64,000 bases of DNA from Bacteroidota bacterium (GTDB taxonomy: Bacteria; Bacteroidota; Bacteroidia; Bacteroidales; FEN-979), in the NCBI GenBank assembly GCA_026391775.1, contig JAPLDK010000052.1, positions 1-64,000 on the forward strand. Reading direction: 5' to 3'. The notes beneath the pieces were generated by a model. That model did not search any database. It was not told where the DNA came from and was given only the letters and a program-made list of their open reading frames with translations. How positions within the stretch are numbered: the first letter of the stretch is position 1; the number at the start of each line of letters is the position of its first letter. This document shows positions 1-64,000 of the stretch, piece after piece. The position numbers and the translations under genes are program-made.

Positions 1-116
1 AGCGGCCTTGGCCGGCGCGTGACTATCATGTATTTATCGGGATCGGCGGGCTGTCTTAGCGCCGGGCGCAGACGCGATGCAGTGATATGGCCTTCTCAAT
101 CAGTTGGTAAAAAGAA

Positions 117-142
117 GAGGGCAGCCTTTTGAGCCGCCCTCA
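117..142 (-). terminator. Hairpin terminator for a minus-strand reading frame ending near 152
   Basis: Minus strand GAGGGCGGCTC-AAAA-GGCTGCCCTC (about 10-bp stem) followed by a T-rich stretch (TTCTTTTTACC). Confidence 0.6.
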
Positions 143-256
143 GTATTTTTTAGTTCAGGTAGGCCTCAATGGATTTGTGAACTCCTGATTCCGTTTCCAC
201 CTTTTGCCGCTTTCGTGCTTCCCTGAGGATGTAGCCCGATCGTTTACGCTTTACTG

Positions 257-499
257 AATCCTTTGAGCCTTTTGGGCGACCTGGTGCAAAATCCGGAAGA
301 AGAACTGGAATTATACATAACTGATACTACGCTTGCCGAGGGTGGGGCGGCAATGATGGCATATGCGAAGATGCAATTCGCGGAAATGAGTGAGGAAGAG
401 CGGGTACTGGTGATAAAAGGTCTGTTAAAGTACTGCGAGCTTGATACGTTCGCAATGGTTATTCTTTGGGAGTTTTGGAATAATAAGATAAACGAATGA
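257..499 (+). pseudogene. C-terminal remnant of a DUF2779-like protein
   Basis: Peptide ...LYITDTTLAEGGAAMMAYAKMQFAEMSEEERVLVIKGLLKYCELDTFAMVILWEFW resembles the C-terminus of DUF2779 proteins (GGAAMxAYARMQFxEMS...LLRYCELDTLAMVMIxEyW). The rest of the gene is missing upstream. Confidence 0.55.
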
Positions 500-606
500 G
501 AATAACGGATTAATATTCAAACCCATAAATTATAACATTCATTTTTTATAACCTGATTATCCAATGCTGATATTTACTTCGCTGAATTGAAACTTTGACC
601 TGATCA

Positions 607-637
607 TTTGCCAATAAAATAAAGTTTTATACCTTTG
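607..637 (+). promoter_or_regulatory. Bacteroidota-type promoter (TTTG-N19-TACCTTTG)
   Basis: TTTG at 607-610, 19-nt spacer, TACCTTTG at 630-637; matches the -33 TTTG / -7 TAnnTTTG consensus. Confidence 0.5.
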
Positions 638-781
638 TGCCAGTGATAGCAGGGTTATTGGATGTAATGTATTTTTCCCATTTTTACAAATATATAGTAA
701 ATAAAGGGATTAGAAGAAAAATTCTTAATTAACGGGAAAATGTAATGTAATTTCTGGTATTGATAATCAGACGATTGCATT

Positions 782-811
782 AAAAAAAGTCTTCTCATCC
801 CGACTTTTTTT
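782..811 (+). terminator. Hairpin with T-tract upstream of the tRNA
   Basis: AAAAAAAGTC (782-791) pairs with GACTTTTTTT (802-811), 10-nt loop. Confidence 0.5.
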
Positions 812-815
812 CCCC

Positions 816-888
816 GCCTCTTTAGCTCAGTTGGTAGAGCAGCTGATTCGTAATTAGCAGGTCGGGGGTTCAAGTCCCCTGAGAGGCT
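816..888 (+). tRNA. tRNA-Thr(CGT)
   Basis: Cloverleaf: acceptor GCCTCTT/GAGAGGC, D-arm GCTC..GAGC, anticodon stem GCTGA/TTAGC with loop TTCGTAA (anticodon CGT at 849-851), T-arm GGGGG-TTCAAGT-CCCCT. CCA not encoded. Confidence 0.95.
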
Positions 889-898
889 CACTGAAATG

Positions 899-925
899 AA
901 AAAGCCCGCAAACAACGGGCTTTTT
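899..925 (+). terminator. Rho-independent terminator after tRNA-Thr (symmetric, may also serve the minus strand)
   Basis: AAAAAGCCCG-CAAACAA-CGGGCTTTTT perfect hairpin with T-run. Confidence 0.85.
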
Positions 926-951
926 CATTTTCGGGGGATAGATATGATGAG

Positions 952-1401
952 TTAAACAAGATCTTCGAACGTTGCTTCTGCCGGAGCTACCGGAGCCAGT
1001 TTACAGCCTTCCCCACTATTCGTGGTATCGGTATCCAGGAAATCTGCTTCGCCAGGAGTTTTAGGTGCAAGATTAGGGATCAGCAAATTCAAATTGTCTG
1101 CATCCGAATCATTGAAGTCAGCTTCAATTGGAGTGACCGGTGCAAGTGTACGTGATGCCGGAGCACTCAAAGTTATGAGATCGTTGTCGCTGAAATCCGC
1201 TTCATTCGGAGTCCCAGGAGCTAAAATCTTCAGATCTTCAATACTGATGAAGGGAACAACGGCAGATACAGTATTCACAATCGCATTTGAATGATACGAC
1301 AGCTCGTCAGAATAAATCGTCTGTGCCGAAGTGCCGTTTGCAAAGAGAAAGTTTGACTGTAATCCGAAAAAGGTCACAATTATATAAAATGTAGTTTTCA
1401 T
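952..1401 (-). CDS. Small secreted protein with four LAPxTPxEADFxD-type repeats
   Basis: Start refined to MKTTFYIIVTFFGLQSNFLFANGTSA (signal peptide-like). Repeats: LAPGTPNEADFSD, LAPVTPIEADFND, LAPKTPGEADFLD, LAPVAPAEATFED. Confidence 0.75.
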   Translation of the reverse strand: MKTTFYIIVTFFGLQSNFLFANGTSAQTIYSDELSYHSNAIVNTVSAVVPFISIEDLKILAPGTPNEADFSDNDLITLSAPASRTLAPVTPIEADFNDSDADNLNLLIPNLAPKTPGEADFLDTDTTNSGEGCKLAPVAPAEATFEDLV

Positions 1402-1555
1402 TAGTTTCTGAGTTTTGGTTTTGTTGGTTCTTTGTTCTTTTAAACTTGATACGACCATAAGACGTACCCCTGAGGGTAATGTTACATTCTTTAAGGATCG
1501 TAGGTTCATTTTAACAAATAATTAACAAAACATTGAATATTAATAATATATGCAG

Positions 1556-1563
1556 CAAAGATA
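1556..1563 (-). promoter_or_regulatory. -7 box (TATCTTTG) upstream of the repeat-protein gene
   Basis: Plus-strand CAAAGATA. No obvious -33 partner. Confidence 0.35.
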
Positions 1564-1669
1564 CTGTTTATTTAGACTCGGTAAATTAAATAATCGATAA
1601 ATCTCCGTTAAATTCCGATGAAAGGGGGAAAAACATCGACGAAATTATAAAATAAAGAAAATGAGATAG

Positions 1670-2205
1670 TTACATATATGGTTCGACGATGTCGCCGTTG
1701 ATCAGGTAATTACCCATGCATTGAGCGGTAAGGCAGGAATGAACCGGAAGTATGCCAAGCAGATCGCCCGGGCCGGATCTCGTCCATGCCGCCGAAGTTG
1801 TCAAGAAGGCTGCAGGCAGGGGTATCGCCAACAGATAGGATCAGGTCTCCCGGGCCGCTGTCGAATTTCACTTTTAAAGATTGGATCTGTTGAAAAGCCT
1901 CCCTGCTGATCATTTCAATTTCATCCCTCCCCCTTGCATTGTAACCAGGATATTCAGATCTGCCTTACCTGAAAGATCAATAATCTCCTATACCTGGCCA
2001 TGGAAACACTTGCAACAGTAATTGCGCGTATACCTTCTTCCCTGAACCAACCACCGATAAGCCGGGATTGATGTGTTTTAAAATGAGGCCTGAACTTCAC
2101 GCCAAGCTTTCGGGCTTTATCAACCATCCAACGGATATTCTCCCTGCAGATGGTTTCATTTACAATGAGGGTAGGACGGGCGATGTTCTCAAGCCGGATA
2201 TTCAG
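1670..2205 (-). pseudogene. Decayed D-threonine aldolase / DSD1-like (alanine racemase N-terminal domain) gene
   Basis: Minus-strand fragments in different frames: NIRLENIARPTLIVNETICRENIRWMVDKARKLGVKFRPHFKTHQSRLIGGWFREEGIRAITVASVSMARY, then FDSGPGDLILSVGDTPACSLLDNFGGMDEIRPG, then PVHSCLTAQCMGNYLINGDIVEPYM*. Central regions missing. Confidence 0.75.
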
Positions 2206-2208
2206 TGT

Positions 2209-4341
2209 CTAAAGATAATCCTTAAAATACTGGTACATTTTCACGTTCAGATGCACCCTGTCCTTACCCCTTATATTATGCTCATGCCCGGGATAAATAA
2301 AATAATCGAGCTGCTTCCCTTCTTCAACACACTTTTTTATGAATGACAAACCGTTCTGAGGCACTACCGTACCATCCTGGTAGCCTTGGATAATCAGCAG
2401 TTTGCCATTCAGTTTTTTAACATAATTAAGCAATGAGGCATTCTTATAACCCTCGGGGTTCGACTGGGGAGTGTCCATATACCTCTCGCCATACATTACT
2501 TCGTAAAACTTCCAATCGATGACAGGTCCTCCGCATACGCCAACCTTGAACGTACCTGGGTTCCTGACCATCATCGAGATGGTCAGGAACCCACCGTATG
2601 ACCAGCCGTTTATTCCAATCCTGGTGCTGTCGATCCAGGGCAGTGCTTTCAGGTACTTTACACCGCACATCTGATCCTCCACCTCGGCATCGCCAAGGTG
2701 ACGGAAAACAGCCTGTTCAAAATCCCTGCCCCGTTCGGAAGTGCCCCGGTTGTCAAGGGTAAATACTACATATCCCTGTTCGGCAAGGTAATTCAGGAAC
2801 AGACCTGCACCACCCAGCCAACTGTCGGTAACAAGTTGAGAATGAGGTCCGCCGTAAACATAAATAATTACAGGGTATCGCTTTGCTGAATCGAAATCCA
2901 CAGGCCTTATAATCCTGCAATACAGATCGGTGTTAAGCTTGTTTTTAATTGTGAAGATGGTCGTTTTGCCGATCCTGTAATCTTTCAGGGGATTGGCATC
3001 GGTAAGCAGTTCCTGTTTTACCCCACCCTTTGTATCCAGCAGCTCGATTTTTCTGGACATAGTGGGGCTGGAATACGAATCAAGAAAGAAGTTGCCGTCG
3101 GTACTGACTTTTACATTATGGATGCCTGCGGATGAGGTGAGCCCGTTAAGCGTACCTGATTTAAGGTCAAGTGAATACAGGGATCTCCCGATAGGATTAC
3201 CCTTATTGCATATGAAGAAGATCTTTTCCCCTTTGGTATCCGTCCAGGTGTAAGAACTCACCTCCCATGAGCCTTTTGTCAGTTGTTTGATCAGCTTCCC
3301 GGAGGCTTCATAGAGATAGAAATGATTAAATCCGTCGCGACGGCTCAGCCATAGAAAGCGGGAAGCATCATCGTTTATAAACACAGGTCCATTGAGAGGT
3401 TCCACATACTTCGCATCAGTCTCCAGGAACAGGTTTTTTAAAAATTTCCCGCTGCCTGCATCGTAGGTTTTCATCCACATGCTGTCCTGCTCCCGGTTTA
3501 ACACAGCAATATAAATGAGTTTGCCATCGGGGCTCCAGCTGACATTGGTAAAGTACTTTGCAGTATCGGCGCCGGCTTCCATCTCAATATGTGTGTTCGT
3601 TTCTACAGAGTAAATATGAATATTCACATAATGGCTCTTTTGCCCTGCCATGGGATACTTTGTCCCGTCAAGTATGGCAATCGGATCGGTTATATCGACA
3701 GTGGGATAGGTGGCCACCCCAGTTTCATTCATATAATAATAAGCCAGTTTATCGCCGGCTGGTGACCAGAAAGTACCCTTGCTGATCCCGAACTCATTCC
3801 GGTGCACCCTGTTTGATCCATAGGAAATATCGGGATTGGAGGATGTTTCAACTTTATATTCCTTCCCGTTGACACTTACAAACAGGTCATTTTTCATAGT
3901 ATAGGCAGTATTGAAAGTGTGACCAGCAACATCGGTATTCTGCGCATTTTCGGAACAGGAATTGAGTTTTTGCAGGCTGCTATCCGCAAGGCTATAACTA
4001 ATGATCCTGTTCTTTGAAATGAAACTGAACACACTGGTCTTATATACGGTGATAACAGGAAATCGTGGTAATGTATCTTCCTTTGCTTCCTTGAGCTTTG
4101 CATTCAAAGATTGAAGCTTGAGTATGGTATCCCTCAGGGTTTTATCAGGATATCCCTTCACAAGGCAGTTTTTAGCTACGTATAACCAGGCGTTCTCATC
4201 CCCGTTCCATTGAAGTTGTGAAAGGTTTTTCGCCGTAAGCCCTGTGCCAAGGGTAGCATCTTCCATGCTCATGAGTTTCGTCTGGGCAAAAAGAAGGCCC
4301 GGTAAGACCAGGCCAGACAGGATAAAAAATAATCTTTTCAT
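2209..4341 (-). CDS. S9 family (dipeptidyl peptidase IV-like) serine peptidase
   Basis: 710 aa with signal peptide, beta-propeller-like N-terminus, GWSYGG nucleophile motif, QGYQDGTV and PGHEHNI acid/His motifs. Confidence 0.95.
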   Translation of the reverse strand: MKRLFFILSGLVLPGLLFAQTKLMSMEDATLGTGLTAKNLSQLQWNGDENAWLYVAKNCLVKGYPDKTLRDTILKLQSLNAKLKEAKEDTLPRFPVITVYKTSVFSFISKNRIISYSLADSSLQKLNSCSENAQNTDVAGHTFNTAYTMKNDLFVSVNGKEYKVETSSNPDISYGSNRVHRNEFGISKGTFWSPAGDKLAYYYMNETGVATYPTVDITDPIAILDGTKYPMAGQKSHYVNIHIYSVETNTHIEMEAGADTAKYFTNVSWSPDGKLIYIAVLNREQDSMWMKTYDAGSGKFLKNLFLETDAKYVEPLNGPVFINDDASRFLWLSRRDGFNHFYLYEASGKLIKQLTKGSWEVSSYTWTDTKGEKIFFICNKGNPIGRSLYSLDLKSGTLNGLTSSAGIHNVKVSTDGNFFLDSYSSPTMSRKIELLDTKGGVKQELLTDANPLKDYRIGKTTIFTIKNKLNTDLYCRIIRPVDFDSAKRYPVIIYVYGGPHSQLVTDSWLGGAGLFLNYLAEQGYVVFTLDNRGTSERGRDFEQAVFRHLGDAEVEDQMCGVKYLKALPWIDSTRIGINGWSYGGFLTISMMVRNPGTFKVGVCGGPVIDWKFYEVMYGERYMDTPQSNPEGYKNASLLNYVKKLNGKLLIIQGYQDGTVVPQNGLSFIKKCVEEGKQLDYFIYPGHEHNIRGKDRVHLNVKMYQYFKDYL

Positions 4342-4351
4342 GATGTTATTT

Positions 4352-5431
4352 TCAATTATACGGAGTCGGAGTGATCTCGCCTTTCAGCACCATGATGCCA
4401 TTCTGAGCCAGGGCCCTCATCTCGTCTTCGCCGGGGTATATCTGCACAGGTGCCAGCTTATACACTCTTTCCTGTATCCAGCTCACGAACATTTTATCGT
4501 ATGCAACACCCCCAGTGATCAGGATTGCATCGCATTCGCATTTCAGCACAGTATACATTTCGCCAATAGTCTTAGCTATCTGGTAAGCCATAGCCTGATA
4601 AATAAGTTTTGCATATTCATCCCCGGCTTTGACCCTTTGTTCTACCTCAGCAGCATTGTTAGTCCCGAGATAAGCCACAAGCCCTCCTTCCCCGGTTACC
4701 ATTTTTTTGATTTGCTTGATGTCATATTCCCCACTGAAACATATCTTGATGATCTGGTTCATGGGAAGAGTCCCGCTTCGTTCGGGGCTGAACGGGCCTT
4801 CACCGTCAACTCCCTGGTTCACATCAATGACTTTCCCTTTCTTATGTGCCCCCACCGTTACTCCCCCACCCAGATGGGCCACGATAAGATTAATATCTTC
4901 GTAACGTTTCTGAATAGCACGTGCATATTCCCTTGCGATGGCTTTCTGGTTCAGGGCGTGGAAGATGGAGACCCTCTTGAAGAGAGGATGCCCGGCAATT
5001 CTGGCCATGGGCTCAAACTCGTCCACAACTACAGGATCGGCAATGTATGCTTTTGCCCCGGGAATGTTTTTTAAAAGGTCATTGGCGATGAGTCCGCCAA
5101 GGTTGCTTGCATGCTCGGTTTCAGAATAGATCAGGTCATGGATCATGGTTTCATTGACCTCGTAAATACCCGAAGGGATAGGCTTCAGAACACCTCCTCT
5201 TCCAACCACTACCTTAACCTGTTCCAGGTTTATCCCGGCATCGGCAAGTTGCTGGAGGATGATGTTTTTCCGGTACTGGAACTGGTCGGTGATTTTTGGA
5301 TAAGGAGCCAGGTCTTCCGACGTATGCTTGATGGTTTTCAGAAAGACCGCTTTGTCGTTCTGAAAAACCGCAATTTTAGTTGATGTTGATCCCGGGTTGA
5401 TAGCAATTACCCGGACATTGTCCATTTCCAT
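4352..5431 (-). CDS. buk: Butyrate kinase
   Basis: ASKHA acetate/butyrate kinase motifs: INPGSTSTKIAVF, VVGRGGVLKPI, VAHLGGGVTVGAHKKGKVIDVN, ILITGGVAYD. Confidence 0.95.
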   Translation of the reverse strand: MEMDNVRVIAINPGSTSTKIAVFQNDKAVFLKTIKHTSEDLAPYPKITDQFQYRKNIILQQLADAGINLEQVKVVVGRGGVLKPIPSGIYEVNETMIHDLIYSETEHASNLGGLIANDLLKNIPGAKAYIADPVVVDEFEPMARIAGHPLFKRVSIFHALNQKAIAREYARAIQKRYEDINLIVAHLGGGVTVGAHKKGKVIDVNQGVDGEGPFSPERSGTLPMNQIIKICFSGEYDIKQIKKMVTGEGGLVAYLGTNNAAEVEQRVKAGDEYAKLIYQAMAYQIAKTIGEMYTVLKCECDAILITGGVAYDKMFVSWIQERVYKLAPVQIYPGEDEMRALAQNGIMVLKGEITPTPYN

Positions 5432-5436
5432 AATTC

Positions 5437-7227
5437 TTAATTTTTTTCAGGCTCAGGCAACTTTGTTTTAAACACTGACCACGCTAAAAGATAAGGGATG
5501 ATGGTTAATCCGGAAGCAACAGCAAGTCTGAGAATTATCATTTGAGGATATAATATCCACAGCAGTGAATAGGGTAAGATCAGTAGGAACAATAGGGCGA
5601 AAAACCTGATTAGCATTGGGTTTACAGTAAATAAATTAGCATATCCGGCATACACACCGACCAGAAGTGCACCTTTTTTTGTGCGGTACAGATCCCTTCC
5701 TGTGCGGAGGCCAATAATACTCTTACGGATGCTGTAAATGAAATAGATCAGAAAGCCGATGTACATCCAGATCAGAAGCCGCAACCAGGTATCAACCGGG
5801 AGAGCTGCCATCTGCCCTAAGCAAAAAAGGGCTCCAAGTATAGGAATTAGAGGTACCAATGGTGTGCGGAATGGACGTGGAATGTCGGGGCGCTTTTTCC
5901 TCAGGAAAATGATACTGATGCATACGATGGTGAAAGCAAGCAAGGTTCCGATAGAAACGAGCTCGCCAAGAATGCTTATCGGAAGAACGCCGGCAAGTAT
6001 CATAGCAACCAATCCTGTAAGCAAAGAACTGATGTATGGGGTCTTGAACTTTTTATGAACTCTGGCAAATACCTGGGGAAGCAATCCGTCCTTGGCCATG
6101 GTATAAAAGATTCTGGGCTGGCCAAGTAGCATTACCAGTATGACCGAACTCAAGCCAGCCAATGCGGCGATCTTGATGATAGGCCTAAGCCAGAACATCT
6201 TATCTCCCATGGAATCAACTCCAACAGCAACAGGATCTGGAACCAGAAGCCTTGGATAAGCAATGATACCGGTAAGTACAATGGCAACGAGTATATACAG
6301 GATCGTGGAAATTCCCAGGGATCCAAGGATTCCTATGGGCATGTGTTTCTGTGGATTTTTCGCTTCCTGGGCGGCCGTGGAGACCGCATCGAACCCTATA
6401 TAGGCAAAGAAGATCACCCCCGCCGCCCGGAATATCCCAGACCAGCCGAAATGCCCCCATTCACCCGTATTTGGTGGGATGAAAGGCTTCCAGTTGACAG
6501 CTTTCACGAAGAAAAAGCCAATCACAACAAACAGTATGATCACTCCAACCTTGGTGATGACCATGACGTTGTTGAAACTGGCTGATTCCTTGATACCGAT
6601 GATAAGAAGAAGAGTCAGAACGGCAATGATGAACATCGCAGGGATATTCATAATGGCATGTGTTGTGGGAAGAGAGGCCACATCCACTCCCTGCTTGGTA
6701 AGGAGATTTATCAGGTCAGTGGTTTTTGGGACCCAGCTGATTGGGCCGGGCGGATCGATCAGCGTAGTCCCGGAAGCTGCTGTGAACTGAACCGGAAGGC
6801 TGACTCCCAGATCTTTCAGAAAACTAACCATGTATCCCGACCATCCTACCGAAACGGTGGAGGCTGCGAAAAGGTACTCAAGGATCAGGTCCCAGCCTAT
6901 TATCCATGCAAGAAACTCCCCTAAGGTTGTATAGGCATAAGTGTAAGCACTGCCGGAGATCGGGATCATGCTTGCGAATTCGGCATAGCAAAGGCCTGCA
7001 AATGCACATGCGATACCTGAAATGATGAACGAGATCACAATGGCAGGGCCTGCATACTGGGCGGCAGCCTGTCCGGTCAGGACAAAAATACCGGCACCGA
7101 TGATGCCTCCTATGCCCAGGGTGGTCAGGTTTGTTGCGGTAAGCGCCTTTTTAAACCCCTGCTTGTTATCGGCGGCTTCGTCGAGAAGTTCCTGAATAGG
7201 TTTGATGGTGAACAGCTTACTGCCCAT
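5437..7227 (-). CDS. APC family amino acid permease
   Basis: TTLGIGGIIGAGIFVLTG motif and about 12 hydrophobic segments. Confidence 0.93.
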   Translation of the reverse strand: MGSKLFTIKPIQELLDEAADNKQGFKKALTATNLTTLGIGGIIGAGIFVLTGQAAAQYAGPAIVISFIISGIACAFAGLCYAEFASMIPISGSAYTYAYTTLGEFLAWIIGWDLILEYLFAASTVSVGWSGYMVSFLKDLGVSLPVQFTAASGTTLIDPPGPISWVPKTTDLINLLTKQGVDVASLPTTHAIMNIPAMFIIAVLTLLLIIGIKESASFNNVMVITKVGVIILFVVIGFFFVKAVNWKPFIPPNTGEWGHFGWSGIFRAAGVIFFAYIGFDAVSTAAQEAKNPQKHMPIGILGSLGISTILYILVAIVLTGIIAYPRLLVPDPVAVGVDSMGDKMFWLRPIIKIAALAGLSSVILVMLLGQPRIFYTMAKDGLLPQVFARVHKKFKTPYISSLLTGLVAMILAGVLPISILGELVSIGTLLAFTIVCISIIFLRKKRPDIPRPFRTPLVPLIPILGALFCLGQMAALPVDTWLRLLIWMYIGFLIYFIYSIRKSIIGLRTGRDLYRTKKGALLVGVYAGYANLFTVNPMLIRFFALLFLLILPYSLLWILYPQMIILRLAVASGLTIIPYLLAWSVFKTKLPEPEKN

Positions 7228-7294
7228 AGAGTTTGTTTTACGGATTAATTTCCGGCATTTTCGGGCTGATATTGAATTCTGCCGTTAGTAAACG

Positions 7295-8218
7295 TTATAC
7301 AGCAGCTGCCATGATGATGGAAGCCTGCTTGGATTCTTCGGTATCGGAACGGGATGTCAGTACAATAGGGGCGGCAGCACCAAGTACCACGGCCGCAAGC
7401 TTCGCATTTGCTGAGAACCCGTATGCTTTGTACAGAATGTTGCCGGCTTCAATATCAGGAACAATCAGGAGGTCGGCATCGCCGGCCACATCGCTTACGA
7501 TCCCTTTATGTTTGGCACTTTCCATGCTTACTGCATTGTCGTATGCAAGGGGGCCGTCAATGATGCAATTTTTAATTTGTCCGCGCTGGTTCATTTTGGA
7601 AAGAAGGGCGGCTTCAAGAGTTGCCGGCATGGCTTCATTAACCATTTCTACAGCTGCAAGAACTGCAACTTTTGGTTTGGTATAGCCAAGCTTGTTCATG
7701 AACTCAACCGCATTGTTAATGATAGCGATCTTGGTTTTGAAATCAGGTGCCGGGATCATTGCAGCGTCACTTAAACCTAAGAGTTTGTGATACGTAGGGA
7801 CTTCAAAGAGTGCGAAATGCGACAGAACATCTCCTTTGCGTAACCCGGTTTCCTTATCAAGTACTCCTCTCAGAAAGACTGCTGTAGGGACATTCCCTTT
7901 CATCAGGATGTCGGCCTGCTTTTCCCTGACCATTGTAACTGCTTTCCTCACAGCAGCCGCATCAACTTCCTCGTTGATGATCTTCATCCTGCTGACATCG
8001 AGGTTAAATTTGGCTGCAATGTCTTTTATTTTTTTCTCATTGCCGATGAGAACAGCCTCAATGAGACCCAATTTATCAACGGCACAGATTGCTTCCAGGC
8101 AATGTTCGTCATGGGCAACGGCAACAGCCAGGCGTTTTTTACCGGAATTCTTTGCTAATCCATTAAGATCGGTTAGTTTTGTGAGTACGCCTTTTTTGGC
8201 TTCAGTTTGGGTAGTCAT
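7295..8218 (-). CDS. ptb: Phosphate butyryltransferase (phosphate acetyl/butyryl transferase family)
   Basis: DILMKGNVPTAVFLRGVLDKETGLR...LSHFALFEVP...DGPLAYDNAVS...GDADLLIVPDIEAGNILYK. Confidence 0.92.
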   Translation of the reverse strand: MTTQTEAKKGVLTKLTDLNGLAKNSGKKRLAVAVAHDEHCLEAICAVDKLGLIEAVLIGNEKKIKDIAAKFNLDVSRMKIINEEVDAAAVRKAVTMVREKQADILMKGNVPTAVFLRGVLDKETGLRKGDVLSHFALFEVPTYHKLLGLSDAAMIPAPDFKTKIAIINNAVEFMNKLGYTKPKVAVLAAVEMVNEAMPATLEAALLSKMNQRGQIKNCIIDGPLAYDNAVSMESAKHKGIVSDVAGDADLLIVPDIEAGNILYKAYGFSANAKLAAVVLGAAAPIVLTSRSDTEESKQASIIMAAAV

Positions 8219-8346
8219 ACAATGTTTCCTCCTAAAAATTTATTTTATTTTGTTATGTTTTATCAGGGGTCTCTGACATAGCAAACCTACGGCATTTTTG
8301 CCATTTGGACAAACTTTACGAAAAAAAATCGTTTAAAAAAAATACA

Positions 8347-8354
8347 TACCTTTG
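8347..8354 (+). promoter_or_regulatory. -7 promoter box of tnaA
   Basis: TACCTTTG 24 nt upstream of the ATG at 8378. Confidence 0.5.
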
Positions 8355-8377
8355 TTTCCATAAAATACCATTACCCT

Positions 8378-9751
8378 ATGGAACTTCCCTTCGCAGAATC
8401 ATACAGGATCAAGATGGTTGAGCCCATCCGCCGAAGCACCAGGGCGGAACGCGAACAATGGCTGAAAGACGCTAACTACAATCTGTTTAACCTGAAGAGT
8501 GAGTATGTTTTCGTGGATCTTCTCACCGATTCCGGTACAGGTGCGATGAGTGACAGGCAGTGGAGTGAGATGATGCTGGGTGATGAAAGTTATGCCGGAG
8601 CATCGTCCTTTCATAAATTCCAAAATGCAATCAGGGAGATCACTGGATTTGAATATGTACTTCCGACCCATCAGGGCAGGGCTGCCGAAAATGTCCTGTT
8701 TTCAGTCCTTATAAAAGAAGGGGACATTGTACCTGGAAACTCCCATTTTGATACAACCAAAGGCCATATTGAATACCGTAAGGCAAAAGCTGTGGATTGT
8801 ACTATTGACGAAGCTTTTGATACTACACTCATACACGCCTTCAAAGGAAATGTCGATCTGAGCAAGCTTGAAAAGGTACTTCGGGAGAGCGGGAATAAGA
8901 TACCCTTCATTATTATCACAATCACCTGCAATTCTTCTGGGGGCCAGCCGGTTTCGCTTGAGAACATGAAAGCCGTTCGGCAGCTGGCAAACAAATACGG
9001 TAAGAGGGTCGTCATGGATTCAGCACGTTTCGCCGAAAACGCTTATTTCATCAAACTCAGGGAAGAAGGCTGTCAACATAAATCAATAAAGGAGATCGTC
9101 AGGGAAATGTTTTCCTATGCCGATGCCATAACAATGAGTGCCAAAAAGGATGCCATTGTGAATATAGGTGGCTTCATCGCAATGCGTGAAAAGGAGCTTT
9201 TCTCCAGTTCCAGTGTGTTTGAGATAATGTATGAAGGGTTTCTTACCTATGGCGGCCTTGCCGGTCGTGACCTAAATGCCATTGCCCAGGGGCTTTATGA
9301 AGCAACCGAATTCGATTACCTGGAGACCAGGGTAAAACAGGTGGAATACCTTGGTGACAAACTCCTTGACTATGGTATTCCCATTCAGCAGCCAATAGGC
9401 GGGCATGCGATTTTTGTGGATGCCAAACGTTTTCTGCCACATGTAAAAAAGGAAGAATTTATCGCCCAGACCCTGGCAGTCCATCTGTACATTGAAGCTG
9501 GCGTGAGAGGTGTTGAGATAGGTACCTTACTGGCCGACCGCGACCCGGTAACCCGCGAGAACCGTTACCCCGAGCTTGAGCTTATGAGGCTCGCCATCCC
9601 CCGCAGGGTATATACCAATAACCATATGGACCTGGTTGCTGCCGGCCTTAAAAATCTCTGGGACAGAAGAAACACTATTAAGCACGGTTTCAGGATTGTC
9701 CGCGAGGCCCCGATTATGCGGCATTTCACTGTTGAACTCGAAAAGATCTGA
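8378..9751 (+). CDS. tnaA: Tryptophanase (tryptophan indole-lyase)
   Basis: Beta-eliminating lyase family, PLP site MSAKKDAIVNIGG. Specificity residues resemble tryptophanase (RGVEIGTLL, MRHFTVELEKI) rather than tyrosine phenol-lyase (RSMERG, RFFTARF). Confidence 0.88.
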   Translation: MELPFAESYRIKMVEPIRRSTRAEREQWLKDANYNLFNLKSEYVFVDLLTDSGTGAMSDRQWSEMMLGDESYAGASSFHKFQNAIREITGFEYVLPTHQGRAAENVLFSVLIKEGDIVPGNSHFDTTKGHIEYRKAKAVDCTIDEAFDTTLIHAFKGNVDLSKLEKVLRESGNKIPFIIITITCNSSGGQPVSLENMKAVRQLANKYGKRVVMDSARFAENAYFIKLREEGCQHKSIKEIVREMFSYADAITMSAKKDAIVNIGGFIAMREKELFSSSSVFEIMYEGFLTYGGLAGRDLNAIAQGLYEATEFDYLETRVKQVEYLGDKLLDYGIPIQQPIGGHAIFVDAKRFLPHVKKEEFIAQTLAVHLYIEAGVRGVEIGTLLADRDPVTRENRYPELELMRLAIPRRVYTNNHMDLVAAGLKNLWDRRNTIKHGFRIVREAPIMRHFTVELEKI

Positions 9752-9755
9752 GTGA

Positions 9756-10220
9756 ATGGAAACGGCCCGCAAGAACGCAAGATACAGCAGGCTTTTTACC
9801 CAGTTACAGGAACTGCTGACCAAAACCCCTGACCCGGATGCCCGTATGGCAACCATTGTTGCAGTACTCCACAACAAAATGGAATATTTTTACTGGACCG
9901 GATTTTACATACTGGTCGGCTGTGACCTGATCGTCAGGACATACCAGGGGCCGCTTGCCTGCCAGGTTCTGAAAAAACATACCGGGGTGTGTTGGGCGGG
10001 GGTAGACCAGAAAAAAACTGTGGTTGTCTCTGATGTTCATAAATTTCCGGGCCATATCGCATGCGACTCAGCTTCAAAATCGGAAATAGTCGTTCCCCTT
10101 AAATATAAAAACGGAAAAATAACCGGAATTCTGGATGTCGATAGCAAGTCACTAAACTCATTTGATGCTGCGGATGCGGATTGGCTGGAAAAAATCGTTG
10201 CTCTAATTTACCGGACCTGA
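9756..10220 (+). CDS. msrC: GAF-domain free methionine-(R)-sulfoxide reductase
   Basis: WTGFYIL...YQGPLACQVLKKHTGVCWAGV...VVVSDVHKFPGHIACDSASKSEIVVPL, with the three conserved Cys. Confidence 0.87.
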   Translation: METARKNARYSRLFTQLQELLTKTPDPDARMATIVAVLHNKMEYFYWTGFYILVGCDLIVRTYQGPLACQVLKKHTGVCWAGVDQKKTVVVSDVHKFPGHIACDSASKSEIVVPLKYKNGKITGILDVDSKSLNSFDAADADWLEKIVALIYRT

Positions 10221-10780
10221 TGAGTTTCCTTGAGCTTTTTCTGATTGCAGTCGGATTATCAATGGATTGCTTTGCAGTCTCATTAAGTTTTGGTGCCCAG
10301 AAAAGACTGAAAAGGAAGGATATTATTAAATTTTCCTTCTTTTTCGCTTTGTTCCAGGCCCTGATGCCGGTCATCGGCTGGCTGGTCGGAAATGCAGTAA
10401 ATATTTACCTTTCAGATGTAGACCACTGGATCGCTTTCGGTATCCTCACCGCTATCGGTTTAAGGATGATCTATGAGGCTTTCAAAGGGGAAGATGAAAA
10501 AAGATCGGTTGATATCCGGGAATGGAAAATACTGTTTACCCTGTCTCTGGCAACAAGTATTGATGCCCTTGTGACCGGGGTCAGTTTCGGGTTTATTAAA
10601 GTAAATATTTTACTGGCTGTCATGACTATTGCTTTGGTTACATTTCTGAATTCAATTGCAGGTGCGTATGTCGGTAAAAGATCCATTCACATTTCACCAA
10701 AAGGGGCGGAGATTATCGGGGGACTGGTGCTGATCGGTATTGGCACAAAGATAGTCCTGGAACATTTGTCAATTATCTGA
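10220..10780 (+). CDS. mntP: Manganese efflux pump MntP
   Basis: Start refined to MSFLELFL, overlapping the upstream stop (TGATG). AVGLSMDCFAVSLSFG and SLATSIDALVTGVSFGF motifs. Confidence 0.92.
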   Translation: MSFLELFLIAVGLSMDCFAVSLSFGAQKRLKRKDIIKFSFFFALFQALMPVIGWLVGNAVNIYLSDVDHWIAFGILTAIGLRMIYEAFKGEDEKRSVDIREWKILFTLSLATSIDALVTGVSFGFIKVNILLAVMTIALVTFLNSIAGAYVGKRSIHISPKGAEIIGGLVLIGIGTKIVLEHLSII

Positions 10781-10797
10781 TCAGGAATTAAATTAAA

Positions 10798-11256
10798 ATG
10801 GAAATGTCAACAATCAGAATCACGAAAGAATTCCGGTTTGAAGCCGCACATGCCCTGAAAGGTTACGATGGCCCCTGCAGGAATGTCCATGGACATTCGT
10901 ATGAGCTGGCAGTTACAGTCTCAGGCTTGCCCGGCAGGGATTCAGGCTCGCCCAAATATGGGATGGTCATGGATTTCGGCGACCTCAAATGTATTATCAA
11001 ATCAAATATCATTGACATTTTCGACCATGCGCTTATTCTGCATTCATTGTTAAAGGAAGAAAACATTATTCCCCCGGGAGAACCATTTACAAATGTGGTT
11101 TATGTCGACTATCAGCCTACCAGTGAGAATATCCTTCTTGATATGGTAGTCCGTATACAGGGAGTACTCCCTAAAGGCATAAAGCTTCATCACCTGGTAT
11201 TACGTGAGACAGCTACGTCCTATGCCGAATGGTATGCTTCCGACCAGGTAGATTAA
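10798..11256 (+). CDS. queD: 6-carboxytetrahydropterin synthase (QueD-like, PTPS family)
   Basis: FRFEAAHALKGYDGPCRNVHGHSYEL ... MVMDFGDLK ... FDHALIL ... PTSENI ... LRET. Confidence 0.88.
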   Translation: MEMSTIRITKEFRFEAAHALKGYDGPCRNVHGHSYELAVTVSGLPGRDSGSPKYGMVMDFGDLKCIIKSNIIDIFDHALILHSLLKEENIIPPGEPFTNVVYVDYQPTSENILLDMVVRIQGVLPKGIKLHHLVLRETATSYAEWYASDQVD

Positions 11257-11280
11257 CATTTTTCTTGATGATTTTCCGAC

Positions 11281-11853
11281 CTACTTTGGAAGCAGATGAA
11301 TATCCACGGTGGGATCTTCACTTTCAATCTTTATTACATTGGCTTCGGATGATGCAGCGTCCTGGTCATAAAATGAAGGGATAAAGTTCCTGGTAACATC
11401 TGTCCCGGGTAAAGGATTGATGCGGATGAAATAATTGCCATGATCGATCCCGTTGAATTGGTAATAACCGTTACCATCAACCGGAACCGACTGAAGGAGC
11501 AGCACTGTATCGTAGGGTTTTACCTTGTCGTACACTTTAAACAGGTAAGCAGTGCCCTTGCAGATGCGCACTTCACCGGCATAAGCATGGCCGCGGATAT
11601 TGTGTTTGTGTGAATAAGAGAACCATATCATAATAAAAAGCAATACCATAGCAGCGGCTGCAAGCAATGGATACAGATTCCGGGAATGGGAGAATCCTGC
11701 AAAATTTTTCCTCAGGCCTGACAATCTTCCTTTTTTCGCTTCCAGGGGATGTATTCCTACCCTGATCTTTTCCCATGCCTGTTCGGGTGGCGGGGGCTCA
11801 AATCCTGTAAAAGCTTTTCTGTAATAGTCTTCTATGGTATCCTTTTCCTGCAT
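11281..11853 (-). CDS. Putative single-TM anti-sigma factor with extracytoplasmic beta-sandwich-like domain
   Basis: Follows an ECF sigma gene. Acidic cytoplasmic N-terminus, one TM (LYPLLAAAAMVLLFIMIWFSY), C-terminal IRGHAYAG...AYLFKV...GYYQFNGIDHGNYFIRINPLPGT domain. Confidence 0.7.
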   Translation of the reverse strand: MQEKDTIEDYYRKAFTGFEPPPPEQAWEKIRVGIHPLEAKKGRLSGLRKNFAGFSHSRNLYPLLAAAAMVLLFIMIWFSYSHKHNIRGHAYAGEVRICKGTAYLFKVYDKVKPYDTVLLLQSVPVDGNGYYQFNGIDHGNYFIRINPLPGTDVTRNFIPSFYDQDAASSEANVIKIESEDPTVDIHLLPK

Positions 11854-11857
11854 GTTC

Positions 11858-12388
11858 TTATAATATCCTTCTTAAAATTTTTTTCATCGAAGCTTTGGCT
11901 CTCCATAGCTGCGATTTGGATGTATTCTCTGCTATTCCGAGCATTTCGCCTATCTCCCTGTGACTGTACCCGTCGATAACATAAAGGTTAAATACAGTTC
12001 TGTAACCGGTTGGAAGGCCCTGGAGTATCCTCAGCAGTTCGTTATATGAAAGTTTTGACAAGGCATCTTCCTGAATAGTTGCATCGGAAGAATCATATTT
12101 CAGGCTGACCTCATTCTGAAACTTTAGCTGTTTTGTATAATAATTTATAGCCGTATTGACCATAATCCTCCGAATCCATGCGTCGAGTGCTTCTCTTGAA
12201 TGAAGGTGTGAAAGATTCTTAAAGACTTTAATAAATCCTTCCTGCAAAATATCCTCAGCCTCCATCCTGTTGCCGGCATAACGAAGGCAAATACCATACA
12301 TTCGGGCTGAATAAGCTTTATACAGGGCTTCCTGACCGCGTGGTTCGTTCAGTAAACATTGGTCAAGTACCTCGGCCGGGACCGTCAT
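11858..12388 (-). CDS. ECF-type RNA polymerase sigma-70 factor
   Basis: Region 2 (AEDILQEGFIKVFKNL) and region 4 (LPTGYRTVFNLYVIDGYSHREIGEMLGIAENTSKSQLWRAK). Confidence 0.95.
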   Translation of the reverse strand: MTVPAEVLDQCLLNEPRGQEALYKAYSARMYGICLRYAGNRMEAEDILQEGFIKVFKNLSHLHSREALDAWIRRIMVNTAINYYTKQLKFQNEVSLKYDSSDATIQEDALSKLSYNELLRILQGLPTGYRTVFNLYVIDGYSHREIGEMLGIAENTSKSQLWRAKASMKKILRRIL

Positions 12389-12457
12389 ATAAAGCTGTTG
12401 AGTGAAACAATTGGCAAGACGAAGATAAAAAAAATTCCATGCCTGTGGTAAAAAAAA

Positions 12458-12482
12458 GAAGCCGTCCTTCTGGAACGGCTTC
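12458..12482 (-). terminator. Terminator downstream of the PKD/T9SS gene
   Basis: Minus strand GAAGCCGTTCCAGAAGGACGGCTTC followed by TTTTTTT. Confidence 0.85.
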
Positions 12483-12513
12483 TACATTGCAGTGATTGAA
12501 TTGAATCAGTAGA

Positions 12514-14292
12514 TCAGCGGGTTTCACCAAGTATTGTTAATTTTCGAATAATGATCTTATCATCTGCTGTCTTTATCTTCAAATAATATGGCCCTATTCT
12601 AAGGCCGGAAAGGTTGATTTCGACTGTATTCGCACCGGATTCCAGCATTGCTTCCGACTGGATCATGGTTTGTCCGAGGGCATTGAACAACTTAATGTTG
12701 ATGTTCATTTCCCTGCTACAGTTCACCCTGAAACTTACTTTCTGCCCTGAAGCCGGATTGGGAAATAATTCACTTATGTAGCTTATGTTTACACCCGGAT
12801 CATTGATACCGTAAAGGATCTGCCCGTTTGACAGGGTAAACGGCAGTGTAACGTTCGGGCGGTTGTTGTCGATGGTAGTTTGCGCTCCGGATGAAGCTGC
12901 CCCAGCTTTCTCGGGCCTCACATTGTAAGTGCCGTACACCAGGTTTGCAAAAATGAAATTACCGCCGGTATCAGTCTTTGTATAGCCGAAAGGATGATTA
13001 TCCTGATCGAGAAGCATGACCTCAATGTCAGCTATTCCAGCACCGTTGCCGCTGAATTTTATCCCGCCCTGTGTAATTCTGCCCTGGATGTTGCCGTTAC
13101 CCGGCGCTGCCGGTGTGCATTCGACCAGATGGATATTATAAGGGTTCTGGGGTTGCCCCAGCACAATTAACTGTGCACTCTGCCAGCTCAGAGACTCTTC
13201 ATAATATGTTGGCATGAAATGCCCGTACCTCGTGGAAGCAGGCAGCAATTCGGCTTTAAGATAATAATTTCCGGCGGCAACACCTCCGAAATGAAAGCTG
13301 CCTGTTGAGTCACCGAATTCTTTACCTTGAACTACAGTCATGATATTGTTTGAATCAACTTTGATCAGGTCTATCCAGCCATGATCCACCATGTGAATGC
13401 CCATAAAAACGTGGCCGTTGACATCGCAGGTTGCATGTGCATAGATCTCTTGCGTCCTTGACCATTGACAGTTTGCCGAGTCAATAGTTACGAGAGTAAC
13501 TGTGTACGGACCTGCCGCAGGGTATGTGAAAGTAATACTCTGGCCTGTCAGTATGGTCCCTGAAGGATCGCCCATCTGCCAGGTATAGGTAGTAGGATAG
13601 GGGCTATTGGTGGTTCCATTGAACGTGAGGGTAAGCAAGGCGCCTGTATACGTGAGATGATTTTCACAATTGGCCGGTGGCGGTATGCCAACTTCAATGC
13701 TATCGCATTTTATGCTTGTGCATCCATTGGACGTGGCAATCGAAAGACAGACACTGTATGTCCCAGCAGCTGTGAAAATATGCACGGGATTCTGCACTGT
13801 TGAGGTATTGCTTGCTCCGCTGGCCGGATCACCGAAGTTCCACATCCAGGCAACAATGCTTGCTGAGCTGGTGCTTGCATCTGTAAAATGAACCAAGTGC
13901 ACTGAGTCCAGGGAGTGGTGAACGGTGTATGCAGCATGGCATTCCGGAGTAACGCAGATCACGAAATTCACCGTCGCAGGGCTGCTTGTACTTAGAAAAT
14001 CGTGGATGATCAGGTTGTTCTGGCAATCCCTGGTCGCAACATAAAAAATTACAGGATTTGCCGTAGGAACATGTTCGACGGTACAATCGTAAAACCCGTT
14101 AGGGTTTGTTTGCCGGGTGGTATAAAAGATAAATCCCGATGAAGAATCGCTATGAATAACTACTTCATGATTGGCTACCGGGGCGCCGGTTGAATCAGCG
14201 GTAACTGTTCCGCTCACATGAACCGTCATGGTTTGGGCATGTAAAAAGCCGGCCAGTCCGAGAAACATTATAAGAGATAAAAGTTTTTTCAT
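12514..14292 (-). CDS. PKD-domain surface protein with T9SS C-terminal sorting domain
   Basis: Signal peptide; PKD signatures (AWMWNFGDPASGASNTSTVQNPVHIFTAAGTYSVCLSI); carboxypeptidase-regulatory-like repeats; C-term ELFPNPASGQKVSF...LFNALGQ...LSGLRIGPYYLKI. Confidence 0.88.
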   Translation of the reverse strand: MKKLLSLIMFLGLAGFLHAQTMTVHVSGTVTADSTGAPVANHEVVIHSDSSSGFIFYTTRQTNPNGFYDCTVEHVPTANPVIFYVATRDCQNNLIIHDFLSTSSPATVNFVICVTPECHAAYTVHHSLDSVHLVHFTDASTSSASIVAWMWNFGDPASGASNTSTVQNPVHIFTAAGTYSVCLSIATSNGCTSIKCDSIEVGIPPPANCENHLTYTGALLTLTFNGTTNSPYPTTYTWQMGDPSGTILTGQSITFTYPAAGPYTVTLVTIDSANCQWSRTQEIYAHATCDVNGHVFMGIHMVDHGWIDLIKVDSNNIMTVVQGKEFGDSTGSFHFGGVAAGNYYLKAELLPASTRYGHFMPTYYEESLSWQSAQLIVLGQPQNPYNIHLVECTPAAPGNGNIQGRITQGGIKFSGNGAGIADIEVMLLDQDNHPFGYTKTDTGGNFIFANLVYGTYNVRPEKAGAASSGAQTTIDNNRPNVTLPFTLSNGQILYGINDPGVNISYISELFPNPASGQKVSFRVNCSREMNINIKLFNALGQTMIQSEAMLESGANTVEINLSGLRIGPYYLKIKTADDKIIIRKLTILGETR

Positions 14293-14368
14293 ATCAGGAT
14301 GTGAATTGGTGTAACGTATATTTAAGACAACGGAGACGGCAAAAGTTGCCTCCGGGCAGCTTTTCCTT

Positions 14369-15931
14369 TTAGTATTTTATGATCTTGGCATTACAGATCC
14401 TGTCTCCATTCAAAGTCTTGATAACCAGGATGTATATTCCGGGTGCCAGGGTGGCCAGATCAGCCTTGAGATGATACGATCCCGGGTTGAAATGTGAACC
14501 AGATTCAAGCAAATGAACAGACTGGATAGAATACACAGTAGTGATGAGGTCAACCGGCCTGTTAACCGTAAGGGGTATGCTTACAGCACCCTCTGAAGGA
14601 TTGGGGAAAGGAGATCCGGCAACAACAGCATTATCCTTGGCGATCTCATTGATACCTGTGACGTTATGATCATAAATATCCAGAACCAGGGTATCGGCAA
14701 TGGGATTTTGCAAGCTGATCCTGACCTGGCTGAACTTTGAGAACTTCCCTGTTGATTCCACAAAAAGCAGGTAATTCCCATATGGGAGGTCAGGGAAACT
14801 GAAATTCCCCGCTGCATCGCTAAGGGTATAGGTAATAAGGTTTTTGAGTGAATCAAGCAGGAGCACTTCGCTGCGGTTAAGGATGAACATGCCCGACGTC
14901 TGGATATGACGCTGCACTTTTCCTGAAATCCTCCCTGAACCGCTTATGCTGTCATTGGCCCTTTTAAGATAAATATCAAAGTTGAAAACATTGGTATCTG
15001 TTACTCCCAGCAGCTGCGACTGTTGCCAGTATACCGCTTGAAGATAATAAGCGGGAGCGTATTTCCAGGCGTTTAAAGAACCGGGTGTCAGTGTGACTTT
15101 AACGATATAATCGCCCTTAAGCAGGTGGGGGAAGGAATAGTAGCCCAGGTATGTGAAGGTCACTGTATCGAAAGCAACAACGTGGTTATTCACAAGCTTG
15201 TATAAATAAGCTATACCGGTATCACCTGTGCTAACCGGGTTATTGATAGGATGGTCTCCGATAAAAACGTGCCCGCCAATACTGTAATACCTTGGAGTGT
15301 ATATGTAGGTACAGGAGGAGTCAGCACAGGGGGCATCAAGATTATCCCTGCTGATTGACAGGCAGGCCTTGTAATGGCCTGAATTTGTGTAAGCATGGAC
15401 AGGGTTCCGTTCGGAGGATGTGGTACCGTCACCAAAATTCCAGGACCAGTGGTCAGGGTTCCCTGTGGATAAGTCAAAGAACCGGTATTTGTATGGAGTG
15501 ACTGATGAAGAATCAAGTTCAGCAATAAAATCAGCTGTACACTGAGGGCTGAACGATTCGCAGATGAAAAAATTGATGATGATGCTGTAAGAGTGAATGG
15601 GCTGTGATTGAATGTGAAGTGTATTGTGGCAGTCGTAGGTACTTACAAGTACGGTATCTCCCAATCCCGGGAGGTCGTGAATTGTATCGGCATAATTACC
15701 GCTGGTATCCGTATATACAGTGGAATTATATCCTATATATGGAACATTCACGAATACGCTATGATTTTTAACGGGATTGCCGGTGGAATCATTCAGTAAT
15801 TTTCCGGTGACTGTGATACTTATTGCTTTCAGCTGGTTGGTAATCAATGGATTTCCCCGGGCTTGCTGAACCAAAGCTGTTGATAAAAGTGCAAGAACAA
15901 GCAGTAAAAAGTATACTGTCTTTACTTTCAT
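14369..15931 (-). CDS. PKD-domain surface protein with T9SS C-terminal sorting domain (paralog of 12514-14292)
   Basis: Signal peptide; WSWNFGDGTTSSERNPVHAYTNSGHYKACLSI; C-term SPFPNPSEGAVSI...LAPGIYILVIKTLNGDRI. Confidence 0.87.
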   Translation of the reverse strand: MKVKTVYFLLLVLALLSTALVQQARGNPLITNQLKAISITVTGKLLNDSTGNPVKNHSVFVNVPYIGYNSTVYTDTSGNYADTIHDLPGLGDTVLVSTYDCHNTLHIQSQPIHSYSIIINFFICESFSPQCTADFIAELDSSSVTPYKYRFFDLSTGNPDHWSWNFGDGTTSSERNPVHAYTNSGHYKACLSISRDNLDAPCADSSCTYIYTPRYYSIGGHVFIGDHPINNPVSTGDTGIAYLYKLVNNHVVAFDTVTFTYLGYYSFPHLLKGDYIVKVTLTPGSLNAWKYAPAYYLQAVYWQQSQLLGVTDTNVFNFDIYLKRANDSISGSGRISGKVQRHIQTSGMFILNRSEVLLLDSLKNLITYTLSDAAGNFSFPDLPYGNYLLFVESTGKFSKFSQVRISLQNPIADTLVLDIYDHNVTGINEIAKDNAVVAGSPFPNPSEGAVSIPLTVNRPVDLITTVYSIQSVHLLESGSHFNPGSYHLKADLATLAPGIYILVIKTLNGDRICNAKIIKY

Positions 15932-17319
15932 TTCTTATTGCTTTTTCTTCCGAATTGATACTGAATACCAACATCAAGGCCAAATGCCTGGTTTGTGCGT
16001 GTCCCGTTTTCCGGGGATTGTGTGGGAGATGTCAGGAAATACTTGTAATAAGGATTGATCACAAGGCCCAGGTGTTTGGTAAACTGGTACTCAATAGTGA
16101 GCCGTACCCATAATTGCCAGTTAGTCGAAAGCCTTGCGGGCGAATTATCCTGAAGTTTTATTAACCTGCCATTTGGAATATCGATAGAGGGTTGGGCTTT
16201 CCTTTCGTTGATCAGGAAAGAGATTGCAGGACCGGCTTCAAATCCTAAGCAGAACCTCGGAGTTTCAAAAACATTGTAGCCAAGCAGCAAGGGGATCTGC
16301 AGATAAGTAAAACGGTTTCGGGTGCGGTCATCAGCAATATGTGTCACACTATCGTAGATAGCATGATTGCGGGTGATATAAATGATCCTTGATGGATTGG
16401 AGGGATCGGGATAATACCCAATGACTTCTTTGTAAAAGCTGACACTGTCATTGCTGCGGTATTGCATCTTGTAAATACCTTCGTCATATGTATAGCCAAG
16501 TCCCAGTCCTGTGCGAATCGAAAACCTTGAATAATGATATGCAATTCCGGCATTGGCCCAGTAATTGAATTCTTTGGTAGTAGCCCCGTTCGAGCGGTAT
16601 AATGCCATTTCTGGGGCAATACCGATATCTGCTGAGAAAAATGACGGAACCGGCATTGTTTCGCGCACATACTTAAAGACTTCACCCGAGCGGATAAAGC
16701 TGATAGTATCTAAAGCGGGTGATAAATCAAAATTAGAGAACACAAGAGGATCCAGGGAGTTGATACCGGTGAAGGAAACCGGGTTTGATGTTTCCGCATT
16801 ATTTTCTTCAACGGGATTTGTCGTCGGTTCAGCAGGTGGAACAGTTTTTTCAATTCTTGCATTGGATGCGATAAGTGCACCGGCAGCAAAATTGCGTTTA
16901 AGCGGAGCGCCTGCCCTCAGTATTGGGTTTGCCCCACTTAGTTTGGTCTGAATTGCGGGTTTTTCAGAAACAATTACAGGTTCCGTAGTGGGCACAGAAA
17001 CAATGTTTAGTGATGCGGAAGGCCGAACCAATGTCTCCGGATGAATTTCGGGGCGTTCCAGTGTGGTGCTCTTACTGTCGGATTGCAATGCCCAGTAGGT
17101 GAGAGAAGCCACTATAATAAGGCCCCCTGAAGCGGAAACAAGAGCAAGCTTCGGGATATTGACAAAGTTAAATTGCATCAGTTCCCTGATCATTAGCTTC
17201 CAGTTCAGGCTTTTCCATACTCCGGGAGAAGGGGTGAATTCCTGTTTCCCTATGGATTCCCTGAACAGGTCGTCAAAATTCTTTCCTGATCCGGAATTAT
17301 TATTTGATGGTTGACTCAT
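15928..17319 (-). CDS. Putative dual membrane-spanning anti-sigma factor (cytoplasmic N-term + TM + linker + outer-membrane beta-barrel)
   Basis: Immediately follows an ECF sigma gene. N-term FDDLFRESIGKQEFTPSPGVWKSLNWKL, TM LALVSASGGLIIVASLTYWAL, long Pro/Thr/Ala-rich linker, C-terminal beta-barrel pattern ending GLDVGIQYQFGRK. Confidence 0.75.
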   Translation of the reverse strand: MSQPSNNNSGSGKNFDDLFRESIGKQEFTPSPGVWKSLNWKLMIRELMQFNFVNIPKLALVSASGGLIIVASLTYWALQSDSKSTTLERPEIHPETLVRPSASLNIVSVPTTEPVIVSEKPAIQTKLSGANPILRAGAPLKRNFAAGALIASNARIEKTVPPAEPTTNPVEENNAETSNPVSFTGINSLDPLVFSNFDLSPALDTISFIRSGEVFKYVRETMPVPSFFSADIGIAPEMALYRSNGATTKEFNYWANAGIAYHYSRFSIRTGLGLGYTYDEGIYKMQYRSNDSVSFYKEVIGYYPDPSNPSRIIYITRNHAIYDSVTHIADDRTRNRFTYLQIPLLLGYNVFETPRFCLGFEAGPAISFLINERKAQPSIDIPNGRLIKLQDNSPARLSTNWQLWVRLTIEYQFTKHLGLVINPYYKYFLTSPTQSPENGTRTNQAFGLDVGIQYQFGRKSNKK

Positions 17320-17320
17320 A

Positions 17321-17881
17321 TTATTTTAAGTTCTTTTTCTGTCTGTTTTCTTCAATTTTATTCTTCAGCCATCTCCTGGCTTTGAACAGTTGCGTTTTTG
17401 AAGTATTCTCGGATATGCCAAGCGCTGCTGCAATCTCCTTATGTCCGTAATCTTCAAAAATATGCAGGTTGAACACTGTACGGTAGCCCACAGGCAGCTC
17501 CTGAATCAGTTTTAACAACAATGCAGGGTTATATTCATCAGGAAATTCAATGGGTTCATTCATATCCAGAATTTCAGTCTCCCTGATTTCATCAATCTTT
17601 TCATGACGAACAATCTTATTCCTTTTATTAATGTAATTGATCGCATGATTGACAATAACCCGTTTGATCCAGCCGGCCAGAGAACCTTCGCCCCGGAAGG
17701 AGTGAATGTTTTGAAAGACCTTGATAAAACCCTCCTGTAAGATATCTTCAGCTTCATCACGATCTCGGCAGTAACGCATGCAAACACCAAGCATTAAAGG
17801 GGCAAATGTGTCAAATAACAATCTCTGCGCCTGGCGTTTACCTGCAATACAGTCCTTCACTATTTGTTCATCGATGACCAT
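17321..17881 (-). CDS. ECF-type RNA polymerase sigma-70 factor
   Basis: RDEAEDILQEGFIKVFQNIHSFRGEGSLAGWIKRVIVNHAINY ... LPVGYRTVFNLHIFEDYGHKEIAAALGISENTSKTQLFKAR. Confidence 0.95.
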   Translation of the reverse strand: MVIDEQIVKDCIAGKRQAQRLLFDTFAPLMLGVCMRYCRDRDEAEDILQEGFIKVFQNIHSFRGEGSLAGWIKRVIVNHAINYINKRNKIVRHEKIDEIRETEILDMNEPIEFPDEYNPALLLKLIQELPVGYRTVFNLHIFEDYGHKEIAAALGISENTSKTQLFKARRWLKNKIEENRQKKNLK

Positions 17882-17963
17882 TAACAGGACTTATTTGAAG
17901 ACAATCCTTAATCCTTAGGGTTGCCTGTAATTCTAATTATCTCTTAAACATCATGATACCCAG

Positions 17964-18587
17964 TTATTCGATAGTCTCCCGGAAATTATCAAAGTTTTTC
18001 GCAAAAAAATCCCTGCCCTTATTGCTCATAATTCCATGAAGATGATATATGAACAACTCATGAAAAATCTCAAATGAATTAAGTTCATCAGCAGAAAACA
18101 GGTCATTATCCACAATAGTCTCTATCCTGAAGAGATGGAGTTTTGCGATGACCCCGGCATTCAGGTCCTTTCTGTAAAGTCCTTCCTTCTTACCTTTTAA
18201 TAAGTTCCGGAAAGTGTTCTCAAACATCGTTTTACGACGGACTTCTTTCACTGTCAGGAACAGGTCGGGATAATATTTCCGGATGTCGTAATCCATTGAA
18301 GGATTATACTCATGGATCATTATTTTGATGGACTGGTATATTTCGAACAACTCTTCCATCGCATTTAGTTTGCGCTGAAGAATGCCTTCAAATATCAGGT
18401 AGTTTTGTGAATGCTCGGAGGCGAGTACTTGGTTCACCAGGTCTTTTTTATCTTCAAAATACTCATATAATGTTTTTTTGGAAATGCATAGATGGCGGGC
18501 TACATCATCCATAGTCACGCTTTTAATGCCATAACGGTGATACAGCTTACTAACCTGACTCAATATGCTTTGTACTCTGTCACTCAT
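17964..18587 (-). CDS. TetR/AcrR family regulator
   Basis: N-terminal HTH YGIKSVTMDDVARHLCISKKTLYEYFEDKKDLV. Confidence 0.9.
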   Translation of the reverse strand: MSDRVQSILSQVSKLYHRYGIKSVTMDDVARHLCISKKTLYEYFEDKKDLVNQVLASEHSQNYLIFEGILQRKLNAMEELFEIYQSIKIMIHEYNPSMDYDIRKYYPDLFLTVKEVRRKTMFENTFRNLLKGKKEGLYRKDLNAGVIAKLHLFRIETIVDNDLFSADELNSFEIFHELFIYHLHGIMSNKGRDFFAKNFDNFRETIE

Positions 18588-18591
18588 AATA

Positions 18592-18599
18592 CAAAGGTA
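18592..18599 (-). promoter_or_regulatory. -7 promoter box of the tetR at 17964-18587
   Basis: Minus-strand TACCTTTG, very close to the ATG (18587). Confidence 0.5.
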
Positions 18600-18614
18600 A
18601 AAAATAATATCAGG

Positions 18615-18640
18615 GAAACTTTTTTTGGGTAAAAAGTTTC
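18615..18640. promoter_or_regulatory. Candidate TetR operator palindrome
   Basis: GAAACTTTTT-TTGGGT-AAAAAGTTTC, perfect 10-bp inverted repeat between divergent tetR and RND adaptor genes. Confidence 0.65.
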
Positions 18641-18781
18641 AGGATGTTACCCAGTCTGTCGTCCAGTTAAAATTTATGTAATAATTAACAAACCTTTTTC
18701 AGTGCATGGATTTTTTGGGATATGTCAGGAAATACCGGAAACGATTTCTCCATATAAAGTTTTTAACTGCAGGAAATTTGA

Positions 18782-18789
18782 TATCTTTG
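18782..18789 (+). promoter_or_regulatory. -7 promoter box of the RND operon
   Basis: TATCTTTG 54 nt upstream of the ATG at 18844. Confidence 0.45.
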
Positions 18790-18843
18790 CTGTTTTAAAT
18801 AAACCCGGACTTTTTTAACAGATAACGATTTAAACAGTACCAA

Positions 18844-19965
18844 ATGAAGAAGATACTTTGGATCAGCGGCATGATCATTTTTCTTGTTTCCTGTGGAAGC
18901 AACTCGGGAAACAAGCAGGCCAGACTTGAAGACCTTTTAAAGCAAAGGGAAAAGCTCACAGCTGAAATTACTAAGCTTGAAAATGAGATCAGTCCCCAGG
19001 GTAGCCAACCTGCCACAGCTGTTAAAACGATGGATGTGATAAAACGGCAGTTTGAACATTACATTGAAGTTCAGGGCCGGATCGACGGCAATGAAAATAT
19101 CGGGGTTGTTCCCCGTAACCAGGGTGGTGTAGTTACAAAAATATTTGTTACCCAGGGAGATCATGTGACTACCGGACAGGTACTGGCCGAAATTGACAAT
19201 GAGGTTCTCAAGCAATCTATGAAAGAGGTTCAGACTTCCCTCGATTATGCTTCCGACATGTTTAACCGCCAGAAGAACCTCTGGGACCAGAAGATCGGTT
19301 CCGAGGCCCAGTATCTTGCTGCCAAGAATTCCAAGGAATCACTGGAAAGGAGGATGAACACCCTCCAGGATCAACTCGACATGTCGAGGATAGTTTCTCC
19401 CATTAATGGCACTGTTGAGGATATTCCGATTAAAGTTGGGCAGATGGCATCCCCTGCCTCAGCCCAGCCGTGTTTCAGAATCGTTAACTTTTCGCGGGCC
19501 AAGGCTGTTGCCGACGTGAGCGAAGCATATTCAGCCAAGATCAAGACAGGAGATCCAGTAAGAGTTCTTCTTCCCGACCTGAACACTGAACTGAACGGAA
19601 CCGTTAGTTTCTCCAGTAAATATATCAATCCTACGAACCGTACATTCACTGTGGAGGCGATGCTGCCCCCGGCCCCCGGCCTGACGTTCAGGGCCAATAT
19701 GATTGCAGTTGTAAGGATCAAGGATTACAGCAATGCAAACAGCTTTGCCATCCCACAGAATTACATCCAGACATCCCGTGATGAAGGGCACTTTGTATTT
19801 GTTGCAGAGGAGAAAGCCGGCAAATATTATGCAAGGAAGCGAACGGTCACTCCTTTTATTACCTATAATGGACTTACCGAGGTCCTGGATGGCCTGAAAG
19901 AAGGGGATAAGGTGATTACCACAGGTTATAAGGACCTGTACGACGGTCAATTGATTTCCTTATAA
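18844..19965 (+). CDS. RND efflux periplasmic adaptor (membrane fusion) lipoprotein
   Basis: Lipobox FLVSCGS, HlyD/AcrA-type barrel-sandwich segments, coiled coil, LDGLKEGDKVITTGYKDLYDGQLISL. Confidence 0.92.
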   Translation: MKKILWISGMIIFLVSCGSNSGNKQARLEDLLKQREKLTAEITKLENEISPQGSQPATAVKTMDVIKRQFEHYIEVQGRIDGNENIGVVPRNQGGVVTKIFVTQGDHVTTGQVLAEIDNEVLKQSMKEVQTSLDYASDMFNRQKNLWDQKIGSEAQYLAAKNSKESLERRMNTLQDQLDMSRIVSPINGTVEDIPIKVGQMASPASAQPCFRIVNFSRAKAVADVSEAYSAKIKTGDPVRVLLPDLNTELNGTVSFSSKYINPTNRTFTVEAMLPPAPGLTFRANMIAVVRIKDYSNANSFAIPQNYIQTSRDEGHFVFVAEEKAGKYYARKRTVTPFITYNGLTEVLDGLKEGDKVITTGYKDLYDGQLISL

Positions 19966-19982
19966 TCTGATTTGATGAAATT

Positions 19983-22900
19983 ATGAAGAAGCCAGAGAAA
20001 ATCAAGGAATTTTTTGCAACCAGCTGGGCCATTGATAACAGGGCCAGTATTTTTGTTCTGACGATTATCATTACACTGCTGGGAGTGATATCTTACATGA
20101 ATATCCCCAAGGAACAGTTTCCAGAAATTGTTATCCCGACCATTATTGTCAATACGGCTTACCCTGGCACTTCGCCTGAGGATATGGAAAACCTTGTGAC
20201 CAGGCCCATTGAAAAACAGGTAAAGTCATTACAGAACGTAAAAAAGATCACCAGCAACTCAATTCAGGATTTTTCGTCGATAGTAGTGGAGTTTACAACA
20301 GGTATTCCTGTGCCCGAAGCCAAGCAAAGGGTCAGGGACGCTGTGGATAAGGCTAAGTCGAGCCTGCCGAATAACCTTCCCAAAGATCCTGATATTGCGG
20401 AAGTCGACATCTCGGAAATTCCAATCATGAACATCAATCTTTCGGGCGATTATGACTTGCAGAAACTGAAAAAATATGCTGAGGAGGCACAGGATAAAAT
20501 TGAGACACTGCCCGAGATCACCAGAGTGGATATTGTTGGTGCTCTTGACCGTGAGATCCAGGTCGACCTGGACATGTACAAGATGCAGGCGGCCAGCGTT
20601 TCTTTCAGGGATATCCAGAATGCCATTGCGGCAGAAAATGTGACTATCTCAGCCGGAAATATTTCAAACTACGGGATGAAACGCACCCTTCGGGTTACAG
20701 GCCAGTTCAAGTCTCCCAACGAGATCAACGATATCATTATCAAGTCATCAAGCGGTGCTACAATTTATATTAAAGATATTGCCGAAGTCAAAGACTCATA
20801 TAAGGAACAGGAAAGTTTTGCCCGCTTCGAAGGAAAAAACGTCATCACCTTAAACGTAATTAAAAAGAGTGGTGCAAACCTGCTGAATGCATCCGACAAG
20901 ATTAAGGATTTCATTAAAGAACTAAAAGCTTCGTCCTTCCCACCTGATCTGAAAGTTGAACTCACAGGTGAGCAGTCGCGGTTTACACGGAGCACACTCG
21001 AGGAATTAAATAACACGATAATTATAGGCTTTTTACTGGTTACCCTGGTACTGATGTTCTTCATGGGCCTGAATACTGCCTTCTTCGTGGGTTTGTCGGT
21101 TCCTCTTTCGATGTTTATTGCATACCTGGTTATGCCCCAACTGGGTTTTACCATGAATATGATCGTGATGTTCGGCTTCATTTTTGCCTTAGGTATTATT
21201 GTTGATGATGCCATCGTGGTGATTGAGAATACACACAGGATACACCGGCATATCCCGGATATAAAAACCGCTGCAAAACATGCTGCAGGGGAGGTTTTCC
21301 TGCCAATTCTTTCAGGGACACTTACAACCCTTGCACCATTCTTCCCATTGGTTTTCTGGCCGGGAATTGTAGGAAAATTCATGCATTATCTTCCTGTAAC
21401 ACTGATTCTTACACTCTTCGCCTCGCTTTTTGTGGCGTATATTATAAATCCAGTCTTCGCGGTCAGTTTCATGAAGCATGAATACGACCGGGGGGAGTAT
21501 AAAGTAAAGAAGAAACAGTTCCTCGTCAGCAGCATTATCCTTGCCATGCTGGCAATACTATTCTATGTTGCCCGGGTTTTCGCAATGGGGAACCTGCTGA
21601 TATTTGCCTTGATTCTTAACCTTGTTTATCGTTTATGGATTAAAAATGCCATTATCCGGTTCCAGGGTGTTTTATGGCCGGCTATTCTGAACTTCTATGA
21701 GAAACAGCTGAGGTTCTTCCTGAGTGGGCGTAATCCCTATTATCTGTTTGCCGGGGTTGTCGTATTGTTTTTCTTTACGCTCTATCTTTTTGGTATGTTT
21801 AAACCACAGGTTTTGTTTTTTCCGAATAATAATCCGGCAACAATAAATATTTATATCAAAATGCCTGTGGGAACCGATCAGAGAGTGACCGACTCGGTAA
21901 CCAAAATTGTCGAGACGAAAGTAGTCGCTGTTCTTGGAAAAAATAATCCGGTTGTTGAATCCATTATTGCGAATGTTGGCTTTGGTGCCGGTGAAAGTTT
22001 CTTTGACCGTTCAATCTCTCCTGAAAAAGGCAAGATCACTGTAAATTTCGTCGAAAGCAAGGACAGGAAAGGAGTCAGCACCAAGGATTACCTTGACCAG
22101 ATCAGGAGGCATGTCCAGAATGTTCCGGGAGCGACCATCTCTGTTGAGAAAAATAAAATGGGACCTCCTACAGGGAAACCAATCAATATAGAGATCACAA
22201 GCGATAATATCGATGACCTGATAGGCACTTCCAAGGACTTCATCGAATACCTCGATTCGCTGCAGATTCCGGGCATCGACAAGCTCAGATCCGATTTTGA
22301 TGAAAGTAAGCCCGAGATTGTCCTTGAAGTTGACAGGGTGAGGGCGAACCGGGAAGGGATTACTGTTGGACAAATTGGTATGGAGCTGCGCACGGCTATT
22401 TACGGTTATGAAGCGTCCAAGTATAAAGAAGATGAAGACGAATACCCAATCCAGTTAAGATATTCTGAAGTTCAGCGCAAGAACATCAACAGTGTGATTA
22501 ATGCAAAGATCACCTACCGCGATATGAACAGCGGGCAGTTGAGACAAATCCCCATTTCGGCAGTCACAAAAGTCGATTACCGTGATACTTACGGCGGGAT
22601 CAAGCGCAAAAACCTTAAACGGGTCATCACTTTATCATCCGATGTGACTTCGGGACACACGGCGAATGAGGTTCTTGCTAATATCGGGAGTGCACTGAAA
22701 ACCTATAAACTTCCCAAGGGTTTAGAAGTCAATTTTACCGGGGAGAGGGAAGACCAGGCCGAAACCATGGCGTTCCTTATCAATGCCATGATCATTGCCC
22801 TTGGGCTGATCTTCTTTATCCTGATAACACAGTTCGGGAGCCTGAGTAAGAGCCTTATCATACTCAGCGAGGTTATATTCAGCATTATAGGCGTATTCAT

Positions 22901-23369
22901 AGGGATGATCATTTTCCATATGCCCTTTGTAATTACCATGACAGGAATAGGGATTGTTGCACTCGGCGGGATAGTAGTCAGGAACGGGATCCTGATCGTG
23001 GAATTCGCCGATGTGTTAAAAGCTGAAGGAAGCACTACCCGTGAAGCTATTATCGGAGCCGGTAAAACCAGGATAACCCCGGTTGTCCTTACTGCCACCG
23101 CTACCATGTTGGGACTTGTTCCCCTGGCCGTGGGATTTAACATCAATTTCGTAACCCTGTTTACACAGCTTAATCCTCACATCTGGATAGGGGGTGACAA
23201 TGTGTCCTTCTGGGGACCCCTTTCATGGACCATTATTTTCGGGTTGAGTTTTGCAACTTTCCTGACACTGATCTTTGTGCCCGCATTACTTTTAATTGAT
23301 GCCCAGTCTCGGACCAGGTATAAAAGGAAAAGGGAACTTAAGAGATTTAAGAAACTTCAGGCTGCCTAA
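19983..23369 (+). CDS. RND efflux inner-membrane permease
   Basis: 1128 aa; AYPGTSPEDMENLVTRPIEKQ, FGFIFALGIIVDDAIVVIENTHR, GGIVVRNGILIVEF. Confidence 0.95.
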   Translation: MKKPEKIKEFFATSWAIDNRASIFVLTIIITLLGVISYMNIPKEQFPEIVIPTIIVNTAYPGTSPEDMENLVTRPIEKQVKSLQNVKKITSNSIQDFSSIVVEFTTGIPVPEAKQRVRDAVDKAKSSLPNNLPKDPDIAEVDISEIPIMNINLSGDYDLQKLKKYAEEAQDKIETLPEITRVDIVGALDREIQVDLDMYKMQAASVSFRDIQNAIAAENVTISAGNISNYGMKRTLRVTGQFKSPNEINDIIIKSSSGATIYIKDIAEVKDSYKEQESFARFEGKNVITLNVIKKSGANLLNASDKIKDFIKELKASSFPPDLKVELTGEQSRFTRSTLEELNNTIIIGFLLVTLVLMFFMGLNTAFFVGLSVPLSMFIAYLVMPQLGFTMNMIVMFGFIFALGIIVDDAIVVIENTHRIHRHIPDIKTAAKHAAGEVFLPILSGTLTTLAPFFPLVFWPGIVGKFMHYLPVTLILTLFASLFVAYIINPVFAVSFMKHEYDRGEYKVKKKQFLVSSIILAMLAILFYVARVFAMGNLLIFALILNLVYRLWIKNAIIRFQGVLWPAILNFYEKQLRFFLSGRNPYYLFAGVVVLFFFTLYLFGMFKPQVLFFPNNNPATINIYIKMPVGTDQRVTDSVTKIVETKVVAVLGKNNPVVESIIANVGFGAGESFFDRSISPEKGKITVNFVESKDRKGVSTKDYLDQIRRHVQNVPGATISVEKNKMGPPTGKPINIEITSDNIDDLIGTSKDFIEYLDSLQIPGIDKLRSDFDESKPEIVLEVDRVRANREGITVGQIGMELRTAIYGYEASKYKEDEDEYPIQLRYSEVQRKNINSVINAKITYRDMNSGQLRQIPISAVTKVDYRDTYGGIKRKNLKRVITLSSDVTSGHTANEVLANIGSALKTYKLPKGLEVNFTGEREDQAETMAFLINAMIIALGLIFFILITQFGSLSKSLIILSEVIFSIIGVFIGMIIFHMPFVITMTGIGIVALGGIVVRNGILIVEFADVLKAEGSTTREAIIGAGKTRITPVVLTATATMLGLVPLAVGFNINFVTLFTQLNPHIWIGGDNVSFWGPLSWTIIFGLSFATFLTLIFVPALLLIDAQSRTRYKRKRELKRFKKLQAA

Positions 23370-24751
23370 AACTGTTCAATAAGTTTGTTCAGCCTTGTTT
23401 TCTGGCTAAGGACAAGGAAAATAGACTGCATGTAGTTGCTGTTTGCAGTCAGGAATTGAGTATACCTCTGGTTCAGGTCGGTGCTTGAGGCAAGACCCTG
23501 GCGGTATTTCGTCATGGTCTTGGTGTAGATCTTCAGTGCAATATCAAATCCCTTTTTCTGGTTGAGATAGATAGCAAATGCATTGCTGAAATCCTTCTTG
23601 GCGGTTTCAACCTGCAGCTCCAGACCCACCCGCATCTTTTCGTCGGCGACTTTCGTTTTTTCCACATTGAGCCTGGCCTGGTCAACCGCGTATTTACGGC
23701 TTCCACTGCTCCAGATCGGAACCTGGAGAGACAAGCCCCAGTTCGTGGTCCTGTACCAGGGATACTTGTCGCTGAAAAAGGCCCATGAATTCATTGAAGC
23801 ATTGGCCGAGATACCCAGGAAACCGGCCAGCGTCGGCTGGTAGGCAGTCTTGGAAAGCTTGTACTGCATCAGGGTGAGATAATCGCTCTTCTTCAACAGG
23901 GTGTAATCGATATTCCTCTGGTAATCGAAAGGCTGGTTTATGAGAACGTCACGGTCAACCTGGGCAAGGAAAAAAGCCAGGTCATTGCTAAGAGTCATTT
24001 CCTGGTTGTCCTTAAGACCTACAACAAATTTAAGGTTGGCATAAGCGATATTACGGCTGCTCTTGACATCGGTGAGCTGGGCCTCAAGGTTCGACCGGTT
24101 CAAATCGGCCTGGTCCACATCGATGTCTTCAATAAGGCCCTGGGCCTGGGCTTTCCTTGACTCATCCACCAGCCTGCTTACGACCACATAGGTAGAATCC
24201 AGGATCTTGATCGCCTCGTCGGTGACCAGGAGCTGGTAATAGGCATTGGCAACCTGGTCACGGATGTCGACCTTGTCTTTTAAGTTCTTCTGCTTGGCGG
24301 TTTCCAGATAAGCCTTTGCCGTCTGCAATCCGACCAGGTACTGGCCGCTGTAAATCAGTTGGTTCAGCTGAAGAGCTCCCTGTACATTGTACTCCACATA
24401 TAATGACATGGGAACATAATCAGGACCATTCTTAAATACCGTAGGATCCATCTGTTTAAGGAAATTTGGCATCAACATCGTCGGTACGCTCAGGTAATCC
24501 ATATACGACGCACTTCCGTTTATTTGCGGAAGGCCTATAGCCGTATTCTGTTTAACCATTTTACCGGCTATCCTCACATCGGTGGCCGAATTCTTCAGGT
24601 CGAAATTGTTTTCATAGGCATAATCCTGTGCCTGCTGAAGAGTGAAGGCAAGTACAGTTTGTTTATCCTGGTTCTGTGCAGTCAGCAAAGTAGTTTGACA
24701 AGTCAGTAACAGCAATATACTACAAAACAGTTTATTGAATAAGGACCCCAT
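23366..24751 (-). CDS. TolC family outer membrane efflux protein
   Basis: Signal peptide; repeated helical OEP segments; QVPIWSSGSRKYAVDQARLNVEKTK. Confidence 0.92.
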   Translation of the reverse strand: MGSLFNKLFCSILLLLTCQTTLLTAQNQDKQTVLAFTLQQAQDYAYENNFDLKNSATDVRIAGKMVKQNTAIGLPQINGSASYMDYLSVPTMLMPNFLKQMDPTVFKNGPDYVPMSLYVEYNVQGALQLNQLIYSGQYLVGLQTAKAYLETAKQKNLKDKVDIRDQVANAYYQLLVTDEAIKILDSTYVVVSRLVDESRKAQAQGLIEDIDVDQADLNRSNLEAQLTDVKSSRNIAYANLKFVVGLKDNQEMTLSNDLAFFLAQVDRDVLINQPFDYQRNIDYTLLKKSDYLTLMQYKLSKTAYQPTLAGFLGISANASMNSWAFFSDKYPWYRTTNWGLSLQVPIWSSGSRKYAVDQARLNVEKTKVADEKMRVGLELQVETAKKDFSNAFAIYLNQKKGFDIALKIYTKTMTKYRQGLASSTDLNQRYTQFLTANSNYMQSIFLVLSQKTRLNKLIEQF

Positions 24752-24766
24752 TGTTTAATCGAATTT

Positions 24767-25381
24767 TTATAAGTTTAGATTGGTTTTTTTTGCTTCATAA
24801 TAAGCAAGCCCGTTTTCAGTTGCAATACCACGGATGAAGTTATCTATCATTACATCGAATATCGTCCTGAATGAGAATTTTTCGGCAGGGAAAAACTCGG
24901 GGTTGTGAAGATCCATAAGCCTCCGGATGTATAACCGGGCTATCAGTTCAACACTCAGATCGGTGCGGTACATGCCCTGGCCGATCCCCTTGGAAAGGTT
25001 AATCTGAATCTTCTGGAAAATAAAATCAATTCGCTCATCTACATGTTTATGATAGATCTCAGGATAGTATTTCTTCAGGTCAAAGGTCATTGATGGGCTT
25101 ATATCCCTGAAATGTTCCCCGATCTCCTTGCTTACTGTAAGAAGGATATCAATGGCATTGATCCCTTCAAAATTATACTGGAAAAAAATAACTTCAAAAT
25201 TCTGGCGCTCAAGTTCAAGCAGCTTTTCTACCAGTTCATGTTTACTGGTTACATACTCATAAAGTTTCTTCTTGGAGAAGCCTAAATCCCTGCAAATATC
25301 ATCTATGGAAACAGACCGGACCCCGTATTTAAAGAACAGCTCTCTTACTTTTTCCAGTATGTCCTTCAGTGTGTTATCCAT
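24767..25381 (-). CDS. TetR/AcrR family regulator (paralog of 17964-18587)
   Basis: Start refined to MDNTLKDIL. HTH YGVRSVSIDDICRDLGFSKKKLYEYVTSKHELV. Confidence 0.9.
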   Translation of the reverse strand: MDNTLKDILEKVRELFFKYGVRSVSIDDICRDLGFSKKKLYEYVTSKHELVEKLLELERQNFEVIFFQYNFEGINAIDILLTVSKEIGEHFRDISPSMTFDLKKYYPEIYHKHVDERIDFIFQKIQINLSKGIGQGMYRTDLSVELIARLYIRRLMDLHNPEFFPAEKFSFRTIFDVMIDNFIRGIATENGLAYYEAKKTNLNL

Positions 25382-25420
25382 CAAAATAACATAAAAAAAT
25401 TCCAGGTTATTATGAATTTG

Positions 25421-25473
25421 CAAAGATAGGAAATTCCGGTATTAAGAAACAAAACACTTACAAAAAGTTTCTT
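25421..25473 (-). promoter_or_regulatory. Promoter/operator region of the tetR-tolC operon
   Basis: -7 TATCTTTG (25428-25421) and inverted repeat AAGAAAC(N16)GTTTCTT (25444-25473) containing half-site AAAAAGTTTC (25462-25471). Confidence 0.5.
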
Positions 25474-25554
25474 CATGTCAGAAGGTAGCAGTCGTTTCCG
25501 CTGCTTCAGCTGTTCAGTGCGATTTTGTACATTTGGTGCAGGAAAATTCAACAA

Positions 25555-27390
25555 ATGAAACGAACAATACTGTCCATTATTCTTATCGCGTCGGGTTTAT
25601 ACGGCTTCACGGAACAGGACTGGCAAACCTGGTATGAACATTCAGGAGGGACCGAAACTCCCAGGTATGAACAGACCATAGCATTCTGTAAAAAGCTTGC
25701 AAAAGCTTCGACTATGGTTCATTACACCCGTTTCGGAAAAAGTGCCCAGGGCAGGGATCTCCCCTTGCTTATCATCGATAAAGACGGCCTTACCGATCCT
25801 GATGCCATCAGGAAGAAAGGTCGGGTGATACTGCTGTTACAAGCCTGTATTCATCCGGGTGAAAGCGAAGGGAAGGATGCCGGACTTATGCTGATCAGGG
25901 ATATGGTCATTGGCAGTGAAGGCAGGCCAGTTCACAAAACATCGGAATTCGGGCATACAGTCTCGACATCAGGATTAAAGAGCCTCCTTAACGGTGTTTC
26001 CCTGGTATTTATTCCGATTTTCAATGTTGACGGGCATGAACGTTTTGGCCCGTATAACCGAATTAACCAGAACGGTCCCAGGGAAATGGGTTGGAGGGTT
26101 AATGCAAATAACCTTAACCTTAACCGGGATTATCTCAAAGCTGAAACTCCTGAGATGAAGGCCTGGCTGAAACTCTTCAATCACTGGATGCCCGAATTGT
26201 TCATTGACAGCCATACAACCGACGGTGCAGATTATCAATATGTGCTTACCTATCTCGTGGAAATTTTCGGCGATATGGATGAGGGCCTGACAAACTGGGC
26301 CACTGACAGTTTTATACCTGAAATGAAAGACCATTTGATGAGAAGTGGGTTCCCTGCATTTCCTTATGTGAATTTCCGCAGATGGCATGACCCTAAAAGC
26401 GGACTGATCACCAATGTTGCGCCACCCATGCTTTCCCAGGGATATACAGCATTACGAAACAGGCCGGGCCTGCTGATAGAAACACATATGCTGAAACCTT
26501 ACGATAAGAGGGTCGAAGGAACCTATGAATGCATTAAAACATGCCTCGAAATCTTACAGAAAGAGGGAAAACATCTGAGGATGCTTGAACAGGAGGCAGA
26601 CCGTTTTCTCATTTCCGGTGATTTCATCAAACAGTCTTTCCCCCTTCAGTTTGAGACAAGCATGAAAGACAGTGTCATCATGGATTTTCTTGGATTTGAG
26701 TATAAGGTAATGAAAAGCGAGATCAGCGGAGGGGAATGGATCAAGTACAGCAACACCCCCGCAACTTTTAAAATACCGTATTTCTCCACTGCCAGGCCGG
26801 TTATAAGCGTGAGTCTGCCCCTGGCATATATTATTCCCGTTGAGTGGGAAGAGATCATCTCCAGGCTGGAACTCCACGGAACCGCCATACGCCGGATTCC
26901 CAGGGACACAGTCATCAGCATACAGACATATAAATTCAAAAACCCGAAATGGCAGCAAAGCTCTTACGAAGGCCATCATTCCATGTCCAATATTGAATAT
27001 GACGAGATCACCGAGACCCGCCTTATTCCCAGGGGTTCTGCAATCGTTGCTGTGAACCAGCAATGCGGGCGGATCATACCTCATTTTCTGGAACCGAAAG
27101 GCAACGGTTCTATGGTTTACTGGGGTTATTTTGATGCAGTTTTCGAGCAGAAGGAATATGCCGAAAATTATGTGCTTGAGCGGATGGCTGAAAAAATGCT
27201 GGGCGAGAACCCCGGGTTGAGTAAGGAGTTTGAGGCCAGGAAAACTTCCGATACAACATTTGCGAAATCACCACAGCTTATCCTTAACTGGTTTTATAAC
27301 AAGTCACCCTATATCGACAGCCGGAAAGGGATTTACCCGGTTGTAAAGGTTAACGACAGGAAACTGCTGGATGCCCTGATCAGGATGTAG
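25555..27390 (+). CDS. M14 family zinc carboxypeptidase
   Basis: Signal peptide from MKRTILS; zinc site CIHPGESEGKDA...LFIDSHTTDGADYQ; NLNRDYLKAETPEM. Confidence 0.93.
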   Translation: MKRTILSIILIASGLYGFTEQDWQTWYEHSGGTETPRYEQTIAFCKKLAKASTMVHYTRFGKSAQGRDLPLLIIDKDGLTDPDAIRKKGRVILLLQACIHPGESEGKDAGLMLIRDMVIGSEGRPVHKTSEFGHTVSTSGLKSLLNGVSLVFIPIFNVDGHERFGPYNRINQNGPREMGWRVNANNLNLNRDYLKAETPEMKAWLKLFNHWMPELFIDSHTTDGADYQYVLTYLVEIFGDMDEGLTNWATDSFIPEMKDHLMRSGFPAFPYVNFRRWHDPKSGLITNVAPPMLSQGYTALRNRPGLLIETHMLKPYDKRVEGTYECIKTCLEILQKEGKHLRMLEQEADRFLISGDFIKQSFPLQFETSMKDSVIMDFLGFEYKVMKSEISGGEWIKYSNTPATFKIPYFSTARPVISVSLPLAYIIPVEWEEIISRLELHGTAIRRIPRDTVISIQTYKFKNPKWQQSSYEGHHSMSNIEYDEITETRLIPRGSAIVAVNQQCGRIIPHFLEPKGNGSMVYWGYFDAVFEQKEYAENYVLERMAEKMLGENPGLSKEFEARKTSDTTFAKSPQLILNWFYNKSPYIDSRKGIYPVVKVNDRKLLDALIRM

Positions 27391-27392
27391 GC

Positions 27393-29669
27393 TTAGATAA
27401 TGAGTATCCTGTTGTTTCCGGGGATTATTCTTCCGATAATTGAAACATTGGAAATCCCTTCAGCGGCAAGGGCTGAAATTGCCGGGCCTGCCTGCTGTTC
27501 AGGCAATGCGACAAGCAAACCTCCTGAGGTTTGTGCATCTGCCAGCAGTAATTTCACAAGTTCTGGTACCGATGGGCCGCAATCAAGCATCCCGCTCACA
27601 AACTCCAGGTTGTTTTTTGTGCCGCCCGGTATCATACCTGCCACTGCATAGGCCCAGGCTGAAGGAAGCAAGGGCACTTTTTCCCAAAGGATCTCAGCGC
27701 TTAAGCCTCCGGCACACAGCATCTCTTTCAGATGTCCGAGCAGCCCGAATCCTGTCACATCGGTGCAGGCATGTACATCGAATTGCCTCAGCAGTTCGGC
27801 CGGCCTTTTATTCAGTGCCGACATTATACTGATTGCTCCGGTTGCTGCTTCCCGGCTGGCATAATCCCTTTTTACCGCTGTGCTGATGATCCCTGTCCCC
27901 AGTGGTTTTGTAAGGAGTAGTGCATCTCCTGCCTGAGGGGTTGAGTTCTTCCATATCTTATGCGGATGAACCTCCCCGCAGACCACCAAGCCGAATTTCG
28001 GCTCTTCATCCTCAATGCTGTGCCCTCCTATTATTGAAATACCTGCTTCTGCCACTTTATCAGAAGCCCCCCGGATGATCTGCTCAAGTACCTCAAAGGG
28101 GATCTTCTTTTCAGGGAAGGCAACAATGCTCAGAGCAAACAACGGCCTGCCCCCCATTGCCCAGATATCGCTGAGGGCGTTGGCCGCAGCAATGGCGCCA
28201 TAATGATACGGATCATCCACAACCGGAGGGATGAAATCGACAGTCTGAACAATGGCTTTCTCCTCACTGAACAGGTAAACCGAAGCATCATCGGATGTCT
28301 CCGTGCCTACGAGTATGTTTTTTCCAAGGGGAGGGGGAATATTTTTCAGGATCTTTTCAAGCGTCTGGGGCTTGATCTTACAGGCGCAACCCAATGCATG
28401 GGTATACCTGGTAAGACGTATTTCATCATTTTTGACTGCGGATGAGGTTCCGGTTTCGGAAACAGCCGGGGGTTTGCTTTCTGATGTGATTCGGGCTTCA
28501 GCCTTTTGTTCTATGGAATGGATGGATTTAACTTTGTTTTTCCTTCCGGTGATGATCTCAACCGCAGTGTCAATTTGTTCAGCAGTGCTCATTCTTCCGA
28601 CAGAAAACCGTATCGTTCCCAGTGCATACTCGCGTGGCACATTCATGGCCAGCAGGACTGCCGAAATGATTTCAATTCCTGCATGGCAGGCTGCACCGGC
28701 AGATACCGCCAGCCCTTTCCATTCATTCAGCAGTACCGAAGCATCCCTTCCCCTGAAACCCAGGCTTAAAGTATTGGGAAGACGTAACTCCGGATGGCCG
28801 TTAAGCCTTATATCGGGCATGGCGGAGGCAATACCATCATGAAGCCTTTCACGCAGATTCTTGAGTTTTTTGACCAGTGACCAGTGACCAGTAGCCAGTG
28901 ACTCGTCAATTACCAGTTCTGCGGCTTTACCCAGGCCGGCAATGCCCATGATATTTTCAGTACCCGCCCTCAGGCCTTGCTCATGGTCTGCACCATGAAG
29001 GATCTTTGTAAGCCTTGTTCCCCTGCGGCAAAACAGGGCGCCGACGCCTTTTGGAGCATAAAATTTATGCCCTGCAACCGATAAAAGGTCGACATGCATT
29101 TTTAGCACATCCACCGGTATTTTCCCAATGGATTGAGCTGCATCACAATGAAGTACAATGCCATGCTCCCTGGATATTCTTCCTATCTCTTCTATGGGCT
29201 GAATTGTTCCGACCTCATTGTTGGCATGCATGATGCTTGCAAGAATAGTCCCGGGGCGTATTGCCTTTTTAAAATCATCAGGATCTACCATGCCCCGGCT
29301 GTCGACAGACAGCCAGGTGATTTCAAATCCCATGGTCCCAAGAAACCGGCAAACTTCAGTGACTGCCGGGTGTTCGACCGCAGAGGTGATAATATGACGG
29401 CCCTTGCCGGCATTTGCAAAAGCAAAGCCTTTCAGGGCCAGGTTATTCGATTCAGTGCCTCCGCCTGTGAAAATGATCTCATCGGCATTGGCATTAAGCA
29501 TCAGGGCCAGGTCTTTTCGGGCGTTCTCAACTGCCTGCCTTGCAATTATCCCGAACTCATGGGAGCTGGAAGGGTTTCCAAAGATCTCCCCGAGAAATGG
29601 GCGCATGGCCTCCGCAACCGGTAAATCCAGCGGGGTAGTGGCATTATAATCAAGATAAACCGGGATCAT
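27393..29669 (-). CDS. Cysteine desulfurase (NifS/IscS-like) fused to selenide, water dikinase (SelD)
   Basis: N-term MIPVYLDYNATTPLD, SVAGHKFYAPKGVG, SAGAACHAG; C-term RLTRYTHALGCACKIKPQTLEKIL, AAANALSDIWAMGG, ISIIGGHSIEDEEPKFGL, DAQTSGGLLVAL. One uninterrupted 758-aa frame. Confidence 0.95.
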   Translation of the reverse strand: MIPVYLDYNATTPLDLPVAEAMRPFLGEIFGNPSSSHEFGIIARQAVENARKDLALMLNANADEIIFTGGGTESNNLALKGFAFANAGKGRHIITSAVEHPAVTEVCRFLGTMGFEITWLSVDSRGMVDPDDFKKAIRPGTILASIMHANNEVGTIQPIEEIGRISREHGIVLHCDAAQSIGKIPVDVLKMHVDLLSVAGHKFYAPKGVGALFCRRGTRLTKILHGADHEQGLRAGTENIMGIAGLGKAAELVIDESLATGHWSLVKKLKNLRERLHDGIASAMPDIRLNGHPELRLPNTLSLGFRGRDASVLLNEWKGLAVSAGAACHAGIEIISAVLLAMNVPREYALGTIRFSVGRMSTAEQIDTAVEIITGRKNKVKSIHSIEQKAEARITSESKPPAVSETGTSSAVKNDEIRLTRYTHALGCACKIKPQTLEKILKNIPPPLGKNILVGTETSDDASVYLFSEEKAIVQTVDFIPPVVDDPYHYGAIAAANALSDIWAMGGRPLFALSIVAFPEKKIPFEVLEQIIRGASDKVAEAGISIIGGHSIEDEEPKFGLVVCGEVHPHKIWKNSTPQAGDALLLTKPLGTGIISTAVKRDYASREAATGAISIMSALNKRPAELLRQFDVHACTDVTGFGLLGHLKEMLCAGGLSAEILWEKVPLLPSAWAYAVAGMIPGGTKNNLEFVSGMLDCGPSVPELVKLLLADAQTSGGLLVALPEQQAGPAISALAAEGISNVSIIGRIIPGNNRILII
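28872..28906. repeat. Heptamer tandem repeat inside the NifS-SelD gene
   Basis: GACCAGT x3, AGCCAGT, GACTCGT (five 7-nt units). Confidence 0.85.
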
Positions 29670-30696
29670 TTTTGCTGTTTTTTAATATTGCAAGTATCTT
29701 TTTTGCATGATGGCGGGGGTCGCTTCCTTTTAGTTTAATGGTTAAAATATCCTTATTCTGCCGCTTCTCAATAGCTTTCCTGTAAGCTTTATCATAATAC
29801 TCCAATACAATTTCAGCGACCAGGCTGAAATTACTTTCAGAAAGCGCTTTTGAAGCGAGATTGTAGCGTGTCCCTCCAAGCCCTTCACGGATCCTGAACA
29901 AAGCTTCAGCAAGCAACTCCTTGTCAAACCCGGCATATTCAGCAACCAGCCTGTTGATCCTTTGCTTTTTATCCATTACCACTTCAACCAGTTTGCCATT
30001 TGAGATCTGTTCAAAAACCGGTGGAGGCAGTGTAACCTTCCCGATACTCCTGCTCTCGTCCTCCATCCATATCCGCTTTCTGAAATCCATCTCTGCCCAA
30101 AGCCTGTAAAGGTTGTTTTCGAACTGCTCATTACCGGGCTGAAGCCCCTGCCCCAGGGCTCCGAATACCGAACCTTTATGGGACGCAATGTTTTCGAGAT
30201 CAATTACCTGCTCCCCCAGTGCGGACAACGATTTGAGAATCTCTGTCTTTCCGCATCCTGTATATCCTCCCAGTACCCTTATCTTCGATATTCGAAAGAA
30301 TGATTCACGGATGAAACGGCGATAGGCCTTATACCCGCCTTCGAGCAGGGAAACGTGATATCCGGCGGTTGAGAAGACTTCCGACATCAGTTCGCTTCGC
30401 ATTCCACCCCTCCAGCAGTAAACGGCGACCTTGTTAAAAGGAACATTCCCTTTCAGTTCTTTCAGATAGTTGAAAACTTTAGGAAGGGCAATATCCAGTC
30501 CTTTTAATATGGCCGGCTCACGGCCTTGCTTCTGGTAAAGAGTTCCAATAACCGCTCTTTCATCATCCGTAAATAAAGGGATATTAACAGCGCCGGGAAT
30601 ATGCCCTAAGGTAAATTCTCCGGGAGAACGAACATCCACAAAACTGTAAGTTCCTTCAAGATCAAGAAAAGTGTCAGCCTTTGTTTTTGATACCAT
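29650..30696 (-). CDS. mnmH: tRNA 2-selenouridine synthase (MnmH/SelU)
   Basis: Rhodanese domain with VYCWRGGMRSELM; P-loop GGYTGCGKTEIL; MEDESRSIGKVTLP. Overlaps the NifS-SelD start by 20 nt. Confidence 0.95.
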   Translation of the reverse strand: MVSKTKADTFLDLEGTYSFVDVRSPGEFTLGHIPGAVNIPLFTDDERAVIGTLYQKQGREPAILKGLDIALPKVFNYLKELKGNVPFNKVAVYCWRGGMRSELMSEVFSTAGYHVSLLEGGYKAYRRFIRESFFRISKIRVLGGYTGCGKTEILKSLSALGEQVIDLENIASHKGSVFGALGQGLQPGNEQFENNLYRLWAEMDFRKRIWMEDESRSIGKVTLPPPVFEQISNGKLVEVVMDKKQRINRLVAEYAGFDKELLAEALFRIREGLGGTRYNLASKALSESNFSLVAEIVLEYYDKAYRKAIEKRQNKDILTIKLKGSDPRHHAKKILAILKNSKNDPGLS

Positions 30697-30852
30697 AATT
30701 TCGGGAAAGCAGAATTCTGTCCTGCAAATCTACTATTTCATATAGTAACTGCACCGTGCCGGTTTAATTTTATGCAAACGCCTTATCTTTTTGACAACCA
30801 ATATATAAACAGCTTGTTTATGTATAAGCAATAGGGGCATGAAAATTATTTG

Positions 30853-30860
30853 TAATTTTG
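30853..30860 (+). promoter_or_regulatory. -7 promoter box of the purF-like gene
   Basis: TAATTTTG 24 nt upstream of the refined ATG (30884). Confidence 0.4.
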
Positions 30861-30883
30861 CAGCTCATTTATCCTGTTCACGT

Positions 30884-32785
30884 ATGAGCGATTTTATTCA
30901 TCATGAATGCGGGATAGCCCTGGTGAGGCTTCTCAAACCCCTTGAATATTACCTGGCGAAATACGGAACCGCGTTCTATGGTCTAAATAAGCTGCACCTT
31001 CTCATGGAGAAGCAGCATAATCGCGGACAGGATGGGGCAGGGGTGGCAGCTATTAAATTTGACCTCGAACCAGGGAACCGGTTTATCCACCGCCTTCGCT
31101 CCAACGCAGATTCTCCAATACAGGACATCTTCAATAAAATCAGTAAGAAACTCAAAGATATCGAAGAAAGGCATCCCCAGAATCTGCTTGATATTCAATG
31201 GCTGAAGCAGAATATAGATTTCATGGGAGAACTTTACCTGGGCCATTTGCGATACGGCACATTCGGAAAGAATTCATCCCTGAACCTCCATCCCTTTGTT
31301 CGGGAAAATAACTGGCTCACCAAGAATCTCGTCGTGGCTGGTAATTTTAACCTGACCAACGTTGACGAACTCTTTAATAAGCTGATCGACCTGGGCCAAT
31401 ATCCTGTTGAAACCTCAGATACAATTACTATCCTTGAAAAGATAGGACATTTTCTGGATGAAGAAAATGAAGAGTTGTACTGGAAGTTCAAGGGGCAGGG
31501 GTTTAGAAAACGCGAAATCACTTTTGAGATCGCCAGACAGCTGAATGTTCAGAAAATTCTGAGAAAATCGGCAAAGTATTGGGATGGGGGGTACGTCATC
31601 GCAGGAATGTTCGGGCATGGAGATGCGTTTGTAATGCGTGATCCTTCGGGCATTCGTCCGGCTTTTTATTTCAGGAATGACGAGATTGTAGTGGCCACTT
31701 CGGAAAGGCCTGTTATTCAGACTGTGCTGAACGTGGGCATTGATACGGTGAAAGAACTGAAACCGGGTCATGCGCTTATAATAAAAAAGGACGGCAGGGT
31801 CAGCGAGAAGGAATTTACGAAGCCCCTTGAAAAGAAATCCTGTTCCTTTGAACGGATCTATTTTTCCCGGGGTACCGATAAAGACATCTACCAGGAAAGA
31901 AAAAAACTTGGGAAGTTCCTGACTCCCGGTATCCTTAAGGCAATCAATTATGATCTCGAAAATACGGTCTTTTCATATATCCCTAATACTGCGATAGATG
32001 CCTATTACGGGCTTATAGAGGAGATCGGGCAGTACTGCAATAAAATAAAGGCCGATCGTATTATCAAAGCCGGCAGGAACCTGAGCAGGGAGAAACTTGA
32101 AGAGATCCTGAAATTGCAGGCCAGGGTTGAAAAAGTCGCAGTAAAAGACTTGAAGCTAAGAACATTCATTACACAGGATTCCCAGCGCGATGATCTTGCC
32201 GCTCACGTTTACGATGTAACCTGGGGAAGCATTCGTCCGGGCCAGGATAACCTTGTGGTCCTTGACGATTCAATCGTTCGTGGCACAACCCTGAAGCAAA
32301 GCATCATACGGATTCTTAGCAGGCTTGGTCCAAAAAAGATCGTCATTGCTTCTTCAGCGCCTCAGATACGGTATCCCGACTGCTATGGCATAGACATGGC
32401 CAAAATCTCAGATTTCATAGCATTCAAAGCAGCAATTGCACTCCTGAGAGAAACGCACAGGGAAGGGATCATCAACTCAGTGTACAAAAAGGCAAAGTCA
32501 CAGCAGAAGCTTCCGAAGGAAAAGATCGTCAATTTTGTAAAGGAAATTTATGCACCGTTTACTCCTGAAATGATTGCTGATAAGGTTGCCAAACTGGTAA
32601 CTCCCTCAGCCTGCCCGGCTGAAGTACACATTGTTTACCAAACAATTGACGACCTGCACAAAGCCTGCCCGGGCCATACGGGTGACTGGTATTTTGCCGG
32701 GGACTATCCGACTCCCGGTGGGAATAAGGTGTCGAATATGGCATTCATCAATTATATTGAAGGGAAGGACGTGAGGGCGTACTGA
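30884..32785 (+). CDS. Amidophosphoribosyltransferase-like protein (class II glutamine amidotransferase + PRTase)
   Basis: Start refined to MSDFIHHECGIALVRL (N-terminal Cys nucleophile after propeptide), QHNRGQDGAG, RDPSGIRPAFY, PRPP motif LVVLDDSIVRGTTLKQSI. Confidence 0.9.
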   Translation: MSDFIHHECGIALVRLLKPLEYYLAKYGTAFYGLNKLHLLMEKQHNRGQDGAGVAAIKFDLEPGNRFIHRLRSNADSPIQDIFNKISKKLKDIEERHPQNLLDIQWLKQNIDFMGELYLGHLRYGTFGKNSSLNLHPFVRENNWLTKNLVVAGNFNLTNVDELFNKLIDLGQYPVETSDTITILEKIGHFLDEENEELYWKFKGQGFRKREITFEIARQLNVQKILRKSAKYWDGGYVIAGMFGHGDAFVMRDPSGIRPAFYFRNDEIVVATSERPVIQTVLNVGIDTVKELKPGHALIIKKDGRVSEKEFTKPLEKKSCSFERIYFSRGTDKDIYQERKKLGKFLTPGILKAINYDLENTVFSYIPNTAIDAYYGLIEEIGQYCNKIKADRIIKAGRNLSREKLEEILKLQARVEKVAVKDLKLRTFITQDSQRDDLAAHVYDVTWGSIRPGQDNLVVLDDSIVRGTTLKQSIIRILSRLGPKKIVIASSAPQIRYPDCYGIDMAKISDFIAFKAAIALLRETHREGIINSVYKKAKSQQKLPKEKIVNFVKEIYAPFTPEMIADKVAKLVTPSACPAEVHIVYQTIDDLHKACPGHTGDWYFAGDYPTPGGNKVSNMAFINYIEGKDVRAY

Positions 32786-32798
32786 AACCAGATACAGA

Positions 32799-32839
32799 AT
32801 GCCAGATGCTGGATATCTGGCATCTGGTATCCAGCATCC
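32799..32839. repeat. Nested inverted repeat / heptamer-like repeat
   Basis: ATGCCAGAT(N7)ATCTGGCAT and GATGCTGGATA(N12)TATCCAGCATC overlap; CTGGCAT CTGGTAT units at 7-nt period. Confidence 0.8.
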
Positions 32840-32845
32840 AAACAA

Positions 32846-33244
32846 TCAAACTTCCAGCGCTTCAGAAATTTTCTTAGCAATTGCAACCAGTTCCTCAGGT
32901 GTGAATTTCAACTTCGGTTTTCGGAAATCCATATCATACATAGTCCTGAGAGGAATCAGATGGATATGAGCATGGGGTACTTCCAGCCCGATAACTGTGA
33001 TGCCGATCCTCTGACATGGCACAACTTTTTCAATAGCTTTGGCAACTTTCTTTGCAAAATTCCAAAGACCGGCATGAAGCTCATTGTCAATATCAAAGAT
33101 ATAGTTTATCTCCTTTTTGGGTATTACCAGGGTATGGCCTTCCTGCAACGGACTGATGTCGAGGAATGCGAGGTAATTTTCGTCTTCAGCGATTTTATAG
33201 CAGGGGATATCTCCATTTACGATACGCGTAAAAATGCTTGCCAT
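32846..33244 (-). CDS. HIT family protein
   Basis: Start refined to MASIFTRIVNGDIPCYKIAED; EVPHAHIHLIPL histidine triad. Confidence 0.93.
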   Translation of the reverse strand: MASIFTRIVNGDIPCYKIAEDENYLAFLDISPLQEGHTLVIPKKEINYIFDIDNELHAGLWNFAKKVAKAIEKVVPCQRIGITVIGLEVPHAHIHLIPLRTMYDMDFRKPKLKFTPEELVAIAKKISEALEV

Positions 33245-33245
33245 A

Positions 33246-33731
33246 TTATCTTTTTTGTCTTGAGATCTCAATGATTTCAAAAGCGATGACCCCGGCGGGA
33301 ACAGTAATTTCAACTTTCTCTCCAAGAATCTTTCCGAGCAGGCCTTTTGCAATAGGCGAACTTACCGATAATTTACCGATTTTAATATTGGCCTCATTCT
33401 CGGGAACCAGTGTATAGCAAACAAGAGAACCGTTGCTTGTGTTTTTCAGCTTCACTGTAGAAAAAATAAGGACTTTGCTATTGTCAAGCTTCGTTTCATC
33501 AATCAGCCGGGCATTACTAATTGTATCCTGAAGTTTGGAGATCTTAAGTTCGAGCATAGATTGTGCTTCCTTGGCGGCAGCATATTCTGCGTTTTCCGAA
33601 AGATCACCTTTATCCCTGGCTTCTGCGATCTGTCTTGAAATGGAAGGTCTTTCCACCATGACGAGCTGCTGCAGTTCATCTCTCAGTTTCTGCAGGCCCT
33701 CAATGGTATAATATTTAATATCCGTCGACAT
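33246..33731 (-). CDS. greA: Transcription elongation factor GreA
   Basis: IAEARDKGDLSENAEYAAAKEAQ and SPIAKGLLGKILGEKVEITVPAG. Confidence 0.95.
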   Translation of the reverse strand: MSTDIKYYTIEGLQKLRDELQQLVMVERPSISRQIAEARDKGDLSENAEYAAAKEAQSMLELKISKLQDTISNARLIDETKLDNSKVLIFSTVKLKNTSNGSLVCYTLVPENEANIKIGKLSVSSPIAKGLLGKILGEKVEITVPAGVIAFEIIEISRQKR

Positions 33732-33762
33732 AAGTTCAGATTGAGATCATAATAAGGCAAAA

Positions 33763-33780
33763 GACCCTATAAAAAGGGTC
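33763..33780 (-). terminator. Hairpin downstream of the PorV-like gene
   Basis: GACCCT(N6)AGGGTC followed on the minus strand by TTTT. Confidence 0.55.
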
Positions 33781-33819
33781 CTTTGCGCGATAAAGAATTT
33801 ATAAGGGTTGTTCGAAAGA

Positions 33820-34896
33820 CTAAAAATTAAGTTTTAAGCCTACACTATGAGTTCCAGCATACGGATTACTGCTACGGTATGAATAATCGATGGCGATACC
33901 GCTACCTTTTTCCTTGTTGAAAGGAACTGATACGGTAAAGCCTGCATTAAGGCCTGTAAACACTGTTCCACGGTCGGCCAGTGTTGAATTGAACATCCCG
34001 CCCTGGTAAGTATACCCTGCACGAATAGCGAAGTAATACTTAAGAGAATATTCCAGCCCAAGTGCAAACTGGTCTTTTGTAAAAGAATTGGAAGTAAAAT
34101 TGCCTGCCAGTGTGATCCTGTTCAGGTCATTTATATTAAAGTCATAGGAGGCACCAATTCTCAGGGTAGTCGGAAGTTCGTAGGAAGCCGAACGCTGTTC
34201 AACCGTGAAAAGGTCATTGTCGTTTCCATGGCTGGGAATTATACCACGGAAAGCAAGACCGTCACCACGGAATCTCAGGTTGGAGCCGATGTTCTTTAAT
34301 GCGACTCCGAATTTGGCCTGCTGTTTTTCACCGGTAACATAAAGAACCCCTGCATCAATGGCAATTGCCATTGCGCTGGCATCTGCAATAGCCTCATTGA
34401 CCAGTTTAATGTTCAAACCGCCATATATGCTGTTTGAAAAGGCTTTTGCATATGACAGGTTAATATTGAGATAACTGGGTTTGAATGTCCCTAATCCACC
34501 CTGGGGAGAATTTGTTGTAGTGATTGTGATTTCGCCAAAATTCATCGACATGAATGCAGCGCTAAGCACCCCACCGCTCTTCCCGAGAGACTGGCTGAAA
34601 CCGAAAGCCATTACGTTCACCCCTGAACCCGATAACCAGTTAGTATAGGAAAAGATTATTTCGGTTCCTTTGGTAAAGGCTGTCCCGGCAATATTAGTAT
34701 ACATTGCTTCCAGGCCCTGTGTACAGGATGTCCCGACTGAGCCCCAGCCTGAACTTCTGGCCCAGGGGTTAATCAGTAATTCCGATGCTCCGGCCTGCCC
34801 TGAACGGTCTTTGTTACCAGCAGAGGCATAGTAGGTTGGAAGGACAACCAAACCGACGAAGAATATTGCAATCAGAAGTCTGTATATATTTTTCAT
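33820..34896 (-). CDS. PorV/PorQ family outer membrane protein
   Basis: Start refined to MKNIYRL. FadL/PorV-like barrel; early motif GLEAMYTNIAGTAFTKGTEIIFSYTNWLSG; C-term ...GTHSVGLKLNF. Confidence 0.85.
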   Translation of the reverse strand: MKNIYRLLIAIFFVGLVVLPTYYASAGNKDRSGQAGASELLINPWARSSGWGSVGTSCTQGLEAMYTNIAGTAFTKGTEIIFSYTNWLSGSGVNVMAFGFSQSLGKSGGVLSAAFMSMNFGEITITTTNSPQGGLGTFKPSYLNINLSYAKAFSNSIYGGLNIKLVNEAIADASAMAIAIDAGVLYVTGEKQQAKFGVALKNIGSNLRFRGDGLAFRGIIPSHGNDNDLFTVEQRSASYELPTTLRIGASYDFNINDLNRITLAGNFTSNSFTKDQFALGLEYSLKYYFAIRAGYTYQGGMFNSTLADRGTVFTGLNAGFTVSVPFNKEKGSGIAIDYSYRSSNPYAGTHSVGLKLNF

Positions 34897-34943
34897 AGTT
34901 CTGAATTTTTTTGTTGTTATCATCATCTCAAAAATTTTAACCG

Positions 34944-37900
34944 TTACAGTGAGTTCAAGTCAACAGGTCGCAAGATTCCAAACCATCGAATGGTTCGTTC
35001 GCCTAAGTCGGGTGATTTGACGTGAATCAGATAAACTCCGCCGGAGATAGGGATACCGGCAAAATTCTTGAGATCCCAATCAATAGATGTTTTTGCATCC
35101 GTATTGACACCGATAGTGGATGAACGGGGTTCGGGTATACCAGATTTATCGACGTCATACTGGCGGATTAAAGTGCCGCTAAGGTCGAAAATCGAAACGG
35201 TGCATTTCGTAGGAAGATTGACAATCTTGATTCTGTTATCCAACTGGTTACGCTCATAGTCATCATATGCATAGTAAGGATTAGGAACAACATTGATCAG
35301 ATCCAGGTCGCTGCTTGCTTTTTCAGTGTTATTCTTACCGGTTGCAATTGTTGAAGTATTGAACATATAGACGGGGTAATTCCTGTTGAGGGTATCCTTT
35401 GATTCAGACGGGAGAGTCAGGGAATAATACCTCTGGTATGCCCTGTTCACGCGGATCTTGATGGAAACCTGGTTATCCAGCCAGGGAACTCCATCCACTG
35501 AAAGTGGCAATGAGGTATACAATGCAGTCCCGAAAATGAGCTTTTTATAGAGGTCATTTTGAGCAAATTGTGTATGAAGGTATGCACCTGCATCATATGC
35601 AGGGAATGTAACTTCAAGAGGAGCAACAACGATCTTCATATGTCCCATAACATAAATATAATGCTGTCCCCCGAAAACAGGAGTTCCTGACGGGTTAAAA
35701 ATTCGTGATGTTGGATTGAAAATCATATCACTGCCGTTATCAGCCCCGAGCCAGGAATTTTCACCGAATATAATATTCAGACGTTCACCGGTTTCAATGT
35801 TAATTGCATATCCCGGGAACCAGCTCATACCTGTAGCGCTTATGTAATTTGAATTTTGCTGTGGATTTGAGCTGCTCACACCTGCAACACCATCAACATT
35901 CACCGAAGGAGCCTTTCTTAATGCAAAGGCATGGGCATTGCCCTGTGCAAGGGCAGGATCGGGACAAAGTTCAATAACATTGCAACGCGTCCATTTCGAT
36001 TTATCCGGAGTTAAAACGATGTCGACACTCGGGATATCACTCAGGAAACTGTAGCTTTGTTTCTGCTCCAATGAGAAAGCGGGACCTACCCTGTTCGGAG
36101 TTTGTTCCGCACCAGCAGTTAATGCATACGGAGCCCAAGTGGCACCGGGCGCTGTAGTAGCGGTTTGGCCGTTGATAGTATAAGGGACACTCAGGGATTG
36201 CATCTTACCAAGGCTTTTATTCGGGTCCCAGGGACGCTTGTTCATATCATAGTCATTATACTTGGAAAGAACGGCGTTTGTCGTATAATATGTTCCGGAT
36301 CTGATCCAGTTCCGGGGGTCAGCGGGAACATCATCATCGGGTACACCACTAAGCCATCGTTTGCTGCTATCCTGGTATATGGCCGGAGGTGCCCAGAGAA
36401 GGCCATTATTGGATGATACACCTGATGAATTGACTGAGTCACCAGCGTAAGGAACCTGATTGATCGTAAGAGCGAACCCAAGATCAATAAACAGTGATTC
36501 GTAAGGGTAAATGGTCGTTGTATCGGAACGGTATGACTTATAGTTTGTAAGGTCAACCGCAGTCCAATGACCAAATCTTATATTATTCGGGCTATTTTTA
36601 TAAGTATTATAGAAAGGGTTACCTTGGCTGACGGATACCATAGAATCAAGTTTCACCATATATTTCCCATTGACAACATTCAGGGGGTCGATAACCTTTA
36701 CCGCGACGGGGCCGTTACCTATCTTATAAGTAGCTTTGTAAGCAATGGGGTAATCGGGGCTGCCGTAAGTATTATTTAAAGAATCAGCAGGGGGTTTCAT
36801 CATGATCGTGTCGATTGTGCCCTGTGAAAGATCCAGAACCATACCGCCATTGCCCTGACCCTGAATACGGGTAATTACAGGACCTTCGCCGTATGCAGCA
36901 TTTATAACAGTTCCGACAGGAATATGAGGAATTGCGGTATACTGTTTAATATTGTTACGGCCCCTGAGGTAAGGCTTTTTCTGCCCATCAAGTCCGGCGG
37001 GATCGTTTGGGTTGTATTGCTTGTAATTATTATAAGCATAAGCAATGACCATGTAATAATATTGCTTGTGGTTGACAAACGTAGGATCGCCCTGTGAGAA
37101 CAGATCATCACCGAGTACAAAGGAATGCTTAATTCCCTCATCGGTTCCGACCACCATAACCTGACCTTTGTTCCCTCCGAGAAGGGGGTCGAAGGCCCAG
37201 TCAACCAGGGTTGTAACGCCATTGTTAATATCGCATTCTGCAACCTGTCTTGCCTTGGTGGCATCGTCAAGATCGGCAGCTGAAACGGTGGCATCCTTCA
37301 ACTGGAAGATCTGGTATCCTTCAAAGTGATATAATGAGTCATACCGTTTGGTTGCTCTCTGAGGTGTCTGGATAGTCGGATCGTATTCCTGGTATCTTTC
37401 CTGGTAATTGTTGCCGGCATCATTCCACTTACGGTTGGTCAGATAAAGAATAAGTTCCTGGTTGAGTTCTTCGATGGTGAGGTCCGGAGCATTGGGCCCG
37501 TTTAGAACGGCAAAACAGTTGTCGAAAAGAGTCTGGCATTTATCATCCACCTGGCGGAGGAGTTCTACAGATTCCAGGTTTGTTCCTGCAATACTGCGGG
37601 CCCAGGGAATACCAACAGTGATATAGTTACATGCACCCGGGAGAAGGGTAAATTCACCGGCTGACTGCATGAAACGTCGGTCGGAAGGATTATTTCCGGC
37701 TGTTGCTTCAGTCCAGGTTCCTGGCCTGTTAGGTTCGAGGCCATTGGTTCCCCAGAGGCAGGGATCGGAATCACCCGGGAACATGAAATCACAAATAGGG
37801 CCATAACCGCCTCCGTTCAGCAGGTTGCCGTTCCCGCCGTATACCATTTTGGTATTGTCAAGCCAAATCCCTTTAAGATAATTATAATATTGAGGTGCAT

Positions 37901-39350
37901 AAGCGGGGTCTTGCATATAAGCCGGTACACCTGAATTGTTATGGTATACAAAGCGGCGCATACCATACCGTTCATTGTCAACAATACCATCACCAAAATT
38001 AATACCATTGATAGCTTCGGCTTTAACCAGGACAGGACCTGAGTATTCACCGTGAGCGCCCCAGGTCATATCAATAAGCTGGTTGTTGTAAGTGACGATG
38101 TCGCATTTGTTAGGCATGCTTTTAAACGATGGGCCTTTAATGCCTGGGCCGTTGAATGAAGGGTTGTCATACCCGTCGGCATCAAGGTAGGGGCCCTGGA
38201 AAAAGTCAACACCAACTGCAGGGGGATGGGAGCCGTAAGCTTCCACCTGTCCGGTTCCGTCGATGGGTTTACCGTTATAGCAATAACCAAGCCCGCGCAT
38301 AACGTCGCAACCTACATAGTCATCATAAGCATAACCCAGGTCAGGGTCAACCCACTGTGAAAAATAAGTTCCTGAAAGGGTATAGGTTGACCGGTTGATA
38401 ATTTCGTACGAGTAGAATGTCATGTTATTGATTTCGTCGTTAGTGGCAAAGGCGAAATACTGGGCACGGATTTCCATACCGATGGGGGCCCCATTGGTTT
38501 CAGAGTGGTAATTTCCTTTATCATTATATACACTCCAGAGGGTCTGGTCTCCTTTGATGACCTGGTCAACAAGGATACCGGCTGTATCGGAAGTTTCACC
38601 GTTACGGATATGGGCCCTTTTCTGGCGTTCGCCTATCTTCAGTTTGTTGGGGCAAAGATCGTTTGCAAGGTCATAATAGGGGTAATCACCCTGTGAAGGA
38701 GTATATACACCGTCGCCATTCTGGTCGAAGAAAGGTGCAAGGTACAGGGATTGTCCTTTTGACGGATCGGCATTACCGGGCCAATTCTGAATATTCTTGG
38801 GGATTGAATACTCCGGGTATGATGTCGGGTCGTCAAACCATGCCAGGAAGGTTGTGACATCGGCCCGTGTCATGGGATACATCTGGTCGTATTTGGCGCA
38901 GACTGCATCTGTGATTGATGCTGTACCGTCGATGGTAAGCGGGCCCGGCCAGAAGTCATTATTAGTCTGGGCTGACTGGATTTGTGGCCCCTGTCCATAT
39001 TTATAAGCGGCCAGCTTCAGGTTGTTGTTCATATCGATACCCCCGATCCAAAGGGAGAAAGAGTACATTGACATTTTTTTTGATCCTTTGGGAATTTCAT
39101 AGGATGCAACACCGTCATTGAACCAACCATTGCCATAAGAACGAATGATTGTTCTTACGTTATTTAAGTCGAGATATTTATATCCACCGCCCGGGGTACA
39201 GCCGGCAGCTGCTTCTTTCAGTGGAGGGCCGCTCTTGGGGTGCAACACGGGTTGTTCACGTGCGATAAGTGCATTGGTCACCAATAAAAAGCCAAGTGCA
39301 ATCACTGAAACTCGAAATATATTTTTCATGGTAATATTGTTTGTTTTCAT
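34944..39350 (-). CDS. Large secreted protein (1468 aa) of unknown function with FlgD-Ig/T9SS-like C-terminal domain
   Basis: Signal peptide MKNIFRVSVIALGFLLVTNALIA; C-term VVPNPYYAYDDYERNQLDNRIKIVNLPTKCTVSIFDLSGTLIRQY...GGVYLIHVKSPDLGERTIRWFGILRPVDLNSL. Confidence 0.82.
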   Translation of the reverse strand: MKTNNITMKNIFRVSVIALGFLLVTNALIAREQPVLHPKSGPPLKEAAAGCTPGGGYKYLDLNNVRTIIRSYGNGWFNDGVASYEIPKGSKKMSMYSFSLWIGGIDMNNNLKLAAYKYGQGPQIQSAQTNNDFWPGPLTIDGTASITDAVCAKYDQMYPMTRADVTTFLAWFDDPTSYPEYSIPKNIQNWPGNADPSKGQSLYLAPFFDQNGDGVYTPSQGDYPYYDLANDLCPNKLKIGERQKRAHIRNGETSDTAGILVDQVIKGDQTLWSVYNDKGNYHSETNGAPIGMEIRAQYFAFATNDEINNMTFYSYEIINRSTYTLSGTYFSQWVDPDLGYAYDDYVGCDVMRGLGYCYNGKPIDGTGQVEAYGSHPPAVGVDFFQGPYLDADGYDNPSFNGPGIKGPSFKSMPNKCDIVTYNNQLIDMTWGAHGEYSGPVLVKAEAINGINFGDGIVDNERYGMRRFVYHNNSGVPAYMQDPAYAPQYYNYLKGIWLDNTKMVYGGNGNLLNGGGYGPICDFMFPGDSDPCLWGTNGLEPNRPGTWTEATAGNNPSDRRFMQSAGEFTLLPGACNYITVGIPWARSIAGTNLESVELLRQVDDKCQTLFDNCFAVLNGPNAPDLTIEELNQELILYLTNRKWNDAGNNYQERYQEYDPTIQTPQRATKRYDSLYHFEGYQIFQLKDATVSAADLDDATKARQVAECDINNGVTTLVDWAFDPLLGGNKGQVMVVGTDEGIKHSFVLGDDLFSQGDPTFVNHKQYYYMVIAYAYNNYKQYNPNDPAGLDGQKKPYLRGRNNIKQYTAIPHIPVGTVINAAYGEGPVITRIQGQGNGGMVLDLSQGTIDTIMMKPPADSLNNTYGSPDYPIAYKATYKIGNGPVAVKVIDPLNVVNGKYMVKLDSMVSVSQGNPFYNTYKNSPNNIRFGHWTAVDLTNYKSYRSDTTTIYPYESLFIDLGFALTINQVPYAGDSVNSSGVSSNNGLLWAPPAIYQDSSKRWLSGVPDDDVPADPRNWIRSGTYYTTNAVLSKYNDYDMNKRPWDPNKSLGKMQSLSVPYTINGQTATTAPGATWAPYALTAGAEQTPNRVGPAFSLEQKQSYSFLSDIPSVDIVLTPDKSKWTRCNVIELCPDPALAQGNAHAFALRKAPSVNVDGVAGVSSSNPQQNSNYISATGMSWFPGYAINIETGERLNIIFGENSWLGADNGSDMIFNPTSRIFNPSGTPVFGGQHYIYVMGHMKIVVAPLEVTFPAYDAGAYLHTQFAQNDLYKKLIFGTALYTSLPLSVDGVPWLDNQVSIKIRVNRAYQRYYSLTLPSESKDTLNRNYPVYMFNTSTIATGKNNTEKASSDLDLINVVPNPYYAYDDYERNQLDNRIKIVNLPTKCTVSIFDLSGTLIRQYDVDKSGIPEPRSSTIGVNTDAKTSIDWDLKNFAGIPISGGVYLIHVKSPDLGERTIRWFGILRPVDLNSL

Positions 39351-39380
39351 ACGTCAATCTTTATCCTTTAATTTCTCGTC

Positions 39381-42300
39381 TTAGAAATTGAACATTAGAC
39401 CAAGTCTGATAGTACGCGGGCTGCTGTAATTATAAGGGCTTTGCATCTGAATCGTATACATATCCCTGTAAGCTTGCGGGTCAACCTGCTGATTGATCAC
39501 GGTCTGCCATTCCGGGGCAGTGAGGTAGCCGTCGTCGTTGGCAGATCCGGTAGCCGGGTAAACAACAGTAACATTCTTAGTATTCAGGAGGTTGTTTATT
39601 TCAAGGTACACATCCAGGCTGCCCTGTTTTTTCTTGTTCAAAGCAAAATCAAATTCCTTGTCGAGGCGGAGGTTCAGAAGAAACTGCCAGGGCAGTCGTG
39701 CCCCGTTGACAGAACCCTGGATCGGACCCATCTGGCCAAAAGCCAGGATTTTGCTTGATTTTGTGTATGGCGTTCCCGAACCGCCCGTAAGGGTAAGGTT
39801 ACCTCCGAAGTTTGACAGGAACTGTACAGGAGGTTTGCCTTTCTTTTTACGGTTGATAACAGGACCGTTGTAATCTTTGCCTGAGCCCCAGCGGTAGTCA
39901 ATACTGATATTGAACTGGTGACGGCGGTCAAATCCAAGGGGATTTAAAGTACGGAGGTTTGGTTGGTCGGAGCGGATGATGCCGGAGGCTGCATCAGCAT
40001 CCGAACCTGTACCGGTTGCAAACTGCAGGGTATAGTTGAAACGGATACGTGCATTACCGGTACGGCGTAGGTCATAAGTCAGAGTCAAGCCTTTAACTGT
40101 TCCGAAGTCAATATTGTTATATGAATAATAAGTCTTGGGATAAGCTCCTGACAAGCGGTACTGCTGGATCTGGTCGCGCATTTCACGATAGAAGGCGCTC
40201 AGTTTCAGAGAAGATGCATTGTTGATCTTCTGCTGGAAACCGATTTCATAATCAATGGTCTTTTCAGGTTTGAGATTAGGGTTACGGATGGTCCCGTTTG
40301 AGCCTGTTGTTGCAATAAACAGGTAGCGGATCGGGTCAACCTGGACAGCCCCCTGTGAAGGACGCTGTGTGAGAATATCGTAGTGAGCATAGAACAAAGC
40401 ATCATCGGAAATCGGAAATGAGAAGGAGATACGTGGCATTACATTGGTCTGCGGAGAATATTGTTTGAAAACCTCGCCTGTAATAACCTGGTTCCCCGGG
40501 TCAATCAGAAATGGTTTAACACCTGTGGGGTCAACAATTCGGGGGTCACTTACAGGCGTACCGTCTTTTGTGTACCAGTTATTGCCGCTTCGGAAACCGG
40601 TGATATTGCCGGGATTAGACATATCGTCAACATAGACCACATAATCTCCGCCGATGTTAGTAGGTACCAAAATATCCTTCAATGGTGTATTTGGCAATGA
40701 AGAAACCGTGTAGGCAGGATAAAACAGGTAAGGATCTTTAAGAACCATCTGGTTTGCATCGAAACGGTCGACGCGGATACCGATATTGAAGATCAGGTCT
40801 TTGAATGCAAACTTATCTTGGATATAGCCTGCCATATAGATCGGGCGGTATGCACCGATCGGACGGGTGAAGTTCCCGTTGCCATCTGTTGCAGTGAAGA
40901 AATCTTCAAAAGCAGGCTGACCCGACATTTTATTGCCTGTATAATCATAGCCATAGTAAGTCAAAAGGTTACCACCATTATTCAACAATTCATCAGCGCT
41001 GAACATGTCAATCGAGAAAATCGGGGAACTGCTGGTCGTTGTATGAAGCTGCATGGTTTTATCATAATAGTTGATGGTATTGTTCGCAAAGTCATAGGAA
41101 TCAATATCGATGAGGTCGGTTCCGTCGACAGGAAGGCCTAGTTTCTTGCGCAGGTTAATGTCAAAATTACGCTGCGATGGCTGGTCATATCTACGGAAAT
41201 AATTGATAGTATCCATAAACCTTCCATCCCTGTAAACAAGCTGGGGGTTTGATTTGTCAAGCTGAGAAAGCTGGAAATTGGTCAACCCTCTCATTAAGGG
41301 CCACAATGCAGTTGCACCTCCGTTACTTGTGTAACCAACAGCGCGTGCAGTCCTTTGCTGATACTGAAGGCCGATCTGGATTTCATGGTTGCCAAGGTCG
41401 GCAGCAAAGGATGCGTTAACAGCGATCTGGTCGCTGGAATTCTTGCTATACCCGTTGGCATGATCACCGGTGACACCCCACATACCATAAGCGCCGGTGG
41501 GCTGCATACCGTTGATGAGTCCTCTTCCCGAAATAATATTGTCGATATTGTCATAATGCCCTGTGGGATCGTCGAAAAAGCCGTAATACTGTGAAGTCCA
41601 GTCTGAAGCTTCAGAGTTGATATCCGAGGGTTTGTAAACCACAATGGTATCACGTGTGTTATTCATCAGGTAGGCCCATTTATGCGCAATACTATCGTAG
41701 GCTTCCTGAGCAGTATACTGGCGGATCTTATGTGTTTGGAAACTGCCGATGTAACCGTATTTGAAAAGCTCTTTCTGTAATGTGGGATCCTGTGTCTCGG
41801 CATAGTTCCTGGTGAAGTCGGCCCCGATAGAATAGTACATGTTTTTAATGAAGGATTTGCTGTCCTGGGCCTGAAGGAAACGCTGTGTGAAACGACCGTT
41901 AACACGCCAGGTATATCCCTGGGACATTGAATTGCCTTCCCAGTTTAACAAAGTGTTGGCATAATTGAAATTGTGGTTGTTGTTATATGCGAAAGTACCA
42001 CCAAATGAGAGGTTGATACTGCGTGATACCCTGAAATCGAGTTTACCGGAAATGTTAACGTTATACCCTTTGGTATTTAAGGTTGATTTGTTTTTTTCAA
42101 AATCATTGAATGTCAAAAATTCATTATTGTAGAAAACGCCCTGGGACTGTCCATAAAGACGCAGAGGATTTGTTTTCAGATAAGCCAGCATATCGTCATT
42201 CACTTTGTAGTTCGGATAGGCTGCCGGGTTCCCGTCTTTGCTATAAATGAAGTCGCCGGCAATGAAAAAGCCCATGATCGGGGTTTTTGTGCCTTTAACA

Positions 42301-43109
42301 GTATCTTTTTTGGAGACCAGTGGACCTGTAAAATTAACCCCCAGACGGTTATATCCGAAAGCATCAAGGAATTGGGATGTTTGCATGTCGATACCTCCAT
42401 TGAAATCTTTTGAAGGACCCTTTGTTGTAACACTGATGATACCACCGGTAGCATCCCCGTAAGCTGCAGGGGTACCGCCTAGTATAACTTCAACCTGTTC
42501 GATGGCCGACTGGGGAAGGGCATTACTACCTGTTACGCGCATACCGTCAATGTAATAAACTGTTCCGGTTGAACGCTGGCCGCGCATACTCGTGATGTTA
42601 CCGTTGGCATCGGTTGTAACACCTCCCACGGTTGTTGCAACAGCTTCGGCTGAACGGTTAGCCATCTTGGCAATTTCGTCGGAAGTGACAGTACCCCCAG
42701 AGGTTGTCTGGTCTTTGGAGATCAGGGGCACTTTATAGTCGACAACCTGGACTTCCTGAAGGTTGGTGGCCGTTTGTTCAAGATCCAGATCCTGGAATGT
42801 GATCTTGTCAACGATGATCTGGATGCCCTTCATCAACATAGGTTTGTAACCTACATATGATGCTTTCAGGTCGACTTTTCCACCGGGAATAGGTTTGATA
42901 AGATAATTGCCATCAAAATCCGTAGTGGCACCGCCGACCTGGACGCCTCCAAGTTCGATTATAATGTTGGCAAACGGAATAGGTTCTTTCGTTTGCTTGT
43001 CAACAACTTTCCCCTTGAGGGTCCCTGATCCGGTTTGTGAGAATACCAACAAGCTTGTTGTCAGTACGAACGCAAGAGTTAATAGTAAATTTCTTAACAT
43101 ACCATACAA
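39381..43109 (-). CDS. TonB-dependent receptor with N-terminal carboxypeptidase-regulatory-like domain
   Basis: GTLKGKVVDKQTKEPIPFANIIIE; plug SAEAVATTVGGVTTDANGNITSMRGQRSTGTVYYIDGMRV; C-terminal barrel ending RTIRLGLMFNF. Confidence 0.93.
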   Translation of the reverse strand: MYGMLRNLLLTLAFVLTTSLLVFSQTGSGTLKGKVVDKQTKEPIPFANIIIELGGVQVGGATTDFDGNYLIKPIPGGKVDLKASYVGYKPMLMKGIQIIVDKITFQDLDLEQTATNLQEVQVVDYKVPLISKDQTTSGGTVTSDEIAKMANRSAEAVATTVGGVTTDANGNITSMRGQRSTGTVYYIDGMRVTGSNALPQSAIEQVEVILGGTPAAYGDATGGIISVTTKGPSKDFNGGIDMQTSQFLDAFGYNRLGVNFTGPLVSKKDTVKGTKTPIMGFFIAGDFIYSKDGNPAAYPNYKVNDDMLAYLKTNPLRLYGQSQGVFYNNEFLTFNDFEKNKSTLNTKGYNVNISGKLDFRVSRSINLSFGGTFAYNNNHNFNYANTLLNWEGNSMSQGYTWRVNGRFTQRFLQAQDSKSFIKNMYYSIGADFTRNYAETQDPTLQKELFKYGYIGSFQTHKIRQYTAQEAYDSIAHKWAYLMNNTRDTIVVYKPSDINSEASDWTSQYYGFFDDPTGHYDNIDNIISGRGLINGMQPTGAYGMWGVTGDHANGYSKNSSDQIAVNASFAADLGNHEIQIGLQYQQRTARAVGYTSNGGATALWPLMRGLTNFQLSQLDKSNPQLVYRDGRFMDTINYFRRYDQPSQRNFDINLRKKLGLPVDGTDLIDIDSYDFANNTINYYDKTMQLHTTTSSSPIFSIDMFSADELLNNGGNLLTYYGYDYTGNKMSGQPAFEDFFTATDGNGNFTRPIGAYRPIYMAGYIQDKFAFKDLIFNIGIRVDRFDANQMVLKDPYLFYPAYTVSSLPNTPLKDILVPTNIGGDYVVYVDDMSNPGNITGFRSGNNWYTKDGTPVSDPRIVDPTGVKPFLIDPGNQVITGEVFKQYSPQTNVMPRISFSFPISDDALFYAHYDILTQRPSQGAVQVDPIRYLFIATTGSNGTIRNPNLKPEKTIDYEIGFQQKINNASSLKLSAFYREMRDQIQQYRLSGAYPKTYYSYNNIDFGTVKGLTLTYDLRRTGNARIRFNYTLQFATGTGSDADAASGIIRSDQPNLRTLNPLGFDRRHQFNISIDYRWGSGKDYNGPVINRKKKGKPPVQFLSNFGGNLTLTGGSGTPYTKSSKILAFGQMGPIQGSVNGARLPWQFLLNLRLDKEFDFALNKKKQGSLDVYLEINNLLNTKNVTVVYPATGSANDDGYLTAPEWQTVINQQVDPQAYRDMYTIQMQSPYNYSSPRTIRLGLMFNF

Positions 43110-43288
43110 TTTTATGTTAGATTATGATGCGCTTGAAAAGGTGGTAAAAGTAATAATTATTTAAAATGAAATTCAAAATATTTCATAAGTCTTACAAATA
43201 TATATCCATTCTAAATTAAGTCAAAAACAATTAGATAACACCTTGAATATGATCGCTAAAGTAGAAACTTCCTGCTTTGAAAATCCTA

Positions 43289-43543
43289 TCACCGCTTAAC
43301 CGGGGTAAGGGAGCCGGATTCTTTCCTGCTATTGTGCATCATTGCCTTGGTATTCTTCGATTGTATCTTTTTGTGGCGCTTTACCGCATTATGGTAATCC
43401 TGTTCTGCTTTTTTCTGATTTTTTGCCCTCTCCTGATTGATTTTTTTCTGGTTAACTTTGTGTTCCTGGCCGTGAACCAAGGGTAACCATAATGGCATAA
43501 GCAACAACAAGAAAATCAGATGTTTAGCCTTATTCATACTCAT
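43289..43543 (-). CDS. Small basic secreted protein, unknown function
   Basis: Signal peptide then Lys/Gln-rich region QKKINQERAKNQKKAEQDYHNAVKRHKKIQSKNTKAMMHNSRKES. Confidence 0.6.
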   Translation of the reverse strand: MSMNKAKHLIFLLLLMPLWLPLVHGQEHKVNQKKINQERAKNQKKAEQDYHNAVKRHKKIQSKNTKAMMHNSRKESGSLTPVKR

Positions 43544-43709
43544 GCTGCAGATGAATTGACCCGGTCGATTCAGGAATTACTTAGCACGAAAATACAAAAT
43601 TCATTAAAACACAGGGTTGAAAACCTAACATTTTTTATTTCGCTCCGGAAAAAAGCTTTCCCTGTACAAGATTTATCGGAATTCTTCGTTAATTGATAAA
43701 GGTAAGATT

Positions 43710-44156
43710 ATGTTTATGCGAGGATCCATTCGCCGGGGATCGGTTTTAGCTCTGTTTTTATTGGTGTTTTTGTTTTCCTGCTCCAAGAAGAGCAATGAGC
43801 AGCAGCCGGAAATCCCTTATGTAGTGGTGAACTTTGTTATAAACCCGAATTCAACCCAGTATATCGAACTGAATCATATCGGAGGGTATGTGCCTGTAAC
43901 CGGTGGTTACAAGGGAATACTGATTTACCGTAAGACGGAGACTGAATTTATGGCATTTGAAAGGGCCTGTGCATATGACCCCACAGCCGACAGTGCCCAG
44001 GTAAGGATGGATGCCTCGGGAATCACCTGTTACTGTCCTAAATGCAAGTCGAAATATATAATTCTTGACGGTTCCCCATACGAAGGACCCTCACACTGGG
44101 CCCTCAAACAATACCGGACGAACTATGACGGGTCATACCTGTATGTCATGAATTAA
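43710..44156 (+). CDS. Rieske-fold-like lipoprotein lacking canonical histidine ligands
   Basis: Lipobox LFSCSKK; FERACAYDP...CYCPKCKSKYIILDGSPYEGPSHWALKQY. Confidence 0.65.
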   Translation: MFMRGSIRRGSVLALFLLVFLFSCSKKSNEQQPEIPYVVVNFVINPNSTQYIELNHIGGYVPVTGGYKGILIYRKTETEFMAFERACAYDPTADSAQVRMDASGITCYCPKCKSKYIILDGSPYEGPSHWALKQYRTNYDGSYLYVMN

Positions 44157-44159
44157 TTC

Positions 44160-45581
44160 CTAATACCGGTAATGTTCCGGTTTATAAGGTCCATCGAGGG
44201 GAACCCCGAGATAATCAGCCTGATCGTTTGTGAGCCTGGTAAGTTTAACCCCAAGCTGTTCCAGATGCAGGCGGGCTACTTCCTCGTCGAGTTTTTTTGA
44301 TAAGCGGTAGACATCCACCTTGTAATTGTTTTTCCAGAGGTCAAGTTGTGCAAGGGTCTGGTTTGTAAATGAATTGGACATCACAAAAGAAGGATGGCCG
44401 GTTGCACAGCCAAGGTTTACAAGCCGACCTTCTGCCAGAAGGTAAATGCACTTCCCGTCGGGATAAATATACTTGTCGACCTGGGGCTTTATATTTACGA
44501 TTTTAATCCCGGGCCAGTTGTTCAGCTGCTCAACCTGGATCTCATTATCAAAATGGCCGATGTTGCAGACAATCGATTCATCTTTCATTTTCGAGAGATG
44601 ATCGGCGGTAATTACATCTTTATTCCCCGTTGTCGTAACATAGATGTTGCCTTCCATCAGTGCTACCTCAACAGTTGATACTTCGAAGCCTTCCATTGCA
44701 GCCTGAAGGGCGCAGATGGGATCGATTTCAGTTATGATAACCCGGGCACCATAGGATTTCATTGAACGTGCACATCCCTTGCCCACATCGCCGTAACCCA
44801 GAACCACGACAACTTTACCTGCAATCATCACATCGGTGGCACGTTTGATGCCATCGGCCAGGGATTCGCGGCAGCCATAAAGATTATCGAATTTTGATTT
44901 AGTGACCGAATCGTTCACATTGATGGCGGGAACAAGGAGGGCTCCTTTTTCCATCATCTGGTAAAGCCTGTGAACCCCGGTGGTTGTTTCTTCCGAAACA
45001 CCTTTCCATTCTTTCACAACAGCATGCCAGTGTTTATTGTCTTCAAGATAAACCTCCTGCAGCTGTTTCATGAAAGCCTTTTCTTCCTGGCTGCTCGTTG
45101 CTGATTTCAGTATTTCCGGATTTCTTTCTGCTTCGAATCCCTTGTGGATCATAAGGGTTGCATCACCGCCGTCGTCTACAATAAGGTTAGGCCCTTTATT
45201 GCCCTCAAAGGTCAGTGCCTGGTAGGTGCACCACCAGTATTCTTCAAGGGTTTCCCCCTTCCATGCAAAGACCGGGATACCTTTTGCAGCAATAGCTGCG
45301 GCAGCATGATCCTGCGTGGAAAAAATGTTGCAGGAGGCCCAGCGGACAACAGCACCAAGTTCAATCAGGGTTTCGATCAGCACTGCAGTCTGAATGGTCA
45401 TATGCAGGGAACCGCTGATCCTTGCGCCCTTCAGGGGTTTTTCAACGGAATACTTTTTTCTGATCGACATCAGGCCCGGCATTTCCTTCTCTGCGATTTC
45501 AATTTCCTTGCGTCCCCAGTCGGCCAGGGAGATATCGGCAACTTTGAATTTTGCGTTTTTTTCCAACACGATCGTATGCAT
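44160..45581 (-). CDS. ahcY: Adenosylhomocysteinase
   Basis: Start refined to [45 protein letters not shown] site; C-term [10 protein letters not shown]. Confidence 0.97.
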
Positions 45582-45605
45582 ATTTTTCAGGTTAAAATTG
45601 GGCTG

Positions 45606-45613
45606 CAAAGGTA
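45606..45613 (-). promoter_or_regulatory. -7 promoter box of ahcY
   Basis: Minus-strand TACCTTTG 25 nt upstream of the refined ATG. Confidence 0.5.
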
Positions 45614-45644
45614 ATGATTTTTCCGAAATCATAGTAAATTGTTC

Positions 45645-45652
45645 TACCTTTG
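45645..45652 (+). promoter_or_regulatory. -7 promoter box of the PPTase-metH-metF operon
   Basis: TACCTTTG upstream of the ATG at 45702. Confidence 0.45.
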
Positions 45653-45701
45653 ATGCAGTTCATTACGGTATATATTAAACCGGATTGTTTTTCGTGATTC
45701 C

Positions 45702-46406
45702 ATGCCCCTGATTTTTGAAAAAATATTACCCTTCGCACGTCTTGGTATATGGAATATCCTGGAAGATGAAGCATTTCTGCGGACTGCAGCCATGGCCATT
45801 CCTGAAGACCTTGAGGTTGTTGATACCTATAAAAATGAATCACGCAGAAAACAATGGTTTGCATGCCGGGCATTGCTGGCTCATCTGCTTCAGCTTCCAT
45901 CGGTCAACATCCGGTATGATGAGTTCGGGAAGCCTTCGCTGGAAGGTTTTTCCGGACACATTTCCCTTTCCCATACATCTGAATATGCAGCTGTTCTTGT
46001 CGATCATAAATGCCCTGCCGGAATCGATATTGAAAAGCTGAAACCCAGGATTGAACGGGTTGCAGCGCGTTTCCTGCAGGAAGAAGAACTGGTTCATATC
46101 CGGCAAATGGCCAAACGGCAGCTCGACGAAATAAGCCGGGATGAATGGACTGAAGGGCAATGTCATCCGCAGACAGAACTACTGTATTTATATTGGTGTT
46201 CCAAAGAAGCGTTATACAAATTTTATGGTAAACCCTCGGTTGATTTAAAAAATGATATCTACATCGGTGCATTTGATTACTTTTGTAACTCACAAGCCAC
46301 CTTCGCTGCCAGGGTAAGAGTCCCGGAAGGTGTTGGAAGCCATGATCTTCAATTCAAAAGAATAGGGGATCATATGCTTGTGTATACCTTATCGAAACAG
46401 GAATGA
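45702..46406 (+). CDS. 4'-phosphopantetheinyl transferase superfamily protein
   Basis: [30 protein letters not shown] ... [23 protein letters not shown]. Confidence 0.87.
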
Positions 46407-49400
46407 CAATATTAGAAGCTGCGATAAAAGAAAGGGTTCTGACACTCGACGGCGCCATGGGGACCATGGTCCAGAGGTATAAGCTCGATGAAGCGGCGTA
46501 CCGCGGTGAGAGGTTCAGGGATTTTCCACATCTTCTGAAGGGAAACAACGATATACTGGTACTCACCCAGCCCCAGATCATTCGCGAGATCCATGAGCAA
46601 TATCTTGAGGCGGGAGCAGATATAATTGAAACGGATACCTTCAACGGTACAAGCATTTCGCAGTCGGACTATCATACCGAAGAATACGTTTACGAGATCA
46701 ATGTTACAGCAGCCAGACTTGCAAAGGAAGCGGTAGATAATTTCACGGCTTCGGGTTCCGGTAAGCCACGCTGGGTCGCGGGTTCCATGGGGCCAACCAA
46801 TAAAACCGCATCCCTTTCGCCGGATGTCCAGAACCCGGCTTTCAGGGCAGTGACCTTTGACAGGCTGTATGAAGCATACCGCGAACAGGCCCGTGGCCTT
46901 CTCGACGGTGGTGTCGATCTTCTGATAGTTGAAACAATTTTCGACACCCTGAATGCGAAAGCTGCGCTGATAGCCGTTTTTGACGAGCTCGAATCCAGGG
47001 GGCCGGAGGGGAAAATTCCGGTTATTGCATCCGGAACAATTACCGATCTTTCGGGAAGGACGCTTTCGGGCCAGACTCTTCAGGCTTTCATTTACTCCTT
47101 ATCCCATTTTGACCTGTTTGCCCTTGGCCTCAATTGTGCGTTAGGTGCTAAGGAACTAAGGCCGTACATTCAGGAACTGTCCGAGAAGGCTCCGTTTCCT
47201 GTTATTGCTTATCCCAATGCAGGGCTGCCAAATCAATTCGGTGAATACGACCAGCCTCCCCAGGAAATGGCTGAATACATAAAAGACTTTCTGGATAACG
47301 GTTTCATTAATCTTGTTGGCGGATGTTGCGGTACTACGCCCGAATATATTGCCCGCTTTGCAGAACTGGCGGCCAGGGCCTCTCCAAGGATAGTGCCGCA
47401 ACGGAAGCACGAACTTCACCTCAGCGGTCTGGAGCCCCTTGTGATTTTTGAAGGAAGCAACTTCATCAATATCGGGGAACGCACCAATGTGAGCGGCTCC
47501 AAGAAATTTGCCCGGCTTATCAGGGAAGGAAACTATGAAGAGGCTTTGTCGGTTGCCCGTCAGCAGGTGGAAAACGGAGCCCAGGTCATCGATATAAGTA
47601 TGGATGAAGCCATGCTTGATGCCGAAAAATCTATGGTTGGCTTTCTGAATATGATCGCCTCCGATCCCGATATTGCCAGGGTCCCTGTAATGATAGATTC
47701 ATCAAAATGGTCGGTGCTTCAAAGTGGATTAAAATGTGTGCAGGGAAAATGCATAGTGAATTCAATCAGCCTTAAAGAAGGGGAAGCGGTTTTCCTGGAA
47801 CACGCAAGGTATATCAGGAATTTCGGTGCGGCTGCAGTGATCATGGCATTTGATGAAGACGGGCAGGCTACCTCCCTTGACAGGCGCATCGGGATTGCAA
47901 AACGTGCTTACGATCTTTTATTGGATAAAGCAGGTTTCAGGCCAGAAGATATAATATTCGATCCCAACATTCTTACCGTCGCCACCGGTATTGATGAGCA
48001 TAACAACTATGGTGTTGATTTTCTCAATGCCACGCGCTGGATCAAGGCAAATCTCCCCTATGCCAGTGTAAGCGGGGGTATCAGCAATCTTTCCTTTTCA
48101 TTCAGGGGGAATGACTTCCTGCGTGAAACCATGCATTCGGCTTTCCTGTTTCATGCGATCCAGGCAGGCTTGGATATGGGCATCGTTAATGCCGGACAGT
48201 TACCGGTTTACGACGAGATAGACAAAGTCCTGCTTAAACTTGTCGAAGATGTTATCCTGAACCGCAGAAAAGACGGTACGGAAAGGCTTCTTGCCTATGC
48301 CGACACAATGCAGGAAGGCCCCGACAAGGAAATGAAAATTGATGAATGGCGGCTTCTTCCGGTGGTTGAAAGACTGCAGCACTGCCTGATCAAAGGGATC
48401 ACCGAATATATCGAACAGGACCTTGAAGAGGCTTTGCCGCTCTTCGACCAGACATTGAAAATCATTGAGGGCCCGCTCATGGATGGAATGAACATAGTGG
48501 GTGACCTGTTCGGAAGCGGGAAAATGTTCCTCCCCCAGGTTGTCAAGAGCGCCAGGGTGATGAAAAAAGCTGTGGCATACCTTACTCCAAGGATCGAAGC
48601 TGAGAAGAAAGCAGGAGGTGGTGTCGCCAAGCCAAACGGAAAGGTCTTAATGGCGACCGTTAAAGGTGATGTTCACGACATAGGAAAAAATATTGTCGGT
48701 GTAATTCTTGCCTGCAATAATTACGAGGTCATCGACCTTGGCGTGATGGTGCCTTCCGAGAGGATCATTGCTGCTGCCCGTGAGCACAAGGTTGATGTTA
48801 TCGGCCTAAGCGGACTGATCACTCCCTCCCTTGAGGAAATGGTGCATGTTGCAAAGGAAATGAAACGGGAAAAACTGAGCATTCCCCTTATTCTGGGCGG
48901 AGCCACTACTTCCGAAATCCATACTGCGGTTAAAATTGAACAGGAATATCAGCATGGAGTGATCCATGTGAAGGATGCTTCAAAGGCAGTGGGTGTTGTG
49001 GCAAACCTGCTTTCGGATGAGAACCGCAGCAGATTTCTTGAAGGTGTAAAGACAAAATACGCAGGGATGCGCTCCCAGTATGATAAAAAAGCCGACCATG
49101 AATATCTCTCACTGACCGAGGCAAGAAGGAATAAACTCAGGATTGACTGGAAAAATGCTACGGCCCCCAAACCCCAGATGATTGGGACAAAAGCGTTTTA
49201 TGATTATCCACTGGATGAGCTGGTGCCGTTTATCGACTGGACATTCTTCTTCCATGCCTGGAAAATAGGAGGGAAATATCCCCTGATCTTTAATGATCCG
49301 GTGAAGGGTGTGGAAGCCAGGAAACTGTTTGATGACGCACAAAAACTTCTTGCCGATATACTGCAAAAGAAAATGCTGATCGCCCGAGGGGTCATTGGAT

Positions 49401-50077
49401 TATATCCCTGCAATTCAGTGGGAGATGATATTGAGATATATGCCGATGAACAGCGTTCCAGGGTGCTTACTATATTCAGATTTCTTCGCAACCAGCAGAA
49501 AAAGGAAGATAATGCACCCAATCTCTGCCTGGCCGATTTTATCGCGCCCAGGGATTCGGGAGTTCTTGATTATATGGGAGGGTTTGCTGTGACTGCCGGC
49601 CTGGGAGTTGAGGAATGGGCTTCAGTATTTGAACAGGACCTGGATGATTATAACGCCATCATGGTTAAAATACTTGCCGACCGGCTTGCCGAGGCATTTG
49701 CTGAAAACATGCACAGTCGCATCCGCCGCGAATTCTGGGGGTATGTAAAAGATGAAAACCTCGATGTCCCTTCCATGATTCGCGAAGAATACCAAGGTAT
49801 CAGGCCCGCACCGGGATATCCAGCCTGTCCCGAACATTCCGAAAAACGCATACTTTTCGATCTCCTGTCGGCCGAAACCAAAGTCGATATCCAACTGACC
49901 GAAAACTTTGCAATGTATCCCGCCGCCTCCGTTTCAGGCTTTTATTTTTCGCACCCTCTCTCACAATATTTTAACCTTGGAAAGATTAGCCGGGACCAGG
50001 TTGCCGACTATGCCCGACGGAAAGGACTGACAATCGAAAAAGCAGAAAAATTGCTTAACACCAACCTAAACTATTAA
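46403..50077 (+). CDS. metH: Cobalamin-dependent methionine synthase
   Basis: 1224 aa: [51 protein letters not shown] cobalamin site, C-terminal activation domain. Confidence 0.98.
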
Positions 50078-50080
50078 AGA

Positions 50081-51037
50081 ATGCGAGTAATAGATATCAT
50101 CAAACAGGCCGATAAAACCTTATTTTCCTTTGAGCTGCTTCCCCCTCTCAGGGGTAACAGCATTGCAAGCATATACAAGGTAATTGACCCCCTGATGGAT
50201 TTCAACCCTTCATTTATCAACGTTACCTACCATCAGGAAGAAGTCGTTTATAAAAAGCATCCCAGCGGCCTGCTCGAAAAAAAGACGATCCGGAAAAGGC
50301 CGGGAACTGTTGCGATTTCGGCAGCAATAAAAAATAAATATACTTCTGTGGAAGTCGTGCCCCATTTGATCTGCGGAGGGTTCTCAAAAGAAGAAACAGA
50401 GTATGCCCTCATCGACTTTCATTACCTGGGGATTGATAACATCCTTGCCTTGAGAGGAGATGCCCCGAAAAACCTGAGGGCCTTCCAGCCAGAGGGAAAT
50501 GGGCACTCATATGCCAATGATCTGGTAAGCCAGATTGCTGAAATGAACAATGGAAAGTTCCTTGACGACGAAATGCAGCATACCTTCAAAACCAATTTTT
50601 GCATTGGTGTTGCCGGCTATCCCGAGAAACATATCGAAGCGCCCAACATGGCGACAGACCTGACCTACCTGAAAAAAAAGATCGATGCCGGCGCCGAGTT
50701 CATCATTACACAGATGTTCTTCGATAATACAAAATACTTCAGTTTTGTTGATGCATGCCGTAAGGAAGGGATCAGCGTCCCTATCATTCCGGGGATGAAA
50801 CCCATATGTACTATGCGCGAACTTACTGCATTGCCTCAGATTTTCTACATCGATATCCCGGAGAGACTGTCAAAGGAGATTCAGAAATGCACATCGAATG
50901 AAGATGTGTTCAAGGCAGGTATCGAATGGGGCATTGAACAGTCTAAGGAACTGCTTGATAACGGAGTTCCGGTATTGCATTATTTCACAGTCGGTATATC
51001 TGAAAACATACGCCAGATAGCAAAAGCAATCTTCTAA
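50081..51037 (+). CDS. metF: Methylenetetrahydrofolate reductase
   Basis: TLFSFELLPPLRG, GIDNILALRGDAPK, GAEFIITQMFFDNTKYFSFVDACR. Confidence 0.95.
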   Translation: MRVIDIIKQADKTLFSFELLPPLRGNSIASIYKVIDPLMDFNPSFINVTYHQEEVVYKKHPSGLLEKKTIRKRPGTVAISAAIKNKYTSVEVVPHLICGGFSKEETEYALIDFHYLGIDNILALRGDAPKNLRAFQPEGNGHSYANDLVSQIAEMNNGKFLDDEMQHTFKTNFCIGVAGYPEKHIEAPNMATDLTYLKKKIDAGAEFIITQMFFDNTKYFSFVDACRKEGISVPIIPGMKPICTMRELTALPQIFYIDIPERLSKEIQKCTSNEDVFKAGIEWGIEQSKELLDNGVPVLHYFTVGISENIRQIAKAIF

Positions 51038-51047
51038 GCGTACATCT

Positions 51048-51779
51048 ATGGACCTCCTGAATAAACTGACTACAGATGCCTCCAGGGGCAGAAAAAAATT
51101 CGCCGTCCTCGTGGATCCTGATAAATCCACACCTGCTTCTCTTAAAAAGCTGGCAGGGATTGCTTCAAAGACCGGGGTCGATTACTTCTTCTTCGGGGGC
51201 AGCCTGCTGATGCACGGAAAAGGGGAAGCACAGATCCGTGTACTGCGCGACCATTCAGACATTCCCGTAATCCTGTTTCCAGGAAGCAGCCTGCAGGTAT
51301 ATCCTAATGCCCAGGGTATCTTGTTACTTTCACTTATTTCAGGGAGGAACCCCGACATGCTTATTGGTAAGCATGTGGAATCTGCCGCTTTGCTTAAAAC
51401 AAGCAAACTTGAGATCCTTCCTACCGGTTATATGCTGATCGACAGCGGCCGGCCCACCTCGGTTTCATACATCAGCAATACTCAGCCTATTCCTTCCGAT
51501 AAACCGGATATTGCAGTATGCACTGCAATTGCAGGAGAAATGCTGGGTTTGAAACTGATCTATATGGATGCCGGTTCAGGTGCACAGAACCCGGTGCCTG
51601 CAGAAATGATCAAACGGGTAAAGATGGAAACAACCCTTCCCCTGATCGTTGGCGGTGGTATTTCAGATCCGGTTAAGGCAAAAGCAGCCTTGAAAGCCGG
51701 AGCCGATGTGATTGTGATCGGAAATGCTATTGAGAAAAACCAGGGGCTGATACCGGAAATTGCAAATGTGGTGAGGTAG
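51048..51779 (+). CDS. Geranylgeranylglyceryl/heptaprenylglyceryl phosphate synthase family protein
   Basis: FAVLVDPDKST, FFFGGSLLMHG, ILFPGSSLQV, MDAGSGAQNPVPAEMI, LIVGGGISDPVKAKAALKAGADVIVIGNAIE. Confidence 0.92.
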   Translation: MDLLNKLTTDASRGRKKFAVLVDPDKSTPASLKKLAGIASKTGVDYFFFGGSLLMHGKGEAQIRVLRDHSDIPVILFPGSSLQVYPNAQGILLLSLISGRNPDMLIGKHVESAALLKTSKLEILPTGYMLIDSGRPTSVSYISNTQPIPSDKPDIAVCTAIAGEMLGLKLIYMDAGSGAQNPVPAEMIKRVKMETTLPLIVGGGISDPVKAKAALKAGADVIVIGNAIEKNQGLIPEIANVVR

Positions 51780-51832
51780 ATACCGGATGTGGCAGCACTT
51801 TGCGCTGCAGATGGTAGATAACTATATATTCA

Positions 51833-52507
51833 TTATCGCTGAACGCAGCTATCCAGTATCTGGCATCCCCTTATCATTTCATTAACAATATTCTCCGTCC
51901 CCTCCGCTATCTGGCTTAACGTTGCATCAAGCATATAGCAGGGTGTTGTAAACAGTTTGTGAACCGGGTCGATTACGACCTGGCCATGATCTGAAATAAT
52001 GTTTTTGTTGCCTTTCTTTTCGATGAAGCCACCTGAAGCTGGATCCTGGCCCGTGGTTAGCTTCGCGCCCCTGAAGAGAATAGCAAGTATCACAGGGGCA
52101 ATACACATTGCACCAATCGGCTTGCCGGCTTCGTGCATGGCTTTGACAGCTTTCTCCACATCGGGGTTGACCTTTGCATCATCGCCCTCATAAGCCCAGC
52201 TGCAAAGATTTTTGGCAGCACCAAATCCACCGGGAAAAATTAAAGCATCAAAATCGTAAGCCTGAAATTCCCCCATAGGTTTGATATTTCCTCTTGTAAT
52301 TCTTGCGGATTCTGTAAGAACATTACGTTTTTCAAGTGCCGGTTTCCCATGGAGATGATCGATCACATGGTATTGTTCAATATCAGGAGCAAAACATTGG
52401 GATGAGGAACCTGCTTTGTCAATGGCCAGAAGTGTAAGTACTGCTTCCGTAATCTCGGCTCCGTCAAAAACCCCGCAACCTGCAAGGACTACTGCAAATT
52501 TTTTCAT
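51833..52507 (-). CDS. elbB: Isoprenoid biosynthesis glyoxalase ElbB (DJ-1/PfpI superfamily)
   Basis: VLAGCGVFDGAEITEAV, ALIFPGGFGAAKNLCSWAYEG, PIGAMCIAPV. Confidence 0.93.
   Translation of the reverse strand: MKKFAVVLAGCGVFDGAEITEAVLTLLAIDKAGSSSQCFAPDIEQYHVIDHLHGKPALEKRNVLTESARITRGNIKPMGEFQAYDFDALIFPGGFGAAKNLCSWAYEGDDAKVNPDVEKAVKAMHEAGKPIGAMCIAPVILAILFRGAKLTTGQDPASGGFIEKKGNKNIISDHGQVVIDPVHKLFTTPCYMLDATLSQIAEGTENIVNEMIRGCQILDSCVQR
51850..51864. repeat. 15-nt dispersed repeat copy (14/15 match to 32801-32815)
   Basis: Minus strand GCCAGATACTGGATA versus GCCAGATGCTGGATA. Confidence 0.65.
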
Positions 52508-52592
52508 AATTTCTGCGTTATAATAGGATACATATTTTCCATAGTAAAATTATTAAAAATCACCACCTGTAAGTAAATTCATCATACATTCT

Positions 52593-52600
52593 TATTTTTG
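52593..52600 (+). promoter_or_regulatory. -7 promoter box of the nucleotide-sugar cluster
   Basis: TATTTTTG 26 nt upstream of the ATG at 52626. Confidence 0.4.
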
Positions 52601-52625
52601 TACAATCTAATAAAACTTTTTACTG

Positions 52626-53756
52626 ATGAAGAAAATACAAATGGTCGACTTAAGCAGTCAATACCTGAACATGAAAGAGGAGATAGATAAAGCAATACAT
52701 GAGGTGATTGATTCCTGTGCTTTTATCAACGGGCCTGCAGTGACAGCCTTTCAGAAAGACCTTGAGAAATATCTCGGGATAAAGCATGTGATTCCCTGTG
52801 CCAACGGAACCGATGCCCTTCAGGTTGCCATGATGGCCCTGGGATTGCAGCCCGGTGATGAGGTCATCACCACTTCATTTACTTTTATTGCCACTGCGGA
52901 AGTTATTGCCCTGCTTCGCCTTACCCCTGTTCTGGTGGATGTTGACCCGAATACATTCAACATTGACCTCAAGGCAATCGAAAGGGCGATCACCCCGAAA
53001 ACCAAAGCCATCGTACCGGTCCACCTTTTCGGACAATGTGCACCCATGGAAGAGATCATGGAAATTGCCTCAAAAAATAAGCTTGTTGTGATTGAGGACA
53101 ACTGTCAGGCTATCGGAGCCGATTATTATTTCAGCGACGGGAGCAATAAGAAAGCCGGTACTATAGGCCAGATTGGATGCACTTCATTTTTCCCTTCGAA
53201 GAACCTGGGATGCTATGGAGACGGAGGAGCCATCTTTACCAATGATGATGAACTGGCCAAACAGTTAAGAGTGGTGGTGAACCATGGAATGGCAGTGCGT
53301 TATTACCACGATTATGTCGGTGTCAACTCCCGACTCGACAGCATACAGGCAGCCATTTTGAAAGTTAAACTGCAGTATCTTGACCGTTATGCGGCAAAAA
53401 GAAAGGCAGCAGCAGATTTCTATGATAGAGCATTTACCGGCAATCCGAAACTGAAGACACCGGCAAGATATTCAAGATCGAATCATGTCTTTCATCAATA
53501 TACACTGGTGACTAATGATATCGATCGTTCGGCTTTGATCGCTCACCTGAATTCAAAGGAAATACCGGCTATGATCTATTATCCCGTACCTTTGCATCTG
53601 CAGAAAGCATACCTGGATCCAAGGTACAAGCCAGGGGATTTCCCGGTCACGGAACATCTCTCAAATACAGTTGTATCCCTTCCCATGCATACCGAACTGG
53701 ACGAGGAACAATTGAAACACATCACTGATACGGTGCTTGAATTTGTAAATGACTGA
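52626..53756 (+). CDS. DegT/DnrJ/EryC1/StrS (WbpE-like) aminotransferase
   Basis: [34 protein letters not shown] ... [11 protein letters not shown] ... [21 protein letters not shown]. Confidence 0.93.
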
Positions 53757-54339
53757 TATGGAAAAAGAATATTTTGCGCATGAAACGGCCGTCATTGACC
53801 AGGGTTGTAAGATAGGAAAAGGCAGCAAGATCTGGCATTTCACGCATATCATGAAAGACTGTGAGATTGGGGAAAACTGTAATCTCGGCCAGAATGTTGT
53901 TGTTTCTCCCCAGGTTATCCTGGGACGCAACGTGAAGGTCCAGAACAACGTTTCAATTTATACAGGTGTGATCTGTGAGGATGACGTTTTCCTTGGCCCT
54001 TCCATGGTGTTCACCAACGTGGTCAATCCCCGCTCCCATATCCTGAGAAGGGACCAGTACCAGCAAACCCTTGTGAAGCATGGTGCATCTATCGGCGCCA
54101 ATGCTACTATTGTATGTGGCCACGTAATAGGCGAATTTGCATTTATTGGTGCGGGAGCTGTGGTTACCAGGGATGTTCCTTCATATGCGCTCATAGTTGG
54201 CAATCCCGGCCGTCGACTTGGCTGGATGAGCGAATACGGCCACAGGCTTGAGTTTGATGAGCAGGGATATGCAATTTGTCCCGAAAGCGGGGAAAAATAC
54301 CAATACATCGACGGGAAAGTAATTAATTTAGGAAAATGA
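53749..54339 (+). CDS. WbpD/WlbB-like N-acetyltransferase (left-handed beta-helix)
   Basis: Hexapeptide repeats; [55 protein letters not shown]. Confidence 0.9.
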
Positions 54340-55325
54340 AAATAGCAGAACTGAAAAGGCCGCTGAATTTTGCGTTGATAGGAGCTGCAGGCTATATTGC
54401 TCCGAGGCATATGAAAGCGATCAAAGAAACAGGCAACAGGCTTGTCTGTGCATTGGACCCATACGACGGTGTAGGTATTATTGACAGTTATTTTCCCAAT
54501 ACTGATTTTTTTATAGAACCCGAGCGCTTTGACCGCCACCTGGATAAGCTGAGAAGAATGGCATTGGTTAAAAAAAGGCAGGAAGATAACAAAGTGGATT
54601 ATGTGACAATTTGCTCTCCGAATTATATGCACGATTCCCACATCCGGCTTGCCCTGCGCAATGATGCAAATGCTATCTGTGAAAAGCCCATAGTGTTGAA
54701 TCCATGGAACCTGGATGCCCTTAAGGAAATTGAAAAAGAGACCGGAAAAAAAGTTTATACAGTCCTTCAGCTCAGGCTTCATCCAGCTATCATGGAACTT
54801 AGGGAAAAAGTAAGGAAAGGATCGAAAAATAAGATATATCACCTGGATCTGACCTATATCACTTCAAGGGGCAATTGGTATTACCGCAGCTGGAAAGGAG
54901 ATATTTCCAAGTCGGGAGGTATTGCTACCAATATAGGTATTCACTTTTTTGATATGCTGACCTGGATCTTCGGGGATGTAAAATCGAACAGGGTGCATGT
55001 AATGACTGAAAATAAAGCGGGTGGTTTTCTTGAACTGGAAAATGCAAAGATCCGCTGGTTCCTGAGCCTGGATTACAACGACATTCCTGATCAGGTTAAG
55101 AAAACTGGAAAGCGGACATACCGGCTTCTGACACTTAACGGGGAAGCGGTAGAGTTTAGTGAAGGGTTTACCGACCTTCATACCGATTCTTACAAGGATA
55201 TTCTTTCGGGCAAGGGGTTCGGCCTCACGGATGCCAGGTCAAGCATTAATATTGCGTTCCAGATAAGGAATGCAAACCCTGTGGGTTTGAAGGGTGATTA
55301 TCATCCGTTTTTAAAGAAATCTTAA
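54336..55325 (+). CDS. Gfo/Idh/MocA oxidoreductase, WbpB/WlbA-like
   Basis: [24 protein letters not shown] ... [29 protein letters not shown] ... [20 protein letters not shown]. Confidence 0.9.
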
Positions 55326-55342
55326 TTTCAATATCACTAGGA

Positions 55343-56365
55343 ATGAAAATACTGGTCACAGGCGGTACCGGCTACATAGGGAGCCATACGGTGGTTGAAT
55401 TGCAGAGTAAGGGCTATGAAGTGATCATTGTGGACGATCTTTCGAATTCCTCTATTGAAGTCCTAGATAATATTGCAAAGATCACTGGGGAAATACCTCT
55501 TTTTGAACAGTTCGATCTGACAGATGCCGGAAAGACCGGAGCATTTTTCAGAAAACATAATGATCTCCGGGGGATCATACACTTTGCTGCGTTCAAAGCG
55601 GTTGGCGAGTCGGTTGATTTCCCCCTGAAATATTATCATAACAATCTTGTTTCCCTGATAAACATACTTCAGGGAATGATGGATAATAATATCCTGAATA
55701 TTGTCTTCTCTTCTTCATGCACCGTTTATGGACAGCCGGATAAACTACCTGTGAAGGAGGAAGCTCCAGTTCAGAAAGCATGGTCACCCTATGGCAATAC
55801 GAAACAGATATCCGAAGAGATCATCAGTGATACAAGCAAGGTCTCGGGGATACAGGGAATATTGCTCAGGTATTTCAACCCGATCGGGGCCCATGAAACT
55901 GCGCTAATCGGCGAGCTCCCGCTTGGGGTTCCTAATAGCCTGATGCCATATATAACACAGACCGCCATTGGAAAAAGGCCTTTCCTGAGGGTTTGGGGAA
56001 GCGATTACAATACTCCCGACGGAACGGCAGTAAGGGATTATCTGCATGTTTCTGACCTGGCCAGGGCACATGTCATTGCAGTGGAACGGATGCTTGATAA
56101 CAAGATGAAGCAGAAAGTTGAGGTGTTCAATCTTGGGACCGGGAATGGTTTTTCGGTAATGCAGGTAATAGAGTCGTTTGAACGGTCGACGGGGGTTAAG
56201 CTGAATTACCAGATTATGGACCGCCGTCCTGGAGATATTGAAAAAGTATGGGCCGATACAGGATATGCAAATAAAGAGCTTGGCTGGAAAGCTGAGAAAA
56301 GCCTTGACGAGATGACTGCTTCGGCATGGAAGTGGGAAAAGGCACTTGCAGAAAAGGGCAGATAG
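55343..56365 (+). CDS. galE: UDP-glucose 4-epimerase
   Basis: ILVTGGTGYIGSHTVVEL, SSSCTVYGQPD, SPYGNTKQISEEI, VRDYLHVSDLARAH. Confidence 0.95.
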   Translation: MKILVTGGTGYIGSHTVVELQSKGYEVIIVDDLSNSSIEVLDNIAKITGEIPLFEQFDLTDAGKTGAFFRKHNDLRGIIHFAAFKAVGESVDFPLKYYHNNLVSLINILQGMMDNNILNIVFSSSCTVYGQPDKLPVKEEAPVQKAWSPYGNTKQISEEIISDTSKVSGIQGILLRYFNPIGAHETALIGELPLGVPNSLMPYITQTAIGKRPFLRVWGSDYNTPDGTAVRDYLHVSDLARAHVIAVERMLDNKMKQKVEVFNLGTGNGFSVMQVIESFERSTGVKLNYQIMDRRPGDIEKVWADTGYANKELGWKAEKSLDEMTASAWKWEKALAEKGR

Positions 56366-56414
56366 TAAGTATATTTATTTATCTTTGAGATCCGAACTCT
56401 AAACATCCGGAACG

Positions 56415-57464
56415 ATGAAAACGATTTTGATCACTGGTGGAGCTGGATTTATCGGTTCCCATGTCGTGCGGCGTTTTGTAAAAAATTACCCGCAATATAA
56501 GATTGTGAACCTTGACAAACTAACTTATGCAGGCAATCTTGCAAACCTGAAGGATATTGAAAAGGAACCAAACTATGAATTTATCAGGGCTGATATTGTT
56601 GCCGGTGAGCTGATCAAAAAAATTTTCCAGAAATACAGGTTCGACGGGGTCATCCATCTTGCTGCCGAATCGCATGTCGACAGGTCCATTGCCAATCCCA
56701 CTGAATTCATATATACAAATATTGTAGGAACAGTAAACCTTTTGAATGCAGCCCGTGAGATATGGGAGACACCGGATGACAAGCGTTTTTATCATATTTC
56801 TACGGATGAGGTTTATGGTTCACTCGGCAATACCGGGCTATTTATGGAGACTACTTCTTACGATCCCAGGAGCCCTTATTCTGCTTCGAAAGCAAGTTCC
56901 GATCACCTGGTCAGGGCTTACTATCATACTTACAAACTGCCTATGGTTATCTCGAATTGTTCCAACAATTACGGGCCATTCCAGTTTCCCGAAAAGCTGA
57001 TCCCACTTTCTATAAATAATATCCGGAATAATAAGCTGATCCCGGTTTATGGCAAAGGAGAGAACATTCGTGACTGGTTATATGTGGAAGACCATGCGGA
57101 AGCCATTGACCGGATTTTCCATTCAGGGATTACCGGGGAAACGTATAATATTGGTGGCATTAATGAATGGAAAAATATCGATCTGCTAAGGCTTTTATGC
57201 AAAATCATGGATACCAAGCTTCGCCGCACTGCGGGTACAGCGGAACACCTGATAACATACATCAAAGACCGGGCAGGTCACGACCTGAGGTATGCCATAG
57301 ATTCCACGAAGCTGCAGAAGGAATTACAATGGAAACCAACAACAAGGTTTGAACAAGGTCTTGAGAAGACCGTGGACTGGTATCTTGCCAATGAGGAATG
57401 GATGAAAAATATAACTTCGGGCGAATATCAGAAGTATTACGATAATCAGTATAATAAGAGGTAA
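56415..57464 (+). CDS. rfbB: dTDP-glucose 4,6-dehydratase
   Basis: ILITGGAGFIGSHVVRRFV, HLAAESHVDRSI, HISTDEVYGSLG, SPYSASKASSDHLVRAYYHTY. Confidence 0.95.
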   Translation: MKTILITGGAGFIGSHVVRRFVKNYPQYKIVNLDKLTYAGNLANLKDIEKEPNYEFIRADIVAGELIKKIFQKYRFDGVIHLAAESHVDRSIANPTEFIYTNIVGTVNLLNAAREIWETPDDKRFYHISTDEVYGSLGNTGLFMETTSYDPRSPYSASKASSDHLVRAYYHTYKLPMVISNCSNNYGPFQFPEKLIPLSINNIRNNKLIPVYGKGENIRDWLYVEDHAEAIDRIFHSGITGETYNIGGINEWKNIDLLRLLCKIMDTKLRRTAGTAEHLITYIKDRAGHDLRYAIDSTKLQKELQWKPTTRFEQGLEKTVDWYLANEEWMKNITSGEYQKYYDNQYNKR

Positions 57465-57487
57465 AAAACTCCGGGGTTAGAAAATTT

Positions 57488-57515
57488 CCGGCCCCGCGGC
57501 TTGCCGCGGGGCCGG
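57488..57515. terminator. Bidirectional terminator between convergent rfbB and fabD
   Basis: Perfect 12-bp stem CCGGCCCCGCGG-CTTG-CCGCGGGGCCGG. Confidence 0.85.
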
Positions 57516-57521
57516 ATTGTT

Positions 57522-58397
57522 TTATGCACCCGCTACAGTAACATCTTTCCCGATTTTCGAGATCAGTCCCTGTAATATATTTCCGGGGCCTACTTCAATG
57601 AAATGAGTGGCACCATCAGCTATCATCCGCTGTACAAGTTGTGTCCATAAAACCGGAGCTGTTAGCTGGACTATCAGATTTTCCTTTATCTTCAGAGGAT
57701 CCGTGACCCTTTCGGCAGTCGCATTCTGGTAAATCGGGCAAATGGGCTGGTGGAAAACCGTACTGTTGATGGCCTCAGCAAGTTCCATCCTTGCAGGCTC
57801 CATCAGGGGTGAATGAAAAGCACCTCCAACTTTCAATGGCAGTGCTCGCCTGGCACCCCCGGCTTTAAGTTTCTCACAGGCAATTTCAATTCCCTTCATA
57901 CTGCCGGAGATAACAAGCTGTCCCGGACTGTTATAGTTGGCGGGAACAACGACTTCATCTATCGATTTACATATCTCTTCTACCTTCTGGTCGTCCAAAC
58001 CCAAAATGGCCGCCATAGTGGAGGGTTCTTTTTCACAAGCTTTCTGCATCGCCTGCGCCCTTGCAAAGACAAGCCTTAACCCGTCTTCAAAAGATAAAAC
58101 TTTGTTCGAAACCAGGGCCGAAAATTCGCCAAGGGAATGCCCTGCAACCATATCCGGTTTAAAAGCTTCGCCAAGAGTGGAGGCAAGGATAACAGAATGC
58201 AGAAAAATAGCTGGCTGCGTAACCCTGGTCTGTCTCAGATCCTCATCTGTGCCTGCAAACATCAGGTCGGTTATTCGAAAACCAAGGATATCATTGGCTT
58301 TCTCAAAAAGTGCTTTAGCGGAATCCGATTTCTCGTAGAGATCCTTTCCCATTCCTTCAAACTGGGCACCCTGGCCAGGAAATACGTATGCGGTCAT
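57522..58397 (-). CDS. fabD: Malonyl-CoA:ACP transacylase
   Basis: FPGQGAQFEGMGKDLYE, VAGHSLGEFSALV, FHSPLMEPA, EVGPGNILQGL. Confidence 0.96.
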   Translation of the reverse strand: MTAYVFPGQGAQFEGMGKDLYEKSDSAKALFEKANDILGFRITDLMFAGTDEDLRQTRVTQPAIFLHSVILASTLGEAFKPDMVAGHSLGEFSALVSNKVLSFEDGLRLVFARAQAMQKACEKEPSTMAAILGLDDQKVEEICKSIDEVVVPANYNSPGQLVISGSMKGIEIACEKLKAGGARRALPLKVGGAFHSPLMEPARMELAEAINSTVFHQPICPIYQNATAERVTDPLKIKENLIVQLTAPVLWTQLVQRMIADGATHFIEVGPGNILQGLISKIGKDVTVAGA

Positions 58398-58406
58398 AGC
58401 AGGTTG

Positions 58407-59141
58407 TTATTTCTTGCTTCCCAGGAATCTCAGCATGAACAGGAACAGGTTGATGAAGTCAAGATACAGGGTGAGTGCGCCTAGAATGCTCATCTTTCTG
58501 GCATTTTCCTCCCCGTATGAACCGGCTCCTGCACCAATTTTCTTCAGCCTCTGAACGTCATAGGCGGTAAGTCCCGTAAAGATCAGAACGCCAAGAATAC
58601 TGATGATGTATTCAAGTGAACTGCTGAGCATGAAGAAATTGACCAGCATGGCAAGAATGATCCCGACAAGGCCCATCATTAAAATGGAACCGAATTTTGT
58701 AAGATCGGTCTTCGTCGTGTAACCTGCAACGGCCATGATGCCAAACATTCCCGCTGTCACTATGAAGGTCTTGAAAATGGAAGCTGCAGTGTAAACCAAG
58801 AGAATAAAACTGAGGCTCATTCCCATAATCACCGAAAAAGCAATAAATAATAATGTCATTGCAAGCGCCGACAATTTCTGGAAGCCAAACGACATCAGCA
58901 ATACAAACCCGATCGGGGCAAGCATCACGATCCAGCCAAGGGGCGATAAACCGCCGGTTTCAACATTGATTAAGCTTCTGATTGCCGCTTCAGATGATGC
59001 GAACCAGTACGCTGTTCCTGCAGTCACAATCATGGCCAGCGTCATCCATGTAAATACCTGCGACATAAATGTTTTTGCAATAATACCGGCATCTGCTCCG
59101 GAAGTCGATCCGATATAATTTCTGTTATTTTCTTCAAACAT
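58407..59141 (-). CDS. Bax inhibitor-1/YccA family membrane protein
   Basis: Seven hydrophobic segments; TGLTAYDVQRLKKIG; ALTLYLDFINLFLFMLRFLG. Confidence 0.93.
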   Translation of the reverse strand: MFEENNRNYIGSTSGADAGIIAKTFMSQVFTWMTLAMIVTAGTAYWFASSEAAIRSLINVETGGLSPLGWIVMLAPIGFVLLMSFGFQKLSALAMTLLFIAFSVIMGMSLSFILLVYTAASIFKTFIVTAGMFGIMAVAGYTTKTDLTKFGSILMMGLVGIILAMLVNFFMLSSSLEYIISILGVLIFTGLTAYDVQRLKKIGAGAGSYGEENARKMSILGALTLYLDFINLFLFMLRFLGSKK

Positions 59142-59233
59142 GATTTTATCTCCTTTTAATTAATTCGTGATACTAATCTCGTGATGATCGTGATGGTGTG
59201 ATAAACACTTCTAACTCACCATTTCACCATTTA

Positions 59234-59845
59234 TCAGTGCAATCTGGTCGATATCAAATGCAGGAATTCTGCCCTGGTTTTGTCCCGTTCAAACGCCCCG
59301 ATAAAATCAGAAGTGGTCGTAACGGAATTCTGCTTCTGAATACCCCGCATTGACATACACAAATGTTGTGCCTCAATCACAACTGCCACGCCAAGTGGCT
59401 TCAGAGTATTGTTGATGGCATCCTTGATCTGCATGGTCAGACGTTCCTGAACCTGCAGCCTTCTTGCATAAATCTCAACAACCCTTGCAATTTTGCTCAA
59501 CCCGGTGATATATTTATCAGGGATATATGCAACATGAGCTTTCCCTATGAATGGGATCATGTGATGTTCGCACATGGAATAGATCTCTATATCCTTCACA
59601 ATCACCATCTCACGGTAATCTTCCCTGAAGCGGGCCGATTGTAGTATGTCTTCCGGATCGAGATTATATCCCTGGTTCAGGAACAGTATGGATTTTGCAA
59701 CCCGCAAAGGGGTTTTAAGAAGCCCTTCCCGATCGGGATTCTCACCGATCAGCCTGAGTATTTCCCTGTAATGAAAACTAAGTTTTTCAAGTTTTGCAGC
59801 ATCGTAATCCTCAAATTTTTCGTAGCTGAGCTTTTCTTCTGTCAT
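59234..59845 (-). CDS. folE: GTP cyclohydrolase I
   Basis: [60 protein letters not shown]. Confidence 0.96.
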
Positions 59846-59857
59846 GACAATTTGTCC

Positions 59858-60274
59858 TTATTTGTTGCCAAAATATTCAACAATATTATTTTCCGTTTCT
59901 TCCAGCCTCACCATATGAAGCTTTGCTCCTGAAGCATGCACTGCCGGTTCAAGTTCTTCCCAAATCCCAATGGCAAGATTCTCGGTAGAAGCAAGTTTAT
60001 CCTTCATGAAATCCACTTCCAGGTTAATGTTTCTATGGTCAAGCTTTTGCAAAACTTTTTCATCGATCAGCTGGCTTAAGATTTTAAGATCCATTACGAA
60101 ACCGGTTTCAGGATTCGGTTCTCCTTTAACGGTAACCATCAGAACGTAATTATGACCATGCCAGAGCGGATTAGAACATTTGCCAAATACGCGCAGGTTT
60201 TCTTCGTCGGAATATTCAGGGCGAAACAACCTGTGGGCCGAGTTAAAATGCTCTTTACGTATAATATAAACCAT
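59858..60274 (-). CDS. 6-pyruvoyl tetrahydropterin synthase family protein (PTPS type)
   Basis: FNSAHRLFRPE ... FGKCSNPLWHGHNYVLMVTVKG ... GFVMDLKIL ... LDHRNIN ... ASTENLAIGIW ... VRLEETENN. Confidence 0.92.
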   Translation of the reverse strand: MVYIIRKEHFNSAHRLFRPEYSDEENLRVFGKCSNPLWHGHNYVLMVTVKGEPNPETGFVMDLKILSQLIDEKVLQKLDHRNINLEVDFMKDKLASTENLAIGIWEELEPAVHASGAKLHMVRLEETENNIVEYFGNK

Positions 60275-60462
60275 TCCGGCTTATTTAATTTAAGGCAAAG
60301 TTACAAATTATTTTTCTTCTTTTTTCTGAAGACATCAAACCGCATCCTGCCCCGGAACCTGAATTGGGAAACATAATATAAGAATAGGGTATAGGAATAA
60401 CCTGGCCAAGCAGAATCAGGAACAAAGAAGCTTTTAATGTCTTGGTAATTGTTACCATGCAT

Positions 60463-60861
60463 TCAGTTTCCAGCGGATGCGGAAGATTTTGTCAATCCAA
60501 TGATCTGTGTCACTTCAAATACAGTATAGACAAGGTAAAGGACAAAAAAGTTCAGCAGAAAAGGAATAGCATCTTTTCTGTTTATAAATGCATAGATGAT
60601 CATGATGGCAATAAAGACGAAAAGCTTAAGTGCTGTGGTCAGCATAAAAACAGATACAAACCGGTTAAACTTTTTTTGAAGTGATCTGCAGAGGATCATA
60701 AATGACAGCAGGCTGCAGGCATAATAAAAAATAAACAAAAAGGGAAGTGAAGGAGTAAACCATGTACCGGGAAGTACGAAAAACAGGACAAGAACCAGAG
60801 TGCCGGCTGCAAGAGTCACCAGAAGGAGACGTTTCGCATAGGATGTTACAACAGTCTTCAT
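60463..60861 (-). CDS. Small integral membrane protein next to AtpZ (about 4 TM)
   Basis: Hydrophobic segments throughout; directly follows the AtpZ-like gene. Confidence 0.6.
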   Translation of the reverse strand: MKTVVTSYAKRLLLVTLAAGTLVLVLFFVLPGTWFTPSLPFLFIFYYACSLLSFMILCRSLQKKFNRFVSVFMLTTALKLFVFIAIMIIYAFINRKDAIPFLLNFFVLYLVYTVFEVTQIIGLTKSSASAGN

Positions 60862-60863
60862 AT

Positions 60864-61082
60864 TTACTTTTTTTTAAGCAGGTCCCTGGTCACATAATAA
60901 ATTGCCAGGAATACTGCGGCAATAGAAAGTATTACGGTAAATACCGGTTTTGTTTTAAGCCACTCATCCAGTTTTAGTCCCCCGAATGCACCTGCGACAA
61001 TAATCACCATCATCTGGAACGCCATCCCCGAATACCGGGCATATTGGTTCAGGCCTTTTTTCGGATCAACTTGCAGATTCAT
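60864..61082 (-). CDS. AtpZ/AtpI family protein
   Basis: NQYARYSGMAFQMMVIIVAGAFGGLKLDEWLKTKPVFTVILSIAAVFLAIYYVTRDLLK. Confidence 0.87.
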   Translation of the reverse strand: MNLQVDPKKGLNQYARYSGMAFQMMVIIVAGAFGGLKLDEWLKTKPVFTVILSIAAVFLAIYYVTRDLLKKK

Positions 61083-61452
61083 TGAATTTTGGATTCACTT
61101 CCACTGAACCGGGCATCTCCATTTTACAGGTTCCTGAGAATTTCGCTCCCGGTTCGATAGCGAGCTTACCGGTGGTGATGTCTCCGCTGTACTTTGCAGT
61201 TTCCTTCAGGGTGAGCAACTCAGTTACTTTCACTGTAGCGTTTACCTCGCCCGAAAAATCAGCGCTCAGGCAAATGATCTCACCTTCAATCTTACCGGTC
61301 TGGCCGACAACAATCTTGCCTTTGCAATGGATATTACCGATGAGAGTTCCGTCGACTCTGAAGTCGCCATTTACGCTGATCTCTCCTTTTACAACTGTAC
61401 CGGGTCCCATAATGTTGATGGAAGGTATTTCAGGTTCTCTGTTTTTAGCCAT
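61066..61452 (-). CDS. Bactofilin (polymer-forming cytoskeletal protein)
   Basis: INIMGPGTVVKGEISVNGDFRVDGTLIGNIHCKGKIVVGQTGKIEGEI. Confidence 0.92.
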   Translation of the reverse strand: MAKNREPEIPSINIMGPGTVVKGEISVNGDFRVDGTLIGNIHCKGKIVVGQTGKIEGEIICLSADFSGEVNATVKVTELLTLKETAKYSGDITTGKLAIEPGAKFSGTCKMEMPGSVEVNPKFNESAS

Positions 61453-61455
61453 AGC

Positions 61456-64000
61456 TTATTGTTTTACCGGGTAATTTTTTTCAAAAAATTTCTGATACTT
61501 GCGGATGTCTTTATTCTTGTAAAGAACAGGATAATTTGTGACGGAGATTACGAAATCATTGTATTCCCCAGTCGTTTCAAGCTTGGTAAAAATGTATTTG
61601 CTGTCCCTGATACTCAGAATGTATTGCATTGCTTTCGGGGCATCATCAAAATTGCTTACAGTGATCATTTCTTCATTATTGTCGAACAACAGGCTGTTTA
61701 CTTCAAGGCCATCAAGATCATGCATTCTTGAATTGAAATCCGCAATTTTAATTTTCAGGGCATTTACATCAACTTTAGTATTATTTACAATTAGTATGTA
61801 AAAATGGACTGCAGCAGAATCAAACTTATAAATAGTTTCGGCTGCCTTAAGGATGGCAGCACTGGAATCAGCCGGAGTTTTGCCCGCTTGGCCACCTGAA
61901 CCGGATGCAGATGTCAGGGAAGCAAGGACTTCCTGGGCAAGGCTGCCAACAGGACTTCTGGGATAATCCTGCGAAATCTTCGTAAGTGCAACTAACATGG
62001 AATCTGCAACTTCGATTTTACCGAGAGATAAAGCACGAAGATAGTCGAACCGGGGAAGTAGAACTGTATCGCTTTTATACCTGGCATGCGCCTCAGCCGC
62101 GTTGCTGATCACCATGTAGTACTGTTGGTTCTGGAAAGCCTTGTATGTTATCTCATACAATTTTGATGACTCGGATTTTCTGGAGGCAAGTTCCTTGAAA
62201 TAATTCGGATTGATCAGCAGTTTCGCGTAATCTGTTTCAGGATAACCTGTTAGCAGCAGGGTTCTGTAATAATCAGATTTTGGATCGTTTTTCAAGCCTT
62301 TGTAAAGAGTGTAAAGCTCAAAATATGCCTGTGCTTTCCGGGGAAAATCAGGATATCTTAGAAGCAGGGTTTCAAAACTTTCAATGGAATGCCCGTAATC
62401 ATTGAGTCCGTCGATATAGATAAAACCTGCTTTATAATAAGCTTCCATGAGCCTCTGGTTCGATGCTGTATGTTTGGCCGGAGTAAGCGGAATATCCTGG
62501 CTGTAATATTTTCTGTCTTTGGGATTGGTCGATTTCTGTTCCGGTTTTTTCACGGCAGTAGTGTCACCTCCCCCGGAAGCTAGCACCTGGGCAGTATCAA
62601 CCGGGGCTTCACCGGCAGCCATGGTAATAGCTTTATCGGTAAGGAACCAATTATCTTCCAGCCTTCTTCTTCCCCATTTTTTTCCGAAAGCTGAAAACCC
62701 ATTTGCAAGTGTGGCTGCATTATAAAAATACCATCGGCCCTGGGAGGAAGAAGTATTAATCTTTTCCTCCTGGTTTGCAAACATCTGGTTTTGGAGTTTG
62801 GTCTGTTCTTCCTGGTTCTTTTTTACCTCGCCTGCAATAACATTCGCAATCAGCTTGTCAATGATCTTGTTTCTTTGATCCTCCGTCATACCTGCAAGGG
62901 CCTGCAAACTGTCTTCCCTGCTGATGAGCTGCAGTTGCTGAACCAGGTCGGTTAGGGTTCCGGTTTTTTTCTTGATAGCTTTATAATTCGCGAAATCGGC
63001 AGGCAGGAACTGCATTGTGCTGTCATAATATGCCTGCGCCTTGGGATAGTTTGGAAATGAAAAATAAATATCAGCCAGCTGAAGTGCCGAAATAGCCCTC
63101 TGGTAGTTATTGGTTTTGCTTGTGCTTACCGATTTCCCAAGATAACCAATGGCATGAGTCGTGTCTTTATCAGTAAGGGAAATCTGAGCAAGTGCATAAT
63201 AGATCTGATCAAGGTATTCTTTGTTCTTTTCGTCCTTAAGCATTTTATTAAGCTTCTTGACAATGAATTCACGGTCGGTCGATTTACTGGTATAGCACTG
63301 GGCAAGGTTGATCTTTGCATTGAATTCCATTTCATATACTGAACTATGCTTAAGTACCTGGGTGTACATTGTTGCTGCCCTGTCGGGGTCGTCCTGTTTC
63401 TGATAGATCTGCCCAAGGATAAAATAGATCCTTGTCTTCATTTTCACTTTGGGGTTAAGCTCAAGCGCCCTGTTAAGGTAAGGAACAGCTGCATCATAGT
63501 TTCTTTGCAGGATAAAGGAATTCGCATAAGCCAGGGTTGCCTCTTCTTCATATTTTGCAGGAGCTTCCCCTTTGTTTATTTTATTCAGCAGCATGTCAAG
63601 CATTGGCTCGCCGCGGTTGAAATCACCCAGCTGAATATTCGACATTGCGAGCCAGTACATCGCATCATATTTAATATCGTTATCATTATATGTTTTGATA
63701 ACGAACTCAAAGGTCCTCCGTGCCATCGGATAGTCTTTCTTGTAGAAATAAGATATCCCTATCAGCATATAAGCATCGTCAATCCATTTGCAGTATTCTT
63801 TGTGATTGAAGAACATGGAATGCTTCTGGATCGTTTTGGAGGCTTTCTTGATTGCGTTGTCGGCAAACTGTGCCGCTTTGTTACCGGTTTTATCACCAAA
63901 ATTGTATACCGGCAGGATCAGGGCGAAATTGTCCTTCATCTGGGCGTCATAATCCTTGATACCCTGGCGCATCAGGTCCATGCCGTTCCAGTAAACATTG
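61456..64000 (-). CDS. TPR protein, PorW/SprE-like (T9SS/gliding), 5' end truncated by the window edge
   Basis: Multiple TPR units; C-term NNEEMITVSNFDDAPKAMQYILSIRDSKYIFTKLETTGEYNDFVISVTNYPVLYKNKDIRKYQKFFEKNY; frame stays open to the window edge (NVYWNGMDLMRQG). Confidence 0.8.
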   Translation of the reverse strand, partial: NVYWNGMDLMRQGIKDYDAQMKDNFALILPVYNFGDKTGNKAAQFADNAIKKASKTIQKHSMFFNHKEYCKWIDDAYMLIGISYFYKKDYPMARRTFEFVIKTYNDNDIKYDAMYWLAMSNIQLGDFNRGEPMLDMLLNKINKGEAPAKYEEEATLAYANSFILQRNYDAAVPYLNRALELNPKVKMKTRIYFILGQIYQKQDDPDRAATMYTQVLKHSSVYEMEFNAKINLAQCYTSKSTDREFIVKKLNKMLKDEKNKEYLDQIYYALAQISLTDKDTTHAIGYLGKSVSTSKTNNYQRAISALQLADIYFSFPNYPKAQAYYDSTMQFLPADFANYKAIKKKTGTLTDLVQQLQLISREDSLQALAGMTEDQRNKIIDKLIANVIAGEVKKNQEEQTKLQNQMFANQEEKINTSSSQGRWYFYNAATLANGFSAFGKKWGRRRLEDNWFLTDKAITMAAGEAPVDTAQVLASGGGDTTAVKKPEQKSTNPKDRKYYSQDIPLTPAKHTASNQRLMEAYYKAGFIYIDGLNDYGHSIESFETLLLRYPDFPRKAQAYFELYTLYKGLKNDPKSDYYRTLLLTGYPETDYAKLLINPNYFKELASRKSESSKLYEITYKAFQNQQYYMVISNAAEAHARYKSDTVLLPRFDYLRALSLGKIEVADSMLVALTKISQDYPRSPVGSLAQEVLASLTSASGSGGQAGKTPADSSAAILKAAETIYKFDSAAVHFYILIVNNTKVDVNALKIKIADFNSRMHDLDGLEVNSLLFDNNEEMITVSNFDDAPKAMQYILSIRDSKYIFTKLETTGEYNDFVISVTNYPVLYKNKDIRKYQKFFEKNYPVKQ

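Follow-up and report, generated by a model that had tools for sequence, protein, structure and literature searches.

In Bacteroides thetaiotaomicron, Dma anti-sigma factors combine an anti-sigma segment, a membrane helix, a tether and an outer-membrane barrel; the paper on Dma2, from whose main text T9SS is absent, calls for the substrates sensed by Dma to be identified (PMC13088901). In Clostridium thermocellum, the anti-sigma factor RsgI6 carries a GH10 module that is 57% identical to Xyn10D, and the xyn10D promoter is recognised by sigma-I6 (PMC4711584). FecR/FoxR-type cell-surface signalling couples the periplasmic domain of an anti-sigma factor to an outer-membrane component (PMC11637429). 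Finally, two T9SS examples are relevant: in Porphyromonas gingivalis the C-terminal-domain cargo PorA affects PorXY-SigP signalling (PMC7712824), and T9SS type B cargo attaches to a PorP-like barrel of the outer membrane (PMC9143113). Here we describe antiS1, a short anti-sigma factor from uncultured Bacteroidales whose outer domain, which we call DOM, is shared with T9SS surface proteins encoded beside it. The fusion of DOM to the anti-sigma segment is real, conserved and apparently under selection.

On the minus strand of the window (the whole 64,000-nucleotide stretch analysed here) the gene order is sigma2, antiS2, PKD-C, PKD-B, a hairpin, sigma1 and antiS1 (Table 1). The first-pass annotation had picked out antiS1, PKD-B and PKD-C, and we confirmed all three reading frames where it had placed them; a second sigma/anti-sigma pair (17881-15928) lies outside the span it covered. 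Both sigma1 and sigma2 are ECF sigma factors by Pfam and NCBIfam. In antiS1, a cytoplasmic anti-sigma segment (residues 1-58) is followed by a membrane helix (60-81) and DOM (85-190). The layout predicted for antiS2 is an anti-sigma segment, a membrane helix at about residues 55-75, a long variable tether and an outer-membrane beta barrel. PKD-C sits in the sigma2 operon, the first 4 bases of its gene overlapping the end of antiS2, and the PKD neighbours go with this second unit of ECF sigma2, Dma-architecture antiS2 and then a DOM protein. The terminator-like hairpin between PKD-B and sigma1 probably splits them into two transcription units. The TTTTTTTTATCTTCGT element before sigma1 is similar across most of the genus and, by resemblance only, would be a housekeeping-like promoter box. 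Both PKD proteins are predicted T9SS cargo: the sorting domain of PKD-B scores above the cut-off in Pfam and TIGR04183 and the tail of PKD-C just under it in both, and the genome encodes the T9SS translocon SprA (2587 bits).

Table 1. Features of the sigma/anti-sigma/PKD cluster, in positions of the window
Feature	Coordinates	Strand	Basis
antiS1, anti-sigma factor, 190 aa	11281..11853	(-)	AlphaFold2, alignment
DOM in antiS1; predicted periplasmic face of inner membrane	11284..11601	(-)	sequence comparison
sigma1, ECF sigma factor	11858..12388	(-)	Pfam Sigma70_r2/r4_2
A/T-rich TTTTTTTTATCTTCGT element 5' of sigma1	12419..12436	(-)	
Terminator-like hairpin between PKD-B and sigma1	12457..12483	(-)	
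PKD-B, T9SS surface protein: 2 PKD, DOM, CarboxypepD_reg, Por_Secre_tail	12514..14292	(-)	
DOM in PKD-B	13123..13425	(-)	
ECF-type promoter motif GGCAACTTTTGCCGTCTCCGTTGTCT 5' of PKD-B	14325..14350	(-)	
PKD-C, T9SS-type surface protein: PKD, DOM, CarboxypepD_reg	14369..15931	(-)	
DOM in PKD-C	14963..15283	(-)	
antiS2, Dma-architecture anti-sigma factor	15928..17319	(-)	OMP_b-brl_2 5.5e-8
sigma2, ECF sigma factor	17321..17881	(-)	Pfam/NCBIfam
ECF-type promoter motif GGCAACCCTAAGGATTAAGGATTGTCT 5' of sigma2	17899..17925	(-)	

TetR regulator, HlyD-like, RND efflux and TolC-like genes adjoin the cluster (17964-24751), and the TetR gene has stayed beside sigma2 in most of the family. On the other side, a PTPS/QueD-like gene (10798-11256) is convergent with antiS1. 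In other families such a gene also adjoins the module-1 or module-2 units described below, marking a conserved chromosomal site.

Both anti-sigma factors resemble Dma in having an N-terminal anti-sigma segment and membrane helix, an adjoining ECF sigma gene and a short operon that includes a third gene, although that third gene is BT_1557 (DUF4943) in the case of Dma2 and encodes a T9SS surface protein here (PMC13088901). When its layout is compared with the description of the B. thetaiotaomicron proteins, antiS2 shows the full Dma arrangement, with tether and C-terminal barrel. The N-terminus and helix of antiS1 are homologous to Dma-type genes, the comparison being with the module-1 genes of the order. 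It has no long tether or C-terminal barrel, residues 84-190 of its 190 aa being DOM, and because these parts are missing we file it as derived from the Dma class rather than as a Dma. Like RsgI, antiS1 is a single-pass anti-sigma factor whose outer domain also occurs in secreted proteins, in the case of RsgI those of its own regulon (PMC4711584) and here ones that may belong to the regulon of sigma1; RsgI differs in being Gram-positive, in pairing with sigma-I instead of an ECF sigma, and in what it exposes at the cell surface, namely carbohydrate-binding domains or glycosidases. This likeness is one of working principle, and a sequence relation is not expected: neither Pfam nor NCBIfam gave an RsgI family match for antiS1, and its partner sigma is ECF. 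By analogy, the antiS1 system may work in principle like RsgI, and since RsgI anti-sigma factors of C. thermocellum carry domains that recur in secreted members of their regulon (PMC4711584), the first-pass statement that no system of this form had been described has to be given up. In FecR/FoxR-type signalling the anti-sigma factor meets the signalling domain of a TonB-dependent receptor, whereas no such receptor was found in the cluster. PorA shares with our locus the influence of a T9SS C-terminal-domain protein on an ECF-sigma pathway, but acts through a two-component relay without a fusion of DOM to an anti-sigma factor. A search of open-licence papers for anti-sigma factors and PKD domains in Bacteroidetes found nothing relevant.

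Judged by sequence comparison, the C-terminal ~106 residues of antiS1 and one mid-protein domain in each PKD/T9SS neighbour are homologous. BLASTP (database size set to 1.5 million) gave E-values of 6.5e-6 for antiS1 against PKD-B and 0.006 against PKD-C, and z-scores against shuffled sequences were 10-17. In profile-profile comparison, the antiS1 domain matched the PKD domain with 99% probability (E 1e-19, 98 columns), well ahead of the CarboxypepD_reg domain that the PKD proteins also carry (93%, E 2.4e-7, 39 columns), while their N-terminal domain gave no match. The domain common to the three proteins, as first proposed from inspection of the letters, therefore holds up, and the three-way match beats the generic CarboxypepD_reg one. 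Against Pfam, antiS1 DOM scored 20.4 bits with SdrD_B, where the curated cut-off is 29.7, and other DOM members matched SdrD_B or CarboxypepD_reg weakly (best E 1e-4), so that a generic assignment to either family falls short of the curated cut-offs. The AlphaFold2 model of antiS1 has a helix at residues 60-81 and a beta sandwich at 84-190, with pLDDT mostly above 80, and suggests a prealbumin/CnaB-transthyretin-like fold. The same fold is suggested at lower confidence for PKD-B, whose model is weaker (best Foldseek E 0.012), and sequence searches of solved structures with DOM matched prealbumin-like proteins weakly. In the genome of the window DOM occurs at four sites only, each inside an ECF sigma/anti-sigma cluster: antiS1, PKD-B, PKD-C, and a gene on contig C14 that comes after a Dma-type barrel gene. 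That contig (G000:C14:1-5197; L136), with the barrel and the DOM protein, and contig C18 (G000:C18:1-4000; L201), with a sigma gene and a Dma N-terminus, look like halves of a third sigma/Dma/DOM operon.

We found antiS1 in all seven genomes of the genus and in most others of the family. Where the contig extends far enough, sigma2-antiS2-PKD-C nearly always lies upstream of it, and PKD-B is present in only some of the family's genomes. The sigma1-antiS1 pair is separated from the PKD genes in one genus and in a single genome besides. Genomes sampled from four genera are without antiS1 and retain DOM surface proteins, mostly with sigma2-antiS2 immediately upstream. The conserved neighbourhood on which the first-pass annotation had staked its reading is thus there, the gene order being retained through related genomes of the family. 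At one locus (L127, G034:C8:57000-74000; ~6186-6239) sigma1 follows PKD-B and antiS1 is missing; with ~50 bases between it and the PTPS gene, this sigma1 is apparently an orphan. Outside the family, no full-length antiS1-type fusion appeared in 147 genomes of the order or 297 of the phylum (the genome of the window is itself part of both samples, and that of the order contains one other family member), and a search for related loci with a single protein returned six uncultured Bacteroidales/Bacteroidetes MAGs. In the genomes sampled, a short anti-sigma factor with fused DOM and no barrel therefore seems restricted to one family of uncultured Bacteroidales.

Other families hint at where this form came from. 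There, two sigma/Dma/DOM units can occur in tandem (module 1 and module 2), and in the sigma tree the family's sigma1 falls into the module-1 clade with 11 sigmas of the order (support 100/97). Each of these 11 is followed by a Dma-like anti-sigma gene and then by a DOM/PKD protein encoded separately. At its N-terminus, antiS1 aligned better with module-1 Dma-like N-termini (hhalign E 1.5e-16) than with those of module 2 (6e-10), module 1 being the closer in 21 of 21 sequences. Since the outgroup sigmas are also partnered with Dma-type genes, the short form is the derived one. Tree and profiles thus point to an ancestral unit of ECF sigma, Dma-type anti-sigma reaching from the cytoplasm to an outer-membrane barrel, and DOM-bearing T9SS surface protein. 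The sigma1 unit of the family has lost its separate surface protein, and with it PKD and sorting tail, as well as barrel and tether, leaving DOM right after the membrane helix, which makes antiS1 a variant derived from the Dma class and new in form. In the DOM tree the antiS1 domains form a single old clade (support 99/93), nested in neither PKD-B nor PKD-C. This tree lends no support to a recent duplication at the locus by which antiS1 would have received DOM from its neighbours. Calling the anti-sigma domain a copy of its neighbours' domain, as had been done, was accordingly too specific: AU tests (p 0.35, 0.26 and 0.23) did not separate module 1, module 2 and PKD-B as the sister, and hence as the donor.

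We also surveyed linkage of DOM to Dma across the 147 genomes of the order, taking hits outside the family and Dma genes within ~5 kb. A Dma-type gene lay upstream on the same strand for 45 of the 60 strongest DOM hits; over all 121 hits, it was upstream on the opposite strand once and downstream on the same strand six times. Conversely, 35 of the 36 best Dma matches had a DOM gene downstream. The strength of this link is partly ascertainment, because Dma-linked members went into the DOM profile, which biases its best hits towards them, and weaker hits are less often linked (14/61).

ECF sigma factors read motifs with an AAC core and GTC. An ECF-type motif, GGCAAC[CT]-N-[G/T]TCT, lies ~45 bases 5' of the sigma2 genes. 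When we scanned the 160 bases upstream of each ORF by gene class, it preceded 30 of 39 sigma2 genes, 8 of 20 PKD-B genes (that of the window, at 14350-14325, among them) and 1 of 336 other ORFs. This gene-class comparison alone is informative, as the whole-genome scan showed no overall enrichment (15 sites against 11 in the backward control). With the motif before PKD-B and PKD-C inside a motif-bearing sigma2 operon, both are predicted outputs of the ECF system, and the regulatory link from sigma system to PKD genes that was initially suggested stands as a prediction. We infer that sigma2 reads GGCAAC...TGTCT promoters by autoregulation. Before sigma1, no ECF-type motif is found in the window's genus, where the A/T-rich housekeeping-like element takes its place. 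The recognition helix of sigma1 is nearly identical to that of sigma2, so the two may have targets in common, and sigma1 possibly reads GGCAAC...TGTCT promoters too. Unlike the window's genus, four genomes of another genus, g5 (L040-L043), have a CAACC...GTC motif before sigma1. The genome has four TGTCT-type sites. One of them, a GGCAACC...TTGTCT motif at ~1839 on the minus strand of locus L200 (G000:C21:1-7000), precedes an ORF of 226 aa that by eye encodes a DUF1573-type exported protein; it may be a further ECF target or chance.

We propose that antiS1 is a collapsed Dma-class unit in which DOM controls anti-sigma release, and that the sigma factor then drives sigma2-antiS2-PKD-C and PKD-B; we give this proposal an even chance of being right. 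DOM would be the part that controls release in both layouts. With two genes, the Dma barrel would take its state from the DOM surface protein or from the arrival of that protein at the surface. For antiS1, the domain itself would exert this control: it might bind something in the periplasm that DOM proteins also meet (an export factor, or the DOM proteins themselves while heading for T9SS), or it might govern the access of a site-1 protease. Once freed, the sigma factor would activate PKD-B and the sigma2-antiS2-PKD-C operon via GGCAAC...TGTCT promoters, and the supply of surface proteins would be matched to export. Fusion of otherwise separate partners is a classical sign of functional coupling, and we infer that the signal has to do with the surface proteins that carry DOM, or with how they are exported. 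The envelope surveillance envisaged in the first-pass annotation is plausible.

Could DOM be a scaffold only? Any stable beta sandwich might shield the anti-sigma cleavage site, and DOM might then be a chance capture from a neighbouring gene with no present tie to DOM proteins. The fold is indeed common, and the residues that antiS1 has in common with surface DOMs are mostly structural Gly, Phe and Tyr. However, within the genus no part of antiS1 is as constrained as DOM (dN 0.167 versus 0.288 for the anti-sigma segment, with dS near saturation), which suggests upkeep by selection. Its single origin has been retained through several genera, and the captured domain stems from a gene class of the same operon type, all of which makes a bare scaffold unlikely.

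Readings in which antiS1 binds what the surface proteins bind have to face the most conserved feature of DOM, the Trp of PTYYG....W. It is present in 75 of 79 T9SS DOMs and, among antiS1 sequences, in 5/5 of genus g5 and 0/21 others. Its loss in 21 of 26 antiS1 proteins argues against antiS1 as a plain mimic of a single binding site, and the function of DOM may have shifted after fusion. This weakens the idea, raised at first pass, of a mimic competing for the same ligand, and with it the decoy in which antiS1 DOM competes with PKD-B and PKD-C for a chaperone or T9SS component and cargo overload frees sigma1. Cargo does pass through the periplasm, the predicted site of antiS1 DOM, and the ECF-type motif lies before PKD-B and the PKD-C operon. 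But T9SS components recognise the C-terminal sorting domain of cargo, which antiS1 is without, and we think such a decoy quite improbable. We rate as distinctly unlikely, too, an RsgI-like sensor whose DOM recognises the same ligand as the surface proteins, outside the cell or in the periplasm (e.g. a glycan or cell-wall fragment), freeing sigma1 and raising surface-protein production. The prealbumin-like fold and the precedent of a ligand-binding module common to RsgI and the secreted proteins of its regulon (PMC4711584) argue for it; against it are the eroded ligand-like motif, the predicted position of antiS1 behind the outer membrane, out of reach for a large ligand, and the failure of locus proteins to match any carbohydrate-binding family in Pfam or NCBIfam. 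Within genus g5 (L023, L040-L043, L110), antiS1 retains the YYG..W motif of the surface proteins.

Returning to DOM-controlled release in a collapsed Dma unit, the reading may extend further. Dma-type anti-sigma factors of T9SS-bearing Bacteroidales might monitor the T9SS surface protein of their own operon via DOM, in a closed loop between export and sigma factor that one family has shortened by fusing DOM to the anti-sigma factor; we put this forward tentatively, as somewhat doubtful. Replacement of the Dma barrel by a domain typical of the Dma operon's own surface protein would suggest that the latter contributes to the input. Furthermore, antiS1 would offer a small, testable version of the Dma input, and T9SS surface proteins, the Dma class and the ECF promoter motif would be tied into one regulon prediction.
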